Shown piece by piece: positions 1 through 64,000 of a DNA stretch of 64,000 bases. Position 1 is the stretch's first letter. Each line of letters begins with the position of its first letter. Position numbers and translations under genes: made by a program. Origin of the DNA: Bacillus sp. ISL-37 (GTDB taxonomy: Bacteria; Bacillota; Bacilli; Bacillales; Cytobacillaceae); contig NZ_JAGGQL010000006.1 of assembly GCF_018613315.1 (NCBI RefSeq), positions 163,384-227,383 of the forward strand, read 5' to 3'. Below the pieces are notes generated by a model. The model was given only the letters and a program-made list of their open reading frames with translations. It was not told the DNA's origin and ran no database searches.

Positions 1-77
1 TGGAAGATGGAAAAATGACAAAGTATACCGTTGATGAATTCCTGAATGAACACTTCAAAGGAGCGGATTACAAATGA
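1..77 (+). CDS. C-terminal end of an unidentified protein (partial)
   Basis: Only the last 24 codons are inside the window (frame from base 3, TGA at 75-77). The visible tail is hydrophilic and lysine-rich and ends in GADYK. Its stop overlaps the start of the next gene by four bases (ATGA), so the two are very likely co-transcribed and translationally coupled. The partner is a FixH/YtkA-like lipoprotein, which suggests an envelope or thiol/copper-related product, but the tail is too short to name a family. Confidence 0.6.
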   Translation, partial: EDGKMTKYTVDEFLNEHFKGADYK

Positions 78-436
78 AAAAATTACTCGCAGGCTTCGTA
101 TTATTGATGCTTCTTCTAGCTGGCTGCAGCTCAGGTTCGGATTTTGAAATCAATTTAAAGGAAGCACCTAAGTACAAGGCTGGTGAAAGCTACCCAGTTG
201 TCATTGAAGTTATGAAGGATGGCGAGCCGGTGAACGGCCTGAAATTTGTTGCTTTCCTTGAGATGGCGAAGATGGACCATGGCTCAATTGAACTTGATTT
301 TAAGGACAAAGGAAATGGTATCTATGAATCCAGTGGCGAACTACCGATGGCGGGTGAATGGATTGCCAATATCGAAGGAGAAGCCGACGGCTCTGCTTTT
401 GAACATGTGATTACATTCGAAGTGGAAAAGGAATGA
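74..436 (+). CDS. YtkA/FixH-like lipoprotein
   Basis: A 120-residue predicted lipoprotein. Residues 1-17 form a lysine-led hydrophobic signal and LLAGC places the lipidated cysteine at residue 18. The mature part is a small beta-sandwich-type domain (about residues 25-118) with the pattern of YtkA-like/FixH proteins: an extended strand after EAPKYKAGE, a central M-rich segment (FLEMAKMDHG), and a closing GEWIANIEG strand. The family is found near copper, cytochrome oxidase and FixH genes, but its biochemical role is not firmly known. It overlaps the upstream gene by 4 bp and is followed after 6 bp by another lipoprotein gene, so three genes form one operon. The family call is by pattern and a search is needed to confirm it. 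Confidence 0.7.
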   Translation: MKKLLAGFVLLMLLLAGCSSGSDFEINLKEAPKYKAGESYPVVIEVMKDGEPVNGLKFVAFLEMAKMDHGSIELDFKDKGNGIYESSGELPMAGEWIANIEGEADGSAFEHVITFEVEKE

Positions 437-442
437 TCCAAC

Positions 443-1147
443 ATGAAACTTAAAACACTTCTGATACTTGTGCTGCTGGTGGCCGGTATGATTCTTGGGG
501 GCTGCCAGCAGGATAACAAGGAACCTGTAGCTGAGAACAACTCAAGTGAGCAGAAAGCAGAGGAAAGCTCGAATGACGGATTTCAGGCTGATGACAAAGT
601 CGTCACCATCAATGGCAAGGTGCTCAGCTATGAAGACCTGCAATTTTATCAGCTGATGAACAAGGTTGATATCGAGCTGAACCGCGCCGTCGATGAAAAG
701 AATCTGCAGGGCGAGGAACTGACGGAAAAAATGGCCTATTGGGATGAGCAGTTAAAGTATCATGATAACTTCAACGTCAATCTATCAAAAATGATGGAGC
801 AGCATACCATGTACCTGCTTGCCAGAGAAAAAGGACTTGGCGTAGAGACTGCTCAGGTTAGCAAGACCGTTGAAGATTTCACAGCCAAAGTCGCACAGAA
901 TGAAGTGGCATCACAGCTAGTATCTGGCTTTCCTTCAGATGCGTACGAGAACAGGCTGAGCAACTATTTCACCGAAAAGCTGCTCACATTGCAAATTTAC
1001 GAAACTCTTAAGGCCGATGTCGTAAAAGAGAAGCCTAATGCTTCCGAAAAAGAAGTCGCTTATGACACTGCCAAGAATTACGAAGAACTATACCAATCCC
1101 AAATCGCTAGTTTGGAGATTAAAATTAATGCAACTGAGCATGAGTAG
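443..1147 (+). CDS. SurA-N-like lipoprotein, function unknown
   Basis: A 234-residue predicted lipoprotein. The lipobox ILGGC puts the lipidated cysteine at residue 21, followed by an acidic Ser/Asn-rich linker to about residue 50. The rest begins with VVTINGKVLSYEDLQFY, the opening strand-helix seen in SurA/PrsA-type chaperone N-domains, and is then alpha-helical. No parvulin (PPIase) domain follows, so it is a chaperone-like domain on its own. It sits 6 bp after the YtkA-like lipoprotein gene and is the last gene before a terminator. Substrate and partner are unknown; the SurA-N resemblance is inferred from pattern. Confidence 0.65.
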   Translation: MKLKTLLILVLLVAGMILGGCQQDNKEPVAENNSSEQKAEESSNDGFQADDKVVTINGKVLSYEDLQFYQLMNKVDIELNRAVDEKNLQGEELTEKMAYWDEQLKYHDNFNVNLSKMMEQHTMYLLAREKGLGVETAQVSKTVEDFTAKVAQNEVASQLVSGFPSDAYENRLSNYFTEKLLTLQIYETLKADVVKEKPNASEKEVAYDTAKNYEELYQSQIASLEIKINATEHE

Positions 1148-1162
1148 TTCAGTAATATGGAA

Positions 1163-1195
1163 AACAGCCTGAGCTCAATCTAAGGCTGTTTTTTG
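1163..1195 (+). terminator. Rho-independent terminator of the lipoprotein operon
   Basis: The 8-bp stem AACAGCCT/AGGCTGTT encloses a 12-base loop and is followed by TTTT. It lies 15 bp after the stop of the preceding gene. Confidence 0.85.
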
Positions 1196-1236
1196 TTTAA
1201 AGGATAGACCTTCGCACAATTATTCTGCTTTTGCTC

Positions 1237-1671
1237 ATGAACCTGTCATAATTCAGGGCTTATCGTGACAGCTTTTCCGCTTTCACTCGCGAACCTGTCA
1301 CGATTCCGAGGTTTTCTTGACAGCTTTTCGGCTCTCACACCCAAACCTGTCACGATTCCGAGGTTTTCTTGACAGCTTTACGGTTCTTACACCCAAACCT
1401 GTCACGATTCCGAGGTTTTCTTGACAGCTTTTCGGCTCTCACACCCAAACCTGTCACGATTCCGGCGTTTTCATGACAGCTTTACGGCTCTTATACCCAA
1501 ACCTGTCACGATTCCGAGGTTTTCTTGACAGCTTTTCGGCTCTCACACCCAAACCTGTCACGATTCCAGGGTTTTCTTGACAGCTTTACGGCTCTTACAC
1601 CCAAACCTGTCACGATTCCGAGGTTTTCTTGACAGCTTTACGGCTCTTTCACCCAAACCTGTCAGAATCCT
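1237..1671. repeat. 52-bp tandem array, TGACAG family, copy 1
   Basis: The motif CCTGTCA starts at 1242, 1294, 1346, 1398, 1450, 1502, 1554, 1606 and 1658, an exact 52-bp period throughout. Each unit is CTGTCA, 17 bp, TGACAG, 23 bp, so every unit carries an inverted pair of 6-bp arms. The linker (around CGGCTCTCACACCC) is specific to this array, while arms and the TTTTCTTGACAGCTTT block are shared with arrays at 27.4 and 58.3 kb. It fills the gap between the convergent lipoprotein operon and ybaK. No reading frame runs through it, as 52 is not divisible by 3. Confidence 0.95.
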
Positions 1672-1691
1672 TATCCTATTAAGAAAAACAT

Positions 1692-2171
1692 CTATACTTT
1701 CACCAGTTCTGCATATTTCCCTGCAACGGCACTGATCAATTGGTTCGGTGCCAATTCGACCTGGAAGCCGATTTTCCCTGCACTGACGATGATTGTTTCA
1801 AGCTCCTGGGCGCTCTCATCCAAAAATGTCGGATAATCCTTCTTCATGCCAACTGGCGAACAGCCACCGCGAATGTAGCCGGTGAATTTCTGGATGTCCT
1901 TGACAGGAAGCATTTCCACATTCTTTTCCCCGGCTTCCCTCGCAGCTTTTTTCATGTCCAGCTCCGCTTCCACCGGGATGACAAAAACGTATATATCCTT
2001 GCTGGAGCCTACAACAACCAGCGTTTTGTAAACCTGTGCCGGATCGCGGCCAATCTTCCCCGCAACGGCAACACCATCGATCTTGTCATCCTTTGAATCA
2101 TACGTAAGAATCTCATACGGCACTTTCTGCGTATCAAGAATCCTCATCGCGTTCGTTTTAACCTTCGCCAT
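1692..2171 (-). CDS. ybaK: YbaK/EbsC-type Cys-tRNA(Pro)/aminoacyl-tRNA deacylase
   Basis: A 159-residue single-domain YbaK protein, full length for the family. It should hydrolyse mischarged aminoacyl-tRNA (in YbaK, Cys-tRNA-Pro) in the cytosol as a trans-editing factor. Visible family features are the N-terminal KTNAMRILD helix, the VYKTLVVVG strand carrying the conserved lysine, the VIPVEAELDMKKAA segment and the RGGCSPVGMKK loop near residues 100-112. The start is set by GGAGG 7 bp upstream. It is monocistronic. I see no hairpin terminator between its stop and the adjoining 52-bp array, which begins some 20 bp downstream. Confidence 0.9.
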   Translation of the reverse strand: MAKVKTNAMRILDTQKVPYEILTYDSKDDKIDGVAVAGKIGRDPAQVYKTLVVVGSSKDIYVFVIPVEAELDMKKAAREAGEKNVEMLPVKDIQKFTGYIRGGCSPVGMKKDYPTFLDESAQELETIIVSAGKIGFQVELAPNQLISAVAGKYAELVKV

Positions 2172-2252
2172 CCTGGTTCCTCCTTAACTGAGGGTATTTA
2201 GGATAATTTTACCTTATGGAGGATAGCCGATTCAATCCTGGTCTCTTCCAGG

Positions 2253-3593
2253 TCAGTCTCTAAGGCTGGAGTTTTCGAGATTCCGATTCACATTAACAGC
2301 CTTCCTGCCTACAGAAATATACGTTATGCCAGCTAACTCTGCCTCAACCAAGCCATAGCAATTCCTTCCGTCAAAAATAACCGGCTCCCGCATGAATAAT
2401 GGGTAACGTTCTAAATCATATTGAGTGATTTGTGGCCACTCGGTCATGATGAAGACAACATCCGCTCCTTTAATCGCCAAATCTACGGAGTCAGCACAAT
2501 AAAGCCGGTTGCCGAAAAACTCCTCGACTTTTTCAACAGCTGCTGGATCATACACCGAAATGTCAACCTGTTCTTCAAGCAGCTGGGCAACGAGCTCGAT
2601 TGCGGGTGCCTCACGGATGTCGTCAGTATGAGGCTTGAACGCCAGCCCCAGCACCGCCGCCCTCTTTCCTTCCAGGCTTCCGAACATCTCTTTCGCTTTT
2701 AAAAAAAGCTGCTGTTTCTGCCTGCTGTTCACCTCAATCACGGAACGCAGAATTTTAAAATCATAGTTATAGTAATCTGTCAGTTTTTCAAGCGCCTTTG
2801 TATCCTTCGGGAAACAAGAACCGCCATAGCCAATTCCCGCTTTTAAAAATTGGCTGCCGATCCGCTCGTCCATGCCCATTCCTTTTGCCACATCTTCAAT
2901 ATTTGCTCCTGTGTGCTCACAGAGATTGGCCACCTCATTGATAAAACTGATTTTCGTTGCCAAAAATGCATTGGAAGCATACTTAATGAGCTCTGCACTG
3001 CGTATATCTGTCTGGATAATCGGCCTGCCAAAAGGTTCATAAATACTCGCAACTGCACTGCCCGCTTCACGGTCATCCGTGCCGATGACAATCCGGTCAG
3101 CATGAAACGTATCCAGAATGCCAGAGCCTTCACGGAGGAATTCAGGATTTGAAACGACTTTCACATGAATATTGCCTGGAATGATATCCTGAAGCATCTG
3201 ATAAATCCGCTCGTTTGTCCCTACCGGCACGGTGCTTTTAATGACAACGACAGCATCCCTGGTTAAACAGGCTCCGATATCAGCAACCGCTGCTTCTAAA
3301 TAGCCTAGATTTGCCGATCCATCCTCGTCTTCAGGCGTTCCGACAGCGATGAATATATACTCAGCCTCAGTGCAGGCTGCTCTTGAGTCAGATGTAAAAT
3401 GAAGTCTTCCCTCATCGAGATTCTTTTTCAGCATCTCTTCAAGTCCCGGTTCATAAATCGGGCATCTCCCTTTTGAAAGAGTGCTGATTTTTTGTTCATC
3501 TATATCAAAACAGGTCACATTGTAACCAACTTCAGCAAAACAAACTCCCGTGACAAGGCCAACATAGCCTGTCCCGACAACTGTGATTTCCAT
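2253..3593 (-). CDS. ugd: UDP-glucose 6-dehydrogenase
   Basis: A 446-residue UDP-glucose/GDP-mannose dehydrogenase that oxidises UDP-glucose to UDP-glucuronate with two NAD+, supplying teichuronic acid or capsule synthesis. The Rossmann motif GTGYVGL is at residues 7-13, and the catalytic cysteine is C260 in GYGGSCFPKD. The N-terminal NAD domain, central helical dimerisation domain and C-terminal UDP-binding domain are all present, so the length is normal. AGGG about 8 bp upstream sets the ATG. It stands alone; no glycosyltransferase genes adjoin it, so the polymer it serves cannot be told from context. TuaD and YwqF are the closest B. subtilis types. Confidence 0.93.
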   Translation of the reverse strand: MEITVVGTGYVGLVTGVCFAEVGYNVTCFDIDEQKISTLSKGRCPIYEPGLEEMLKKNLDEGRLHFTSDSRAACTEAEYIFIAVGTPEDEDGSANLGYLEAAVADIGACLTRDAVVVIKSTVPVGTNERIYQMLQDIIPGNIHVKVVSNPEFLREGSGILDTFHADRIVIGTDDREAGSAVASIYEPFGRPIIQTDIRSAELIKYASNAFLATKISFINEVANLCEHTGANIEDVAKGMGMDERIGSQFLKAGIGYGGSCFPKDTKALEKLTDYYNYDFKILRSVIEVNSRQKQQLFLKAKEMFGSLEGKRAAVLGLAFKPHTDDIREAPAIELVAQLLEEQVDISVYDPAAVEKVEEFFGNRLYCADSVDLAIKGADVVFIMTEWPQITQYDLERYPLFMREPVIFDGRNCYGLVEAELAGITYISVGRKAVNVNRNLENSSLRD

Positions 3594-3773
3594 ATTGGCC
3601 CTCCAATCATTGATGCCTCCATTTTATCATGCAGACATGACCATCTTATCCAAGATGCTCAATTTGGTAAAAACTTGTCTATCCAAATTTTTAGTGGGTA
3701 AAAGGAAAATAGCATGATTTTCACTAAATAAGGAAAAATTAGTTATTATGAAGAATTTTGAGGAGGATTGTTG

Positions 3774-5309
3774 ATGAACGATTATACATCAAAGCTGCCA
3801 CGTTTTCCTGAACCCTACTGGCGAAAAACTGCTGAACTGCCAAAATTCCCTAAGCTCCAGGAGGATTTGAAGGTCGATGTCGCTGTTGTTGGCGGCGGAA
3901 TTACCGGTTTGACCTCTGCCTATCTCCTGGCCAAGGCCGGGGTTAAGGTTGCCGTAATTGAAGCCGGTTCAATATTGAACGGAACCACCGGGCACACAAC
4001 CGCAAAGCTGACCGCACAACACGGTGTGGTTTATGATGAGCTGATCAACCATCATGGTGAGGATAAGGCACGTCTTTACTATCAGGCCAACTATGACGCT
4101 GTGCAATTTGTTAAAAACCTTGTAAAAGAGCAGCAGATTGACTGTGATTTATCGGAAGAGGATGCTTATATCTACACGAATTCCGACAAAGAAATGGAAA
4201 AGTTCCTGAAAGAATTCAAAGCTTACGAAAAACTTGGAGTTAATGGCAGCGAGTATGTTTCTGAAGTACCCCTGCCTGTAGAAGCGAAAGCTGGTATTGT
4301 GATGCGCAACCAGGCCCAGTTCCACCCGCTCAAATTTTTAAAGCATCTGGTTGAGCGTTTTACTGAAATGGGAGGACAAATTTTCGAAAATACTACTGCG
4401 GTGGATATGGAGGAAGGCTCCGAGCCTGTCGTTACAACCCGCGATGGTCATAAGGTGCACTGCAAACAGATGATTGTCAGCACGCATTATCCTTTCTATG
4501 ATTTAAAAGGGTTTTATTTTTCACGGATGACACCGGAAAGATCTTATGTGCTGGCTGTTAAAACTGAAAAAGAATTCCCAGGAGGCATGTTCATTAATGC
4601 CGAGCAGCCTACCCGCTCGCTCCGATATACAGACTGGAACGGTGAAAAAATCGTCCTGTTTGGCGGGGACAGCCATAAAGTCGGCCATAAAACGAATACG
4701 CACCAATACTATGAAGCACTCGAGGCATTTGCCCACCAAACATTTGGCGTAAAGGAAATTCCGTTCAGATGGTCCGCACAGGATCCAGTTCCTTTCGATA
4801 AAATTCCATTTGTCGGCCAATATTCAACCGACACTGAGAATATTTATGTGGCCACCGGCTATCGAAAATGGGGAATGTCCAATGGAATCAATGCCGCCAT
4901 TTTGTTAAGCGATCAAATTTTGAAGAAGGATAACCCGTATACAGAGGTATTTGACCCGCAGAGGTTCAAGGCTGACCCAGAATTGAGGAAGATTATCTCT
5001 ACGAATGCCCATATCGCCAAGACACTTGTCAAAGGAAAGCTGGAGCGCCCATCAAATCAGGCGACATCGCTTGATAATGATGAGGGTGCAGCTGTAACAG
5101 TCAACGGCAAGCGTGCTGGCGCCTACCGCGATGAAGACGGCCAGCTGCACGTCGTCGATACAACCTGTACCCATATGGGCTGCGAGCTCGAATGGAACAA
5201 CGGAGAACGCACATGGGACTGCCCGTGCCACGGCTCCCGTTTCTCTTATAAAGGAGATGTCATTGAAGGCCCAGCAGAACTACCGTTGAAGAAAGTCGAT
5301 TTAGAATAG
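3774..5309 (+). CDS. FAD-dependent oxidoreductase with C-terminal Rieske [2Fe-2S] domain (YhfW-like)
   Basis: A 511-residue fusion. Residues about 30-400 are a DAO-type FAD oxidoreductase with the dinucleotide motif VVGGGITGL and the GTTGHTTAK segment near the flavin. The last 85 residues or so are a Rieske domain with ligand pairs CTH (465-467) and CPCH (483-486). Electrons would pass between FAD and the 2Fe-2S centre, but the substrate is unknown; B. subtilis YhfW has the same arrangement. Two in-frame TTG codons precede the ATG at 3774; AGGAGG at 3761-3766 is 7 bp from that ATG and decides the start. Monocistronic, with its own terminator. Confidence 0.9.
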   Translation: MNDYTSKLPRFPEPYWRKTAELPKFPKLQEDLKVDVAVVGGGITGLTSAYLLAKAGVKVAVIEAGSILNGTTGHTTAKLTAQHGVVYDELINHHGEDKARLYYQANYDAVQFVKNLVKEQQIDCDLSEEDAYIYTNSDKEMEKFLKEFKAYEKLGVNGSEYVSEVPLPVEAKAGIVMRNQAQFHPLKFLKHLVERFTEMGGQIFENTTAVDMEEGSEPVVTTRDGHKVHCKQMIVSTHYPFYDLKGFYFSRMTPERSYVLAVKTEKEFPGGMFINAEQPTRSLRYTDWNGEKIVLFGGDSHKVGHKTNTHQYYEALEAFAHQTFGVKEIPFRWSAQDPVPFDKIPFVGQYSTDTENIYVATGYRKWGMSNGINAAILLSDQILKKDNPYTEVFDPQRFKADPELRKIISTNAHIAKTLVKGKLERPSNQATSLDNDEGAAVTVNGKRAGAYRDEDGQLHVVDTTCTHMGCELEWNNGERTWDCPCHGSRFSYKGDVIEGPAELPLKKVDLE

Positions 5310-5312
5310 GAG

Positions 5313-5350
5313 AAAGCCGCCACTCCAGACTGAGTGGCGGCTTTCATTTT
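5313..5350 (+). terminator. Terminator after the Rieske oxidoreductase gene
   Basis: The perfect 12-bp stem AAAGCCGCCACT/AGTGGCGGCTTT has an 8-base loop and is followed by CATTTT. Confidence 0.9.
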
Positions 5351-5352
5351 GT

Positions 5353-5470
5353 CCAACAGAGATTATATTGCTCCCAACATATTGCTTCAAATGGAAATTA
5401 TATCGCTCCCAACGGGGATTATATCGTTTCTAACAGGAATTATATCGCCCCCAATGGGGATGAAAACCCA
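5353..5470. repeat. About 21-bp repeat array, ATTATATCG family
   Basis: ATTATATYG starts at 5362, 5397, 5418 and 5439: one irregular 35-bp step, then two exact 21-bp steps. Typical units read ATTATATCGCTCCCAACGGGG. The array lies between a terminator and the 3' end of a convergent gene. A short open frame across it is an accident of the 21-bp (7-codon) period. Confidence 0.85.
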
Positions 5471-5494
5471 ACTAACCGGAAATAACCTCTATTA

Positions 5495-6394
5495 CTATCC
5501 CTTATCAGCCAAAAGTGTCTTATGAATCCAGATGCTTGCCTGCATTCCGTCTCCCATCGCGATGGTTGTCTGTTCAGAATGGGCAACAAGGTCACCAGCA
5601 GCCCAGACGTTATCGACATTTGTCATTTTGGTTCGTGGGTCGACTAATACATGCTTATTCTTATGAAGGTCGACGCCAAGCTGCTGTGCGAGCTGCGACT
5701 TCACTTCATTTCCTCCAAAGGCCATGAAGCCACGCTCTGAAGTCAAATTCTCACCATTCGCGAGTACAACTCCCCTGAAATCAGACCCGTCTGCCAGCAC
5801 CTTTTTAATCGGCCCTTCGACATACTTAATGCCTTTTTCCTTCATTTCAACCATTTTTTCCTCATCTACTTCTTTATTTTCATGATTCACATACGTGAGT
5901 TCATCTGTAAAATAATTCAGTGTCAGTGCCATGTTGGCACCAGGATTACCCGAGCCCATCACGATTGTGGACTTGTCTTTCACTTCATGGCCATCGCAAT
6001 CCGGACAAATATACACGCTGATTCCAAGCGTTGGCATCAGCTCCGGAAAGGGGGGAATTCGGTCCATGACTCCCGTGGCCAGAAGCATGGTCTTCGCCTT
6101 GTATGTGTAGCCGCTCTCTGACCTAACTTCGAACCCATTCTCCAACTTTTCGGCACTTTCAGCCTTGCCAATCACGAACTCGACACCATATTGCGCCGCC
6201 TGCTTACGGCCGACTTCTCTTAAGTAAGGTCCGCTTACTCCATCCGGATAGCCAAGGATATTATGGTAGCTCTGGCAAATCGCCGACCGGCCATCGCCTG
6301 CATCCAAAACCATCACATTATGATCGTATCGCCCTAGCTGAATCGCCGCCTGGAGCCCGGCAATCCCGCCTCCAACTATAAGGCAATCGTACAT
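5495..6394 (-). CDS. Thioredoxin-reductase-like NAD(P)/FAD oxidoreductase
   Basis: A 299-residue two-domain flavoprotein of the thioredoxin reductase fold. The FAD motif VGGGIAGL is near residue 7, the ATGVMDR segment near 106, a redox-type CPDC at 130-133 and the C-terminal NVWAAGDL FAD signature near 265. The CxxC sits where TrxB has its active disulfide, so reduction of a thiol partner is plausible. The central NAD(P) region MGSGNPGANM replaces the usual GGGxSA pattern, marking it as a divergent member and not TrxB itself. The SD-like GGATGGTGG precedes the ATG. It converges on the Rieske gene across a repeat array. Physiological partner unknown. Confidence 0.85.
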   Translation of the reverse strand: MYDCLIVGGGIAGLQAAIQLGRYDHNVMVLDAGDGRSAICQSYHNILGYPDGVSGPYLREVGRKQAAQYGVEFVIGKAESAEKLENGFEVRSESGYTYKAKTMLLATGVMDRIPPFPELMPTLGISVYICPDCDGHEVKDKSTIVMGSGNPGANMALTLNYFTDELTYVNHENKEVDEEKMVEMKEKGIKYVEGPIKKVLADGSDFRGVVLANGENLTSERGFMAFGGNEVKSQLAQQLGVDLHKNKHVLVDPRTKMTNVDNVWAAGDLVAHSEQTTIAMGDGMQASIWIHKTLLADKG

Positions 6395-6592
6395 ACCGAT
6401 CCACCATCCTTTATAAAAAGTTTCATAATTGAATGTTTCCCTTTTTAAAGGTGTGGTAATCGGGTTTATTCAAGGCACTATATTCTTGAGTAATTTTCTC
6501 AATATTTTTACTAACACTAGTTTTGTCGAACACCTTCAAATTACTACTTTGGCACTATGAATTCAGTTATAATAAAAGGGAGGTGGATAATA

Positions 6593-7654
6593 ATGACAAA
6601 TACAGTCGCGAAAAAACCAAGATTACTGCTTTATGTAATTTTAGCCTCTTTGATTCTAGCAACGAATTACATTCTTTACCGTACTCCGATATTCGGACCA
6701 GTCCCTGAGGGCGCCGTCATCGGTTCCTTGCTTGACCTATTAATCATTTTGCCTCTGTTGACTTACTTCATGGTCATTCGGAAAAGATATTCACTAAAGT
6801 ATATGGGAATCGTCATATTTGCTGGATTTGCCGCAGCCTACTTCATCGTCCCCCAGCAGCATTTATCGGATTACCCCTTCCTGCCCTATCTCTTGATTGT
6901 TTCGGAAGGCGCATTCCTGCTGGTTGAACTATATATTGCCTACACCGTCATCACCAGGCTTCCAAAACTGCTGAAAGAGTATAAGACACTGGCCAGCCGA
7001 AATTCATTCTTTCTTTTCAACATTCGAAAAGCTGTAGAAACAAGCCTGCCAGATCATACTGCAGCCAGAATCCTTGTCACTGAATTTTCCATGTTCCATT
7101 ACTCTCTCTTCTCCTGGAAAAAGAAAGTTCAGATCGATCACGGCATGGCTTTTACCTATCATAAAAAAACAAGTGTGAATGCTGTCTACATCATGATCAT
7201 TCATGCCATCGCGATTGAATCGGTTGGCCTGCATTACTTCCTGCATAGCTGGAACCCAATTGTTTCCTATATCCTGCTAATTTTGAACATATACGGCATT
7301 CTGTTCATGCTGGCCGAGCTCCAGGCCACACGCCTGACGCCATTTTTGCTGACAGCGGACCATTTGTTATTGCAGACTGGGTTTTCAAGTTCGATGAACC
7401 TGCCTTTAAGCAATATCAAGGAAATCAAACGTTACGAAAGGCCGGAAAAATTCAGCAGAAAAGAGCAAAAAGGACTTTTTGATGCCAGGGTGCCTGATTT
7501 GATCCAGGAAAAGCCAATGTTTGAAATACTGCTATATGAGCCGCAAGATGTCCACTTTATCTATGGCTTGAAACGAAAAGCGAACCGAATCGTCCTAAAT
7601 GTTGACGAACCAGATGTTTTTTACCATGAATTGCAGCGGTCACTCCCAGAGTGA
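6593..7654 (+). CDS. Polytopic membrane protein of unknown function
   Basis: About 353 residues. The N-terminal two-thirds has roughly six or seven hydrophobic segments (about residues 10-28, 38-52, 60-78, 88-110, then a pair near 200-250); the last 100 residues are soluble and charged, probably cytoplasmic. Proteins of this kind in Bacillus are sometimes labelled beta-carotene monooxygenase, but I see no support for that and do not adopt it. An upstream in-frame ATG at 6557 lacks a ribosome site; GGGAGGTGG at 6578-6586 fits the ATG at 6593. Monocistronic; its TGA lies inside its terminator. Confidence 0.75.
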   Translation: MTNTVAKKPRLLLYVILASLILATNYILYRTPIFGPVPEGAVIGSLLDLLIILPLLTYFMVIRKRYSLKYMGIVIFAGFAAAYFIVPQQHLSDYPFLPYLLIVSEGAFLLVELYIAYTVITRLPKLLKEYKTLASRNSFFLFNIRKAVETSLPDHTAARILVTEFSMFHYSLFSWKKKVQIDHGMAFTYHKKTSVNAVYIMIIHAIAIESVGLHYFLHSWNPIVSYILLILNIYGILFMLAELQATRLTPFLLTADHLLLQTGFSSSMNLPLSNIKEIKRYERPEKFSRKEQKGLFDARVPDLIQEKPMFEILLYEPQDVHFIYGLKRKANRIVLNVDEPDVFYHELQRSLPE

Positions 7655-7664
7655 TCGCTTTTTT
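7635..7664 (+). terminator. Terminator overlapping the stop codon of the membrane protein gene
   Basis: The 10-bp stem AGCGGTCACT/AGTGATCGCT (one G-T pair) has a CCCAG loop and ends in TTTTT. The gene's TGA (7652-7654) is in the right arm. Confidence 0.85.
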
Positions 7665-7677
7665 AATGCTGAATATA

Positions 7678-7795
7678 AATAATCTCTCGATCAATACGGT
7701 TAATCTCTCGATAAAAAGCATTATTCTCTCGATGAATCGAAAAAATCTCTCCATAGAAGTAAGTAATCTCTCACTCAACCCAAATAATCTCCCAT
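7678..7795. repeat. Exact 21-bp repeat array, AATCTCTCGAT family
   Basis: AATCTCTC-like cores start at 7681, 7702, 7723, 7744, 7765 and 7786, an exact 21-bp period over six units, although the rest of each unit has diverged. It lies between two terminators in a convergent gap. The minus-strand frame through it is a product of the 7-codon period and is not a gene. Confidence 0.9.
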
Positions 7796-7808
7796 TTATC
7801 CAAAAAAA

Positions 7809-7841
7809 GTAAAAACCCAGCCGTACATTCACGACCGGGTT
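7809..7841 (-). terminator. Terminator of pgmB
   Basis: On the minus strand AACCCGGTCGT pairs with ACGGCTGGGTT around a 6-base loop and is followed by TTTACTTTTTTT. It lies 10 bp after the pgmB stop. Confidence 0.8.
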
Positions 7842-7850
7842 CCATAATAG

Positions 7851-8519
7851 TTATGCATTATATACTTCTAAAATTCGTTCTAATGAAAGCTCAGAAGTGG
7901 TGGCATAGACGATATCGGCATTCTCGAAGCTTTCCTTTGGTCCCACAGCAACAGCGAACATTCCCGCAGATTTAATGGCTTGTACGCCTGCCGCGGCATC
8001 CTCGACACCGATGCATGCTTCAGGCTCCACACCAAGCATTTCAGCCGCGCGCAGGAAAACCTCCGGATGCGGCTTGCCGTTCACAACGGTCTTTGCGTCA
8101 ACGATGATATCGAATTCGGATTTCATTCCAAGTGACTCCATCACGGTGAACGCATTCTTGCTTGCAGAAGCCATGCCCAGCTTGAGTCCCTTTGCTTTAA
8201 TATCCGTAATCAGCTCTTTGATCGCCGGCAAAAGATCAGCGGGTGTGATGTTCTGGATAAGCGTAAGGTAATGATCATTTTTCTTGTCTGCCAATGCATC
8301 TTTTTCCTCAGCCTTGAAGTCCCCCGTCCGGCCGCCCAACTCAAGGATTTTCTCAAGGGAATCCATCCGGGAAACACCCTTTAGCTCCTCGTTATCCTCA
8401 CGGGTAAAAGTAATCCCCAAATCCTCAGCCAGCGCCTGCCAAGCTAAAAAATGATATTCAGCTGTATCCGTAATGACGCCATCAAGGTCAAAAATAAACG
8501 CATTTAGTGGTCTTGTCAT
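7851..8519 (-). CDS. pgmB: Beta-phosphoglucomutase
   Basis: A 222-residue HAD-superfamily phosphomutase converting beta-glucose 1-phosphate to glucose 6-phosphate. It shows the nucleophile motif FDLDGVITDTAEYHF, the cap signature RMDSLEKIL, motif II (MASASKN) and motif III/IV GVEDAAAGVQAIKSAG. It is the natural partner of maltose phosphorylase, encoded next upstream in the same direction, and the pair would turn maltose plus phosphate into glucose and glucose 6-phosphate. An upstream in-frame ATG at 8564 is possible, but AAAGGAG lies 7 bp before the ATG at 8519. A 52-bp repeat array separates it from mapA, so co-transcription is not certain. Confidence 0.92.
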   Translation of the reverse strand: MTRPLNAFIFDLDGVITDTAEYHFLAWQALAEDLGITFTREDNEELKGVSRMDSLEKILELGGRTGDFKAEEKDALADKKNDHYLTLIQNITPADLLPAIKELITDIKAKGLKLGMASASKNAFTVMESLGMKSEFDIIVDAKTVVNGKPHPEVFLRAAEMLGVEPEACIGVEDAAAGVQAIKSAGMFAVAVGPKESFENADIVYATTSELSLERILEVYNA

Positions 8520-8579
8520 GGTCAAACTCCTTTCATGATTCGTTCTCATATCTTCACGAATCATATTGTTGTAGTGATA

Positions 8580-8915
8580 TTAGACATTTTGACTTCATTC
8601 ATGCTTCAAAATGTCTATTAAAACTTGTTTCTTAGACATTTTGGATCCATTCTCACTTCAAAATGTCTATTAAAGCCTGTTTCTTGGACATTTAATTCCA
8701 TTTGCACCTCAAAATGTCTATTAAAGCCTGTTTCTTAGACAATTCAATTCCATTCGCACTTCAAAATGTCCATTAAAATCTGTTTCTTAGACATTTCAGG
8801 TCCATTCACACTTCAAAATGTCTATTAAATCCTGTTTCTTAGACATTTCAAATCCATCCGCACTTCAAAATGTCCATTAAAACACACTTCTTGGACATTT
8901 CGAGTCCATTAAAGC
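8580..8915. repeat. 52-bp tandem array, AGACAT family
   Basis: ATGTC starts at 8611, 8663, 8714, 8766, 8818 and 8870 (steps 52, 51, 52, 52, 52). Units read ATGTCT, 17 bp, AGACAT, 23 bp: the same arm length and spacings as the TGACAG arrays, but with different arm and linker sequence. As in those arrays, TTTCTT precedes the right arm. It lies between the codirectional genes mapA and pgmB. Confidence 0.95.
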
Positions 8916-8980
8916 CGCGATATGCTGCCGCGCGGCCGTATTATTGAGAGAGACCTTCAGGCTGCCCCAAAGATCTCTCA
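8910..8980 (-). terminator. Two inverted repeats after mapA, possible weak terminator
   Basis: Downstream of the mapA stop lie TGAGAGA/TCTCTCA (8945-8951 with 8974-8980) and then GCCGCG/CGCGGC (8914-8936), the second followed on the minus strand by only TTTAAT. Neither is a textbook terminator in this direction, so read-through into pgmB is possible. Confidence 0.4.
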
Positions 8981-8986
8981 GCATTT

Positions 8987-11278
8987 TTATTTTAGTTTTA
9001 CAGTTAGCTCGCCTTCTGCTGGAATTGTGACTTCCTCGCCGTAAAGCTTCATTGCAAGTTCTGGTCCTTGCTGTGTGAGGACGACGTTTTCCTGGTTCAC
9101 TTCTACCTTGATGTAGTGGTCACGGTAGATGATGTTGAAGCTGTACTGGTTCCATGCTTTAGGGATGAATGGTGCGAATGATAATGTACCTTCAGCCGTG
9201 CGCATGCCCGCGAAGCCCTGGACGATACCCAGCCATGCCCCTGTCATGCTTGTGATGTGCAGCCCGTCTTCTGTGTCGTTATTGTAGTTATCAAGGTCAA
9301 GGCGCGCTGTGCGGTTGTACATTTCGTATGCCTTCTCTTCCATTCCAAGCTCTGCAGCTAGTACTGCGTGGATACTTGGGGACAGTGATGACTCATGGAC
9401 TGTCATTGGCTCATAGAATTCAAAGTTGCGGCGCTTCTCTTCTTCTGTGAACTCATGGTTGAAGAAGTACAAGCCTTGAAGAACATCTGCCTGTTTGATG
9501 AAGCAGCTGCGCAGGATTTTATCCCATGACCAATTCTGGTTGATCGGTCGGTCTTCAGCTGAAAGCTCATCAACAGTCATCAGGTCTTTATCAAGGAATG
9601 TATCGTGCTGGACGAATACACCTTTTTCTTCATCGTACGGGAAGTACATTTTCTCAATGATATCCTGCCATTTCGCAAGCTCATCATCTGAGAATTCAAG
9701 GCCTGCGAGGCGCGCCTCATGGCCGTTTTGCTTCAAGGATTCGATCACTTCAAGTGTGTAGCGAAGTGTCCAGACAGCAATACGGTTTGTATACCAGTTG
9801 TTGTTGACATTGTTTTCGTATTCGTTCGGTCCTGTTACGCCGTGCATCATATAAACATTCTTGGACTTGCTGAAGTGGACACGATCTGCCCAAAAACGGG
9901 AGATGCCGGCAAGCACATCGATTCCATATTCATGAAGATAATCTTTATCTCCTGTGTAGTTTACATAATTATAAATTGCATAAGCAATCGCGCCGTTACG
10001 GTGGATCTCTTCAAACGTGATTTCCCACTCATTGTGGCACTCGACGCCTGTAAAAGTAACCATTGGGTAAAGTGCACCATTCAGTCCCTGCTGCTTCGCA
10101 TTGTGGTATGCACCATCAAGCTGGTTGTGGCGGTAAATCAACAGGTTGCGCGCAACCTCTGACTCTGCAGTAGACAAGTATAATGGAATTGCGTACGCTT
10201 CTGTATCCCAGTAAGTCGCACCGCCATACTTTTCACCTGTAAAACCTTTTGGTCCAATGTTCAAACGGGAATCTTCCCCATAATAAGTAGAGAACAGCTG
10301 GAACAGGTTGAAACGAATTCCCTGCTGCGCCTCGTCATCGCCTGCGATTTCAACATCAGCGATTTCCCAGCGGCTTAGCCAGCCATTTCTGTGCTCTTCC
10401 AACAGCTGATCAAAGCCTTTTTCAACAGAACGACCTAGGACTTCACGCCCTTTAGAAACAAGCTCGCCAGCTTCATAGTCCCGGTCTGTTGTGACAGCAA
10501 TATACTTGTAAAGGGTTACAGTTTGTCCCTGCTCGGCCTTAACTTCAATCACATTTTCCACGTATTCTTCTTTTTCACTGACTTCAACTTTAGCTACATT
10601 TCCATCGACAACCGTTTGCATAGTTGTCGCAACTTGGAATGTTGGAGTACCGAATGGGTTGTCTTTTGTTTTCATTACAAGACTGCCAGTATGTTCTGAG
10701 GCATCCCTGCTAATTTCGTACCAGAAGTCTTCATCATAGTTTGAATCTTCGTTGCGCACGTCTCCATCCAAATAAGGAACAAAGGTAACGTTTCCATTAT
10801 AGTTCTTGGCAGTAACTGAATACTTGATCGCTGCCAGTTCTTTATCAGCAACCGACAGGAATCGGATTGCTTCCACTTCCGTTTCCTTGCTGTTCTGAAC
10901 GACTGTAAAACGGCGTGTCAAGACACCGTGCTGCATATCAAGTTCACGGTAGTAATCCTTCACTTCTGCTTTGTTAAGGTCGAGTTCCTCTCCGTCAACA
11001 AATACTTTTATGCCGATAAAGTTCGTTGAGTTAATGACCTTGCCAAAATAGTGCGGATAGCCATTTTTCCACCATCCTACACGCGTTTTATCTGGAAACC
11101 AGACGCCTGCAATATATGAACCGCGATGGAAGTCTCCAGTATATGTTTCTTCAAAATTTCCGCGCATGCCCATATGGCCATTTCCAAGGCTTGTGATGCT
11201 TTCTGCAAGGCGGAAATCTTCTCTATGCAAGTCCGTTTCGACGATCTTCCAGCTATCAATCCCAAATAATCTTTTCAT
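8987..11278 (-). CDS. mapA: Maltose phosphorylase (GH65)
   Basis: A 763-residue glycoside hydrolase family 65 enzyme that phosphorolyses maltose to glucose and beta-glucose 1-phosphate in the cytosol. The acid catalyst is expected at E486 in TGPNEYENN; other family landmarks are GNGHMGMRG (32-40), YWDTEAY (356-362) and the [19 protein letters not shown] block (411-429). The N-terminal beta-sandwich, (alpha/alpha)6 barrel and C-terminal beta-sheet are all present. GH65 also contains kojibiose and trehalose phosphorylases; maltose is favoured by the match to YvdK-type proteins and the pgmB neighbour. AAGGAG precedes the ATG. A LacI-type operator at its promoter suggests sugar induction. Confidence 0.9.
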
Positions 11279-11302
11279 AGCTTTTATCTCCTTTTAGAAG
11301 TT

Positions 11303-11318
11303 GTACAAACGTTTGCAC
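11303..11318 (-). promoter_or_regulatory. LacI-family operator at the mapA promoter
   Basis: GTACAAACGTTTGCAC is a 16-bp dyad with a single mismatch, of the NNCAAACGTTTGNN type bound by LacI/GalR regulators such as MalR/YvdE. It lies immediately downstream of the -10 box and 25 bp before the mapA start, where a bound repressor would block transcription. It departs from the strict CcpA cre consensus at its outer positions. Confidence 0.7.
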
Positions 11319-11319
11319 T

Positions 11320-11350
11320 ATTATATCATGAATTTCCGCAAAAATGACAA
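11320..11350 (-). promoter_or_regulatory. Sigma-A promoter of mapA
   Basis: On the minus strand TTGTCA (11345-11350) and TATAAT (11320-11325) are separated by 19 bp, somewhat long, just upstream of the operator. Confidence 0.6.
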
Positions 11351-11509
11351 AACCAAAGGTGATATTTTTGTGTCATCCTGAACTTATTATTATTTTACTA
11401 TTATAATCCGGTAATAAACTTTTTCACCTACCTAGTTAGTACATATGTTATAAATTTTCAGAAAACTAATATAATCTAAAAGAACTAAATAAGGAAGGGT
11501 GAAACAGTT

Positions 11510-11878
11510 ATGAGCATACGATTTTTCAAGGTTGCTGCGGTCTATTTTGTCATTGCTATTATTATAGGAATTGTTATGGGAATCGCGCATGACTTCACAC
11601 TGACCTCGGTGCATGCCCATTTAAATCTGCTTGGCTGGGTATCAATGGCCCTGTTCGGGACGATTTATTATCTTTTTCCTGCAGCAGGGAACAGCAAGCT
11701 CGCATCTAAGCATTTCTGGCTGCATAACATCGGGGTGCCCGTCATGCAGGGTGGGATCACATTATCCATGTTGATAGGGGGAGTCATCTTCACCGTCTTT
11801 GCTATCCTTGGGTCACTGGTCATCGTTCTCGGAGGCATTCTGTTCCTGGTGAATGTGTTTAGACATGTAAAAGCATAA
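11510..11878 (+). CDS. Small haem-copper-oxidase-subunit-I-like membrane protein
   Basis: A 122-residue protein with four predicted membrane helices (about 8-27, 36-58, 72-95, 98-117). HAHLNLLGWVSMALFG in helix 2 and the following YYLFP match the helix-2 region of cbb3/NorB-type subunit I, where the histidine binds low-spin haem. It is far too short for an oxidase and has no CuB centre, so it is probably a haem-binding or structural relative. Such stand-alone proteins are common in Bacillaceae and are often mis-named cytochrome c oxidase. GGAAGGG precedes the ATG. Monocistronic. Confidence 0.7.
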   Translation: MSIRFFKVAAVYFVIAIIIGIVMGIAHDFTLTSVHAHLNLLGWVSMALFGTIYYLFPAAGNSKLASKHFWLHNIGVPVMQGGITLSMLIGGVIFTVFAILGSLVIVLGGILFLVNVFRHVKA

Positions 11879-11912
11879 TATTGACCATGAAAGACAGCTG
11901 AATAACTGAGAA

Positions 11913-11943
11913 AAGCTGCGACCAAATGTTTTGGCCGCAGCTT
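11913..11943. terminator. Bidirectional terminator between convergent genes
   Basis: AAGCTGCGACCAAA pairs with the downstream GGCCGCAGCTT; T-rich tracts follow on both strands (TTTTCT on minus, CTTCTTAGG on plus). It serves the oxidase-like gene and the protease gene. Confidence 0.75.
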
Positions 11944-11949
11944 CTTAGG

Positions 11950-14058
11950 TTATTTCTTTCCTTTTTTCTCTCTTAATTGAACTTCATAGCTGAAGTCTAC
12001 CGGATTCTTATCATCTGCTGGTGCTGCATAGCTTGTGATCATGTAGTTCTTGCCATCCTTAAATAATTGTCTCAGTTGAAGAGCGTCCTCTTCAGTTACA
12101 TTGAAAGGATCGACCGTCACTACCTTGTAAACTGGCTTTTTGCCAGCAGCCTGTTTTTCATTGAGGAACGTTACTGTGTACTCTACGTACTTCCCTAAAA
12201 TCTCGTTCATGGACGTGAATGCATCAGTAGATGAACCGTCCTGGCTGAAGCTGATTTCCGGGATTGAGACGTTATCAATGAACCAGCCAGAGTCATTATA
12301 GCCCCAGTCTGTAAGGTAACGGAAGGATACCAGAACCTTTTGTCCTGCATATCCGCTTAAATCAAATGTTTCATTTGTCCATTCTTTTACGTTTCCAGTG
12401 AATCCTGGTACGTTTTCCTTGATTTTGGGATAGCCCTCTTCGACTACATCCGAAGTAGTATTTTCATTAGCCAGGCTTGTCCATGTCTGTCCGCCGTCAG
12501 TTGACACCTGGACTACACCAAAATCCCAGTGCTCTTCGATATCAAGATAATGATCGAAATTCAAAGTAGCGTTAGTGACATTTGAAAGATCCGCTTCAAA
12601 AATCAATGTATTGTCTGCTTCATCACCCTTGTTGCCCCAAAGCACCTGGTTCGTGTCATCTGTTGGATCCGCTACTGCTTCCCATAGTGTCGGCAGGAAG
12701 TCAACGCCATCAAAGGAAATGCCATTGATTTTATCTTCGAACTCAAGCTCCTTGAAATCCCCGCCCCATGCTGGAACGCCGTCTTTTTCAAATTTAAGTG
12801 CACCTTCATAATCCACTGTATAGCCACGCTTAGTACCTTCGTTGTCCACTACAAGATCACGCAGGTCAATGCTGTCAAAGTTATAGACACCTTCTCCAGG
12901 CTGGTTGCTGTCCAGAGCTAGTGCTGTAATGAAATTCTGGTATACCTGTGTGAAATCTTCTGTATATCCATGCTTGGCAAGTGTTTGGTTAACTCCATCA
13001 ATACCCACTACATCGCTTGTAGCAAGATCACGGATAAACTCTTTTCCAAATTTGTCATTCATATAAAGTGTGAAAAGATATACCTGTCCGTAATCCGCAA
13101 TCGTTTCTGGACCCGTTGTTGCTGAACGGTGGTCATCCCAGTTCACAAGTGAATTTTCCGGGTGGTCAAGATAGAAGTTGATTGAACGATCATCATGTCC
13201 GTATCCGCCAAGATATTCAGAGAATGTAGACATTCCTTCATTGATCCATGTTTCTTCTGCTCCATCATTGTCAGCATGAATCAAGTGCTGCAATTCATGA
13301 ATTGTTGTTCCAAAGAACGTGCTTTCCAAACGAGTTTCCCAGCTGTTTGTATCGATTGTGATGATATTGCGATCCATGTAGTTTTCTAAAGTCTGCCAGA
13401 AGAATCCGGCAACGAAGAATGGATAGTCAGGATTGTGAAAGTTATCATCTTGAACATTATCTACCCACATGACGACTTTATCGCTAGTTTCATAATAGCC
13501 TTCAGGCAGACCTACCATGCCCGGAAGAGGTGAATTTGACCCATCATGATGATCAGGTGTACCAAAGAACTCAGTTGCCTTTGGATAAATATTGCTATCG
13601 AATTCAGCACGAAGCTTGTCCACCTGTTCCTGGGTCACGACATGCGCAGGTCGTGGATCGCCTTCAGGGAAAGCAAGGTCATTCGCTACCCAGATCTCGA
13701 CATTTTCTCCCACACTGCGAAGAGTGAATTGTTTAAACTTCAAGTTCCTGTCTAAGAACAATTTCGTTCCACCATCATAAGTAAACGTGCTGTCAGCAGA
13801 ACCGCTTTCTGACCCTGCTGTTTCATCAAACTGGATGCCTTCAGCTTGTTCCTTGATAGATTGTTCTGCCTTCTTTAAAAACTCTTCATCCTTGGAAAGC
13901 TGGTCAAGACGGCCATCAATGTCCACTCTATCCCCATATCTTTCAATATCCCATTTTGCTGTTGTAGCGGCATCGGCTTCTGGTACAGCTGCTACTGGTG
14001 CAACCAGTGAAAGAGCCAATGCTCCTGTTGTTAAGATCGATAGTATTTTCGATTTCAT
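11950..14058 (-). CDS. Secreted zinc metalloprotease, InhA-like C-terminal domains
   Basis: A 702-residue exoprotein. Residues 1-31 are a signal peptide ending around ADA-ATT. Zinc site: HELQH at 254-258, with downstream EETWINEG supplying the probable third ligand E274, so this is a gluzincin-like HExxH peptidase. Residues about 480-600 form a jelly-roll/MAM-type domain (QVSTDGGQTW, WFIDNVSI) of the kind found in immune inhibitor A. The catalytic motif differs from classical M6 (HExxHxxGxxH) and resembles M30/hyicolysin-type enzymes, so the exact family is uncertain. An N-terminal stretch (35-130) may be a propeptide. It acts outside the cell. Flanked by terminators on both sides, so monocistronic. 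Confidence 0.8.
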   Translation of the reverse strand: MKSKILSILTTGALALSLVAPVAAVPEADAATTAKWDIERYGDRVDIDGRLDQLSKDEEFLKKAEQSIKEQAEGIQFDETAGSESGSADSTFTYDGGTKLFLDRNLKFKQFTLRSVGENVEIWVANDLAFPEGDPRPAHVVTQEQVDKLRAEFDSNIYPKATEFFGTPDHHDGSNSPLPGMVGLPEGYYETSDKVVMWVDNVQDDNFHNPDYPFFVAGFFWQTLENYMDRNIITIDTNSWETRLESTFFGTTIHELQHLIHADNDGAEETWINEGMSTFSEYLGGYGHDDRSINFYLDHPENSLVNWDDHRSATTGPETIADYGQVYLFTLYMNDKFGKEFIRDLATSDVVGIDGVNQTLAKHGYTEDFTQVYQNFITALALDSNQPGEGVYNFDSIDLRDLVVDNEGTKRGYTVDYEGALKFEKDGVPAWGGDFKELEFEDKINGISFDGVDFLPTLWEAVADPTDDTNQVLWGNKGDEADNTLIFEADLSNVTNATLNFDHYLDIEEHWDFGVVQVSTDGGQTWTSLANENTTSDVVEEGYPKIKENVPGFTGNVKEWTNETFDLSGYAGQKVLVSFRYLTDWGYNDSGWFIDNVSIPEISFSQDGSSTDAFTSMNEILGKYVEYTVTFLNEKQAAGKKPVYKVVTVDPFNVTEEDALQLRQLFKDGKNYMITSYAAPADDKNPVDFSYEVQLREKKGKK

Positions 14059-14205
14059 TTTCTTTCGTCCTACGAAATAACTATAAAAATCTTAACACGC
14101 TAAATTTTCAGAAATAAGAGAATATATTACTATATTTAGAATTACTTTTTCTTCCATAAAAGCAAAAAAGGGACTTAATAACTGAGCCCTTAGAACTAAA
14201 TAAGC

Positions 14206-14250
14206 AAAAAAATCGTCCGCCAAATGTTGTGGCGGACGATTTTTTATTTT
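14206..14250. terminator. Strong terminator downstream of niaP
   Basis: AAAATCGTCCGCCA pairs perfectly with TGGCGGACGATTTT around a 7-base loop, with A and T runs outside both arms, so it can act in both directions. It separates niaP from the protease gene. Confidence 0.9.
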
Positions 14251-14252
14251 CA

Positions 14253-15458
14253 TTACGCAAGCTCCTTCTGCTTCGTTTCCGTGCCCCAGAAGAATACTGC
14301 TGCAGCACCGATCAGAATGGCTATGCAGAAAATCGTGAAGATGGCAGTGATGGATAGATTTTGCGCTGATAAATACGGGACCATCAGTGGTCCGATTATC
14401 CCGCCGATTCGGCCAAAGGATGCGGCCATTCCTGCACCGGATCCGCGGATTGTTGTTGGATATTGTTCTGGTGTATAAGCGTATAACGCTCCCCAGGCAC
14501 CCAGGTTGAAGAATGACAGCAGGACACCAGCTGTGATCAGCAAAGCAAGCGAGTCTGCCGTTCCAAAGAAATATGCGCTCAGTGCTGTTCCTATTAAATA
14601 GACAACCAGCACGAACTTCCTGCCTGCTCTTTCAATCAGCCAAGCCGCTGTGAAGTATCCAGGAAGCTGGGCCAGGGTCATGATCAATACGTATTGGAAG
14701 CTCTTGATCAACGTGAAGCCCTTCATGACCATCACGCTCGGCAGCCAGAGGAACATTCCGTAATAAGAAAATACCACACTGAACCATAAAACCCAGAGCA
14801 TGGCCGTTTTCCTGAAGTGTTCCCTTGACCAGACCTCAGCGATGCTCTCCTTCATTGTCAGTCTTTCCTTCTTGGCAACCGCCAGGTACCTTGGTGAATC
14901 AGGAAGATTTACACGAAGGTAAAGGGCATACAATGCTGGCAGGGCACTAAGGATTAATGCCATTTGCCAGCCGAATTTCGGGATGACGAAGTAGGAGATC
15001 AGTGCTGCGACAAGCCAGCCTGCAGCCCAGAAGCTTTCAAGCAGGACAACGACACGCCCCCGTTTCTCAGCAGGCACACTCTCTGCAACAAGAGTAGACG
15101 CTACAGGCAGCTCACCGCCAAGCCCCATTCCAATAAAAAATCTTAGCAATAAAAAGAATGACAAAGTAGTTGCCATTGCGGAAATTCCGCTTCCGACCGA
15201 AAATAGCAATAACGTTATGATGAAGACATTTTTCCGGCCAATCCGGTCAGCAAGCAAGCCAAACACAAATGCACCGACAGCCATTCCGATTGAGTTCACA
15301 CTGCCGATCCAACCCATTTCCTTGCCAGTCAGATTCCAATCGACCTGCAATGCGGCGATGATAAAGGACAAGATTCCCACATCCATCGCATCGAACATCC
15401 AGCCAAGCCCCGCAATCCCGAGCAGCTTTTTTTCCGAAATCTCCTGTGTCTTTTTCAT
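14253..15458 (-). CDS. niaP: Niacin (nicotinate) transporter, MFS
   Basis: A 401-residue, 12-helix major facilitator of the metabolite:H+ symporter group. It is closely similar along its whole length to my recollection of B. subtilis NiaP (YceI), including GWMFDAMDVGILSFIIAAL, the motif ADRIGRKNVF in loop 2-3, GMGLGGELPVAST and AYTPEQYPTTIR. It should import nicotinate for NAD salvage. In B. subtilis niaP is repressed by NiaR in response to niacin; I could not find a convincing NiaR site in the 180 bp upstream. AGGAGG is 6-7 bp before the ATG. Monocistronic. Confidence 0.9.
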   Translation of the reverse strand: MKKTQEISEKKLLGIAGLGWMFDAMDVGILSFIIAALQVDWNLTGKEMGWIGSVNSIGMAVGAFVFGLLADRIGRKNVFIITLLLFSVGSGISAMATTLSFFLLLRFFIGMGLGGELPVASTLVAESVPAEKRGRVVVLLESFWAAGWLVAALISYFVIPKFGWQMALILSALPALYALYLRVNLPDSPRYLAVAKKERLTMKESIAEVWSREHFRKTAMLWVLWFSVVFSYYGMFLWLPSVMVMKGFTLIKSFQYVLIMTLAQLPGYFTAAWLIERAGRKFVLVVYLIGTALSAYFFGTADSLALLITAGVLLSFFNLGAWGALYAYTPEQYPTTIRGSGAGMAASFGRIGGIIGPLMVPYLSAQNLSITAIFTIFCIAILIGAAAVFFWGTETKQKELA

Positions 15459-15642
15459 ATAACCCTCCTAAACCATTGCAGCGATACAAATAGTTTACCT
15501 AAAATTGTTAGTTTTAACATGATAATTGCGCTTCTTTATATTACCACGTGTCTTTACAGTAGTCATGATAAAAGTAATCCGTAAATAATTTCAAAGAATA
15601 TGCGGACATTATAACTACATCCCTGAAAAGGTGGAGTGTGTC

Positions 15643-16476
15643 ATGAGAAAAAACAAACTCGCTAAAAAGAACTCCATTCCCTTTCTGCTGCTCGCAGTGG
15701 TTCATGTTCTGCTTTTTTTCATATTCGCAAAACGAAGCCGTCAAAAGAATATATGGATCCTCCTGCTCTCCAATATAGGAATGGCATATTTGTTTGAGTA
15801 CCCGGTTCTTAACCTGTTCAAAGGGTATGCATATAAACCATATATCCTTAAAAAACGGGCCCATGATCAAATTCTTGGAGCTATTTTTTCCCAGGCGTTA
15901 TATGTTCCCATTACCGCAACCCTCCTGACACTGTACCAGAAGAATCGGTACTGGAAGCTTGGCAGCACGCTGATTTATTATGGGATTGAACGGTATTTCC
16001 TTCGTTTGAAAATTTATAAAGCGTATTGGTGGAAGCCTTACTACACTGTATTTTTCATGAATATCTATTTTTATATCAGCGACTGGTTCTACAAAGCGCT
16101 GAACGCGAAAAAAAAGTGGGCCCTGATTATCGCACAGTACCTTTCAACAGAAGTCATCGGTGTTACCTTGCTCTATATATCTGCAGTCAACAGGAAGGTC
16201 AGGTTTGGAAGAGGTGCCTACCACTCTTGGCGCGAGCATTTTATCCTCGCACCGCTCTATAGTCTGGTTCGATCCATTTTCCTGGTCAAAATTTCCTCAA
16301 AACATGGACTGCTGCCGAGACTGACGATGTTTACGGTTTCCATCTGCACGGATATGCTGCTGGAGCGGACCGGCCTGTTGAAACTGCGGTTGAACAAGCT
16401 CTGGAATATCATTTTTCATTCAGTTATGATTATTATCTCAAGGTTTTTATATTTAAAAATACGCCAAAAAGAATAG
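15643..16476 (+). CDS. Integral membrane protein of unknown function
   Basis: About 277 residues, basic, with some six to eight hydrophobic segments and lysine/arginine-rich loops; HSWREHFILAPLY lies near residue 200. I do not recognise the family, although many Bacillaceae carry similar hypothetical membrane proteins. A GTG at 15631 is in frame, but GGTGGA at 15630-15635 fits the ATG at 15643, which is chosen. It is divergent from niaP with its own short upstream region and converges on the histidine kinase gene. Confidence 0.7.
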   Translation: MRKNKLAKKNSIPFLLLAVVHVLLFFIFAKRSRQKNIWILLLSNIGMAYLFEYPVLNLFKGYAYKPYILKKRAHDQILGAIFSQALYVPITATLLTLYQKNRYWKLGSTLIYYGIERYFLRLKIYKAYWWKPYYTVFFMNIYFYISDWFYKALNAKKKWALIIAQYLSTEVIGVTLLYISAVNRKVRFGRGAYHSWREHFILAPLYSLVRSIFLVKISSKHGLLPRLTMFTVSICTDMLLERTGLLKLRLNKLWNIIFHSVMIIISRFLYLKIRQKE

Positions 16477-16480
16477 AACC

Positions 16481-16505
16481 CCCTCTGCAAAGCAAAGGGG
16501 GCTTC
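16481..16505. terminator. Hairpin between convergent genes
   Basis: CCCCCTCTGC and GCAAAGGGGG-type arms form a compact GC-rich hairpin directly after the membrane protein gene. T-tracts are short on both sides, so it is a moderate bidirectional terminator. Confidence 0.6.
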
Positions 16506-16508
16506 TGG

Positions 16509-18740
16509 TTAATTTAGTTTTTCAAGGATGACAGTTACCTTGAACAGGTCACCGTCCACTTCAATATCAAGTGAGCCTTCATGCAGGTCAACGATGGATT
16601 TTGCGATTGCGAGACCCAGTCCTGACCCTTCTGTATGGCGTGACTGGTCGCCGCGTTTGAAGCGTTCGAACAATTCATTCAAATCCTCGCCCAATTCATA
16701 TTTCGTGATGTTTTTAAAAGTGAGCACAATCTGGTTTTGCTCTTCTTTTACCGAGATATATACCCTCGTATTTTCCAAAGCATATTTGAGAATATTGCCA
16801 ATCAGGTTATCAAACACCCTCCACAACTTCTGTCCATCAACAAAGGCATACACTGGCTGTTCGGGCTGTGAAACCCTCAGCTGGAGTGATGACTGGCTTA
16901 ATGCTTCATTATGCTCAGCAAGTGCCTGTTGCAGCAGCTGGTTGAGGTCGACCTTCTCCTTGTGCAGCTCGATGTTGCCGCTCGCCATTTTTGTCGCCTC
17001 GAACAGATCATCAATCAATACCTTCAGGCGCTTCGATTTCCGGTCGAGAATTTCGATGTAGGAATCCCGGTCCTCCTGAGCGAGGTCAGGCGTTTTCAGA
17101 AGCTCCGTATAAGTGATGATCGATGTCAGCGGAGTTCTGAGATCGTGGCTTACATTTGTGATCAATTCTGTCTTAAGGCGTTCGCTTTTGGCCTGTTCTT
17201 TGTGTGAGACCGTTACAGTTTTCCTAAGTGTATTGATATTGGCGGCGTGTTTGGCAAAAGCCGACTTCCCTTTCACCGGGATGTCCGCACCTAGATTGCC
17301 TGCGGCCAGTTCTTCTGTATGCTTCATTACTTTATTCAAGTAGCCGGCTTTCCTCATGATGAAAATGAAAATTGGAAGACTTATCACCCCAAAAGCGAAA
17401 GCAGTGACAATTATATCTCCACCACCTGCTACAAGAACAGCAACAAACAGCATGCCCATCACAAACACAATTCCGAGGATGACAAGCAGTTGGAACCCAA
17501 TGCTCTTGATTAAAAAGGCATTAAGGATTGCGTGATAGCTTTTTACTAAAAGGCTATTCCTTGCATCTTCCTTCAGCTGCTTCCAGTCATTCTGATATTC
17601 CAACAAAAACCTCACCTGAACCCACCCGAATGCCAGCAATGAAGCCGCAGCGACTAGACTGATGATCAGTTCGATCAGCGATGAAAAGACATCTGAATGA
17701 TAGTAGACAAATTGTTCACTTATTAGCGTCATGGACAGCAATAGGAAGACTCCTGTTAATAAAAGCATCACCGCTCTTACATCCAGCGGAATCCTTCCAT
17801 AGAGAGGCTTCAGGTGGTCAAATGAACCAAACACGGTTGCCGGTTTCCGTTTCGCAAGGAAATAGCTGATGATCAATGCAGCGATGCTGGAGATTAGATA
17901 CCCGATAAAAAGCATCTGCCGTTTCTGGTAGTCTTTATAATTACTGATCGCAAAGTGTTTATCAGGGGCTTGTTTTGATAATCCAATTTGCCCCGTGAAA
18001 TCACGGTTTTGCTTACGCAAAATGTCCTCGGCCACCTCATTATAAGGCATGAAGTTTTCGATATGTCCTGTGTAGGCAATCATGTTTTGTAACGCCGTGT
18101 AATCCTGGACAAAATACATTTCCTTTTTATTCATAAAGTCTGAAATGGAATCATTATTTCCGAGGTTAAGATTCGTAAAGACTGCGTCTGTATTCCTATC
18201 TTTAATATAATATTTGTAGGCTTGCGCAAGGTTTAGGAATTCATGTCGGTATTCCTCCAGTTTGAGGAAAAATTCGTCGATGCTTTTTTCCTTTTCCTTG
18301 ATCACTTTAGCCCGGACATGTTCGTCGCTATTGAAATTCTCCGTTATATCCGCAATTTTGGCGTCTCTTTCCTTTTTCAGCGCTTCTTCTACGGCTTTAT
18401 TGCCTGAATCTATTGCCTCTTGGATTTGTTGATCATATTGCATACCAATACTGGAAATTTGATCTCCGAGATTACCGTAACGCATCCGGTGTTCCTCTAT
18501 GTCTTCTTCGGATACAGTAATCTCTTTTTTCATTTCTTCTTTTGTCATTTTATTCAGTTCATAGACATGAAGAAGAGTTACAAAATGGTTCATATGGTTG
18601 GCATACTCTTCGGATTCCAAGTAATCGCCTTTCATGAATTGACTTCCATTTCCCAGAGCCGAAAATAAACCGCTAAGCCCGTAAGTTATGAGAAGCACCC
18701 ATACCACAAACAAATACTTACTTTTCGATTTTATATCCAA
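16509..18740 (-). CDS. Membrane sensor histidine kinase
   Basis: A 743-residue kinase. One N-terminal membrane helix (8-28) is followed by a long, Glu/Lys-rich, coiled-coil-prone region (about 40-270) that is probably extracytoplasmic, then five or six more membrane helices (about 275-465), a HAMP-like linker, HisKA with phospho-acceptor H532 in NVSHDLRTPLTS, and an ATPase domain (N box FDNLIGNILKYA, G2 box GSGLGLAIAKS). It starts with TTG at 18740, inside the 3' end of the response regulator gene (23-bp overlap), so the two are translationally coupled. The signal is unknown. The combination of an extracellular coiled coil and a multi-helix core is unusual for VanS-type kinases. Confidence 0.88.
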   Translation of the reverse strand: MDIKSKSKYLFVVWVLLITYGLSGLFSALGNGSQFMKGDYLESEEYANHMNHFVTLLHVYELNKMTKEEMKKEITVSEEDIEEHRMRYGNLGDQISSIGMQYDQQIQEAIDSGNKAVEEALKKERDAKIADITENFNSDEHVRAKVIKEKEKSIDEFFLKLEEYRHEFLNLAQAYKYYIKDRNTDAVFTNLNLGNNDSISDFMNKKEMYFVQDYTALQNMIAYTGHIENFMPYNEVAEDILRKQNRDFTGQIGLSKQAPDKHFAISNYKDYQKRQMLFIGYLISSIAALIISYFLAKRKPATVFGSFDHLKPLYGRIPLDVRAVMLLLTGVFLLLSMTLISEQFVYYHSDVFSSLIELIISLVAAASLLAFGWVQVRFLLEYQNDWKQLKEDARNSLLVKSYHAILNAFLIKSIGFQLLVILGIVFVMGMLFVAVLVAGGGDIIVTAFAFGVISLPIFIFIMRKAGYLNKVMKHTEELAAGNLGADIPVKGKSAFAKHAANINTLRKTVTVSHKEQAKSERLKTELITNVSHDLRTPLTSIITYTELLKTPDLAQEDRDSYIEILDRKSKRLKVLIDDLFEATKMASGNIELHKEKVDLNQLLQQALAEHNEALSQSSLQLRVSQPEQPVYAFVDGQKLWRVFDNLIGNILKYALENTRVYISVKEEQNQIVLTFKNITKYELGEDLNELFERFKRGDQSRHTEGSGLGLAIAKSIVDLHEGSLDIEVDGDLFKVTVILEKLN

Positions 18741-19410
18741 TCCCCCACACCACCTTTAAAAATCTTGGATTCTTCGGATCGATCTCTATTTTTTCGCGTA
18801 TTTTCCGGATATGGACCGCTACCGTGTTTTCGGCATTGTAGCTTGGTTCCTTCCATACCCGTTCATATATATCATTGATGGAGAATACTCTGCCGGCATT
18901 CGTCATCAGCAGCTCGATGATCTTGTACTCAATAGGTGTCAATTTGACTGGCTCACCATGGGCGGTGACTTCCTTTGAAGCCTGATCCAAAGTCAATCCG
19001 TTCAGGTCGATCACTTTTGCTTTCCCTTCATATGTACCGAGCGTGACATATCTCCTGAGCTGGGATTTTACCCTGGCAATCAATTCGAGCGGATTGAATG
19101 GCTTCGTTACATAATCATCAGCGCCTACCTGAAGTCCGAGAATTTTATCGGTATCCTCTGCTTTAGCGCTCAAAATGATAATCGGGATATTCTTGTCTTC
19201 ACGAATTCGGAAGGTAGTCGTAATCCCGTCCTGCCGCGGCATCATCACATCGAGCAGGATCAAATGAACAGGCTGCTCATTCAGCTTCTCGATTGCCTCA
19301 ATTCCATCTGCTGCCTTGATCACCTTGATTCCTTCATTTTTTAAATAAATCTCGATCGCATCACGGATCTCCTTTTCATCATCAACAACCAGCACATTGT
19401 ATTGTTCCAT
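18718..19410 (-). CDS. OmpR/PhoB-family response regulator
   Basis: A 230-residue regulator. The receiver domain (1-120) has acidic pocket D10/D11, phospho-acceptor D54 in LLDVMMPRQDG and the conserved lysine in TKPFNPLEL; the C-terminal winged helix (130-228) has LTPIEYKIIELL and the recognition helix AVHIRKIREKIE. It is the cognate partner of the overlapping kinase and resembles VanR-type regulators. AGGGGG lies 9 bp before the ATG. No target is evident; neighbouring genes are not obvious regulon members. Confidence 0.92.
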   Translation of the reverse strand: MEQYNVLVVDDEKEIRDAIEIYLKNEGIKVIKAADGIEAIEKLNEQPVHLILLDVMMPRQDGITTTFRIREDKNIPIIILSAKAEDTDKILGLQVGADDYVTKPFNPLELIARVKSQLRRYVTLGTYEGKAKVIDLNGLTLDQASKEVTAHGEPVKLTPIEYKIIELLMTNAGRVFSINDIYERVWKEPSYNAENTVAVHIRKIREKIEIDPKNPRFLKVVWGIGYKIEK

Positions 19411-19709
19411 TTTTTAAAAACCCCCTTCCCATACAGGCAAGCTTCGATATTGCTTATTCTAGACAGTGAACCTTAATATTCACCGAGTATAAATCTTAAG
19501 ATTTTCTTAATAATGGTAAAAGTGGTGTGTGAATCTATTATATATTTTTATGCTACTTGATAGAAAAGGTATTTGGGGATGTTTTACTCATAACAATGGA
19601 GATTTCCTGCAATGGAAACCGGCTCATGCTCAGGAAGTTGAGCCGGTTGGAGGTAAAAACTAGTTTTCATTGGAAAGACAAGAAGTTTTATGGCTTTTAT
19701 CATAACTGA
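19411..19709. other. Intergenic region upstream of the two-component operon
   Basis: About 300 bp with no credible gene. It holds the presumed promoter of the response regulator gene and one clear inverted repeat at 19617-19647 (AACCGGCTCA/TGAGCCGGTT, 10 bp, loop 11) that lacks a T-run on either strand and so is not a standard terminator. Confidence 0.6.
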
Positions 19710-19835
19710 ATTTTTTTATTGGCGGTTTTCACAACTTTATTGGCGATTTTCAAATTTTATTGGCGAAAATATATATATATTGGCGATTTCACCCTACTTA
19801 TTGGCGAAAATCAGATTTTATTGGCGAACTGGAAA
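19710..19835. repeat. 20-21-bp repeat array, TTGGCGA family
   Basis: TTGGCG starts at 19719, 19740, 19760, 19780, 19801 and 19821 (steps 21, 20, 20, 21, 20). The intervening sequence is AT-rich and diverged. It lies beyond the 3' end of the HAD phosphatase gene. Overlapping open frames through it are products of the period and lack ribosome sites. Confidence 0.9.
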
Positions 19836-19900
19836 TTTCGGGTGTTTTTTTCCAGTTCCAGCCCCAGTTACTTGGGCAGCGTTTTTTTCAGTCCATACTG

Positions 19901-20365
19901 CTACTTACGCAGCGTTGCAATCAATCGGTTAGGATTCAGCAGCAAATCCAAACCATCATTGATATTTTCAATCATCAGATCACTTTTCAACAGTGTTGCC
20001 GTTGCACAGCCTTCTCTTCCGGTTAAAGCGATCGCAATGTCTGCCGCTTCAAACATAGCTTCATCATTCGCCCCGTTACCCATACAGATCGCTCCATCAA
20101 AGCTACTAACAAACTTCCCCTTTTCAGCAGTGTGGCCATCAGAGTGAAGTATTTGCACCGATACAGGGAGTCCACTGCATTGTCTTGCTACTGTTCCATT
20201 CGTATCTGCGGTAATGACATGAATCTCCACGTCTTTGCTTAGAAGCATGATTCTTTCAGCCAGGCCAGGGATCAACTCACCATTGAAGGCTATGGTTCCG
20301 TTAAAATCCAAAACAAGATGATTGATATTAAATTGGCCTCTGCCCGGGATGTTCAATGCAAGCAT
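19901..20365 (-). CDS. Soluble P-type-ATPase-like HAD phosphatase (COG4087 type)
   Basis: A 154-residue HAD-fold protein resembling the catalytic P/N core of P-type ATPases without any membrane part. LVLDFNGTIAFNG carries the motif I aspartates in a DxxGT-like context, VITADTNGT is motif II, and MGNGANDEAMFEAADIAIAL is the P-type hinge motif. It is probably a cytosolic phosphatase; substrate unknown. In-frame upstream ATGs exist, but GGAGG 7 bp before the ATG at 20365 decides the start. It is divergent from the DHFR-like gene. Confidence 0.8.
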   Translation of the reverse strand: MLALNIPGRGQFNINHLVLDFNGTIAFNGELIPGLAERIMLLSKDVEIHVITADTNGTVARQCSGLPVSVQILHSDGHTAEKGKFVSSFDGAICMGNGANDEAMFEAADIAIALTGREGCATATLLKSDLMIENINDGLDLLLNPNRLIATLRK

Positions 20366-20425
20366 GAATATGCCTCCCATTTTTGATAGAATATCGTTAT
20401 TATACACCTGCTTGGAGGATGTTAG

Positions 20426-20965
20426 ATGGAAAAGAGCAATGTAATACTTTATATCGCGATGAGCCTGGATGGCTTTATTGCCAGGCCGGATGGGGCCGTT
20501 GACTGGCTCGATGATGTGGAAGGCGATGGCGATAATGGTTACAGTGAATTCTACAGCAAGGTTGGGGCAGTAATAATGGGTCGTAAAACGTACGAAGAGG
20601 TTTTAAGACTGACGGATGAATTTCCGTATGCCGGCAAGCCATGTTATGTCTTATCGCGACAGCCTCAGGAAAGCAACTCTCATGTCACGTTTACAGATGA
20701 GGAGCTAGAATCCCTGATTTCGCGTCTGAAGGAACAGTCCGTTGGGTATGTCTGGCTTGTCGGCGGCGGCCAGCTTGTCCAGCAGTTCCTTGAGAAAAAG
20801 CTGATTGATGAATTGGAGCTTTATATCATCCCGAAATTGATTGGTGAAGGAATCCCGCTGTTCCCAGAAGGCACACTGCCTGCGAATTTCGAATTAACCG
20901 GCACAGAAAGCTATGGACAAATTGCAGCACTAAGATACAAATCCAAAACGAATGGCGCTGGATGA
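20426..20965 (+). CDS. Dihydrofolate-reductase-like (RibD C-terminal domain) protein
   Basis: A 179-residue NADPH-binding reductase-fold protein of the RibD_C/YyaP group. Visible landmarks are YIAMSLDGFIARPDGAVDWL at the N-terminus, MGRKTYEEVL for the NADPH-binding helix, WLVGGGQLVQQFLEKKLIDEL and the closing LRYKSK strand. It is not the essential folate enzyme DfrA; the members' substrates are largely unknown. GGAGG is 7 bp before the ATG. Its TGA lies within the hairpin at 20954-20980. Confidence 0.85.
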   Translation: MEKSNVILYIAMSLDGFIARPDGAVDWLDDVEGDGDNGYSEFYSKVGAVIMGRKTYEEVLRLTDEFPYAGKPCYVLSRQPQESNSHVTFTDEELESLISRLKEQSVGYVWLVGGGQLVQQFLEKKLIDELELYIIPKLIGEGIPLFPEGTLPANFELTGTESYGQIAALRYKSKTNGAG

Positions 20966-20980
20966 ATTCCAGCGCCTCTT
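20954..20980. terminator. Hairpin shared by convergent genes
   Basis: The perfect stem GGCGCTGG/CCAGCGCC has a 7-base loop and is followed by TCTTTCTT on the plus strand. It spans the stop codon of the DHFR-like gene. Confidence 0.7.
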
Positions 20981-20982
20981 TC

Positions 20983-21966
20983 TTAAAGATCTATTTTAAC
21001 AGAGTCAAGCTTTTCTCCCGAATCTAATGCCGGTTGGACTTCGATAAAGTCTGAATCAGGTACCATTGGGATTGTAATCCGCCTTTTCTCCGTCACCGTT
21101 CCATCCTCGATTTTCTTTTCTAGTTTTCCATCAGAAGTTCCGCCAATAATTTGCTTACCCTTATCATCAAAAAGACCGAGCATCACTCTTTGTCCAGCTT
21201 CAGGATAACTCAGTATATATTCAATGGCTGTCGAAGATTTCCCGGTAATCAGCTTTTCGAATGTGATTTTATAATCACCAAGCTCCCTTGCCTGCCCTAG
21301 GGCTACTGTTTCAAACGGCAGCTGGCTGATCGGCACGTCAAAATTCCATTTTCCCTGTTCGTCCTTCCAGTTGTCATTGATTTCTCCGATTCCAATGATG
21401 TTGAATGGCAAAGTTGTTTCTGCTGGCAATTCTGCTCTTGGATAGCTCAACTGGATATGCCCTTTGTAGCCGCCCTCAATAGGGAGCAGCTTTACAAGCT
21501 CCATCGTTTCTTCGATATTCGGATCTCGGTCGAAAATTTCATAGAATGCATAAATCTCGTCCTCGTTACCCTTCACCTCACCCTTAACATCAAAGGTGAC
21601 GCCAATTATTGCTCCGTCATAATAAGCTTCGGTAACTCTCACATTAATTCCGTCGAAAGCTGCCTTTTCGTTCAACTCAGTGATGAGCTGTTGCGAGGCC
21701 AGATTTCCTGCAACCTTGTCATGTTCATAAAGCTTCGCCAGGAAAGGAATATCCGCCATCACCTTCCCTACCGATGGCACCATGAAGCCTGATGCAACGA
21801 ACAGGACTGCAGCAGCGGCAATTGACGCCCCAATTACTTTGAATCGCGGTTTTTGCTTAGCCTTTATTTTATTCCCTTTGCTGACCCCAGCCTTTATTGC
21901 TTTTAAGACATCATCTTCAGGAACCTCGATGTGATTCACCGATTCATGAAACATTTTCTTTTCCAT
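20983..21966 (-). CDS. DUF4179-type membrane anti-sigma factor
   Basis: A 327-residue protein with a short cytoplasmic N-terminus (1-43), one membrane helix (about 44-66) and a large extracytoplasmic domain of the DUF4179 type. It overlaps the ECF sigma gene by 23 bp. By analogy with other sigma/DUF4179 pairs it should hold the sigma factor inactive until an envelope signal releases it. The protein has no zinc-binding ZAS motif (HxxxCxxC), so binding would use another surface. The anti-sigma role is inferred from context and architecture. Confidence 0.8.
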   Translation of the reverse strand: MEKKMFHESVNHIEVPEDDVLKAIKAGVSKGNKIKAKQKPRFKVIGASIAAAAVLFVASGFMVPSVGKVMADIPFLAKLYEHDKVAGNLASQQLITELNEKAAFDGINVRVTEAYYDGAIIGVTFDVKGEVKGNEDEIYAFYEIFDRDPNIEETMELVKLLPIEGGYKGHIQLSYPRAELPAETTLPFNIIGIGEINDNWKDEQGKWNFDVPISQLPFETVALGQARELGDYKITFEKLITGKSSTAIEYILSYPEAGQRVMLGLFDDKGKQIIGGTSDGKLEKKIEDGTVTEKRRITIPMVPDSDFIEVQPALDSGEKLDSVKIDL

Positions 21967-22477
21967 CGTGCTCGCCTCCCAATCTAGTTTTCAATTCCTT
22001 CCTGCCCCGCTGCAGATAGGTTTTGACCGTGTTTTCAGGTGCATCCATCGTTCTGGCAATCTCGCTGATTGGCAGGTCATGATAGTAAAACAGGATAATC
22101 GCAGTCCGGTGCTGAGCTTTCAATAGAGTAATTGCCTCCATCAAATCGAGATTCTCTGCCACCTTAACGTCACTGTTTGAAGGCAGTTCAACGAGCTTCT
22201 CAACTGGCATTTCTTTTTTTCTTTTTTTCAAAACATCGTACGCACAATGGATTAATATCCTCGTCAGCCATGTTATAAAATACTGCTCATTCTTCAGCTG
22301 CCCTATTGCCAGGAAAGCTTTACAGGAGGTTTCTTGGACGATATCAAGGGCATCCTCCCTGTTTCCTGCATATAAATAAGCGGTCCTATATAATCGTTCA
22401 CTATGTAAAACCAATAGCTCTTCAAACGCCTTTGCATTTCCCTTAATTGCTTTCTTCACAAGCTTTGCTTCCTTCAT
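21944..22477 (-). CDS. ECF-family RNA polymerase sigma factor
   Basis: A 177-residue ECF sigma factor: region 2 (10-75, with YAGNREDALDIVQET) and region 4 (115-170, with LPISEIARTMDAPENTVKTY as the helix-turn-helix). It resembles SigV/SigM-like proteins but is not clearly orthologous to either. An upstream ATG is in frame, but AAAGGAGG directly precedes the ATG at 22477. Its partner is the overlapping DUF4179 gene. On the minus strand TGAAAC (22523-22528) about 50 bp upstream resembles an ECF -35 box, so autoregulation is possible, although I see no CGTC-type -10. Confidence 0.9.
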   Translation of the reverse strand: MKEAKLVKKAIKGNAKAFEELLVLHSERLYRTAYLYAGNREDALDIVQETSCKAFLAIGQLKNEQYFITWLTRILIHCAYDVLKKRKKEMPVEKLVELPSNSDVKVAENLDLMEAITLLKAQHRTAIILFYYHDLPISEIARTMDAPENTVKTYLQRGRKELKTRLGGEHDGKENVS

Positions 22478-22622
22478 TTCCTGACCTCCTTTCACTCTTT
22501 AGAGCTCAATCAGGCAAAAAAAGTTTCAAATTTTTCGAGATATTTTTCCAGGACTAAAGTAATATAGTAATAAATGGAATTTTACTAATGTATAAACATA
22601 GTATATCGAACGAGGTGATGTA

Positions 22623-23681
22623 ATGGGCTTTTTCTCTCCTAAGCCTGATTTTCATATTCCGGAAGACGGAATTGACGGAATTGACCGAATTGATACGATT
22701 ACACTCGGCAGCATCCAGCAGAGTATCCTCATCCAGTCCCACTCACCAAAGAACCCGGTGCTGCTGTTTTTGCACGGCGGCCCTTCCATGCCCCTGCCTG
22801 GTGTCTCTTCTAGAGGAAGAAACTACACTGTCGCTACCAACACGAAAGAGCTGGTCAAGCACTTTACCGTTGTCTTTTGGGATCAGCGCGGCACCGGCAA
22901 ATCCTATCATAAAAATATTCCACAACATACGATGACATTTGAGCAATTGATATCAGATGCAGCTGAACTGACTGACTTTTTAAGAGAAACGTTTCATCAG
23001 GAAAAAATCTTTCTGGCCGCTCACTCATTCGGTACTTTGATCGGCATGTACCTGCTGAAAAAGCTTCCTGGAAAATTCCATTCCTATGTAGGGTTGTCAC
23101 AGATCATCAACTGGAGTGAAAATGACCGTGAAGGGCTTGAATGGGCAAAAAAAGAGGCAAAACGGCGCGGTGACTTCAAAGCATTGAATGAACTGGAAGC
23201 TGTTGGCGATCCACCTTTTACAGAGGGCTATAAACAATGGGGAATCCTGCGCAAATGGCAGATGAAATACAGTACGATGGTCTATAACGATAGCCAAATC
23301 AAGCATCCAGGGCTTTTGAAGGTGTCACTCGGTATGCTCAGCTCCAGTGATTATCGAGTAGCAGATGTATTCCACTCCTTTTACAGCGGGTTCAAGCTAA
23401 TCTACACAGACAAATTCATCCGAAATATACCAATGATTGATGTGCAAAAAGATGTGCCATCTGTGGATGTTCCTGTCACCTTCATCCATGGACGGAAGGA
23501 TGTCCATGTTCATGCCCACTTTGCAGAAGACTATCTTAGCACCCTGAAAACGAACTATGAGAAAAATTTCATTTGGATGGAGAAATCGGCACATCTCTTT
23601 CACCCTGATGATACGGCATTGATTGAACAACAGCTTATCAATGAATTAAGCCATATTAAAGCAGAGGTTATCAATCTATGA
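22623..23681 (+). CDS. Alpha/beta hydrolase, proline-iminopeptidase-like
   Basis: A 352-residue alpha/beta-fold hydrolase. The oxyanion motif LFLHGGPSMPLPG and FWDQRGTGKSYHK are typical of the S33 aminopeptidase/esterase group, and the nucleophile serine is in AAHSFGTLIG. The acid and histidine are probably in FIHGRKDVHVHAHF and KSAHLFHPDD. The N-terminus has a short tandem GIDGIDRID encoded by imperfect 9-bp repeats. It is the first gene of a three-gene operon (4-bp ATGA overlap with the next gene). The substrate is not predictable. Confidence 0.85.
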   Translation: MGFFSPKPDFHIPEDGIDGIDRIDTITLGSIQQSILIQSHSPKNPVLLFLHGGPSMPLPGVSSRGRNYTVATNTKELVKHFTVVFWDQRGTGKSYHKNIPQHTMTFEQLISDAAELTDFLRETFHQEKIFLAAHSFGTLIGMYLLKKLPGKFHSYVGLSQIINWSENDREGLEWAKKEAKRRGDFKALNELEAVGDPPFTEGYKQWGILRKWQMKYSTMVYNDSQIKHPGLLKVSLGMLSSSDYRVADVFHSFYSGFKLIYTDKFIRNIPMIDVQKDVPSVDVPVTFIHGRKDVHVHAHFAEDYLSTLKTNYEKNFIWMEKSAHLFHPDDTALIEQQLINELSHIKAEVINL

Positions 23682-24550
23682 AAACCATTTATAAAAGCCT
23701 GGAAGGAAAAGAGCAGATTCTTAACCAATATGAAGAGTATCTTCCCCAGTTCGATTCACTTATTGGCAGGGATTATGTCAAGACGAGGTTTGGCAGTACA
23801 CATGTCCTGGTATTGGGGAAGGAAGACGGGAAGCCTCTAATTATTTTCCAGGGTGGCAATTGCATCAATCCCGTCACTCTATCCTGGTTCAAAGGTTTGC
23901 TGGAGGAGTATAAGGTCTATGCGCCTGACACCATCGGGCATCCGGGATACAGTGACGAAACGAGAATATCTGCCTCAGACAGTAGCTTTGCTCAATGGAC
24001 AGCCGACTTGATGGACCATTACAAGGTTGAAAAATGCGCATTCATCGGCCCTTCCTACGGTGGAGGCATTATTCTCAGGCTTGCCGCTTTTATGCCAGAA
24101 AGGATTCAGTGCGCTGTACTTGTCGCTCCAGCGGGGATCAGCCTTGGTTCAAAGATTAAAATGATCAAGGAAATCCTTGTCCCGATGATTTTTTACAAAA
24201 TAAACGGATCTGTCAAAAGTCTGCGCAAAATCGCCGATGTCATGTCCTCCAACAGTATGAAGGAGCTGGATGAAAGCATTATCGGCAATATTTTTAAACA
24301 CACAACCTTAGAACAAGAAATGCCCAAACTGACGACTGCGGAAGAATTGAGAGATTACAGTGCTCCCACCCTTGTCATAACGGGAACAGAGGATGTATTT
24401 TTCCCAGGAAACAAAATTTCCCAAAAAGCGGAAGGACTTTTAGGTGACTGGCTAGAATTGAAACAGTATCAGATGGGACATTTTCCGTCCACAGCACAAC
24501 TTGAAACAATCGATACAGATATCAAGGAGTTTTTGAAAAACCATTATTAG
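23678..24550 (+). CDS. Alpha/beta hydrolase
   Basis: A 290-residue alpha/beta hydrolase. The oxyanion region is IIFQGGNCINPVT, the APDTIGHPGYSDE strand-loop follows, the nucleophile serine is in FIGPSYGGGIILR, the acid is probably in ITGTEDVFFPG and the base histidine in YQMGHFPSTAQ. It starts within the stop of the preceding hydrolase gene (ATGA), implying translational coupling, and the two are only distantly alike. A VOC protein gene follows after 10 bp. The substrate is unknown. Confidence 0.85.
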   Translation: MKTIYKSLEGKEQILNQYEEYLPQFDSLIGRDYVKTRFGSTHVLVLGKEDGKPLIIFQGGNCINPVTLSWFKGLLEEYKVYAPDTIGHPGYSDETRISASDSSFAQWTADLMDHYKVEKCAFIGPSYGGGIILRLAAFMPERIQCAVLVAPAGISLGSKIKMIKEILVPMIFYKINGSVKSLRKIADVMSSNSMKELDESIIGNIFKHTTLEQEMPKLTTAEELRDYSAPTLVITGTEDVFFPGNKISQKAEGLLGDWLELKQYQMGHFPSTAQLETIDTDIKEFLKNHY

Positions 24551-24560
24551 GAGGCAAGTA

Positions 24561-24938
24561 ATGCACTCAAATCCAGTACAAAAAGTCGGCCAGATTGGAA
24601 TACCTGTAAAAAATATCGAAAGGGCCACTGCCTTTTATCAAGAAAAATTAGGTCTGCCGCTATTGTTCAATACGGATACAATGGCGTTTTTCAACTGTGA
24701 AGGCGTCCGTCTTCTGTTAACCCTTCCGGAAAACGAGCAATTTGCCCATCCTAGTTCAGTCATCTATTTACAGGTTGAAGATATCAAGGCAAAGTATGAA
24801 GAGCTGCTTTCAGGTGGCGTGAATTTCATTGGGGAGCCTCATGTTGTCGCTAAAATCAGCGATACCGAAACATGGATGGTATTTTTCAAGGATACAGAGG
24901 ACAACACTCATGCATTCATGAGCGAGGTTTCAGCATAA
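24561..24938 (+). CDS. VOC-family (glyoxalase/bleomycin-resistance fold) protein
   Basis: A 125-residue protein with the paired beta-alpha-beta-beta-beta modules of the VOC superfamily: QIGIPVKNIERATAFYQEKLGLPL opens module 1, VIYLQVEDIKAKYEELLSGG opens module 2, and the end WMVFFKDTEDNTHAFMSE carries the usual last metal-ligand glutamate. The first ligand position is Q. Members act as lyases, dioxygenases or binding proteins, and the activity here cannot be told. GGAGG precedes the ATG. Last gene of the hydrolase operon. Confidence 0.85.
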   Translation: MHSNPVQKVGQIGIPVKNIERATAFYQEKLGLPLLFNTDTMAFFNCEGVRLLLTLPENEQFAHPSSVIYLQVEDIKAKYEELLSGGVNFIGEPHVVAKISDTETWMVFFKDTEDNTHAFMSEVSA

Positions 24939-24944
24939 AAGCCA

Positions 24945-24977
24945 AAAGGATACTGCCAACGACGCAGTATCCTTTTT
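24945..24977. terminator. Terminator of the hydrolase operon (bidirectional)
   Basis: AAAGGATACTGC pairs with GCAGTATCCTTT around a 6-base loop, followed by TT-rich sequence; it also overlaps the end of the convergent SGNH gene. Confidence 0.88.
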
Positions 24978-25851
24978 ATTGGATTGCTTTCAATTCATTC
25001 TTTTTCAGGAATAGTTCGATTTGATGCGCCGCCATCATCCCCGCCGTACTGTTTAAATGCATCCCGTCAGTAAGCAGCAAATACCCATTCCGGGCAGAAA
25101 TCCGGTCGAGGCTGTATCCGTATACGAAATGCTCGATGATCGCTTTTTCATAAAGCTTCGTTCCGGTCTTCAGCGACCGTCCCCTCGTCTGTCCTTTTCC
25201 CTTAAGATATGCCTTTAATTTTTCGTTAAAAGGAAGGTAAGAAACATTGGTCATTTCCGCCGTTTTTTTGATGACCTCGTTGTACTGGTCAATTTCTTTA
25301 TTAGCTTTCGAAAATAAGTTCTCACCAACGACCGGGAGTGATAGCAACCCGATTTTCGCAGATGTTTCTGATTTTAGCCTTGAGACGATTAACGCAAGAT
25401 TCTTTTCATACACCAATAGTGACGGTTTTTCCAATTGCTGAGCCAGCTTGATGTTCTTCTTTGCAAGGTCTGGGGCTATTTTAGCCGCGGCGTCATTCAA
25501 CCCGACTAAAATCACTATGAATTCAGGCTTGCAAGCGATCACATCATCCAACCGCTGCAAAACATCATAAGCGGTACTTCCATTCACTCCGGCATTAATG
25601 AATTGATAATCGTTGCAGTTTTTCCTCTTGGCTGCGTCATCAACAAAATTGTAGCTGATGTTGCCATGAACCACATCACCGCCGATTACAGCCACAAGCT
25701 TCTTGTCTTCCTGGCGAAGCCCTTTTTCCAGAAAAGCCTTCGGATTATTGTGAGGCAATTGTTTAATGCGGCTTTTCCGCTGATAATACAATGATAAACT
25801 GACAGCAGCTATCAATAATAGGACTAATATCCCGCCATAAATAAGATCCAT
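24976..25851 (-). CDS. Membrane-anchored SGNH/GDSL-like protein lacking the catalytic serine
   Basis: A 291-residue protein with an N-terminal membrane anchor (about 4-22) and an extracytoplasmic SGNH domain. Block II NAGVNGST, block III VGLNDA and block V TDGMHLN are intact, giving the G, N and H of SGNH plus the aspartate. Block I, which should read GDSxTHG, is instead VIGGDVVHG (residues 55-63), so the nucleophile position (59) is aspartate. I checked this against the DNA. The protein may be a non-catalytic relative or may use another mechanism. Monocistronic. Confidence 0.82.
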   Translation of the reverse strand: MDLIYGGILVLLLIAAVSLSLYYQRKSRIKQLPHNNPKAFLEKGLRQEDKKLVAVIGGDVVHGNISYNFVDDAAKRKNCNDYQFINAGVNGSTAYDVLQRLDDVIACKPEFIVILVGLNDAAAKIAPDLAKKNIKLAQQLEKPSLLVYEKNLALIVSRLKSETSAKIGLLSLPVVGENLFSKANKEIDQYNEVIKKTAEMTNVSYLPFNEKLKAYLKGKGQTRGRSLKTGTKLYEKAIIEHFVYGYSLDRISARNGYLLLTDGMHLNSTAGMMAAHQIELFLKKNELKAIQ

Positions 25852-26134
25852 ATATAGCCCCTCTCTTTGTGATTTTCAGTAATTTATTAATTAAAAATTC
25901 TGAATATATATTATAAAACTATTCGACAATATGCGTAAAATTCCCTGTCAAACAGATATTTACCTAAACAAAAATTACTTCTCCTGCCGATAATTTCATT
26001 ATAGCCTTTTATGTTATGCAACAGACAAAATAAATGGTTCAAAAATTTTCACAAATCAAAAAATTACTTTGCAACTACTTTTATATTTAGGATAAAATTA
26101 TGTGGTAGAGTTTTGGAAAGGGGATTTTCTGCCT

Positions 26135-27379
26135 ATGCTGAAAGCTAGGTTATATGATTTCACGTTATTCTTTACTGCTGTTGCCGTGGCTTTTGGATTA
26201 GGTACCTTCACTATAGATAAAAACAATTTTTTTATAGCACTTTTTATCTACTGGTTATTTTCAACCCTTTATAATCACTTAAGAATCACAGCGAAAAATG
26301 GAACGCTGAAATTTGATTATGGGATTAGTTATAGTTTATCTTTCGCCATTTTTGCAGGTCCGATAGGTTTGTTCATTTTTGAAGCAATCTATCGTTTCAC
26401 AGTCTATTTTTCAAGAAAAAGTTCGAAAACGGCCGATGAAAGTGAGTTTTCCGATACATTTTACAATATAGGCGCTCATGTCCTGATCTACTCGATTGGT
26501 TATTACCTATTCCAGCTCGGATATCCTTTAATAGAGAATATCCCCTTCGGATTCTTTATCTTGATGTGCATCCTTGCTGTAACGACCACGTTGATTTCCT
26601 ATACCTTCTTGAGCACTGCCTTTTACATTATGGGAGAAATCAAGAGCCTGCAGCAGGCAATCAAGTTTTTCAAAGAAAGCAATAACTGGCTGGATCTTGG
26701 CAAAACAGCATTCACGAATGGCTTACTGCTGCTTTTACTAGAGGAACAGCGATGGGAAATGGTCGTTGGATTATTCATTCTGAACTATCTCGTCAGCCGT
26801 TCCTTCCAATCAAAGTCGCAAAGCATCCAGAACAAAATCGAGCGGGACAAGTTCGAGCAAATGGCCTATACGGACTTCCTGACCGGGATCCCGAACCGCG
26901 CATACATGGATAAAAAAATGTTTGAGTTGAACCATACTGGTGAAAAAATCGGCATCGTTGTAGCCGACATCGATAAATTCAAGCTTATAAATGATTCCTA
27001 CAATCATGCCGTAGGCGACCGGGTGATCCAGCATTTTGCCCATACTCTCAAAAGCTACTTGTCAGAAGACGATCATGTTTTCCGCAGCGGCGGGGAAGAA
27101 TTCACATTGATCCTCAGGAATAGATCCTTCAGCCAAAACATTGATCTTGTGGAAAAGATTCGCCATGGGGTTGAGGTAAGTTCAGTGGAGGTTGATTATC
27201 AATCCGAGAAGCATGCTGTTTCAATAACCTCTTCATTTGGGTTGTATTATTTTAAAGTCAACCAGTACACTTCGATGGAAAAAGGGTATATCTTTGCTGA
27301 CCAGCTCTTGCTGCAATCGAAGGACCTTGGCAAAAACAAAGTTACCTTTAAGGACGAGCTTTCACGACAAACAGGATGA
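26135..27379 (+). CDS. Membrane diguanylate cyclase (GGDEF)
   Basis: About 414 residues. Some six membrane helices (residues 1-225) form a MASE-like sensor, followed by a linker helix and a GGDEF domain (about 240-405). The signature is GGEEF at 319-323 and the metal-binding aspartate is in VVADIDKFKLINDSY, so c-di-GMP synthesis is expected to be active. I see no RxxD inhibitory site directly before the signature. A GTG at 26102 is in frame, but AAAGGGG at 26117-26123 fits ATG 26135 better. No EAL or PilZ gene is nearby. Confidence 0.85.
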   Translation: MLKARLYDFTLFFTAVAVAFGLGTFTIDKNNFFIALFIYWLFSTLYNHLRITAKNGTLKFDYGISYSLSFAIFAGPIGLFIFEAIYRFTVYFSRKSSKTADESEFSDTFYNIGAHVLIYSIGYYLFQLGYPLIENIPFGFFILMCILAVTTTLISYTFLSTAFYIMGEIKSLQQAIKFFKESNNWLDLGKTAFTNGLLLLLLEEQRWEMVVGLFILNYLVSRSFQSKSQSIQNKIERDKFEQMAYTDFLTGIPNRAYMDKKMFELNHTGEKIGIVVADIDKFKLINDSYNHAVGDRVIQHFAHTLKSYLSEDDHVFRSGGEEFTLILRNRSFSQNIDLVEKIRHGVEVSSVEVDYQSEKHAVSITSSFGLYYFKVNQYTSMEKGYIFADQLLLQSKDLGKNKVTFKDELSRQTG

Positions 27380-27389
27380 GAACAATAAC

Positions 27390-27420
27390 AAAAGACAGAG
27401 AAGTCATTCTCTGTCTTTTG
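27390..27420 (+). terminator. Terminator of the GGDEF gene
   Basis: AAAAGACAGAGA pairs perfectly with TCTCTGTCTTTT around a 6-base loop. Confidence 0.9.
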
Positions 27421-27445
27421 TGCACTAGCAGGGTTATGCTATTTT

Positions 27446-27950
27446 GACAGGATTTCTGCTTTGCGAGGCAAACCTGTCACAAAAACAGGATTTTCTTGAC
27501 AGCTTTTCTGCTTTGAAACCCAAACCTGTCATAATAACGAGATTTTCTTGACAGCTTTTCTACTTTGAAAGTCAAACCTGTCATAATTACGAGCTTTTCT
27601 TGACAGCTTTTTTGCTCTGAAACCCCAACCTGTCATAATAACGAGCTTTTCTTGACAGCTTTTCTGCTTTGAAACCCAAACCTGTCATAATAACGAGCTT
27701 TTCTTGACAGCTTTTCTGCTTTGAACCCCAAACCTGTCATAATAACGAGAGTTTCTTGACAGCTTTTCTGCTTTGAACCCCAAACCTGTCACAATAACGA
27801 GATTTTCTTGACAGCTTTTCTGCTTTGAAACCCAAACCTGTCATAATTACGAGCTTTTCTTGACAGCTTTTCTGCTTTGAACCTCAAACCTGTCATAATA
27901 ACGAGCTTTTCTTGACAGCTTTTCTGCTTTGAACCTAAAACCTGTCTAAA
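27446..27950. repeat. 52-bp tandem array, TGACAG family, copy 2
   Basis: CCTGTC starts at 27473, 27525, 27577, 27629, 27681, 27733, 27785, 27837, 27889 and 27941, ten heads at an exact 52-bp period. Arms are CTGTCA and TGACAG, 17 bp apart, with an array-specific linker (TTCTGCTTTGAAACCCAAA). It has the same orientation as the arrays at 1.2 and 58.3 kb and again lies in a convergent gap, between the GGDEF and DsrE genes. Confidence 0.96.
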
Positions 27951-27988
27951 TTCATCAGCTAGGTACATTCTTCAAACTTAATATGAAT

Positions 27989-28369
27989 TTAAAAATGCAT
28001 AAATAAATCCGCGGATGCTGCTTCGTTTAGTAACCATTTGATTGGTACCTGTTCTGCGGGATGGATGAAATCGAAACGATCGTTTACATCCAGATCTACG
28101 ACATAGAGCTGGGCTCCCATTTCTACCGCGATTCCTAGAAGGTCATGGACGGAAGATACTCCAAAGTCGTTCAATGCATTTGATAAGTACTCCAGGTCCT
28201 CAGACGGGACGGATACATATCGCTTATCCAGAATATTGACTCCCCTGCGGGAAAACGCCAGGATTACGTCTGCACCAGATGATGCAGCCCCAACGGCCAC
28301 ATTCAAAGGTGGGTATGCAGATTCCAGTTGATCGTGAAGTGCCATAACCACTACTTTTTTCTTTTCCAT
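27989..28369 (-). CDS. DsrE/DsrF-like small protein
   Basis: A 126-residue DsrE/F-fold protein: a beta-alpha start KKKVVVMALHDQ, AASSGADVILAFSRRGV after helix 1, and a C-terminal ADLFMHF strand. The conserved sulfur-relay cysteine of TusD/DsrE is absent, as the protein has no cysteine at all, so a sulfurtransferase role is unlikely. It follows a related gene after 16 bp, forming a two-gene operon of diverged paralogues that share the LDKRY segment. Function unknown. Confidence 0.78.
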   Translation of the reverse strand: MEKKKVVVMALHDQLESAYPPLNVAVGAASSGADVILAFSRRGVNILDKRYVSVPSEDLEYLSNALNDFGVSSVHDLLGIAVEMGAQLYVVDLDVNDRFDFIHPAEQVPIKWLLNEAASADLFMHF

Positions 28370-28385
28370 AAGCTCTTCACCTCCA

Positions 28386-28733
28386 TTAATAGCTCAGTAC
28401 TGCATCCGCCTGGTAAGCGGTCTCTAAAAAGGTTGCAACCCCTGATAACTCTGCACCTTCAACAAGCTCCAGTCCATCGGCAATCAATACATTCATCTGG
28501 CAGCCGAAAAATTTTATGCCTTTATCTAAAGCCTGCTGCATCAATTTTTGCAAATCAATATTGTGTGTTCTCTCCATAATTTTCAAATATCGTTTATCCA
28601 GGACTCGTGCTCCGTCCAAATCAAAGAAAATAGCAACCTCGTTCTCTTCCTCAGCGTTTTTCAGGGCTTTTTTCAAAACATAAGGGACATTGGAGCTCAA
28701 TGAAACGAAGTAAACAAATTTCTTATTAGCCAT
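28386..28733 (-). CDS. DsrE/DsrF-like small protein with conserved cysteine
   Basis: A 115-residue DsrE/F-fold protein: KFVYFVSLSSNVPYVLKKAL at the N-terminus, EVAIFFDLDGARVLDKRY in the middle and KFFGCQMNVLIADG carrying the single cysteine at the position used for sulfur relay in this fold. The C-terminus GVATFLETAYQADAVLSY is typical of peroxiredoxin-like DsrE proteins. It is the first gene of the pair and could form a hetero-oligomer with the downstream paralogue. GGAAGTGA-type ribosome site before the ATG. Confidence 0.8.
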   Translation of the reverse strand: MANKKFVYFVSLSSNVPYVLKKALKNAEEENEVAIFFDLDGARVLDKRYLKIMERTHNIDLQKLMQQALDKGIKFFGCQMNVLIADGLELVEGAELSGVATFLETAYQADAVLSY

Positions 28734-28847
28734 GTGGCTTCACTTCCTTCATTCCGTTTATCTTCTACACCTAATTATGTTGTCCAAATGATTAACTACC
28801 ATGAATCTTACTTTCATTATATACCCGTGTAGGTATTTATTGAAACA

Positions 28848-28897
28848 AAAAAAACACGCAGCAATCTTATTGTGTACCCACAGGCTGCTGCGTGCCA
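28848..28897 (-). terminator. Terminator of the cupin gene
   Basis: On the minus strand GCACGCAGCAGCC and its partner TTGCTGCGTG form a long hairpin followed by TTTTTTTTG, 10 bp after the cupin stop. Confidence 0.85.
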
Positions 28898-28906
28898 TAT
28901 TATCTA

Positions 28907-29404
28907 TTATTTTACCCACTTATGAAGAAGTGGACCTGTCTCACCGTATACCGGATCTGTTTCCGGAATAGGGACATTTTTGATTTGAGATAATGCTTGA
29001 GCCCTGACGCCAGGATTTTCTTCCTTCAAGTCTGGATTTCGTCCATTAGGGTAAGCACCTACAACCTCGAAATCCTGGCTGCTGTCAATTTTCTTGTGGC
29101 CGGTTCCCGCCGGTAGGACGACAACATCCCCTGCTTTAAGCTCCAGACGTTCTCCAGCATCGCCACCGATTTGCACGGTTGCACTGCCTGATTTAACGCC
29201 AAGGACTTCATGGGTATTTGTATGGTAATGATGATAATCGTAAATATCTCCAGTCCATGTGCCTGTCCAATTATGCTGCTGGAATTGGTCTTCCATGCTT
29301 AAGTTGTCATCAAAAACACCTTGGTAGACTATGATCGGTAGTGTCGGATTATTGGGTATATCACCTGTGTCGTTTGCGAAAAATGATCGTATTTGTGTTC
29401 CCAT
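28907..29404 (-). CDS. Cupin-domain protein (YjlB-like)
   Basis: A 165-residue single-domain cupin. HYHTNTHEVLGVKSGSATVQIGG is cupin motif 1 (metal-ligand histidines and glutamate) and PAGTGHKKI is motif 2, so a bound metal is likely. Length and the VGAYPNGRNPD region fit YjlB of B. subtilis. The reaction is not established for this group. The frame is open 26 codons upstream, but AAGGAG lies 9 bp before the ATG at 29404. A 9-bp hairpin at 29498-29520 (GCATGGACC/GGTCTATGC) lies in the upstream gap. Confidence 0.85.
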   Translation of the reverse strand: MGTQIRSFFANDTGDIPNNPTLPIIVYQGVFDDNLSMEDQFQQHNWTGTWTGDIYDYHHYHTNTHEVLGVKSGSATVQIGGDAGERLELKAGDVVVLPAGTGHKKIDSSQDFEVVGAYPNGRNPDLKEENPGVRAQALSQIKNVPIPETDPVYGETGPLLHKWVK

Positions 29405-29530
29405 TGTGAATTGCTCCTTTCCTATATCAGAATTTGTTACTCCTTTGAGGAGGAACACTCTATAAGTTGGCGCCACCCACAAATGTTAACTTGATGGCAT
29501 GGACCAAAAAAGGTCTATGCTTATCTGTAC

Positions 29531-30379
29531 CTAAAATCCTCTTGTGTTAAACGTATCGCCTTGTTCAAGATTCCCAGCTTTATAGCCTTTTTGGAACCAG
29601 CTTTTTCTTTGTTCTGAGGTACCGTGGGTGAAACTTTCCGGAACAACATAGCCTTGCGATCGCTTCTGGATAGTGTCGTCCCCGACCGCACTGGCCGCGT
29701 TCATTGCCTCCTCAAGGTCGCCTTCTTCCACGACGCCCATTCCCTGGGCATGATGAGCCCATACGCCTGCCAAATAATCGGCTTGAAGTTCAAAACGAAC
29801 TTGGTACTTATTGAATTCTGTCTGGTCCAGACGACCTCGTAGAGAATTCAATTTATCGGTCGTTCCCAGTAATGTCTGGACATGATGGCCAACTTCATGG
29901 GCGACAACATAAGCCATCGCAAAATCACCAGGTGCCTGGAATTTTGTTTGAAGCTCATCATAGAAGCTAAGATCAATATAAAGCTTTTGGTCACCCGGAC
30001 AATAAAACGGACCTACCTGCGAGCCTGCCATTCCACATGCCGACTGGACGCTTCCTGAGTATAAAACTAGGGTAGGCTCTTGATATTCCATCCCCTCTTC
30101 CGCGAAGACCTTGGACCATACTTCCTCCGTGTCAGCAAGGACTACCGAAACAAATTGGGCTAGCTCCTCTTCCTCGGCACTTTGCTGATAAGGAGCAGGT
30201 GACTGGTTTCCGCCGTTTGTCATATTACTCACGACGTCTCCCATATCGCCTCCGCCAAGGAATGTCATGATCACTAACAGGATGATGCCGCCAAGGCCGC
30301 CTCCCATGAGCATGCCTCCGCCGCCCATCCCTCTTCTATCTTCCACATTGCTGCTCGCTCTTCTGCCTTTCCATTGCAT
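29531..30379 (-). CDS. YpfJ-type neutral zinc metallopeptidase
   Basis: A 282-residue protein of the putative neutral zinc metallopeptidase family (YpfJ). N-terminal MQWKGRRASSNVEDRRG is the family opening, a glycine-rich stretch and one membrane helix (about 24-42) follow, then an acidic linker and the catalytic domain with HEVGHH (161-166). ELQADYLAGVWAHHAQ probably supplies the third zinc ligand, and SFTHGTSEQRKSWFQKGY is the conserved end. It is probably anchored with the catalytic domain outside. GGAGC precedes the ATG. Monocistronic. Confidence 0.88.
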   Translation of the reverse strand: MQWKGRRASSNVEDRRGMGGGGMLMGGGLGGIILLVIMTFLGGGDMGDVVSNMTNGGNQSPAPYQQSAEEEELAQFVSVVLADTEEVWSKVFAEEGMEYQEPTLVLYSGSVQSACGMAGSQVGPFYCPGDQKLYIDLSFYDELQTKFQAPGDFAMAYVVAHEVGHHVQTLLGTTDKLNSLRGRLDQTEFNKYQVRFELQADYLAGVWAHHAQGMGVVEEGDLEEAMNAASAVGDDTIQKRSQGYVVPESFTHGTSEQRKSWFQKGYKAGNLEQGDTFNTRGF

Positions 30380-30599
30380 GATGTTAGCTCCTTCCTGCTA
30401 TATACTAAACACTGATTAAACAATTTAATGGATGTCCTTAGTGTTATACCCGCATATAAGCGATATATTTGCCTTTCTGTGAATAATTTTTTTGGTAATT
30501 CACTACCTGCTTTTCACCTGGTAAAGTAAGGCCATTATCCGTTTTCAATACACTTGCACATTTAGGAACAATCAAAACATCCTTGCCCTTTCTTAGCTT

Positions 30600-30840
30600 T
30601 CGCTTTCATTTCACGCATTGCAGAGCCGTCCTTTTACCCTTTTCAAACTTTCCAACTCATTTCGGGTAATGCAGGGGCTTTCCTTTTACCCTTTTCATAC
30701 TTTCCAGCTCATTCCGGGCAATGCAGAGCCTTTCCTTTTACCCTTTTCATACTTTCCAACTCAGTTCGGGCAATGCAAGGCCTTTCCTTTTACCCTTTTT
30801 AAGCTTGCCCGCTCATTCCGGGCAATGCAGGGGCTGATTA
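30600..30840. repeat. 52-bp tandem array, GGGCAATGCAG family
   Basis: TGCAG-type cores start at 30619, 30670, 30722, 30774 and 30826 (steps 51, 52, 52, 52). Arms GGG(C/T)AA and TTACCC are 16 bp apart, with 24 bp to the next unit, and TTTCCTT precedes the right arm, the same plan as the other 52-bp arrays. It follows the terminator of the DAO-like gene. An open frame through it repeats in a shifting frame and is not a gene. Confidence 0.93.
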
Positions 30841-30856
30841 CAGTTCTCCTACACAC

Positions 30857-30907
30857 AAAAAAGCAAGCAAAGTACCTTCATTCAAAGGTCTCCTGCTCGC
30901 TTTTTTC
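30857..30907. terminator. Terminator of the DAO-family oxidoreductase gene
   Basis: AAGCAAGCAAAGTACCTT pairs with AAGGTCTCCTGCTCGCTT with a few mismatches, and TTTTTT/AAAAAA flank the arms, allowing either direction. Confidence 0.85.
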
Positions 30908-30912
30908 ATTGC

Positions 30913-32040
30913 CTAGGAAATATTGTCGCTGATGGCTCCTGAGACATCGTACTGCTCGAGGTGTAGTTCGACGTCTTCGCCTGCTGCCAGTTTGGAGAGC
31001 TGGACTCCAAGATATGGTCCGACTGTGAGACCTGAAGCGCCCAGTCCATTTGCCATGAATAGGTTATCAAAACCTGGAACGGTACCAATAATCGGAAGGA
31101 AATTCGGTGCAACTGGCCGGAATCCCACTTTTGTTTCAAGATAGGTTGCATCAGCCAGACCTGGTGAGACCGTTAATGCTTTATCGATGATTTCATGCAT
31201 GCCCCCAAGAGTCGGGCGGGAGTCAAACCCCTTCTCGTCTTCATGTGTTGCTCCAATGACAACCCTTCCTCCATCGAACGCAAGAATGTACTGGTTATTC
31301 GGCGGCATGACTACAGGCCAGTTGCCGGTCTCTGTACCCTCAAGCTCCAGATGGATGATTTGCGCTTTTTGAGGGGAGATGCTGAGTTGCATTCCAAGCG
31401 GTTTCAGCAACTCTGGTGCCCATGCGCCTGCAGTTATGATAATGCTGTCAGCTTCATATCTTTTATCCCCCACTTTAACGCCTGACACTTTTCCGCCAGA
31501 GTACTCCAAATGAGCATCGCCTTTTACCAATAGAGCGCCGTGTTTTTGCGAGGCATTTAGAAGGGCCATTCGCAGCAACCGTCCATTTACACGTGCCCCA
31601 CCGGTTACATGCACAGAAGAATACTCTTCTGATAATGGCGGGAACAATTCATTTGTTTCATTAGGATCCAGCTGCCTGATTTCTCCGATCTCCGGAGCAT
31701 CTTCACGCCTCACAGTTGCTCTTTCTTCCATTTTTATAAGTTTTTCCCGATCGTGATGAAGGCTGAGGGCTCCTACACGCTGATAACCTGTTTCCATCTC
31801 GCCATCACCTTCTAGTTGTTTGATCAAAGACGGGTAAAAGGCCGCCCCATTCTTTGCAAGAAAATACCACGCTTTATTCCTGCGCTGAGTTATCCAGGGA
31901 CAAATGATACCAGCTGCAGCATCCGTTGCTTGCCCTGGTTCTCCACGGTCAATGATCGTTACACTCTTTCCTTCCTTCGCTAAGTGATAGGCAGTGGAAG
32001 CACCTAATATTCCTGCGCCAATGACAACATATTTTTTCAT
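30913..32040 (-). CDS. DAO-family FAD-dependent amino-acid oxidase/dehydrogenase
   Basis: A 375-residue D-amino-acid-oxidase-fold flavoprotein of the DadA/GlyOx group. KYVVIGAGILGASTAYHLAKEG is the FAD Rossmann motif, followed by ATDAAAGIICPW, and the C-terminus has MANGLGASGLTVGPYLG near the isoalloxazine. Oxidation of a glycine-, sarcosine- or D-amino-acid-type substrate is expected, but the substrate is not defined. AAAAGGTG precedes the ATG. Monocistronic. Confidence 0.85.
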   Translation of the reverse strand: MKKYVVIGAGILGASTAYHLAKEGKSVTIIDRGEPGQATDAAAGIICPWITQRRNKAWYFLAKNGAAFYPSLIKQLEGDGEMETGYQRVGALSLHHDREKLIKMEERATVRREDAPEIGEIRQLDPNETNELFPPLSEEYSSVHVTGGARVNGRLLRMALLNASQKHGALLVKGDAHLEYSGGKVSGVKVGDKRYEADSIIITAGAWAPELLKPLGMQLSISPQKAQIIHLELEGTETGNWPVVMPPNNQYILAFDGGRVVIGATHEDEKGFDSRPTLGGMHEIIDKALTVSPGLADATYLETKVGFRPVAPNFLPIIGTVPGFDNLFMANGLGASGLTVGPYLGVQLSKLAAGEDVELHLEQYDVSGAISDNIS

Positions 32041-32375
32041 AATTACACCTTTTCATAAAAGAATTCTTTGACATCATTCTACAGAAATTCATCAATAGAC
32101 TCAAAGTAAGCTATCCCTTTTACTTTTTCACTGCTAATTCATACATAAATAGCAATAAAATATGCACTCTACTCTCACATGGAGGAATTCTATTCATTTG
32201 CAATTACTGCGAACAATAGTGCTGAATCATGAGAGTAATAAATAATCTTCCTGCTATAATAAAACTATTGAATTAAATCAAAAAATCAAATGCTAACCTA
32301 ACAGATCGTTACAACACCCTATTAAAATAAGTTTCCACTCTCGAAAAGTTATTTTCGCTATACCTTAGGGGTTTC
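32041..32375. other. Intergenic region between divergent genes
   Basis: AT-rich DNA without a credible gene. The only structure seen is an imperfect inverted repeat ACTCTCACATG (32171) with CATGAGAGT (32228-32236). Confidence 0.6.
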
Positions 32376-32384
32376 TGATATAAT
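32376..32384 (+). promoter_or_regulatory. Extended -10 promoter of the MFS gene
   Basis: TGATATAAT is a perfect extended -10 element (TGnTATAAT) 58 bp upstream of the MFS start; no good -35 box is visible, as is usual for this class. Confidence 0.6.
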
Positions 32385-32442
32385 TTTTATTATTGTGCAC
32401 TTTTAGCAAGGATACTGTTGAAATAATGGAGTGAATATAAAG

Positions 32443-33615
32443 ATGGATACTAAAAAGGCTTTGCCTATTTTATTTTTAGTTATGTTTCTCGTAATGGTCG
32501 GCTTTGGAATCATTATTCCAGTCATCCCGTTTTATGCAGAAGAAATCGGGGCAACACCTACGCAATTAGGTTTATTGATGGCGGTTTATTCCTTGATGCA
32601 ATTCTTATTCGCGCCAATGTGGGGCCGCATTTCAGACAGGATTGGCAGGAAGCCTGTCATCATGATCGGTATACTGGGACTGTCCCTCTCCTTCTTCTTG
32701 ATGGCACTTTCCACTGAGCTATGGATGCTGTTTGCTGCCAGGATCATTGGAGGATTCCTGTCATCGGCTAATATGCCAACTGTCATGGCGTATGTCGCAG
32801 ATATCACATCCGAGGAAGACCGCGGAAAGGGCATGGGGATCATCGGCGCATCAGTTGGACTTGGATTCATTTTCGGTCCGGCAATCGGCGGTGTTTTCTC
32901 TCAATCAAGCCTGAGTACACCTTTTTATCTTGCAGGAGCGACATCATTGGTTACGTTCTTATTCGTTACTTTTGTATTGAAAGAGTCGCTTTCAGCTGAA
33001 CAGCGCAGCAATCAGGAAAAGGAGAAAAACTCATTGCTGAAGGCTTTGAATGGGCCGCTATCCATGCTTTTCCTGCTTCAGTTGTTCGTTTCACTTTCTT
33101 TGGCCGGACTTGAGGCAACCTTTGCTTATTTTGCTGCTGAAAAAGCAGGGCTTGGATCCGTGGAATTGGGATACATCTTCATGATCATGGGACTCGCAGG
33201 TGCAATCGTACAAGGTGGATTAGTCGGCAGATTGACTAAGAAGCTTGGCGAGGGTACGGTCATCCAGCTCGGTATCATTATCTCAGCGGCAGGCTTTGGA
33301 TTAATCCTCCTGACTGAAGGATTCGGCACTGCAGCATTATTCCTTACTATTTTTGGAATAGGAAATGGATTGATTCGCCCAAGTGTTTCCTCATTACTGA
33401 CGAAAAAATCGACAACTGGGCATGGAGGCACGACTGGATTGCTTTCATCCTTTGATTCACTCGGCAGGATCATTGGACCACCTTTAGGCGGATGGCTGTT
33501 CTCGATCGCCATTGGAATGCCTTATATTTCAGGGATTATTTTATCAATGGTTGCCCTGATTCTATACCAATTCTATCAAGCACGAACAAAAACTTCCCAT
33601 TCGTTAAACCAATAA
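32443..33615 (+). CDS. MFS drug:H+ antiporter (DHA1 type)
   Basis: A 390-residue, 12-helix major facilitator. Motif A WGRISDRIGRKPVIMIG is in loop 2-3, the helix-4 basic residue is in AARIIGGF, and motif C GASVGLGFIFGPAIGG in helix 5 is the antiporter signature of 12-helix drug exporters (NorA/Bmr/TetA group). Export of hydrophobic compounds is probable; the specific substrate is not predictable. GTG at 32431 is in frame, but GGAG at 32428-32431 fits the ATG at 32443. A structured repeat element follows it. Confidence 0.85.
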   Translation: MDTKKALPILFLVMFLVMVGFGIIIPVIPFYAEEIGATPTQLGLLMAVYSLMQFLFAPMWGRISDRIGRKPVIMIGILGLSLSFFLMALSTELWMLFAARIIGGFLSSANMPTVMAYVADITSEEDRGKGMGIIGASVGLGFIFGPAIGGVFSQSSLSTPFYLAGATSLVTFLFVTFVLKESLSAEQRSNQEKEKNSLLKALNGPLSMLFLLQLFVSLSLAGLEATFAYFAAEKAGLGSVELGYIFMIMGLAGAIVQGGLVGRLTKKLGEGTVIQLGIIISAAGFGLILLTEGFGTAALFLTIFGIGNGLIRPSVSSLLTKKSTTGHGGTTGLLSSFDSLGRIIGPPLGGWLFSIAIGMPYISGIILSMVALILYQFYQARTKTSHSLNQ

Positions 33616-33619
33616 GTAC

Positions 33620-33740
33620 AAAAAGCGCAAGCGCCTCGTTCAGCCCCGACAAGCGCTGGAGGGCCGACCGATGAAGTCGTTCTTTGACTTAATTGGGCGG
33701 ACCGAAGCGACTCGAGGGGCTAGGCGCTGGAGCTGGATTA
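33620..33740. repeat. Structured intergenic repeat of the Bacillaceae type
   Basis: A GC-rich island in AT-rich DNA. The outer arms AGCGCCT...AGCCCC (33631-33650) pair with AGGGGCTAGGCGCT (33713-33727), and an inner pair GTCGTTC/GAAGCGAC lies between them, giving a branched fold. I recall near-identical elements (starting AAAAGCGCAAGCGCC, with GATGAAGTCGTTCTTTGAC inside) scattered between genes in several Bacillaceae. It is non-coding and probably a dispersed REP-like or RNA-forming element. Confidence 0.75.
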
Positions 33741-33799
33741 AGAATACTGCATGTAATTATCCACAACTAAATAATTTTTAATTTCCTTAATAATGACAA

Positions 33800-33833
33800 A
33801 CAGGAGGATGGCTTAATTGCCATCCTCCTGTTA
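33800..33833. terminator. Bidirectional terminator before the PAS kinase gene
   Basis: ACAGGAGGATGGC pairs perfectly with GCCATCCTCCTGT around a 6-base loop, with T- and A-rich flanks. Confidence 0.88.
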
Positions 33834-33855
33834 TTTATCGATGCTCTGCCTTTTC

Positions 33856-35523
33856 TTAATTCGTTAAAGGGAGTCTTATTTTAACTAAGGTCCCATTGTT
33901 CAGCTTACTATGATAGGAAACCGTGCCATTGTGTTGCTTAATGATTTTATGGCAAATCATCAACCCGAGCCCCGTCCCTTTCTCCTTCAATGTGTAAAAT
34001 GGCTCTCCTAAGCGCGGAAGCAATTCTTCCGGAATTCCGCAACCTTCATCTTGAACAGAAATAATACATTCACCATCTATCCCTTTTTGCAGTTTTATAT
34101 CTATAGTTCCACCCTTAGGCATGGCCTCCATAGCATTTTTAAAAACATTCAAGAACACTTGCTTGATCTGGTTTTTCTCACATGTTATGAAGAAATCTGT
34201 ACCCAGATAACTTCTACTGAATTGTATATTTTTCATATTGGCCTGCGGGGATAAGAATTCGACTGTATGGTCGATCAAATCACACAAGTTGGCCCGGTTA
34301 AGCTGGATAGCCTGAGGTTTTCCTAACGAAAGCATTTCACTTGTTATTGTTTCGATTCTTTCTAGTTCGCTAAGAAGCAAGTTGTTAATTTCATTTGACT
34401 TATTATCTTTTCCATACAGTTGGACAAACCCCTTTATTGTAGTAAGGGGGTTGCGGATTTCATGAGCTACCCCTGCTGCCAGTTCCCCCACAATCGATAG
34501 CTTTTCGGATTGCAAAAGAATCTCTTCGGCTTTTTTGCGCTCAGAAATATCCCTGCTTATTATAACAATGTGCTCGATTGTTTGAGCATCATCCATAACA
34601 GGCATGGAGCGGGACTCAAAATCCATCCATTTACCATTTATATGCTGGAAGCGGAACTCTACTGTCAGTGGTTCCTTATTTTTCATAATTTTTGTGATTG
34701 TGTCCCTGAAATTCACAACGTCATCTGGATGAATCACCTTACAGATTTCTATTTTTTCAAGCTCTGAAACCTTGTATCCCAACACCACCTCATGAGAGGG
34801 GGAAAAATAACTTATGGTATGCTCTTTATCCATTACCATTATAAGATCTGATGTATTCTCAGCAATTAGGCGGTAATTGGATTCACTTTCTTCCAGTGAC
34901 TGCTCCATCCTTTTTCGTTCCTTAATAATTCTGTATAACTTTTCATATGACTCGATTAATAATCCTCCAATAAGTACTCCTATTGAAACGAATAATAAGT
35001 ATTGAAGGTGAAAAACTGGATTGTCTCTAATTACGTTAAAAGCGACCGGTACAATAATAATATAAGTAACAATATATGAACTCGTCAGAATCATATATCT
35101 TCCAACAGGTTTAATTTGTAAAGTGAATTTATGAATAACGATAAAAACGGCCATGACTACTAACCAGCCAGCTATTGCTGGAAACCAGTTATCACTAGCC
35201 ACCAATCTGGAGGCCAATGCAATACTGCCAGTAACTAAACCCGGGCCTGGCCCGAGATATGCAAAGACCAAAATGATAACTGCGTAACGGATATCATAGG
35301 AATAGCCTTGATCCTGGAATGATAGGCTAACGAGCACAGAGGAAACAATTCCCCCATATAACCCTACCCAAAGCCGCAGCTGTTTGAGTGGATTAAGATT
35401 CAGATAAGACCGAATTACTAAAGGAGTACTGACCATTAAAGAAAGCATTGAAAGATTAATTATATAATCTATTATAATCAACTGGCTCCCACCTATATTA
35501 ATTCCGAATTTATTAATTATCAT
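33856..35523 (-). CDS. Membrane PAS sensor histidine kinase (sporulation-kinase-like)
   Basis: A 555-residue kinase. Five or six membrane helices of the 5TM-5TMR_LYT type (1-195; RYAVIILVFAYLGPGPGLVTG), one PAS domain (about 215-335, IISRDISERKKAEEI at its end), HisKA with H354 in VAHEIRNPLTTIKGFVQ, and an ATPase domain with DEGCGIPEE and GTGLGLMICHKII. The HisKA sequence is of the KinA/KinB type that feeds the sporulation phosphorelay, and no response regulator adjoins it, as expected for an orphan kinase passing phosphate to Spo0F. That role is inferred. Confidence 0.88.
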   Translation of the reverse strand: MIINKFGINIGGSQLIIIDYIINLSMLSLMVSTPLVIRSYLNLNPLKQLRLWVGLYGGIVSSVLVSLSFQDQGYSYDIRYAVIILVFAYLGPGPGLVTGSIALASRLVASDNWFPAIAGWLVVMAVFIVIHKFTLQIKPVGRYMILTSSYIVTYIIIVPVAFNVIRDNPVFHLQYLLFVSIGVLIGGLLIESYEKLYRIIKERKRMEQSLEESESNYRLIAENTSDLIMVMDKEHTISYFSPSHEVVLGYKVSELEKIEICKVIHPDDVVNFRDTITKIMKNKEPLTVEFRFQHINGKWMDFESRSMPVMDDAQTIEHIVIISRDISERKKAEEILLQSEKLSIVGELAAGVAHEIRNPLTTIKGFVQLYGKDNKSNEINNLLLSELERIETITSEMLSLGKPQAIQLNRANLCDLIDHTVEFLSPQANMKNIQFSRSYLGTDFFITCEKNQIKQVFLNVFKNAMEAMPKGGTIDIKLQKGIDGECIISVQDEGCGIPEELLPRLGEPFYTLKEKGTGLGLMICHKIIKQHNGTVSYHSKLNNGTLVKIRLPLTN

Positions 35524-35662
35524 AAACCAGAGATTACACCTTTTCCATAAAATTTAACGTAAATACCCTTTATTATTTTTAAAATTTTTAAAATAGTTAA
35601 TTTTTAACTTAAATTATTTCGACAATCGTAGTAATATTTAAATATAGAAGGAGGAGATGAAT

Positions 35663-37480
35663 TTGAATAAAACGATCGAAAAACGACTGATCCGCACGGA
35701 GGTACCTGAAGACTTAACCTGGAATCTGGATGATTTATTCCTATCTGACCAGGAGTGGGAGACGGCACTGAAAGAGATTGAAGATGACGTCAAAAAATTC
35801 GCAGACTTTAAAGGTAGCTTACATACAGGTTCAAAGGCATTGCTGGAATGCCTTACTGCTCAGGAAGAACTAACGAAAAAGTTGGTCAAAGTCCGTACAT
35901 ACGCAAGCTTGAAGCAATCTGCGGATGGCACAGACCCTGTCAATCAGGCAAATTCGTCTAAAGTAGCAGCCATTGGCACACAAGCTTCATCTGCTCTATC
36001 ATTTATCTCATCTGAAATACTGGATTTCGAGGATGGAAAAATTGAAGAATTCCTTCAGGAAGAACCTGGTCTGGAACCCTTCAAAAAGAACTTATTAGAA
36101 CTATTAGAAACCAAAAAGTATACGTTATCGCCTGAGACTGAAGAAGTACTAGCAGCGCTTGGTGAGGTCCATTCTGCTCCTTACAATGTTTATGGAATGG
36201 CTAAGCTTGCCGACATGCAGTTCTCTTCGATCCGGGATGAAGAGGGAAATGAACTGCCAGTATCTTTCGCATTATTCGAGAGCCGTTATGAATTTTCACC
36301 TGATACCTATGTCCGCAGAAAAGCATATGAATCCTTTGTCTCGACACTAAAACAATATCAAAATACGATCGCTGCAACCTATGCAACTGAGGTTAAAAAA
36401 CAGGTTACTCTAGCAAAGCTGCGAAATTATGAATCCGTTACACATATGCTCCTTGAGCCACAGCAGGTAACACCCGAGATGTACAATAACCAAATCGATA
36501 TCATCTATAAAGAACTGGCACCGCATATGCGACGCTTTGCTGAACTGAAGAAAAAGGTGCTGGGCCTGGACAAAATGATGTTCTGTGACTTGAAGGCTCC
36601 TTTTGATCCTGAATTCGATCCGGAAATCACCTATGAAGAAGCACGGGAACTGATCACGGAATCATTAAAAGTAATGGGCCCTGATTATACCGCCATGATT
36701 GAAAAAGGCTTTGATGAGAGATGGGTGGACCTTACTGATAATGTCGGCAAGTCAACAGGAGCATTCTGCTCAAGCCCATATGGTTCACATCCATATATCC
36801 TGATTACATGGGCAGACAATATGCGCGGCTGCTTCACTTTAGCTCACGAGTTCGGTCATGCGGGACATTTTTACCTGGCGAACCAAAACCAGCGCATCAT
36901 GAATGTACGTCCTTCCATGTATTTCATCGAGGCTCCATCTACGATGAATGAGATGCTTCTCGCACAGTATCTTCTCGAAAAAAATAAAAATGATGCGCAA
37001 ATGAGCCGCTGGGTCATTCTGCAGCTTCTGGGAACGTACTATCATAACTTTGTCACTCACCTGCTTGAGGCAGAGTATCAGCGCCTTGTGTACGCCCATG
37101 CTGAAGCCGGCAAAGCCCTGACGGCAAAATCACTTACTGAAATCAAAACAGACGTCCTTAAAGGCTTCTGGGGCGATACAGTGGAAATCGATGAAGGAGC
37201 CGGCCTGACCTGGATGCGCCAGCCTCATTACTACATGGGCTTGTATCCATACACCTACTCAGCAGGTTTGACCGCATCGACTGCCGTATCCCAGCTGATC
37301 CAGGAAGAAGGCCAGCCTGCCGTAGACCGCTGGCTTGATGTGCTCCGCGCGGGCGGCACCATGAAACCGCTTGAGCTACTGAAGCATGCTGGGCTGGATA
37401 TGTCGACACCGGAACCAGTACGCAAAGCAGTTGCTTATGTCGGGTCATTGATTGACGAATTAGAGCAATCTTATCAATAA
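35663..37480 (+). CDS. pepF: Oligoendopeptidase F (M3B)
   Basis: A cytosolic zinc oligopeptidase of about 605 residues, full length. The zinc site is HEFGHAGH with H395, E396 and H399, the third ligand being in IEAPSTMNEMLL. PepF cleaves peptides of about 7-17 residues. The start needs care: ATG 35657 directly abuts AAGGAGGAG and is too close to it, whereas TTG 35663 lies 8 bp after AAGGAGG (35648-35654) and gives MNKTIEKR, so TTG is preferred. Monocistronic with its own terminator. Confidence 0.92.
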   Translation: MNKTIEKRLIRTEVPEDLTWNLDDLFLSDQEWETALKEIEDDVKKFADFKGSLHTGSKALLECLTAQEELTKKLVKVRTYASLKQSADGTDPVNQANSSKVAAIGTQASSALSFISSEILDFEDGKIEEFLQEEPGLEPFKKNLLELLETKKYTLSPETEEVLAALGEVHSAPYNVYGMAKLADMQFSSIRDEEGNELPVSFALFESRYEFSPDTYVRRKAYESFVSTLKQYQNTIAATYATEVKKQVTLAKLRNYESVTHMLLEPQQVTPEMYNNQIDIIYKELAPHMRRFAELKKKVLGLDKMMFCDLKAPFDPEFDPEITYEEARELITESLKVMGPDYTAMIEKGFDERWVDLTDNVGKSTGAFCSSPYGSHPYILITWADNMRGCFTLAHEFGHAGHFYLANQNQRIMNVRPSMYFIEAPSTMNEMLLAQYLLEKNKNDAQMSRWVILQLLGTYYHNFVTHLLEAEYQRLVYAHAEAGKALTAKSLTEIKTDVLKGFWGDTVEIDEGAGLTWMRQPHYYMGLYPYTYSAGLTASTAVSQLIQEEGQPAVDRWLDVLRAGGTMKPLELLKHAGLDMSTPEPVRKAVAYVGSLIDELEQSYQ

Positions 37481-37483
37481 AAT

Positions 37484-37525
37484 GAAAAGAACCCATGGGC
37501 AATTTTGCACCCATGGGTTCTTTCT
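37484..37525. terminator. Terminator between pepF and the parR-like gene
   Basis: AAAGAACCCATGGG pairs perfectly with CCCATGGGTTCTTT around a 10-base loop; it serves both convergent genes. Confidence 0.9.
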
Positions 37526-37527
37526 GG

Positions 37528-38121
37528 TTATTTATTCATTTTAGCTAGGAAATCTCCAAGAAGATCGTCCAAATCCTCTTCCTTCTCTTCGGTTTCCTCT
37601 TCTGGTTTGTCGGCCTGCTCAATTGACCCCCAGACAAATGAATCAAGGTCATCATCCATTGAATCGTTTTCAGTCGTTGAAGCAGTCTCATCAATTACCG
37701 GGGAATCCTCTGCTGCAATCACCGGTGGAAGATCCATTTCATCTTCCTGAAGGTACAGGGCTTCATCAATTTCTGTTGACTTACTGTTCAATGATGCAAG
37801 CAGTGCCGTTGCTCGTATTGGGTCTGTCATCAGGTGATACACGATATTGCCCAGCAAAGCTTCTGAATGCTCATGCTTGATCCAATCCCGTTGCGATTTG
37901 CTGAGATTGCGCGGGAGAGGGATGGTAATCGTTTCGCGTTCCCTGGAATATGAATTCCCCACACCCTGCAAGACAAAATCGGCAATCTTGCTTGAGAAAT
38001 TTCTTCTCTCGGTTTCTTTTAATTTTTGAAGATGCCTTAAGATATGGTCTGGTGTATCAGATGGGATACGAAACGACAGTGCTTGTCCTCTCTTTATCTC
38101 ATTTGGGTTGGTTTTTTTCAT
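37528..38121 (-). CDS. ParR-like ribbon-helix-helix DNA-binding protein
   Basis: A 197-residue protein. The N-terminal domain (about 10-60) has an ALSFRIPSDT strand followed by two helices (HILRHLQKLKE, FSSKIADFVLQGV), the ribbon-helix-helix layout of ParR-type centromere binders. The C-terminal 80 residues are strongly acidic (EEETEEKEEDLDDLL) and end LGDFLAKMNK, resembling the flexible tail by which ParR contacts the ParM filament. It lies 14 bp after the parM-like gene in the same direction. Together with the repeat cluster upstream this makes a complete type II-like partition locus. AAGGTGAT precedes the ATG. The ParR identity is inferred from fold pattern and context. Confidence 0.75.
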   Translation of the reverse strand: MKKTNPNEIKRGQALSFRIPSDTPDHILRHLQKLKETERRNFSSKIADFVLQGVGNSYSRERETITIPLPRNLSKSQRDWIKHEHSEALLGNIVYHLMTDPIRATALLASLNSKSTEIDEALYLQEDEMDLPPVIAAEDSPVIDETASTTENDSMDDDLDSFVWGSIEQADKPEEETEEKEEDLDDLLGDFLAKMNK

Positions 38122-38135
38122 GGGATCACCTTACT

Positions 38136-39308
38136 TTAGCTTTTAACAGGCTCTGATGCAGCTTTGCTCTTATCTGATTTTTTTACAAAATCCATGATGA
38201 GCTTATAGTAAGCATTCGCCATCATCCAGATGCTCTCTTTTTCATCCTCGAAGAATTCGATGTTATAGCCATCAAGATTATTATTTAATGTTTTAATATA
38301 TTCTTTTAAAACTGTCGCGCCGCCACCGACAAAATAGCAGATCTCAGTCTGTGAGTTCTTTGCCCAGACATTACGAAGCAGGCGGTATTGCTTCTTAGCC
38401 AGTTCGAGAAGGATACGGTCAGTGATATCATGGACGCTTGTCCGGCTTCCCTTAACCATGATGTGGTTGCGGTCATTCTTGCGCGTGATGATTTCTACAA
38501 CATCTGTTCGGCTGTCTAACTCCACACCATGCTTGCTGCGGATTTCTTCCCTGATTTGCTCTAATGCCTCAGAAACACCAAGGTTGAAGCCCTGTGCCTT
38601 ATCATCATCAACATTGCGGTTCTTGATGACAGCGATATCTGTTGATAAGCCGCCGATATCCTGAATAAGGATTCTTCTATCAATAAGGTCTTTGTTGATG
38701 ATTTTCAGGCTATTGTCCATTACTAGATTGATATAAGCCGCGAAGCCCTCAGGGTAAACCTTTACTTCATCAAATTTGATATTCACTTTCAGACCCTGGT
38801 ATTTAGGAGTAACAAGGAATTCTACCTGGTGTACAGATCCTACCAGCTTAGAACGGTAGCCAGCATCTTTTCCTTCCTTGACTTCACGAAGCGGAAGGCC
38901 AGTACCAAGGGTATAATTCGCATCAATGACATTCTTGCTTTTTGGAAAAAGCTTTGCATTATCTTCATTGACTGCATCCAATGCAAGAGTAGCGAACAAC
39001 ATAATCAATGTCTGATCTTCCTCGGACTTGCTGCTTCCAGGATCAAGTTCTGTAGCATTATCACTTTTAGTCGCCAGATTGCCGACACGATAAATAGCGT
39101 TATTATCCTTCAGGGCAGGGGAGTGGACACGAATATGAATTCCATCAAGAGGATCCTTCGTATCAAGCTCCTCAATACCGATGACAGGACGGTCTTCAGT
39201 ATCCCTTGCTACGATATTAGGGATGTTCAACTCATTATCAAATTCTCCAAAAATAGCTTTAATAGAATCGTTACCAACATCAACAGCTGCAATTCTAGAT
39301 TTCGTCAT
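38136..39308 (-). CDS. ParM/StbA-family actin-like ATPase
   Basis: A 390-residue actin-fold ATPase. Phosphate-1 loop AAVDVGNDSIKAIFGEF (N-terminus), phosphate-2 loop ILIQDIGGLSTDIAVI (near 220) and adenosine motif YFVGGGATVLKEYI (near 335) are all intact. It should polymerise and push DNA apart through the ParR-like adaptor. It is of the Alp/ParM type used by plasmids of Firmicutes, but here it lies among ordinary chromosomal genes. AAGGA fits ATG 39308, not the earlier in-frame ATG at 39317, which lies too close. First gene of the operon, directly downstream of the repeat cluster. Confidence 0.85.
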   Translation of the reverse strand: MTKSRIAAVDVGNDSIKAIFGEFDNELNIPNIVARDTEDRPVIGIEELDTKDPLDGIHIRVHSPALKDNNAIYRVGNLATKSDNATELDPGSSKSEEDQTLIMLFATLALDAVNEDNAKLFPKSKNVIDANYTLGTGLPLREVKEGKDAGYRSKLVGSVHQVEFLVTPKYQGLKVNIKFDEVKVYPEGFAAYINLVMDNSLKIINKDLIDRRILIQDIGGLSTDIAVIKNRNVDDDKAQGFNLGVSEALEQIREEIRSKHGVELDSRTDVVEIITRKNDRNHIMVKGSRTSVHDITDRILLELAKKQYRLLRNVWAKNSQTEICYFVGGGATVLKEYIKTLNNNLDGYNIEFFEDEKESIWMMANAYYKLIMDFVKKSDKSKAASEPVKS

Positions 39309-39417
39309 TTCTATCATTCCTTTTCAATAATCTAAGTTTATGTATACTCACTTACTATTTTAAAGGTAAAGGTAAATAATAGATACTGCAAGAAAATCGA
39401 GTGAAAAGAAATATAAA

Positions 39418-39593
39418 TGTAAACATGTAAACAAGCTGTAAACCTCACACTGATTGTATACATAATTGTACACAATGAACACAAAGTTGTATACATCTTG
39501 ATTTAATAGGTTGTTTACAGATTTGTATACATGTAAACGTAATTGTAAACACCACGTTTACAATATGTACACTTGTTTACAAATTTGTATACT
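39418..39593. promoter_or_regulatory. Centromere-like cluster of 14 TGTANACA boxes (parC-like)
   Basis: Within 176 bp upstream of the parM-like gene, 8-bp boxes of the form TGTAAAC(A/C/G), TGTATAC(A/T) or TGTACAC(A/T), in either orientation, start at 39418, 39426, 39437, 39455, 39467, 39488, 39512, 39524, 39532, 39544, 39555, 39566, 39574 and 39586. Box spacing is mostly 8, 11-12 or about 20-21 bp. This density and position match the centromere/operator of ParMR systems, where ParR binds to load the filament and repress the operon. Confidence 0.75.
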
Positions 39594-40193
39594 TTAGTTT
39601 TAACCTCTATTATTTTCAATTAATTCCCAGTTGCCCTTCGTGTGTGTCCCCTCCCCTACCCACTTTACTAATTAGTTTTTTTGTAGAAATCCCGAAAAAA
39701 GTATCCGCGATTTTAAAAATTAAATACGAAGGGAAAAATCGAGGTATTGGTGGGGATGTTGAAAAGGAATTGGATCGGGAAGTGGATAAGGCGTAATAAT
39801 TAGTAGTTTTTCTATAAGGCTATTTTCGTAAAGATTGTTGTTAAAATCCTAAAGCCGATTTTAAAGTGATAAAAGGCTAATTTGCAGGTCCGTCTTAAGA
39901 GTGCAAGCTCTTTTCTCATAATAAGCTTCAATTTTATGAAGAAACATAGGTCATTCAATCCTATTTTGTAATCCACAGAAACAAAGATTGAGAAGAGAGC
40001 CTTCTATAAAAAGCATGAAGAGCTGTGCACATCAAATTAGGAACACACTAGAAACAAATTTTTTTCGATCGGGTCGTCTACCAAGAAAACCAACGTTCAT
40101 GGCCCTAAATAGAAGTCAACTCCCCTCCCCTATCTGATGGTTAGAGCAGGATACAGTCGAAACCTGACGAAAGAGGAAGAAGAGAGCGAAACA
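39594..40193. other. 600-bp intergenic region, no gene recognised
   Basis: AT-rich. It contains only very short open frames (for example a 15-codon ATG frame near 39757 encoding a basic Trp-rich peptide), none with adequate support. It may hold the phnA-distal spacer or part of an extended partition site. Confidence 0.5.
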
Positions 40194-40220
40194 AAACAAA
40201 AGCCAGGCAAAACGCCTGGC
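40194..40220 (-). terminator. Terminator of the phnA gene
   Basis: On the minus strand GCCAGGC and GCCTGGC form a stem with a GTTTT-type loop, followed by TTTTGTTTTG. Confidence 0.85.
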
Positions 40221-40230
40221 GATAATTGTT

Positions 40231-40572
40231 CTATATTTTCTTTACAAATTCAGACTTGAGCTTCATTGCTCCAAATCCTTCAAGTTTACAGTCAATATCA
40301 TGGTCACCATCAACTAAACGGATATTTTTAGCCTTTGTCCCGATTTTAATCACTGAAGAAGTACCTTTTACCTTAAGGTCCTTGATGACAGAGACGGTGT
40401 CTCCATCGTTCAGGACATTGCCATTCGCATCTTTGACCACTTTATTATCCTCTCCATTAGTAGTTTCAGCAGCAGGATCCCATTCATGGGCGCATTCTGG
40501 ACAAACCAGGAGGGTACCATCCTCATAAGTATATTCTGAGCCGCATTTAGGGCAATTAGGCAAATTAGACAT
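40231..40572 (-). CDS. PhnA/YjdM-family zinc-ribbon protein
   Basis: A 113-residue protein. The N-terminal zinc ribbon has CPKC (8-11) and CPEC (24-27), and the C-terminal SH3-like beta-barrel includes [26 protein letters not shown], the family signature. It is full length. The family was named for its position near phosphonate genes in E. coli but is not itself needed for phosphonate breakdown; its role is unknown. No phn genes are nearby. GGAGG precedes the ATG. Confidence 0.9.
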
Positions 40573-40660
40573 GTTTGAAGCCTCCGTTATTTGATATTAA
40601 GATTAATTATAGCCAAGTTTCGGTGATATTCCTACCGTATTACAGGAGACTTCAGTATAG

Positions 40661-40706
40661 AAAGAAGCCCTGGCAGGACGACCGGTCATCCACCAGGGCT
40701 CTTTTT
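40661..40706. terminator. Terminator of the RND pump gene
   Basis: AGCCCTGG...CCAGGGCT arms with an additional inner GACCGGTC palindrome, followed by TTTTT on plus and CTTCTTTCT on minus. Confidence 0.85.
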
Positions 40707-40708
40707 GA

Positions 40709-43700
40709 TTAGTTTTCGGCAACTTCCTTACGGTTTTTCTTAAAAATCTTAGATAGAACTTCATAAACAATCGGTACGATAATCAGGGTTAATAGTGTCG
40801 AACTGGTCAAACCGCCGATTACGGTAATCGCCAGACCCTTGGAAATCAGTCCGCCTCCGCCTGATCCTATCGCTAATGGAATCAAGGCGCCGACCGTTGC
40901 AATTGCAGTCATCAGGATGGGACGTAAACGTGTAGCGCCTGCCTCAAGGACCGCTTCACGGATTGTGAGTCCTTCGCGTTCCATGTGAATGATCCGGTCT
41001 ACAAGCACGATGGCGTTCGTTACGACGATACCAATTAGCATCAATAGACCCATCATGACTGAGACAGAGATGGTTTCTCCTGCGATAAGCAGACCGACAA
41101 ATGATCCAATGACTGCGAATGGAAGTGAGAATAATATCGCGAATGGTGCAACACCCTCACGGAAGGTAACAACCAGGATGAAGTAGACGATCGCAATTGC
41201 AGCTAGCATCGCAGCGCCAAGCTGTGTAAATGTTTCCGTCATATCTGCCTGGACGCCGGCTACTCCCACTTCCACTCCTTTAGGAAGATCTAATTGATCG
41301 ATTGCTTTTTCAGCTTCTGCAGCTGCCTTTGAAATATCTTTACTGACGACAGTTCCGGATACAGAAGCATAATACTGGCCTTTGCTGCGGGCCAGGGTAT
41401 TCAGCGTTGTGCCTTCTTCAACACTTACTAATTCAGACAATGGCAAGGTGGTACCCAGCGCTGTTTGTACTTCAGTGGCAAGAATATCATCGATTGATTC
41501 AGGCTGTTCTGCTTGCTCCTGCTGAACAATGACATCAAGTGTATCTCCTTCTTTTTCGACGGTCGTCAAGACTTCTTTCGACTTGTTCGGATTGAGCATC
41601 ATAACGATTTGTCCCGCTGTCAATCCGTATTGCAGCAATTCATCCTGTTCGACCTTGAAGGTGTATTCTACATAAGCATCTTCCGCACTGGAGGACACAT
41701 CCTTCAAGCCACCAACTTCTTTCATTTCTTCTTCTACCATCTTGACTGTTTCGTTTAACTTGCCTAAATCCTCACTGTACAAGGTATAGCTGATTTCATT
41801 CTCAGGCATCGACATTCCGCCAAAATTCTGGCTCTTCCATTCACCGCTGTGGCCAATGTTAAAGACATAATCCTCTAGTTCATCCCTTACCTCTGAGAAG
41901 TTCTCCATTTCAGGGTCAAAGATCAGGTACATTAAGGCTCCGCCTGTACCTCCGCCCATCATAGCTGTCATCTGATCGGCCTCATCATTAATTGATACCT
42001 GCACGATATCAATGTTATCGCGTTTCAGCATTTCTTCTTCTACTTCAGCGACATTTTCAATTGTTTCTTCCTTAAGCTCACCTGCTTTAGGTGTATACGT
42101 CAAATACATGACTTTTTCTTCTTCACTGCCCATGAAGCTGAAGCCGATGATTGGTGTCAGCGCAAGACTTCCGACAAGCAGTATCACAGCTATAAGTGAA
42201 GTAATGACCTTATGGTTTAGAGACTTATTCAATGCACCCTTATACCAATTGGCCAGCTTTCCAACTTCCTTGTGGCTGCTCTCAGACTTTTCACCATATA
42301 ACTTCTTCCTGAATAAAAAGTGCGATAACGCTGGTACGATCGTAATCGCAATAATCAGTGAAGCACCCAGAGCGAATGTCATCGTCAGGGCAAAAGGAGT
42401 GAATAATTCCCCTACCATCCCGCCTACGAAGATCAACGGTGCGAATACAGCAACCGTCACAAGTGTGGACGACAGGATTGGCTTGAACATTTCGATAGTC
42501 GCTTCACGCACTAGTGCCCGCCCTGTTAATCTCTCTTCTTTTAAATGCAGGCGGCGATAAATGTTTTCCACGACGACAATCGAGTCATCAATAACACGGC
42601 CAATCGCTACAGTAATCGCGCCAAGCGTCATGATATTAAGCGTGATGTCCATCCAATTCAATAGCAGCAATGCCATAAAAATCGAAACTGGAATCGAGAC
42701 AATTGATATAATCGTAGATTTGAAGTCACGCAGGAAAAGTAAAATAACAAGAATCGCGATTAATCCGCCAAATAAAGCTTTTTCAATCATTGTAAAAACT
42801 GATTCTTCAATTGGCTCTCCCTGGTCAAGCGATACTTCAATGACTAATCCATCAATTTTAGCCTTTTCTTCTTTTACTAAATCTTTTACAGCATTAACTA
42901 CATCAACGGTATTCGCTTGCTGCTCCTTGACAATCTGCAGGGCAATCGCATCTTCACCATTGGTGCGGGAAATGGATTGAACTTTACCAACCAGTTCAAT
43001 CTCGGCAAGTTCGCTAAGTTTTACAAAAGGTGATGGATTGGCTGCTGATGGTGTGACCGGGATCAACATATTTTTCAATTCATCAGTTGTTGTGAACTTG
43101 CCATCGACGGCAACCGCCTGCTCTCCTTCTTTGAACTCAAAAAGGCCTAATGAAACGCCCAGATTGCTGGCTTGGATCATTTCCTTTACATTCGTTTCCG
43201 TTAATCCAAATTGCGTAAGTTTTGCTTCATCGTACGTTAAATTAACTTCTTCGATATGCTGCCCAGTCATGGTGACAGATGCGACTCCATCGATTTTATC
43301 GATTTTCGGAAGAATGATTTCTTCAACGGTGGATGTAAGCTCCACAATATCCTCAGTTGAACTGCTGACACTCAATGCCGCAACCGGCATCATATTCATG
43401 CTGATCGCTGTGATGGTCGGTTCCTGAGCTCCCTCCGGCAACTTGACCGCATCCAATGCCGATTGCAAAGCACGCTTCGCCTCATCCATATCAATGCCGT
43501 ACTCATACTCTACCTGGATACTCGACATATTGGAGTATGAATTGGAATAGACAAATTTAACGTCTTCCAGACCCTCTACCGCTTTTTCAATCGGGATCGA
43601 TACATCCTCCATAACTTTTTCAGGAGTTGCCCCAGGATATACATCCATAACCATTAAGTATGGAATTGAAATATTCGGAATGGTCTCCATGTTCATCCGT

Positions 43701-43792
43701 GTGCCAGAATAGATTCCTGAGACTGTGATGATAATCATAAGCAGCCATACGGCCAGTTTATTTCCAAGTACAAAATTGACTAAATTTTTCAC
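40709..43792 (-). CDS. RND-family efflux transporter (SwrC/YerP-like)
   Basis: A 1027-residue proton-driven RND pump. Twelve membrane helices in the 1+5+1+5 layout surround two large external domains. GRVIDDSIVVVENIYRRL in helix 4 has the acidic proton-relay pair, and the RND signature ATRLRPILMTAIATVGALIPLA is near the end. Gram-positive members such as SwrC export surfactin and other amphiphiles and need no TolC. GTG start at 43792 with AGGTAGGTG upstream. The promoter carries an inverted repeat that could be a TetR-family site (SwrR-like), although no tetR gene lies in the window. The SwrC-type assignment is by similarity of architecture. Confidence 0.9.
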   Translation of the reverse strand: MKNLVNFVLGNKLAVWLLMIIITVSGIYSGTRMNMETIPNISIPYLMVMDVYPGATPEKVMEDVSIPIEKAVEGLEDVKFVYSNSYSNMSSIQVEYEYGIDMDEAKRALQSALDAVKLPEGAQEPTITAISMNMMPVAALSVSSSTEDIVELTSTVEEIILPKIDKIDGVASVTMTGQHIEEVNLTYDEAKLTQFGLTETNVKEMIQASNLGVSLGLFEFKEGEQAVAVDGKFTTTDELKNMLIPVTPSAANPSPFVKLSELAEIELVGKVQSISRTNGEDAIALQIVKEQQANTVDVVNAVKDLVKEEKAKIDGLVIEVSLDQGEPIEESVFTMIEKALFGGLIAILVILLFLRDFKSTIISIVSIPVSIFMALLLLNWMDITLNIMTLGAITVAIGRVIDDSIVVVENIYRRLHLKEERLTGRALVREATIEMFKPILSSTLVTVAVFAPLIFVGGMVGELFTPFALTMTFALGASLIIAITIVPALSHFLFRKKLYGEKSESSHKEVGKLANWYKGALNKSLNHKVITSLIAVILLVGSLALTPIIGFSFMGSEEEKVMYLTYTPKAGELKEETIENVAEVEEEMLKRDNIDIVQVSINDEADQMTAMMGGGTGGALMYLIFDPEMENFSEVRDELEDYVFNIGHSGEWKSQNFGGMSMPENEISYTLYSEDLGKLNETVKMVEEEMKEVGGLKDVSSSAEDAYVEYTFKVEQDELLQYGLTAGQIVMMLNPNKSKEVLTTVEKEGDTLDVIVQQEQAEQPESIDDILATEVQTALGTTLPLSELVSVEEGTTLNTLARSKGQYYASVSGTVVSKDISKAAAEAEKAIDQLDLPKGVEVGVAGVQADMTETFTQLGAAMLAAIAIVYFILVVTFREGVAPFAILFSLPFAVIGSFVGLLIAGETISVSVMMGLLMLIGIVVTNAIVLVDRIIHMEREGLTIREAVLEAGATRLRPILMTAIATVGALIPLAIGSGGGGLISKGLAITVIGGLTSSTLLTLIIVPIVYEVLSKIFKKNRKEVAEN

Positions 43793-43831
43793 TGCTGCAC
43801 CTACCTAAAAATGACTTTATTGACCATAATA

Positions 43832-43860
43832 ATGTTACTGACTGACTGGTCATTTGTCAA
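43832..43860 (-). promoter_or_regulatory. Promoter and operator of the RND gene
   Basis: On the minus strand TTGACA (43855-43860) and TAACAT (43832-43837) are 17 bp apart. Between them lies TGACTGACTGGTCA (43839-43852), a TGAC-N6-GTCA dyad of the sort bound by TetR-family repressors of multidrug pumps; occupancy would block RNA polymerase. Confidence 0.7.
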
Positions 43861-43893
43861 TGATGGATGTACAGAGGCTTTAAAAATTAACAC

Positions 43894-43924
43894 AAAAATA
43901 TCCGCTTCTTTTGGAAGCGGATAT
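43894..43924 (-). terminator. Terminator of the small lipoprotein gene
   Basis: On the minus strand ATATCCGCTTC pairs with GAAGCGGATAT around a 5-base loop, followed by TTTTTGTG; it lies 8 bp after the stop. Confidence 0.85.
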
Positions 43925-43931
43925 CGTATTA

Positions 43932-44081
43932 TTATTCATCGTCTATTTCGCCGTCACCAATTTCATCTTCTTCCTCAACATCTTCCAGCTGTTCCCCTTC
44001 CTCAGGTGGTGCGTCATTGCCGCAGCCTGTCACAGTGAACATGGAAATGGCCAATAAAAACATAAACAATAGCTTTTTCAT
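43932..44081 (-). CDS. Small acidic lipoprotein, 49 residues
   Basis: A short gene found by reading the gap. The protein starts MKKLLFMFLLAISMF, has lipobox TVTGC with the lipidated cysteine at residue 20, and a mature tail of 29 residues that is almost entirely acidic (EEGEQLEDVEEEDEIGDG) and ends IDDE. AAAGGAGG lies 8 bp before the ATG and a strong terminator follows, so the gene is convincing in spite of its size. It lies upstream of and codirectional with the RND pump gene, but the terminator separates them. Function unknown; membrane-anchored polyacidic peptides could bind cations. Confidence 0.85.
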   Translation of the reverse strand: MKKLLFMFLLAISMFTVTGCGNDAPPEEGEQLEDVEEEDEIGDGEIDDE

Positions 44082-44268
44082 TTTTCATACCTCCTTTTGA
44101 TGAAGTTTTTCCTATGCTTTATTTTTCTATGTAGGCTATTTTGTAAAATTTAGGGGCTCATGTCTAAAAAGAGACTTAAACCAAAATGTAAAATCTTGAT
44201 AATAATTATATTTATTGTAATAAATCTCATTAAAATTTGAACAATAATAACAAAGGAGTGACTCGTGC

Positions 44269-45261
44269 ATGAGTGGAACAAACGTAGAACTTACATCAAT
44301 AGAGATATCGAATATATGGTCTTCCTACTTGAAAAGCAGTATGGAGCTGAGGTTCTTTCAATATTTCTATGCAACTTCAGAAGACCCCGAAGTCAAAAAT
44401 ATTATTGAAAAATTGGTGGAGTTTTCATAGAAGAGTCTCGATGATCTTAAGGCCATCTTTATAAAAGAAAATCTGACGATTCCTTTAGGCTTCACTGAAA
44501 AGGATGTCAGACTTGATGCTGATAAGGTATTTTCTGATACCTTCATCTTATATATTTGCCATGATATAACGATGCTGTCATTGAGTACATACCCAGCTGC
44601 CTTTCCCGATTGTACCAGGAAGGATGTCCGGAATTATATCCAGAATGCTATAGAATTCACCATACAAATTCAAAATGAAATTACTGATTTGATGCTGTCA
44701 CAAGGCGTCTTTTTGAAATCGCCTCAGGTAGCAATGGACCATACAGTCGATCTGGTTGATGAAATGAAATACCTCAACGGCCTATTCGGCGGCTCCAGGC
44801 CTGTAAACGCAGCGGAAATAGCCAATCTGTCTAGAATCATCCATCGTGCCCGCTTTTCAAAAATGGTCCTTGTCACTTTCAGTAAACTCGCTTCCCACAA
44901 GGATGTTAAACAGCATTTCAGCAAAGGAAGAAACGCGCTTGAAAAAGTCCTGGAAACGCTGGGAGATGTCTTTGAAAAAGAAAACATCCCCTATTCAGCT
45001 TCAGGGGATTATAATACTTTCGATGTAAAAAATTCACCCTTTTCCGATAAATTGATGCTGTTTTTCGTGAATACATGCCTGGGAATGTTCTGCTTCATCA
45101 TGATCAACCAGGCCCTGACCTCCAGTTTGAGGACGGATATCGTCACCAAATTCACAATGATTTCCACCCAAATGAAGAAATTTTACGGAAAAGGCCTGCT
45201 CCTGATAATCACCGAAAAATGGCTCGAGCAGCCGCCGCAGGCTTTTGATCGGAAGGTATGA
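44269..45261 (+). pseudogene. DUF3231 protein gene interrupted by an in-frame amber codon
   Basis: One frame runs from ATG 44269 (AAAGGAG 9 bp upstream) to 45261, 331 codons, the normal size of a two-domain DUF3231 protein (ferritin-like four-helix repeats). Codon 54 is TAG (44428-44430), in ...EKLVEF-S-stop-KSLDDLKAIF. The sequence is continuous in frame and conserved in style on both sides, so a single CAG-to-TAG change is the simplest explanation. The longest uninterrupted part starts at ATG 44572 but has no ribosome site. DUF3231 proteins are of unknown function and common in spore formers. A sequencing error or genuine suppression is also possible. Confidence 0.8.
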
Positions 45262-45306
45262 AAAAAGGATTCCAACTGGCATAAGCCAGGAGGAATCCTT
45301 TTTTTG
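45261..45306. terminator. Terminator between DUF3231 and the subtilase gene
   Basis: AAAAAGGATTCC pairs with GGAATCCTTTTT, with a smaller inner stem CTGGC/GCCAG; T- and A-runs lie outside, allowing both directions. Confidence 0.9.
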
Positions 45307-45312
45307 TGAAAC

Positions 45313-47712
45313 TTATTCTTTTGTTACCAGGTAGGCTTTGTATTCAGTAACGCCTGCTTTTTCTACGTATACTGCCATTACCCAGTCACCGTTTGGAAGA
45401 TTAATTCCATTTTGAACTGTGCCGTCCCATTCGAACTCGTGGTATGGAGCAACCGCGTTTTCAAATGATCCAATTGTGTCTACAAAGCCACCAATTGTTC
45501 CATTAGGGTTGAATACATAAATATCATATTCTAACACTTCTGCACCGCCAGGCAGGTACGCACCAACATAATATCCGTCTTCTGCTTTATCCATAAATGC
45601 ACCAGTCACACGAGGGTAATCCGGCTCACCAACGAACAGGATGGTCGGTACGTCAATCGTCTGTGCTCCATCATTTATTTCGATTGTACCTTCGTAATAG
45701 CCTGGTTCCAGTTTAGAAGTATCTACCTGGACATTGAAGTTCACTTGCTGGGACTTTCCAGCGTTTACCTTCAAGTTCTTGCTTGTCATAACCCTAATGC
45801 CGTCTGGATTTCCAGCAAACTCAATATCAAAGCTATACGTCTTTCTTTCGTTCGAAAGGTTCTTGATTTCAAAACTATTCTTTTCTACCTGCTTGCCGCT
45901 ATCCTTCACAAACTTGCCAAATGAGTGACTGCCTGGAGCGACAAGTGTTTTGGTGTTCAGGGCTTCTACCACACGGATGCTTCCTGCACCCTGAGAGTTA
46001 TGAGCATAAGCTTCACCAGTAGCTGGATCAATCACATCTACCGCAGTATTCATCAATGCAGCTTTCACATCTTCAGTACCCCATTTAGGGTGCTTCTGTA
46101 AAAGCAATGCAGCTGCACCGGCAACGTGTGGTGAGGACATACTAGTACCTTGTAATGCAGCATAACCGTTACCAGGGAAAGTACTTACAATGTTTACACC
46201 TGGAGCCGAAACATCCGGCTTGATCATCCAAGAAAGAGTAACAGGACCGCGGGAAGAGAAGTCTGCCATTGTTTCGTCTACCCACTTAGAGAATTCAATA
46301 TTGAAAGATACTTTGTTGTTGCCTGCTTCTAACTCAGCTAACAACTTTTGGCCATCTGCCAATGTCGTCTTAATAGTTGGGACTGCCAATCCCGGAACAT
46401 CTGCATGTTCACCAGCAACATTGTTGAAGATGATTGCTCCAACAGCTCCAGCGTTTTTCGCATTTTCCGCTTTGTCAACAAATGGATAATCCCCACGGAT
46501 AATTAAAGCGATTTTACCTTCTAGATCTTTACCTTCGAAATCACTTGCTGCACCTTTACCAACGTATACAAACTCAAACTCTTTGTTATTAAGAGCAAGT
46601 AATTCTTCATCGCTTGGAAAACCTTGAACTTTTGCTGAAGGGTAATCTACTCCTTCAGATGTAGAAATCTTAGAAGTGTACACATTGTAAGGCAGCTGTG
46701 TTGCCCCAACTGAAATCGCATCACGGGAAGTACCAGGCGATCCAACTGTCCAGTTGTTTGGACCCGCGTTTCCGTTTGAAGTCACCGCAACTACGCCTTC
46801 AGCCATTGCCCAATCTAGCGCAATGGAAGTAGCCCAGTCTGGGTTGTTCAGTGAGTTTCCTAGAGACAGGTTCATGACGTCAGCGCCGTCTTGTACGGCC
46901 AACTCAATACCTGCAACAACATCTTCTGTCGTACCGCCGTTAGGACCAAGTACACGGTAACCTAGTAATGTAGCTTCAGGAGCGACTCCTTTGATAGCTC
47001 CATTCGCTGCAACCGTACCAGATACGTGTGTACCGTGGTATTGGCCAGCACCTTCCTGTGGATCATTATCGTTATCTACAAAGTCATATCCTTTGTAATC
47101 TCCGAATGCATGCGCAAGATCAGGGTGAGTGTAGTCAACACCAGTATCGATTACCGCAACAGTAACTCCCTCTCCAGTAAAACCTGCATCCCATGCTTCA
47201 TTCGAACCAATGAATGGAGCACTATCCATCATATTCGGGCTGAATTCCTCAGCTGAAATTTCTTCAGCAGAAATGACATCAGCTGTGTAATGAACATTTG
47301 GATAAACAGCTTTTACGCCTGGCAGCGCCATTAGTTTAATAATTTCATTTGCTGGTAGTTTTGCAGAGAAACCAGAGAATACATAGTCATATTCCCTTTT
47401 TACTTCTGCACCTTTAACAGAATTCTTTAATGCACCAATTACTTTTCCTCGTTCAGACTTCAGGCTAGCCTTTGTCTGCTTCTTTCCTTTATGCTTTGCT
47501 TCCACAATTGACTCTGCTTCCAACTCGACGATGACCGAAGTCGGCCTGCTTGAAGAAAGTTCAATATCCCCGAAAATCTCTGCCAAAGGCAATTCAGTTA
47601 ATTTGGTTTGTGAGGTTGTCCCTCCATTTGCTGCTGCCCCAAAGCCAAATGTAGAAAAAATCATTACGAATGCAACTAATGTCAGTAATACTCTTGGAAA
47701 ATACCTCTTCAT
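45313..47712 (-). CDS. Secreted subtilisin-like serine protease (Vpr-like)
   Basis: A 799-residue exoprotease. Signal peptide about 1-28; inhibitor I9-type propeptide about 55-145 (SVIVELEAESIV ... VKAVYPNVHY); S8 catalytic domain from about 160 with D189 (VIDTGVDYTHPDL), H226 (HGTHVSGT) and S524 (GTSMSSPHVAG). A PA domain is inserted between H and S (about 370-470, GKIALIIRGDYPFVDKAENAKNAGAVG). The C-terminal region includes a FlgD/Fn3-like beta domain (EFEWDGTVQNGINLPNGDW). The arrangement is that of B. subtilis Vpr. It would degrade extracellular protein in nutrient-limited cells. Monocistronic. Confidence 0.92.
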   Translation of the reverse strand: MKRYFPRVLLTLVAFVMIFSTFGFGAAANGGTTSQTKLTELPLAEIFGDIELSSSRPTSVIVELEAESIVEAKHKGKKQTKASLKSERGKVIGALKNSVKGAEVKREYDYVFSGFSAKLPANEIIKLMALPGVKAVYPNVHYTADVISAEEISAEEFSPNMMDSAPFIGSNEAWDAGFTGEGVTVAVIDTGVDYTHPDLAHAFGDYKGYDFVDNDNDPQEGAGQYHGTHVSGTVAANGAIKGVAPEATLLGYRVLGPNGGTTEDVVAGIELAVQDGADVMNLSLGNSLNNPDWATSIALDWAMAEGVVAVTSNGNAGPNNWTVGSPGTSRDAISVGATQLPYNVYTSKISTSEGVDYPSAKVQGFPSDEELLALNNKEFEFVYVGKGAASDFEGKDLEGKIALIIRGDYPFVDKAENAKNAGAVGAIIFNNVAGEHADVPGLAVPTIKTTLADGQKLLAELEAGNNKVSFNIEFSKWVDETMADFSSRGPVTLSWMIKPDVSAPGVNIVSTFPGNGYAALQGTSMSSPHVAGAAALLLQKHPKWGTEDVKAALMNTAVDVIDPATGEAYAHNSQGAGSIRVVEALNTKTLVAPGSHSFGKFVKDSGKQVEKNSFEIKNLSNERKTYSFDIEFAGNPDGIRVMTSKNLKVNAGKSQQVNFNVQVDTSKLEPGYYEGTIEINDGAQTIDVPTILFVGEPDYPRVTGAFMDKAEDGYYVGAYLPGGAEVLEYDIYVFNPNGTIGGFVDTIGSFENAVAPYHEFEWDGTVQNGINLPNGDWVMAVYVEKAGVTEYKAYLVTKE

Positions 47713-48131
47713 TCCTTCGCCTCATCCTCTCTTGTAAAATAATCTAAACCCTCACTCTTCTGTACTGAATCTGCACCTCCTTAGGAAAAAAGAGCGAGTA
47801 TGTATCTAAAAAATCTCTTACCTATTACTAATTAACTAATCTTTCATAATAACCTTCATATAATTATCCAAAAATTCTGACTATAATCACCAAAAAAAAT
47901 AACACGTAACCCTAATAAAACCTATACACTAACAATTTTTGATAAGGTTCGTTATAAACCTTCAAGATTTGATCTTACATTTTTGACAAGCATATAGAGC
48001 CATCATTACCACCTATTTGGCCACCTTTTCCAATTTCACTATTGTCTGTTTCAGTTAACAAGTGTAATTTAATAGTTAGTACTATTTATCCAGTGCATAA
48101 CAATTTTATAAAAAAGAGGCGATACAAGAAA
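47713..48131. other. Intergenic region between divergent genes
   Basis: AT-rich DNA holding the presumed divergent promoters of the subtilase and symporter genes. No RNA, repeat array or small gene is recognised. Confidence 0.5.
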
Positions 48132-49361
48132 TTGAACATTTGGCATTCATACAAAAACTCATCTTTTATTTTAAAAATGACAGTCGGCTTTGTACTTGGT
48201 ATTTTAGCTGGTGTTCTATTTGGGGCGGAGGCCGAGATTTTCAAACCTTTTGGAACATTGTTGATAAAATTGCTTAATCTCATCGCTACTCCCGTAGTTT
48301 TTCTGACGGTTGTGCTCGCAGTCAATCAAATGAATCCTGCGCAACTAGGCAGGACCGGCGGGAAACTGGTGCTTTATTATGGAGCGACAACGGCAGCTGC
48401 CGTCTTGATTGGCCTTGGCCTTGCACTGTGGATCAATCCAGGAAAATCCCTTTCCCTTCCTAATGCGGAGGTTGAGAAGCCTGCGACACCTTCTATCTCA
48501 GACGTGATTTTCAATATTGTACCGGATAATTTCTTCTCGGCTTTTACATCAGGAAACTTAATGGCGATTCTGTTCCTGGCAATCATCATTGGCTTTACGA
48601 TTTCGGGGATGAGACTTGCTAATGAGGAAAAAATCCAAAACTATGGAGCCCAGCTGCAAACATTTTTTGAAGCGGCGAATGAGTTGTTCTTCAGAATTTT
48701 GAAGGGTATCCTCCTTTACGCCCCAATCGGTATTTTTGCGATAAGTGCTTCCACATTTGGCACGCAAGGGTGGGATACATTAACTTCCCTATTGGAGTTT
48801 ACAGCAGTATTTTATATCGGGGTTATCATTCTTTGGATCTTTGTTTACGGCGGAACATTGAAACTCTTCAAGATACCGGTCAAAAGCTTCTTTGCTAACA
48901 CAAAGGATGCCTACACAACGGCGTTTTTCACTTCCAGCAGCATTGCCTCTTTGCCAGTGGCGATTGAGAGTGCGAAGAAGGCAGGCATCAGTGAAAAAAT
49001 GGTGAATTTCAGTTTACCTTTGGGAGCTGTGTTCAATTCCGATGGCGGAGCGCTTCGGATGGGCGCCTCGATCGTCTTTGCTGCCAATGTAACAGGCGTG
49101 AGCTTCTCGCTGACTGATTTCATTACCATCGTCCTGATCGGGACTCTCCTTTCGATTGGCACAGCAGGCATTCCTGCCGCAGGGCTTGTGACTTTGTCGG
49201 TCGTGCTGACGATGTTTGATCTGCCGCTTGAGGTCGTTGCACTGATCGCAGGCGTCGATGCCATCATCGGGATGGCCGGCACAGCCTCAAATGTAGTAGG
49301 AGATGTCGTTGGTGCAGCGGTTGTCGACCAATCCGAAAAGAAAGCTGAAATGGCTGGTTAA
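48132..49361 (+). CDS. Dicarboxylate/amino acid:cation symporter (DAACS)
   Basis: About 409 residues. The DAACS fold (GltP/GltT/DctA) is shown by KLLNLIATPVVFLTVVLAV, the hairpin serine motif TSSSIASLPVAIESA, and PLGAVFNSDGGALRMGASIVF in the position of the NMDGT substrate/cation motif, then GIPAAGLVTLSVVL and the aspartate in VDAIIGMAGTASNVVGD. NSDG in place of NMDG, and SSSIASLP for SSSAATLP, mark a divergent subgroup with uncertain substrate. The frame opens at 48042, but the family start and AGAGG at 48115 favour TTG at 48132; the spacing is long, so the start is uncertain. Confidence 0.82.
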   Translation: MNIWHSYKNSSFILKMTVGFVLGILAGVLFGAEAEIFKPFGTLLIKLLNLIATPVVFLTVVLAVNQMNPAQLGRTGGKLVLYYGATTAAAVLIGLGLALWINPGKSLSLPNAEVEKPATPSISDVIFNIVPDNFFSAFTSGNLMAILFLAIIIGFTISGMRLANEEKIQNYGAQLQTFFEAANELFFRILKGILLYAPIGIFAISASTFGTQGWDTLTSLLEFTAVFYIGVIILWIFVYGGTLKLFKIPVKSFFANTKDAYTTAFFTSSSIASLPVAIESAKKAGISEKMVNFSLPLGAVFNSDGGALRMGASIVFAANVTGVSFSLTDFITIVLIGTLLSIGTAGIPAAGLVTLSVVLTMFDLPLEVVALIAGVDAIIGMAGTASNVVGDVVGAAVVDQSEKKAEMAG

Positions 49362-49370
49362 TAACTGATC

Positions 49371-49400
49371 AAAACCGCATCTTATGGGATGCGGTTTTTT
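49371..49400 (+). terminator. Terminator of the symporter gene
   Basis: AAAACCGCATC pairs with GATGCGGTTTT around a short TTATGG loop, ending in TTTTTT. Confidence 0.9.
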
Positions 49401-49418
49401 CAGTCGCATGCCGAATAC

Positions 49419-50177
49419 CTATTCATCGTTATCATTTAAACTGCCAGATAGAGAATCGATTTCAGGAGTTGAAGCTTCGGAAACTGTTCGTTCAATATGA
49501 AGCATTGCGGAGAGTACGTATATGAAGGCCTCATACATTGGGGATGTTTGTAATTGTTGAGCGAAGTATTGGTGGAAATGCACGCCCATATCTTTTCTTG
49601 CTTCATAATCAAAATGATAAAAATCTGTAACCGGGAAATACAATCCGTTGCCCATTGGCATTAAGGTTCCAATTACAACTTCTCCAACCTTTATAGGAAA
49701 AGAAAGAGGATCTACCACAATCACATCTATCAGTTTTTCTTCCAGCATGTCCATTACGATAAGAACATGATCGTTAAACTTATGAACAATAAAGTAAAAC
49801 TTAGTTATCGCTTGATCGAATGATTTAATCCATGATTCCATAATCGGCCGGTTTTTAAACACTTGTTTATGAGCGACAATATACTCATCAATACATGTCT
49901 TGCTGATAGATAATTTTGAATCACACGATAGCCTCCACCAAAATAGATTTTGTAGGAGAGCAGCTTCTTTTTCCTCCTTTACCTCCATATTCTCAGTCAA
50001 TTCCTTGAGAAATGGTAAATATACAGGATAGTAGTCTTTTATTGCAAATCGCATGAAATCGTTCCACACTTCGTTAACCATTTCTTCCTGTAATTTTTCA
50101 GCTAATGGATGGTCTGCCCGAAACTTTTTCGTTTTGGTTCCTGTCTGTAAAAATTTTATTACATTGCTCTTCATCAT
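49419..50177 (-). CDS. Hypothetical cytosolic protein
   Basis: About 252 residues, no signal peptide or membrane helix. The N-terminal half is helical and rich in aromatics (EVWNDFMRFAIKDYYPVYL, LLQNLFWWRLSC), the middle is beta-like (DVIVVDPLSFPIKVGEVVIGTL) and the C-terminus is an acidic Ser/Asn tail. I do not recognise the family. GTG-ATG-ATG codons follow AAAAGGTGG; ATG 50177 is chosen. It lies downstream of the N-demethylase operon but beyond that operon's terminator. Confidence 0.7.
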   Translation of the reverse strand: MMKSNVIKFLQTGTKTKKFRADHPLAEKLQEEMVNEVWNDFMRFAIKDYYPVYLPFLKELTENMEVKEEKEAALLQNLFWWRLSCDSKLSISKTCIDEYIVAHKQVFKNRPIMESWIKSFDQAITKFYFIVHKFNDHVLIVMDMLEEKLIDVIVVDPLSFPIKVGEVVIGTLMPMGNGLYFPVTDFYHFDYEARKDMGVHFHQYFAQQLQTSPMYEAFIYVLSAMLHIERTVSEASTPEIDSLSGSLNDNDE

Positions 50178-50249
50178 CACACCACCTTTTCATTTTTCTT
50201 TTACTATTTTGCTAAAACAGCTCAAAATCCTCTTGTCTATTTGGTGAAC

Positions 50250-50281
50250 AAAAAAACCAAATGCACAAATGACATTTGGTC
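50250..50281 (-). terminator. Terminator of the amine N-demethylase operon
   Basis: On the minus strand ACCAAATG and CATTTGGT form an 8-bp stem with a 9-base loop followed by TTTTTTTG, just after the reductase stop. Confidence 0.85.
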
Positions 50282-50285
50282 TTCG

Positions 50286-51245
50286 TTATAAATCTAATAT
50301 CAGGTTACCCTTCCCGCGTGAAACACAGCTAAGCATTGTTCGATTGGAGCGCTGCTGTTCATCTGTCAGGAACGAATCGTAATGGTCAATCTCTCCTTCT
50401 GCTACCTTCACCTCACATGTACCGCAACCGCCCACTCTGCAGGAATGCGGGACATCAATTTCATTTTGACGAAGTACGTCTAGCAGTGAGCTTTCTGCAG
50501 GTACTTCAAGGTGTTTGCCGCTCTGTTTCAATGTAATTCTAAACGGGACCGCGGCCTTTTTCACAGGTGGTGCGAACCGTTCAAAATGGACATTGAAGGC
50601 GGGGTAGCCGTAGCTTTTAGCTGCACTAGAAAACTCTTGAATCATTTTTTCCGGCCCGCAAAAATACACATGTGTGCCGATTAGATGCTCCATAAGCAGC
50701 TTTGCTGACAAACGTTGCCGATTCTCCCCTTCAGAAAAATAAAAATGACACTTACCAGGGTAGGTCTGATTTAGGAAATCAAAAAATGCGCATTGTTCTT
50801 TTGACTTTGCTGCATAGTGAAGCTCGAAGGATTGGTTTTTTTCAGCAAGCTCAGCCATCATTGATAAAAATGGGGTGATCCCGATACCAGCTGCATAAAA
50901 AACATGATGCTTAGCCTGAAAACTCAAAGGAAAATGGTTTTTCGGATTGCTGATTTTTAAAACATCCCCTTCAGAGACACGATGATGCCAGTACTCAGAC
51001 CCGCCAGTTGAAGGCTCTGCTAATCTAACAGCTATTTCGATACAGCCTGGTTCAGATAGGTTAAAGACTGAATACGATCTTTCCAATGGCCCCGAAGATT
51101 TTGGCAAATAAGTGGTGATATGAGATCCCCCGCTGAAGAGTGGCAGCTTCGATACATTCAGCGCCTGAAGGGTAAATCTTTTAATTTTCGCAGTTTCTTT
51201 TTTAACTGTTTTTACACGTACTTCAAGGATCGAATTCTGATGCAA
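50286..51245 (-). CDS. PDR/VanB-type ferredoxin reductase with 2Fe-2S domain
   Basis: A 319-residue reductase: FMN/FAD-binding barrel (1-105, LERSYSVFNL), NAD-binding domain (AAGIGITPFLSMMAEL; YFCGPEKMI) and a C-terminal plant-type [2Fe-2S] ferredoxin with CRVGGCGTCEV and the fourth cysteine in MLSCVSRG. It carries electrons from NAD(P)H to the oxygenase of the same operon. TTG start at 51245 behind AGGAGGAG. In characterised dimethylamine monooxygenases (DmmDABC) a protein of this type is the reductase component. Confidence 0.88.
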   Translation of the reverse strand: MHQNSILEVRVKTVKKETAKIKRFTLQALNVSKLPLFSGGSHITTYLPKSSGPLERSYSVFNLSEPGCIEIAVRLAEPSTGGSEYWHHRVSEGDVLKISNPKNHFPLSFQAKHHVFYAAGIGITPFLSMMAELAEKNQSFELHYAAKSKEQCAFFDFLNQTYPGKCHFYFSEGENRQRLSAKLLMEHLIGTHVYFCGPEKMIQEFSSAAKSYGYPAFNVHFERFAPPVKKAAVPFRITLKQSGKHLEVPAESSLLDVLRQNEIDVPHSCRVGGCGTCEVKVAEGEIDHYDSFLTDEQQRSNRTMLSCVSRGKGNLILDL

Positions 51246-51262
51246 TCAAAGCTCCTCCTGTT

Positions 51263-51709
51263 CTATTTGATCGTTACATAACCCAAATAGGCATCCAAAC
51301 GCCGTGAATAATGGTCCGAGACTTCCAGCTTCTGTCCGCAGTGTAAGCAAGCGACCTGCGACTGATCCAGCACTTCATTTTCGCCATGGCAAGTGCAGCA
51401 AATCAGTTTCTTCCTGGCGGGTCCGATAGTATGTGATTGCATGTCATGTTGTGAAAAGCCTGCCTTCATTGCTACTCCTTGTATACTTTTTACAAAATCA
51501 GATGTCCCCGAAATGTATAAATAAGTGCCCATTTTCTGTTTGCTGAACCATTCGTTCACAAAGCCTTCTTCACTTTCTTCTTGTAAAATATGAAACTCAA
51601 ATGGCACATTCTCAATCAATGCCTGCTGAACGAGAATATTTAGATTTCGATCCCTTTCTGAATCCGTACAAAATATAAACTTCCTTTTACCTTTAGCATA
51701 TGAAAACAT
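51263..51709 (-). CDS. DmmA-like subunit of dimethylamine monooxygenase
   Basis: About 148 residues. The N-terminal region has an alpha/beta, nucleotide-fold-like pattern (KFIFCTDSERDRN, YLYISGTSDFVKSIQ); the C-terminal region has a four-cysteine zinc ribbon or metal site CCTCHGE...CLHCG. This layout matches DmmA-type subunits found with DUF3445 oxygenases. A GTG at 51721 overlaps the stop of the preceding gene by one base pair of codons, but AAAAAGGTG fits ATG 51709. Second gene of the operon. Confidence 0.8.
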   Translation of the reverse strand: MFSYAKGKRKFIFCTDSERDRNLNILVQQALIENVPFEFHILQEESEEGFVNEWFSKQKMGTYLYISGTSDFVKSIQGVAMKAGFSQHDMQSHTIGPARKKLICCTCHGENEVLDQSQVACLHCGQKLEVSDHYSRRLDAYLGYVTIK

Positions 51710-51717
51710 ATCTTGAA

Positions 51718-52668
51718 TCACCTTTTTTCCAATTCCTTTTCTAGATATTCCAGGACAACGTCACGGTAAAGAGAGATGCCTTTATAATCCGCAATGAATT
51801 CAGGAAGTTCATGGAGAATTGCAGAAAATTGCTCCAGCCATGGTGTATGTTGAATGAATTGCTCAAGCGGAAGCATATGGGTGTGGATCGTAAATAATAT
51901 CGCATTGCTTTTTGGCAAACGAAATAATTTCTGAACCTCAACTCGAAGATGAACCAGCTTACCAACATTTTCTTTCGTCACTTTCTTACGAGCCTTCCCC
52001 CATTCAGCAAAGGTTTCAAGCGATGTATCCAGACGATTCCCTGCCATCAGGGACCAGTTTTTCCTCCACCATGGACTTCCTGCCTCAATTCTCATTAAGA
52101 ACTGGAGGATGCGTTCATCAAGAGAGGCGGAATGGAATCCAGGAATCGGCTTATGTATTTCCTTAAAAGACATTCCTGCATCGAAAAATAGCGACCAATT
52201 CGCAGGAAAACAGAGCTGCCCTGCATCTAAAAAAACGTCACCATCCCGCTGCATCATCAAAATAAGGTCTTCCTGAACATGACGGCCAACAAAATCCAGA
52301 GGTTCAAAAGGCAAAGTAGTATGGTCGCCAAATAAGAATGTTTCTTCCTCGCCTGTTTGAAGGTTTGAAAACGCCCATTGATTACCATTCACCACCAGTT
52401 TGAATTTTTCAGGATAGCAACTCGCAAGTTGATGAAGGATTAAATCCAGCACTTCCCACTGGGCCTCCAGTGTAAATGAAGCAGCATGATAACAACGTTC
52501 CGGATGGTTTGATAACAGTTTTCTTTTTAAATTGATATCATCTAAATAATCTTCCGTCAATTCGATGCCAGTTGGTGGATTTAATGGAATGGCATTGTTT
52601 GAATATCTATATACATCACGATCGCTAAAAGGATAAGGAAAAGATAGATTTTTCCCAGTGGTGTTCAT
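51718..52668 (-). CDS. DUF3445 haem-dependent oxidative N-demethylase subunit
   Basis: A 316-residue protein of the DUF3445 family, the oxygenase component of dimethylamine/secondary-amine monooxygenase. Family features are NHPERCYHAA (near 55), FCFPANW-type GQLCFPANWSLFFDAGMSF, the IHKPIPG motif, and RIEAGSPWWRKNWS (near 190) with conserved aromatic and basic residues. It should demethylate dimethylamine or a related secondary amine to methylamine and formaldehyde with O2 and reductant. First gene of the three-gene operon with DmmA-like and reductase subunits; AAAAGGAGAG precedes the ATG. The true substrate in this organism is not shown. Confidence 0.85.
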   Translation of the reverse strand: MNTTGKNLSFPYPFSDRDVYRYSNNAIPLNPPTGIELTEDYLDDINLKRKLLSNHPERCYHAASFTLEAQWEVLDLILHQLASCYPEKFKLVVNGNQWAFSNLQTGEEETFLFGDHTTLPFEPLDFVGRHVQEDLILMMQRDGDVFLDAGQLCFPANWSLFFDAGMSFKEIHKPIPGFHSASLDERILQFLMRIEAGSPWWRKNWSLMAGNRLDTSLETFAEWGKARKKVTKENVGKLVHLRVEVQKLFRLPKSNAILFTIHTHMLPLEQFIQHTPWLEQFSAILHELPEFIADYKGISLYRDVVLEYLEKELEKR

Positions 52669-52756
52669 TCAATCTCTCCTTTTCAGAATTTTTCATTTAT
52701 TTAATACTATACAGAAAATGAAATTTGAATTCGAGAGTAGAGATTGTTTTTTTATA

Positions 52757-53374
52757 TTATGCGATTGTCAATCTACCCAGGATTCCAGTTTGATCTATAA
52801 TGTCCTCTAGTGAATAAACGGAAATGGGGAACATGGGAAATCCAAAGACGTAAGGAGTAATTTCATATAGTTGGAAATAAACAACGATACTTTTATCAGC
52901 TAGATAATAATCCTGATTTTCCCGAATTCCCTTAAAGTCACCCAGGAGTGGGATCTTTCGCTCATCTATCTGTACCTCAATGATGTCAGATAGCCTTTTA
53001 ACATAGTCACTTCCAGGCTTGAATAAATCTTTCAGTTCATATAGCTTCCCGCTTTGGAGATCGTACGACAAAGATTTTATATACGTCATTCCGTGGGCAG
53101 CATGATAATGATAAGTATAATTTAATTGAGACAAGCTCAGGACAGCCCTTTGGTTATTCTTAATTTCATAGTAACCAATCATTTCTTCCACAGATCCAGG
53201 CATATTTCCCGTCTGTTCATTTATGAGCTGTTGTGCTTGCAAAACAATGCTATGGTTGACCTTCTTTTCAATATCCTTATTTTCCATATTCATTACTCTT
53301 GGAAAATAGACCGTCCTCTTTGGTCCACCGCTGACTTTGACCGTATTGATGCTTACTGGAAATGAAACAGGCAT
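52757..53374 (-). CDS. DUF3298/RsiV-like domain protein
   Basis: A 205-residue protein built of the RsiV/DUF3298-type domain pair: an N-terminal beta-strand and long helix (MENKDIEKKVNHSIVLQAQQL), HYHAAHGMTYIKSLSYDLQSGKLYELKDLFKPGSDYVKRL in the middle, and YYLADKSIVVYFQLYEITPYVFG at the end. It lacks the N-terminal anti-sigma region, membrane helix and signal peptide of RsiV, so it is a stand-alone, probably cytosolic version. The start at 53374 is fixed by GAAGGA; an earlier ATG at 53413 has no ribosome site. Function unknown. Confidence 0.8.
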   Translation of the reverse strand: MPVSFPVSINTVKVSGGPKRTVYFPRVMNMENKDIEKKVNHSIVLQAQQLINEQTGNMPGSVEEMIGYYEIKNNQRAVLSLSQLNYTYHYHAAHGMTYIKSLSYDLQSGKLYELKDLFKPGSDYVKRLSDIIEVQIDERKIPLLGDFKGIRENQDYYLADKSIVVYFQLYEITPYVFGFPMFPISVYSLEDIIDQTGILGRLTIA

Positions 53375-53427
53375 GATCACACATCCTTCATTATTTTTAG
53401 CCATTGTATTCACGAATACAGAAATGT

Positions 53428-53466
53428 AAACAAAAAAAAACGGCCCATCCTCTGCAGGATCAGCCG
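53428..53466 (-). terminator. Terminator of the XRE operon
   Basis: On the minus strand CGGCTGATCC and GGATGGGCCG-type arms form a hairpin with a TGCA loop and end in a run of nine T. Confidence 0.85.
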
Positions 53467-53471
53467 CTTCA

Positions 53472-53810
53472 TTACTTTAACATTTTTGTGAAAACATCCT
53501 TTAAGGATTTTCCTTTTTTATAATAGATTTCATCCCGGACTTTTTCATTGATCGCTTGCCACAGCATAATTTCTACATCTGTAAGAGGCTCTGATTCTTC
53601 CTCTTTCAGGAATTCGGCAAAGTAGTCTAGGGGAACTCCATAGAACCTTGAGATATCCGACATGATCTCAAAGGAAACCGACTTTCTGGCCCCCTTTTCG
53701 AGCATGCTCAAGTACTGCAGTGTAATACCTGTACCGTTCGCAACGTCCTCAAGACGCAAGCCCCTTTCTTTTCTCAATCTCCTTAATTCCTGGCCTAATG
53801 GCGTCGACAT
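53472..53810 (-). CDS. XRE-family transcriptional regulator
   Basis: A 112-residue regulator. The HTH (about 5-62) has LGQELRRLRKERGLRLEDVANGTGITLQYLSMLEKG and ends with SRFYGVPLDYFAEF; a short C-terminal helical region follows. It starts 13 bp after a gene for a membrane protein with an ImmA/IrrE-like peptidase domain, an arrangement that parallels ImmR/ImmA, in which a metallopeptidase cleaves the XRE repressor. It is therefore the probable substrate or partner of that peptidase. Its target operator is not known; inverted repeats at 54923-54982 upstream of the operon are candidates. Confidence 0.88.
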   Translation of the reverse strand: MSTPLGQELRRLRKERGLRLEDVANGTGITLQYLSMLEKGARKSVSFEIMSDISRFYGVPLDYFAEFLKEEESEPLTDVEIMLWQAINEKVRDEIYYKKGKSLKDVFTKMLK

Positions 53811-53823
53811 AACAACTCTCCCT

Positions 53824-54759
53824 TTAATCTAAATTCGAAACATGCTTATAAGAAATAATATAGTACCAACTCACAATCGCCTCAAATACAGTAATGATTA
53901 TTTCCACCATAATATCGGGCAATTTAAGAATTCTATTCGTCTGAAGATGCAGCAATTCATGGACAATCGTCTGAAGCTGCTCTGGATAGTCCAATTTTTC
54001 ATCAATGAAGATTGCTTTCCTATCAGGATAGTAGATCCCTTTTATCGAATTCAAATCCAAATAGTGTACTTGAATACCAAATCTTTTTTCAATCCTGGCC
54101 GTTATTGAGTCAATATGCATCTGGTTGACCGCCATGTACTTCCTGTGCAGGTAACCGATAAAAGTATAATAAGAAAGAAATAAGATAAGGACTAAATTGA
54201 CTTCGAGGTGGTCAAAGAATGCAAGAATCGGAAAAATGACCAAGACCTCAAATGTCATCGGCCCGAATCTGTCGAGGAACATTTTGCTCGTCATCACCCC
54301 AGTTTCAAGCCAGACGTAAATATATTTAAATACCATACTTAAAGCTAACATCAAAATCAATGTCAGATAACGTGCCAGGTACGTTTTGTCTGCATACTCA
54401 TTATAAAATTCATTACAGGCGATGATAATGATGATATACATCGACAACAAAGCAAAAGTCGACTTCAAACTTCCTCGTTTTTTGGAGAAAATAGCAAACA
54501 AACTATCTACTAAAAGATAAATAAAGCCGTATACCACTGAAAAACGGTCAAAAATGATCAAGGATAACATGACATGAAAGAATGAGTAACGAAAACCTGA
54601 AAATATTTTTAAATTCATCCTGTCAAAAATCACCATAATGCATAAAAAGAAGACCACATTCCATTCCAGTTCTTGTGGAATTTTAATATGTAATAAGATT
54701 AAAACCAAAGCAGGAAGAAGGAAAAAAAGATAAAAAGCTTTTTGACTGAATTTCTTCAT
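53824..54759 (-). CDS. Membrane protein with C-terminal ImmA/IrrE-like HExxH domain
   Basis: A 311-residue protein. Residues about 8-210 contain seven or eight membrane helices. A hydrophilic domain follows (215-280: IEKRFGIQVHYLDLNSIKGIY, then KAIFIDEKL and HELLH at 267-271), matching ImmA/IrrE metallopeptidases in strand order and in the position of the zinc motif, and then a hydrophobic C-terminus. The peptidase should face the cytosol, with the membrane part acting as sensor or anchor. It is the first gene of an operon with an XRE regulator. Classical ImmA is soluble, so this membrane fusion is unusual. Third zinc ligand not identified. Confidence 0.78.
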   Translation of the reverse strand: MKKFSQKAFYLFFLLPALVLILLHIKIPQELEWNVVFFLCIMVIFDRMNLKIFSGFRYSFFHVMLSLIIFDRFSVVYGFIYLLVDSLFAIFSKKRGSLKSTFALLSMYIIIIIACNEFYNEYADKTYLARYLTLILMLALSMVFKYIYVWLETGVMTSKMFLDRFGPMTFEVLVIFPILAFFDHLEVNLVLILFLSYYTFIGYLHRKYMAVNQMHIDSITARIEKRFGIQVHYLDLNSIKGIYYPDRKAIFIDEKLDYPEQLQTIVHELLHLQTNRILKLPDIMVEIIITVFEAIVSWYYIISYKHVSNLD

Positions 54760-54922
54760 GCTGCCCCCCTCGCGATCGGCTTTCTGTATAAGGTAACTAT
54801 ACTTTATTACAATCTGGGAGGAAAAGGATATTTTAAGTTTTGGACAATTTTTTTAAGCGATGCAGAAATTTGTCTACTAAAAATAGTATATTTCCACTGC
54901 TGTTTAATATAATCTTTTCATT

Positions 54923-54982
54923 AGAGAATACAACATTCTCTTTAAGTTCCTCCTATTTTATTGGTACTAACTATGTTAGTAC
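54923..54982. promoter_or_regulatory. Two perfect inverted repeats, possible operators
   Basis: AGAGAAT-ACAAC-ATTCTCT (54923-54941) and GTACTAAC-TAT-GTTAGTAC (54964-54982) stand 22 bp apart in the divergent gap between the membrane-peptidase/XRE operon and the secreted protein gene. The second is followed by TATTTTTTT, so it could instead be a terminator for an unseen plus-strand transcript. Confidence 0.5.
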
Positions 54983-55064
54983 TATTTTTTTAGGTCTAAA
55001 TATCGAAAAAAATGTCGAATGAAAATACTACTTTTTAACTATTGTTTAATATAAAATAACCTTA

Positions 55065-55215
55065 TAGCGATGGTAACATTTAGTGGCCACTATGATCATC
55101 CATCGTGAATGCAGTGGGAAGCTTTGAAGTACAGTCTTTATTTGGACACTTGGACTGTATGGAGCTACTAGTGTAACCGGCCCTCTTAGAAGTACATAAA
55201 TCTAAGGGGAGAGAT
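55065..55215 (+). promoter_or_regulatory. Structured 5' leader of the secreted protein gene
   Basis: At least three hairpins can form: CGATGG/CCATCG enclosing the palindrome TAGTGGCCACTA (55081-55092); TACAGTC/GACTGTA around 55130-55160; and CCCTCTTAGA/TCTAAGGGG, whose right arm contains the ribosome binding site AAGGGGAG. The last would hide the ribosome site. I could not match it to a known riboswitch class. Confidence 0.5.
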
Positions 55216-55220
55216 GAAAA

Positions 55221-55715
55221 ATGAAAAAGGTATTAACAGGATTAGCGGCAGGCGCATTGGCAATGGGGATTTTTGCAAGTTCTTCGTTGGCGGCAGTGAC
55301 TTATGACTCATCAGCAGGTACAGGATTTGTTGGTAAAGGTGACGTACAGCAGGCTTTGGGTTGGAATAATGCTCAATTGCAGAAAGAAGCTAATAACTTA
55401 GTATTTACTTATGAAACAGTAAATACCTATGCGGTGACTGTAACTTGGACTACTGGTGAAGGAACTAAAGGCGAGAAGACCCACATCTTAGAATATAAGA
55501 GGACTTCAGAAGTAACTTCAAGTTTAGATTCCTCTGCTAGAAAAGCTAATCAGTTTACTGGTTTCATTTTAAATGGTGTTAAAGATACTACAGTACAAGG
55601 AGCAGTACCGGCAGATGGTGAGGAATTCCCTGGAAACTCAGGCCATACAGTTACTAATGTAGAATTAGTCTCTAGCACAAGCACTCTATATGTAAACGGA
55701 GTACAATTGCAATAA
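55221..55715 (+). CDS. Secreted protein of unknown function (GKGDVQ family)
   Basis: A 164-residue protein with a typical signal peptide (1-24, SSSLA-A). The mature part begins VTYDSSAGTGFVGKGDVQQALGWN, continues with NTYAVTVTWTTGEGTKGEKTH and ends in a beta-rich stretch. I recall the FVGKGDVQ...LGWNN / TWTTGEGTKG pattern from uncharacterised secreted proteins in several phyla, with no known role. It has no cysteine. AAGGGGAG precedes the ATG within a possible hairpin. Monocistronic, with a terminator. Confidence 0.8.
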   Translation: MKKVLTGLAAGALAMGIFASSSLAAVTYDSSAGTGFVGKGDVQQALGWNNAQLQKEANNLVFTYETVNTYAVTVTWTTGEGTKGEKTHILEYKRTSEVTSSLDSSARKANQFTGFILNGVKDTTVQGAVPADGEEFPGNSGHTVTNVELVSSTSTLYVNGVQLQ

Positions 55716-55724
55716 CCATTCCAG

Positions 55725-55757
55725 CCATGAACTTTTTGTTCATGGTTTTTTTATTTT
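55725..55757 (+). terminator. Terminator of the secreted protein gene
   Basis: CCATGAAC pairs with GTTCATGG around TTTTT, followed by TTTTTTTATTTT. Confidence 0.9.
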
Positions 55758-55880
55758 CTCAAGGAAGAGTGGCTAACTAAAAATTAACCTTCATTAATTA
55801 CACTAGACTTAATAGTCTTTGTTTAATGCTAATATCTAGTATTTACACTGTTTATATATGCTTTTCTGCGATTTGAATTA

Positions 55881-55931
55881 AGCCTCCTCACAATGGGAAT
55901 AAATATTAAAGGTGTAATTTGGAGGCCTTTT
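55881..55931 (+). other. Hairpin just upstream of the ahpC promoter
   Basis: GCCTCC (55882-55887) pairs with GGAGGC (55921-55926) across a large loop, followed by CTTTTG. It ends immediately before the ahpC -35 box; it could be a weak insulator or terminator. Confidence 0.4.
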
Positions 55932-55933
55932 GC

Positions 55934-55962
55934 TTGACACTGAACAAGATTTATATAATAAT
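55934..55962 (+). promoter_or_regulatory. ahpCF promoter
   Basis: TTGACA at 55934-55939 and TAATAA at 55956-55961, 16 bp apart, precede the PerR box and a leader of about 95 bp. Confidence 0.65.
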
Positions 55963-55972
55963 CGTTACTGTA

Positions 55973-55987
55973 TTAGAATTATTCTAG
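55973..55987 (+). promoter_or_regulatory. PerR box of ahpCF
   Basis: TTAGAATTATTCTAG is a 15-bp perfect dyad matching the PerR consensus TTATAATNATTATAA at 11 of 14 defined positions. It lies about 10 bp downstream of the -10 box, where PerR would repress until peroxide oxidises it. Confidence 0.8.
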
Positions 55988-56064
55988 TTTACCGAATAGT
56001 TAACTGATTTTGATTCAGTTAGCTATAAAAAAATAATTCAACCAATCCAAGGAGGAAATTAATC

Positions 56065-56628
56065 ATGGCATTAATCGGAACTCAAGTTTTACCATTCACA
56101 GCAAACGCATTCCACAACGGAGAATTCATCACTGTTACTGAAGAAAACCTTAAAGGCAAGTGGAGCGTAGTTGTATTCTACCCAGCTGACTTCACATTCG
56201 TATGCCCTACTGAGCTTGAAGACATGCAAAACGAATATGCTACATTAAAAGAAATGGGAGCAGAAGTTTACTCTGTATCAACTGATACTCACTTCACTCA
56301 TAAAGCATGGCATGACCACTCAGAAGCTATCGGCAAAATCGAGTACATCATGATTGGCGACCCTTCACAGAAGATCTCTCGCAACTTCGATGTATTGAAC
56401 GAAGAAGATGGTCTTGCAGAGCGCGGAACTTTCATCATCGATCCAGACGGCGTTATCCAAACTGTTGAAATCAATGCAGGCGGAATCGGCCGTGACGCTA
56501 GCCAGGTAGTAAGCAAGCTGAAAGCAGCACAATATGTACGTAACAACCCAGGTGAAGTTTGCCCTGCTAAATGGAAAGAAGGCGGCGAAACTCTTAAGCC
56601 AAGCCTTGACCTTGTAGGAAAGATTTAA
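56065..56628 (+). CDS. ahpC: Alkyl hydroperoxide reductase subunit C (peroxiredoxin)
   Basis: A 187-residue 2-Cys peroxiredoxin. Peroxidatic C47 is in DFTFVCPTE and resolving C166 in GEVCPAKW; the [12 protein letters not shown] segment and GGIGRD are typical of AhpC. It reduces hydrogen peroxide and organic peroxides in the cytosol and is re-reduced by AhpF, encoded 13 bp downstream. AAGGAGGAAATTA precedes the ATG. PerR control is supported by the box upstream. Codon use is strongly biased to preferred codons, consistent with high expression. Confidence 0.97.
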
Positions 56629-56641
56629 GGGGTACACACCC

Positions 56642-58171
56642 ATGTTATTAGACGCAGATATAAAAGCACAATTAGCTCAATATCTTCAAATGATGGAGGG
56701 CGATGTGCTGCTTAAAGTTAGCGCAGGATCGGATGATGTATCACGAGACATGCTGGCTTTAGTCGATGAATTGGCAACAATGTCATCCCACATCAAAGTG
56801 GAGCATGCTGAATTAGAAAGAACACCTAGCTTCAGTGTCAACCGTCCTGGTGAAGACACTGGCGTGACTTTTGCGGGCATTCCTTTAGGACATGAATTCA
56901 CTTCATTAATTCTAGCTTTGCTGCAGGTTAGCGGAAGAGCGCCTAAGGTTGACCAGAAAGTCATTGATCAGGTTAAGGCAATTAAAGGTGAATACCGTTT
57001 TGAAACATATGTCAGCCTGAGCTGCCATAACTGTCCTGATGTTGTACAAGCACTGAATTTGATGAGCATTCAAAATCCTGGCATTTCACATACCATGATT
57101 GACGGTGCGGCATTCAAAGATGAAGTGGAAAGCAAACAAATCATGGCAGTGCCAACGGTTCTTTTGAATGGTGAGCCATTCGGAAGCGGCCGTATGTCAC
57201 TGGAAGAAATCCTAGCTAAAATGGGGTCTGGTCCTGATGCTTCCGAGCTGACTGACAAAGATCCATACGATGTTCTTGTTGTCGGCGGCGGCCCAGCTGG
57301 TTCCAGTGCGGCCATCTATGCAGCTCGTAAAGGAATCCGTACAGGTATCGTTGCAGAACGCTTCGGCGGACAGGTAATGGATACTTTAGGCATTGAGAAC
57401 TTCATCAGCGTGAAGCATACAGAAGGTCCAAAGCTTGTTGCCAGTCTTGAAGAGCATGTTAAAGAGTATGGTGTTGATATCATGAACCTTCAGCGTGCAA
57501 AGCGTTTGGAAAAGAAGGACATGATTGAGCTTGAATTGGAAAATGGTGCAGTTCTTAAAAGTAAGACTGTCATCATCTCAACTGGTGCACGCTGGCGCAA
57601 TGTCAACGTACCAGGAGAAGCTGAGTTCAAGAACAAAGGGGTTGCCTACTGCCCACACTGTGACGGACCATTGTTTGAAGGAAAAGACGTTGCTGTTATT
57701 GGCGGAGGAAACTCCGGTGTTGAAGCAGCAATCGACCTTGCAGGTATCGTAAAGCATGTAACAGTGATTGAGTTCAACCCAGAACTTAAGGCTGACCAAG
57801 TTTTACAGGACCGTCTGCACAGCCTTCCGAACGTCACAGTCGTGACTAACGCACAAACTAGTGAAATTACCGGAACTGACAAAGTGAACGGTATCACTTA
57901 CATTGACCGTGCATCAGGTGAAGAACACCATGTTGAATTACAAGGTGTATTCGTCCAGATCGGCCTTGTACCGAACACAGAATGGCTTGGCGACACGCTT
58001 GAACGCACTCGCTTCGGCGAGATCGTCGTAGACAAGCACGGCGCTACAGACCTTCCTGGCGTCTTCGCTGCAGGAGACTGCACGGACAGTGCTTATAAAC
58101 AAATCATCATTTCAATGGGATCAGGTGCAACCGCAGCATTAGGCGCGTTTGATTACTTGATTCGAAACTAA
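56642..58171 (+). CDS. ahpF: Alkyl hydroperoxide reductase subunit F
   Basis: A 509-residue flavoprotein that passes electrons from NADH to AhpC. The N-terminal double thioredoxin-fold domain (1-195) has CHNC at 128-131; the thioredoxin-reductase-like part has the FAD motif [23 protein letters not shown] at 337-340, the NAD motif [17 protein letters not shown] and the closing FAAGDCTD. Length is normal. It is in an operon with ahpC and ends with a terminator next to a 52-bp array. Confidence 0.97.
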
Positions 58172-58175
58172 TAGT

Positions 58176-58217
58176 AAAACCGCTTTGCTGTTGAATGCAG
58201 TAGAGCGGTTTTTTGTG
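58176..58217 (+). terminator. Terminator of ahpCF
   Basis: AAAACCGCTTT pairs with AGAGCGGTTTT, with GCTG/CAGT extending inside, followed by TTTTTTG. Confidence 0.88.
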
Positions 58218-58269
58218 ATAACGGATGTTTTGTCATTTTTTTTTTTACAGTTTGGTCCTCTTCCACCTG

Positions 58270-58800
58270 GGAGCTGTCACAATAACAGCATTTTCTTGAC
58301 AGCTTTGGCCTCTGAAACCTGTCACAATAACAGTATTTTCTTGACAGCTTTGACCTCTTTTACCTGAAACCTGTCACAATAACGGCATTTTCTTGACAGC
58401 TTTGGCCTCTTCTATCTGAAACCTGTCACAATAACAGCATTTTCTTGACAGCTTTGGCCTCTTCTATCTGAAACCTGTCACAATAACAGCTTTTTCTTGA
58501 CAGCTTTGACCTCTTTTACCTGAAACCTGTCACAATAACAACTTTTTCTTGACAGCTTTGAGCTCTTACACCTGAAACCTGTCACAATAACAGCTTTTTC
58601 TTGACAGCTTTGAGCCCTTACACCTGAAACCTGTCACAATAACGACCTCTTCTTGACAGCCTTGAGCTCTTACACCTGAAACCTGTCACAATAACAACGC
58701 TATCTTGACAGCTTTAGCCCTTTCTCCTTCAAACCTGTCTAAATAACGATGGTTTTTTGACATCTTTGAGACTTCCACCTGCAAAGCTGTCAAAATAATA
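58270..58800. repeat. 52-bp tandem array, TGACAG family, copy 3
   Basis: CTGTC starts at 58274, 58319, 58371, 58423, 58475, 58527, 58579, 58631, 58683, 58735 and 58787: one 45-bp first step, then nine exact 52-bp steps. Arms and spacing are as in the arrays at 1.2 and 27.4 kb, with its own linker (GGCCTCTTCTATCTGAAA). Again in a convergent gap, between ahpF and mqo, and in the same orientation. Confidence 0.96.
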
Positions 58801-58843
58801 CGCCTGCTCAAAAAACCCGCAACCCAAATATTGCTCTCACCAC

Positions 58844-58887
58844 AAAAAAACCTTCAATCCCCAACTGGGATTAAAGGTTTTTCTATC
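58844..58887 (-). terminator. Terminator of mqo
   Basis: AAAAACCTTCAATCCC pairs with GGGATTAAAGGTTTTT, with A/T runs outside; strong in either direction. Confidence 0.88.
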
Positions 58888-58903
58888 AGATAGCATAAAC
58901 AAA

Positions 58904-60403
58904 TCAGCTATAAACTCTCTCTTTATCGCTTAATCCCAGCACCTTGGCAGTTGATTCATGGATATCATGGAACAGCTCTGGGTTGTTCACTAATGACACG
59001 CCATAGGTAGGGACGATTTCCTTTATTTTATCCTTCCAATTGAACATTTGCTCAGGGAAGCATTTTTCTAACACTTCCAGCATGACGTTTACAGCAGTGG
59101 ACGCACCAGGTGATGCACCTAGCAATGCCGCTACTGAGCCATCAGAGGCGCTTACAACCTCTGTACCGAACTGTAGTGTCCCTTTGCCAGTGTCGGTATC
59201 CTTGATGACCTGGACACGCTGTCCTGCCACCACGATTCCCCAGTCCTCGCTCTTGGCATTAGGAATAAACTCACGGAGTTCTTCCATCCGTTTTTCATGA
59301 GAGAGCATCACTTGCTCGATCAGATACTTAGTCAATGCCATTTCTTTCATGCCTGCTGCCAACATAGTAATCACATTATTCGGTTTCACTGAACCAATCA
59401 AATCCAAATTCGAACCTGTTTTCAGGAACTTAGGTGAGAAACCGGCAAACGGTCCAAACAGCAAGCTCTTCTTATTATCGATAAATCTTGTATCAAGATG
59501 CGGAACTGACATCGGTGGAGCGCCTACCTTGGCTTTTCCGTATACCTTTGCATGGTGCTGTTCTACTACTTCTGGATTGTTGCAGACCATGAACAGTCCA
59601 CTTACAGGGAATCCGCCAATATGTTTTGATTCAGGAATACCTGTCTTTTGCAGTAATGGCAGACTTCCGCCCCCGCCGCCGATAAAAATGAATTTCGTAG
59701 TATGATATTCAGTTTTACCGCTTTCAAGGTTTTGCACTTTCAGTTCCCATAATCCATCACTTGTACGATTGATATCTTTAACACTATGGTTATAGTTAAT
59801 CTCAACATTCTTACTCTCCAAATGATCAAACAACATACGAGTTAACGCACCAAAGTTAACATCTGTTCCTGAATCAATTTTGGTTGCCGCTATCGGATCA
59901 TTAGAGGTACGGCCCTCCATGACTAATGGAATCCATTGCTTGAGTTTTTCAGGGTCTTCGGAGTATTCCATTTCCTGAAACATAGGAATACCTGAAAGCG
60001 CTTTAAATCGTTTTTTCAAAAACTCAACATTTTTTTCGCCTTCTACTAAACTCATATGAGGCAGCGCCCTGATAAAGTCCTGAGGATTACGAATCAAGTT
60101 GCTTTTTACAAGATATGACCAAAATTGCCTTGAAACTTGAAACTGCTCATTTACGTTAATTGCCTTGCTAATATCTATCGATCCGTCGGGTTTTTCAGGT
60201 GTATAATTCAACTCACACAGAGCAGCGTGCCCAGTACCCGCATTATTCCACTCATTAGAGCTCTCTTCACCTGCAGAAGCCAGTTTTTCAAAAACTTTAA
60301 TGTCCCATTCTGGTGCTAACTCTTTCAGTAAGGATCCCAACGTCGCACTCATGACTCCGGCACCAATTAAGATAACGTCTGTTGCTTTCTGTACGTTGCT
60401 CAT
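58904..60403 (-). CDS. mqo: Malate:quinone oxidoreductase
   Basis: A 499-residue, FAD-dependent, membrane-associated enzyme that oxidises L-malate to oxaloacetate and passes electrons to quinone. The FAD motif [17 protein letters not shown], [35 protein letters not shown] segment near residues 40-70, [13 protein letters not shown] and [13 protein letters not shown] near the C-terminus are family landmarks. Length is normal. GGAAGGG precedes the ATG. Monocistronic. It complements or replaces malate dehydrogenase in the TCA cycle. Confidence 0.95.
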
Positions 60404-60743
60404 TATACCCTTCCTTATCCCTTATATTTGAGTAGGTGCGCCTTCTTCGATCTCACCTAGGAGCACACCTTTTCCGTCCATGTTCAAACCATAACATAAT
60501 CTATTATAATGACTTACACATTAAAATATCTACTATTTACTGATAATTATAAACTATTTTTCCATAGTAAAAAAGTGAGAAGTCTCTCCATATGGTTTAG
60601 GAACAAATAAAAGTAAAAACCATAATCCTAACACTGTTGACTAAAGCTTAGGTTTTGCCTCTTTGGTAGCTAAAATTGAAAAACCTCCCCCTGCACTCTT
60701 CAGAACTTGTGAAGTGACTAAATCTCCATAACTACCCGCTCTC
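60404..60743. other. Intergenic region upstream of mqo
   Basis: AT-rich DNA carrying the mqo promoter region. No gene, array or RNA element is recognised. Confidence 0.5.
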
Positions 60744-60782
60744 AAAAAAAGATACCGTTATAATAAACAGTATCTCTTCTAC
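60744..60782 (-). terminator. Terminator of the degV gene
   Basis: On the minus strand AGATACTGTTTATT and its partner AACGGTATCT form a hairpin ended by TTTTTTTG, about 50 bp after the DegV stop. Confidence 0.75.
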
Positions 60783-60829
60783 CACTATTTTAACATCCCA
60801 TTAATTGTCTGCTACTTAGCCACTTAATC

Positions 60830-61693
60830 TCATTTCTCTATAAAAAACATTGATATGGCTCCTGGACCTACATGGGTTCCAACAGAAACTCCCATTTGCA
60901 TAATATGGATAGCACCTGAAAAACCTGCTTCTTCCCGGATTTTTTCTTTTAGCGTTTCAGCAACGTCCTGATCCGATGTATAGCCAATGAGAATAAACTC
61001 TGTCATTTCCTTGTCGTTTCGTTTAATAAACTCTTGAACATAATGCTTCAGTACTTTATTACGGCCTCTTTCCTTTGCAACGATTGCTCCTTTTCCTTGT
61101 TTCATCGTCATGATTGGTTTGAGCATAAGAATCTTACCGATAAAGGCACTTGCATTCGTGAGTCTGCCACTTTTGATTAAATGATTTAAATCGTCAACAG
61201 AAAGGAAGTGTTTTACTTTTGTTTTGTAAGTTTCATTAAAATCGACGATTTCTTCCAATGATGCCCCCTGCTCTCGCATCATCGCACTCTTCATGATTAA
61301 CCAGCCGCTGCCATGACTCATGCATTTAGAATCGACTATATGAAGTTTAACAGCCGAATCAGGCGATTCCTCATAGAAATAATCTTTTGCTATCACAGCT
61401 GATTGATAGGCACCGCTTGTCCCGCTAGACATACATACACATAGTATCTCTTTGCTTCCATCATTCACAGCTTTCTTTATGATCTTAAGGTATTCTTCAG
61501 GACTTGGCATCCCTGTTGTTGGGTGTTCAGATAACGCTTCCAACATACTATAAAAATCATTTGGCTCAATATCCACTCGATCTTTATAAAGTTTCCCCTC
61601 TATATTTATAGTCAATGGAGCTAAGCTAATGTCATATAATTCAAGTACTTCCTTCGATAAATCACAAGTTGAATCAGCCAAAATTTTAATCAT
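60830..61693 (-). CDS. DegV-family fatty-acid-binding protein
   Basis: A 287-residue DegV/FakB-type protein. IKILADSTCDLSKEVL at the N-terminus, the GMPSPEEY and MSSGTSGAYQSA loops that bind the fatty-acid carboxylate, and a C-terminal domain with GVSVGTHVGPGAISMFF are typical. FakB proteins present exogenous fatty acids to the kinase FakA for phospholipid synthesis, but no fakA lies here. An in-frame ATG at 61714 exists, but GGAGG 6 bp before ATG 61693 sets the start. Monocistronic. Confidence 0.9.
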   Translation of the reverse strand: MIKILADSTCDLSKEVLELYDISLAPLTINIEGKLYKDRVDIEPNDFYSMLEALSEHPTTGMPSPEEYLKIIKKAVNDGSKEILCVCMSSGTSGAYQSAVIAKDYFYEESPDSAVKLHIVDSKCMSHGSGWLIMKSAMMREQGASLEEIVDFNETYKTKVKHFLSVDDLNHLIKSGRLTNASAFIGKILMLKPIMTMKQGKGAIVAKERGRNKVLKHYVQEFIKRNDKEMTEFILIGYTSDQDVAETLKEKIREEAGFSGAIHIMQMGVSVGTHVGPGAISMFFIEK

Positions 61694-61810
61694 TTCTATC
61701 CTCCAAGTAAGCAACTACCCTTATCTTAACCCAACCTCAGCTTAAGTTTATACATATTTTATTAGGTACTTTTCGGTAACCAGTTGAATTACCTCTGAAA
61801 AGCAGCACTA

Positions 61811-61850
61811 AAAAGTCGGCAAACTCGCTTAAAACTGAGCTTGCCGACAG
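61811..61850 (-). terminator. Terminator of the CoA-disulfide reductase gene
   Basis: On the minus strand GTCGGCAAGCTC pairs with GAGTTTGCCGAC and is followed by TTTTTAG. Confidence 0.88.
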
Positions 61851-61872
61851 TATTTATCTATGCAGTTACCAG

Positions 61873-63204
61873 TCACTTTACTCTCCTGGCTGCCTGCTGA
61901 ACAGGATCCCATACACCATTATACGGGGGAGCATACGCCAGATCTAAATCGAGCAGCTCTTCGGTCGTCATGGAATGGAATATGGCCGTCGCTAGTACAT
62001 CAGTTCGTTTATCGACGCCATTTCCCCCAATAATTTGCCCGCCAAGAACCTTATGTGTCTCTTTATGATAGACAAGTTTCAATTTCATCTTTTTATCATC
62101 CGGATAATAACCAGCGATATCAGTTGCAGTAATGGTTACAGAGCCATAGGGGATGTTCATTATTTTTGCCTCTGTTTCAGATAGCCCTGTTCTCCCCAAG
62201 GTTAAATCGAAGAACTTAATAATGGAAGTACCTACAATTCCTTTAAACGTTTTATGTACATCAACCATGTTCAATCCGGCGATTTGTCCTTGCTTATTCG
62301 CATGTGTTCCTAACGGGACATGATCATCCTTTTCTTTTACTCGGTGATATTGTGTGGCACAATCTCCTGCCGCGTAGATATCCTCAATACTGGTTTGCAT
62401 ATAGGCATTTACTTGGATTGCACCATTCACACTGGTTTTGATTCCTGTTCCTTCTAAAAAGGAAGTATTGGGCTTCACACCCACAGCGACTAGCACCAAA
62501 TCTGTTTCATACTCTCCCTTATCGGTTTTCACAGATTCCACATTGTCACTTCCACCGAATGCTTCCACGGATTCACCCATTTTTAACACAATGTTATGTT
62601 TTACTGCTTCTTCATGAATCAGTTCTGCCATGTCTGAATCAAATATTTTGGCTAATTGCTCATTTCTTTCAATAATCGTTACCTTCTTGCCGAGCTCCGC
62701 AAAACTTTCGGCCATTTCAAGCCCAATGTATCCGCCACCAATCACGGTCACATTATTAATATCTTCTTCCAGATACTCCATGATTGCTTTTGCATCAGGG
62801 ATGGTCTTTAATGAGAAAATACCGGGAAGTTTCACACCCTCCCACTTAGGAATGACCGAGCTTACACCAGTTGCAATCAGAAGGCGGTCATATGGCAGGC
62901 TAAACGTTTCACCATTACTATGATTTATTCCTCTCACCATTCTATTTTCTGTGTCTACCTTTTGGACTTCATGAAATACACGTGCATCGATGCCATATTT
63001 CTCTTTAAAAGTAGACTGAGTGCGAGCGATTAACTGATCTGTGGACTCAATTTTCCCACTGATCACATAAGGCAGGCCACATTGTCCGTATGAATACACG
63101 CCTCCCTTTTCTAATACAGTGATTTCATGTCCAGAGCTATTTCGTACCATTTGCATCGCAGCACTCATACCCGCTGCATCTCCACCAATAATAAGTATTT
63201 TCAT
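61873..63204 (-). CDS. CoA-disulfide reductase / NADH oxidase family flavoprotein
   Basis: A 443-residue pyridine-nucleotide-disulfide oxidoreductase. FAD motif [15 protein letters not shown], the single redox cysteine C42 in [17 protein letters not shown] motif [20 protein letters not shown], and GDCATQYHR for FAD. C42 with no CxxC indicates the CoADR/Nox/Npx group, which reduces CoA disulfides or oxygen/peroxide through a Cys-SSCoA or sulfenic intermediate. The end [15 protein letters not shown] is typical of CoADR. Two ATGs occur; GGAGGG is 7 bp before ATG 63204 and only 1 bp before 63210, so 63204 is chosen. No rhodanese domain is fused. Confidence 0.9.
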
Positions 63205-63288
63205 CTTCATCCCTCCATTCCTTGTGTTTCCATTTATTACTGACCCTTAAACATCGGGATCTATAGGTGACTTCAGAAAATAATAATA

Positions 63289-63322
63289 AAATAAAACGGC
63301 TGTTCTGGCTGCCGTTTTATTC
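63289..63322 (-). promoter_or_regulatory. Terminator-like hairpin in the upstream region of the CoADR gene
   Basis: On the minus strand AATAAAACGGC pairs with GCCGTTTTATT around a short loop and is followed by TTATTATTATTTT. It lies 85 bp before the CoADR start and over 100 bp beyond the terminator of the next gene upstream, so it could be an attenuator if transcription starts above it. Confidence 0.5.
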
Positions 63323-63429
63323 ACTCAATAACTTTCATAGATTAAACAATTTCATCATAGAACATCGATAATTAGCTAAATTTTTTTTACCTCTATTTAT
63401 GGTACGGTTCACCGTAGTTATTTAAGAGG

Positions 63430-63467
63430 CAAAAAGACGGGAGTGTTTTTTCTCCCGTCTTCCTATA
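63430..63467 (-). terminator. Terminator of the nuclease gene
   Basis: AAGACGGGAG and CTCCCGTCTT form a perfect 10-bp stem around a T-rich loop; on the minus strand TTTTTGCC follows. Confidence 0.88.
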
Positions 63468-63502
63468 TATATGTGGTGATTACCCACTTAGCCAAACCAA
63501 AT

Positions 63503-64000
63503 CTATACCGGATAATGTAAGGGTTCCTTGTTTATGATGGCTGCCTGTATTTTTCTTTTTAGATAGTCCTTTAAATTTTCCTCTTGATCAAGAACCTTAT
63601 ATATTTCCTCGAGATTCACTAGAACTATCAGTGCCTTGGAAAGTGATTCCTTACAAACTGCCACAGCAGGCTGTGTAAATGGTGATGTTGAAATAAAAAT
63701 TCCACAAGCATGACCTCTATTAAAAATACGGACTAAGTGATGAGAAACTTCACCTACTCCTACTGGTTTATCCCACCATTTCATTTCCACAAGGAATATT
63801 TTGTTATCCAACTCTATTACTCCATCGATTTGTTCGATAATTCCTTCACCATTAGAACCAATTAAACTGAACGACTCCCGTATGAGGACTCCATAGCTTT
63901 TAAACAAATTGTTTAAAACAATCTCTAATGCCTTACCTCTCTTATGGGGATTTGACATAGAGAATAATTGATTAAAATCTTCTTTGATTATACTTCTCTC
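63503..64000 (-). CDS. PD-(D/E)XK restriction-endonuclease-like protein (partial, runs off the window)
   Basis: The last 165 residues or so of a nuclease. RGKALEIVLNNLFKSYG is the family's first helix, and the catalytic core is IEQIDGVIELDNKIFLVEMKWW, with the acidic D and the E-x-K pair (VEMK), as in Mrr-like enzymes. An ATG at 63958 has no ribosome site, and the frame stays open for 14 codons to the window edge, so the true start is probably beyond base 64000 and an N-terminal domain is missing here. It may act on foreign or modified DNA. A terminator follows it. Confidence 0.78.
   Translation of the reverse strand, partial: ERSIIKEDFNQLFSMSNPHKRGKALEIVLNNLFKSYGVLIRESFSLIGSNGEGIIEQIDGVIELDNKIFLVEMKWWDKPVGVGEVSHHLVRIFNRGHACGIFISTSPFTQPAVAVCKESLSKALIVLVNLEEIYKVLDQEENLKDYLKRKIQAAIINKEPLHYPV

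Follow-up and report, generated by a model that had tools for sequence, protein, structure and literature searches.

Tandem arrays with a strict period of 52 bp in Bacillus sp. ISL-37 and its relatives share a common sequence grammar, and on both replichores asymmetric arrays nearly always point with replication, irrespective of how the neighbouring genes are arranged. Judging from these sequence features, an array is probably a platform of regularly spaced putative sites for one or more dimeric or pairwise-binding proteins, with a direction that runs from origin to terminus. In the window, by which we mean the whole 64,000-nt stretch of DNA that was analysed, the following features are relevant.

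1240 to 1664, minus strand: array 1, of class TGTCAAGAAA..(A/T)TNGTGACA as read on the minus strand, which is leading here; about 8 units, flanked by a convergent gene pair
1294 to 1325, no strand assigned: example of a 27-bp site in a unit of array 1, TGTCACGATTCCGAGGTTTTCTTGACA at 1296 to 1322, with two inverted half-sites and a variable centre
8604 to 8910, minus strand: array 2, whose arms read TGTCTAAGAA..TTAATAGACA on the leading (minus) strand; about 6 units, flanked by co-directional genes of the minus strand
27388 to 27421, minus strand: terminator-like inverted repeat beside array 3; palindromic, so may serve the plus-strand gene that ends at 27379
27444 to 27946, minus strand: array 3, of the array 1 class; about 9.7 units between convergent genes
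30615 to 30832, minus strand: array 4, of period 52 without TGTC/GACA and with a looser GGTA-N19-GCCC on the minus strand; about 4 units
58239 to 58798, minus strand: array 5, of the same class as array 1; about 11 units, one of them shortened near the array start; convergent genes
58856 to 58872, plus strand: terminator-like inverted repeat past array 5, between it and the gene at 58904 to 60403

An earlier, sequence-only reading of the window had described array 1 as nine CTGTCA heads spaced exactly 52 bp apart, with arms alternately 17 and 23 bp apart, and had placed CTGTCA/TGACAG arrays with ten and eleven heads near 27.4 and 58.3 kb. Both descriptions hold on the sequence, the latter two arrays being arrays 3 and 5. 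Its count of three copies in 64 kb is right for CTGTCA/TGACAG arrays but missed two more period-52 arrays, arrays 2 and 4. Taking CTGTCA/TGACAG as the arms was too narrow, because this is one arm class among several. The arms of array 2, TGTCTATTAA..TTCTTAGACA, are unlike those of array 1, yet the frame is TGTC-N19-GACA here too. Array 4 reads GGGC..TACC in the opposite direction and fits the shared grammar loosely; a short array related to it is present in another genome of our set (G002) near 627007. Elsewhere in the window, positions 55108–55191 on the plus strand match the Cyclic di-GMP-II riboswitch (72.6 bits, above the Rfam threshold) just upstream of the ORF at 55221–55715.

The genome-wide scan that the sequence-only reading had proposed showed that the arrays are not limited to the window. 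The two-unit pattern TGTC-N19-GACA-N25-TGTC-N19-GACA matched 506 times in the 4.74-Mb source genome (G000), with no match to the reversed-pattern control. The same pattern was found in 20 of 21 genomes of the genus (16 to 615 matches each) and in 136 of 194 genomes of the family, with almost no control matches in either set. When the pattern was extended to three units, with K as first and third base, 69 of 300 genomes of the order had it; among 399 genomes spread across the phylum it occurred in none besides the source. G012 had no array even when two mismatches were allowed and is the only array-free genome of the genus, though it is 100% complete. Because the arrays are patchy and wholly lost in some lineages (G012; many genera have none), they are dispensable over evolution, a point against the platform. 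We found no period-52 array in 100 kb from each of two Paenibacillus-like genomes, which is too little sequence to contradict the published report. Among viral sequences a single contig matched, with three units, and we therefore rejected viral cargo as the origin of the arrays.

The period does not drift. Thus neither of the two outcomes that the sequence-only reading took as arguing for a simple minisatellite, arrays limited to the window or a freely drifting period, was seen. Consecutive sites were 52 bp apart in 214 cases compared with 3 at 51 and 3 at 53, and among the matches listed from at least 80 loci of other genera, 361 were at 52 and 8 at 51. We also searched without regard to sequence, scoring self-match at lag 52 in parts of G000 (0.40 Mb), G002 (1.2 Mb) and G650 (0.15 Mb). 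In G000 and G002 this gave 43 arrays at lag 52 compared with 0–6 at neighbouring lags, making 52 by far the commonest non-coding period. The arrays are non-coding and of several sequence families per genome, and 52 is not divisible by 3.

These arrays have a grammar in common. The core [TG]G[TG]C-N19-G[AC]C[AC] with a 25-bp linker was perfect in 38 of 46 consensuses of sequence-blind arrays from three genomes (G000, G002, and G650), compared with 0.4% of shuffled consensuses. Inside arrays, 241 instances of TGTC-Nx-GACA had x = 19, and no other x in the range 8–33 gave more than 4; GACA-Nx-TGTC was present 245 times with x = 25. The six bases that follow the core distinguish the classes: TGTCAAGAAA with TGTCACAATA; TGTCCGAAGT; TGTCTAAGAA with TGTCCATTAA; TGTCCGTCAT; TGTCCGATAG with TGTCCGTTAG; GGTCACCAAT with GGGCGCCAAT; GGTCACAAG with GGGCACATGT; and others besides. 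Several contigs of G017 carry CGAAC-class arrays in which one arm always has AGTC and the other TGTC, another fixed asymmetry, at position 1. Linkers are near-identical inside an array and similar between arrays, unlike in CRISPR, where unique spacers lie between identical repeats; spacers of that type are absent. Linkers are also related between different loci of one class. Together with the retention of an array at the array 5 locus in related genomes, this indicates that arrays stay where they are and that loci are also linked by common ancestry or by conversion.

To see which parts of the unit are conserved, we counted pairwise differences between units of the same array (38 arrays, 291 units). 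The mean difference was 0.17 per position. Two half-sites, each about 15 bp long and mirror images of one another, had lower values, 0.03–0.12 at most of their positions. A half-site is roughly AAA-NN-[TG]G[TG]C-NN-body, and its conserved parts are the A-rich stretch upstream of the core, the core and body positions 7–10, with positions 5–6 intermediate. The site is 27 bp across and is followed by the 25-bp linker, with arms of about 10 bp inverted around a variable 7-bp centre. Differences were higher in the central loop (about 0.2) and the linker centre (about 0.3). Left and right half-site bodies of one array agree far above half-sites of other arrays, so recognition seems to be symmetric and class-specific. 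We saw no compensatory change at paired stem positions; observed values equalled those of within-array shuffles at all informative pairs, with few informative arrays per pair. Because paired positions do not covary, the unit looks like a dimer-type DNA site and not a hairpin. Judged on sequence, such a footprint would be expected from selection acting on two protein half-sites. A point against the platform is that units could also be kept alike by gene conversion or unequal crossing-over, but neither would by itself spare the half-sites over the linkers. These data support the idea, already put forward in the sequence-only reading, of a putative multi-site for a dimeric protein, for which each unit should have, as it does, two inverted half-sites that stay conserved within arrays.

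Few isolated sites exist outside arrays, and those that are near-palindromic are mostly short array remnants or lie inside genes. None of the isolated sites was a convincing promoter-linked single site of the kind that would mark a self-regulated binder gene. The array, and not the single site, thus appears to be the working form.

The sequence-only reading had missed the orientation of the arrays with replication. With the leading strand of G000 and G002 inferred from GC skew, the purine-rich strand was the leading strand in 40 of 42 arrays. Mean purine skew was 0.20 in arrays compared with 0.046 in 546 array-free gaps of these genomes, so that array skew exceeds background about four times in purines, and about twice in G. 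The 20–21 bp arrays of the same genomes had no comparable leading-strand skew. Because composition alone could mislead, we used arm asymmetry to assign orientation. On the closed chromosome G003, the class TGTCAAGAA..ATTRTGACA (AAGAAA->ATAATA) lies on the plus strand at 0.18, 0.37, and 1.39 Mb and again at 4.53 and 4.64 Mb; the minus strand carries it at 1.19 Mb and at eight further loci between 2.57 and 4.38 Mb. From this flip we predicted beforehand an origin at 4.38–4.53 Mb, and dnaA was then found at 4.46 Mb. By reading the list, about 13 of 14 loci of this class follow the flip at the origin. The array near 1.188 Mb is an exception and could be a recent inversion.

The GGTC-N19-GCCC class was listed in six closed chromosomes (G003, G005, G007, G011, G009, and G020). 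In the first four, taking dnaA as the origin and the half-way point as the terminus, every one of the 40 loci had GGTC ahead of GCCC on the leading strand, this class having been picked for the test after the pattern was noticed. These loci lie beside co-directional leading genes (19), between convergent (8) or divergent (7) genes, or beside head-on genes (6), some of the neighbours being short ORFs. We rejected the idea that orientation is set by transcription from the upstream gene, because head-on and convergent loci follow replication instead. The loci listed in G009 and G020 agree with replication orientation by eye. Judged by composition, the rule was followed in G020 by only 8 of about 10 loci, and one symmetric GGTC..GACC array was reversed in composition. 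G or purine skew cannot explain the orientation of the GGTC..GCCC class, because enrichment of G or purines would give GGGC..GACC, the reverse of GGTC first and GCCC second. The arrays are spread along the whole chromosome, including near the origin.

A wider scan, with one genome per species, covered at least 80 loci with 8-kb DNA from about 20 named genera, mostly of Bacillales, plus Alkalibacterium; a few record names in it look doubtful (Chryseobacterium sp. ISL-80, B. subtilis SK7B5, Paenibacillus bovis). Among the matches listed (80 loci), orientation agreed with flanking GC skew in 68, opposed it in 2, and was ambiguous in 10, loci of related species not being independent. The two opposing loci among these matches (L252 and L285) are both from Heyndrickxia acidiproducens and could be recent inversions.

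The sequence-only reading knew of no description of such repeats. However, tandem repeats with a constant size of 52 nt and variable sequence have been published, mainly from Bacillus, with Mesobacillus relatives named among the carriers, and with either a nucleoid protein polymerising on DNA or small RNAs as suggested roles (Subirana and Messeguer, 2021, Int J Mol Sci 22:5373; PMC8161180). These are the same objects as ours, with a strict 52-nt period, many families per genome, species-specific sequences and variable unit number, and several of the published consensus units contain TGTC-N19-GACA by eye, for example TGTCCTTCATaagggtGATGAAaGACA of B. coagulans. The 52-nt families were stated to have no sequence conservation, just short species-specific signals (PMC8161180). 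This differs from the common core in 38 of 46 arrays, which revises the description and not the membership. As far as the 2021 text could be read, it contains neither the common grammar nor the footprint of the half-sites nor the orientation with replication, and these go beyond it (PMC8161180). A second class of repeats, of 20–21 nt, was also described (PMC8161180). Tandem arrays of 20–21 bp at 5396–5481, 7680–7737, and 19714–19828 of the window belong to this second constant-size class, and many such arrays of the source genome contain TTAT(T/A)GGCGA-like motifs.

Arrays lie mostly just past gene 3′ ends. Their neighbourhoods in G000 and G002 were convergent in 16 cases, co-directional in 24 and divergent in 2; as a comparison, all gaps of the same two genomes numbered 225, 837, and 226, respectively, both sets resting on crude gene calls. 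Most arrays in co-directional placements were closer to the upstream gene's 3′ end. Where array 5 lies (gene 58904–60403), 11 of 20 related genomes have an array directly past the conserved intrinsic terminator of that gene. Orientation at this locus is always the same, unit number ranges from 2 to 17, and the class is the same except in G018. A one-unit remnant is present here in G017.

We considered it unlikely that the arrays are neutral minisatellites, expanded by slippage or unequal crossing-over and made asymmetric by a chromosome-wide replicational mutation bias. The free variation in unit number at the array 5 locus, the loss of arrays from many lineages and the leading-strand purine and G excess that intergenic DNA also has would all fit with this. 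By contrast, it accounts poorly for array skew so far above that background, for the lack of comparable skew in the 20–21 bp arrays, for a GGTC-first order opposite to the expectation from base excess, for half-sites spared relative to linkers, and for exactly 52 bp and one core common to unrelated arrays. Function as RNA, with transcribed repeats forming hairpins or sponges as Subirana and Messeguer suggested, seems improbable to us. Transcripts of 52-nt arrays were seen in RNA-seq of B. coagulans by the same authors (PMC8625621; PMC8161180), and some units fold somewhat better than shuffles (z about –3 to +0.5). However, orientation tracks replication even beside head-on genes, arrays often begin past an intrinsic terminator, no Rfam family matches them, and the GGTC..GCCC class keeps mismatches at position 3:25 that would weaken a stem. 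Structured RNA or hairpin elements would also be expected to show covariation of stem pairs, which these arrays lack (few informative arrays per pair). Selection for an RNA hairpin or a cruciform was rejected on this lack of covariation and the modest folding z-scores.

The instability of inverted repeats is known to depend on their orientation. It is conceivable, with a similarly low probability, that arrays survive only where the worse-folding strand is the lagging-strand template and are otherwise deleted, which would explain polarity relative to the lagging-strand template without a protein. The predicted folding difference nevertheless changes sign by class, the leading sense being more stable in most arrays of G000, G002, and G020 and less stable in 61 of 78 GGTC..GCCC loci among the matches listed, and the half-site footprint is left unexplained. 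We rejected strand-folding stability as the cause of orientation because of these opposite signs. Like the BIME/REP elements of enterobacteria, the arrays are intergenic, mostly past gene 3′ ends, palindromic, clustered in tandem and present in many copies per genome, and their orientation relative to the fork resembles that known for IS200/IS605-type elements. Mobilisation by a Y1 (RAYT) transposase on lagging-strand single-stranded DNA is all the same highly improbable. REP elements are not bound to one strict period, whereas the 52-bp arrays have one, together with varied bodies and replication orientation. PF01797 is without a match in two genomes of at least 99% completeness, G000 with 506 pairs and G020 with 519, and is present in the array-free G012. 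A Y1 transposase is thus disfavoured as a present-day requirement, being absent from two of the richest genomes, although an extinct or unrecognised enzyme is possible. It is very unlikely that the units are core sites of a tyrosine recombinase such as dif or lox. The likeness lies in anatomy alone, that is, the inverted arms and the 7-bp centre; a recombinase is expected to collapse direct repeats, and we know of no counterpart to the strict 52-bp tandem arrangement.

Other known systems share single properties with the arrays. Ter sites, used with RTP in B. subtilis or Tus in E. coli, have an orientation set relative to replication, and RTP sites are imperfect dyads of about 30 bp. The arrays likewise have a fixed orientation, but they lie along the whole chromosome and not mainly near the terminus. 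RTP was rejected as the binder, since none of the 21 genomes of the genus had a match over the PF02334 cut-off, with B. subtilis as a positive control. KOPS/SRS and Chi are short single motifs with replication-linked orientation, whereas the 52-bp arrays are long and phased with dyad half-sites. Plasmid centromere arrays, such as the 43-bp repeats of F sopC, are tandem inverted-repeat units bound by a partition protein; by contrast, the arrays studied here are chromosomal, occupy dozens of loci, fall into several classes and are oriented with replication.

Constant-size 52-nt tandem repeats of Bacillus were reportedly described by Subirana and Messeguer in J Bacteriol in 2020, and since then these satellites have been a puzzle, having a single strict length and seemingly unrelated sequences. 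In the platform that we propose, the half-sites of the unit would be bound by a predicted sequence-specific protein that is dimeric or binds in pairs, or by a small group of related proteins of this kind. Because recurrence at 52 bp is about five helical turns, the sites would fall on one face of the helix, and contacts between neighbouring dimers along the array may fix the spacing. The complex would be directional towards something that travels from origin to terminus, such as the replication fork, a DNA translocase or SMC, and the array could thereby act as a directional chromosome element. The shared grammar defines the bait for a pull-down, the 52-bp spacing is the feature to alter, and the orientation points to the machines worth examining; the array-free G012 is a natural comparison for finding a candidate binding protein. 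More tentatively, the arrays of many Bacillales genera might be chromosome-wide, directional and helically phased putative protein-binding elements that run from origin to terminus, act on the fork, a translocase or SMC, and form a bacterial counterpart of oriented boundary sites. If the binding protein is found, the arrays may prove to be a directional chromosome-organising element in a large bacterial group that lacks RTP.
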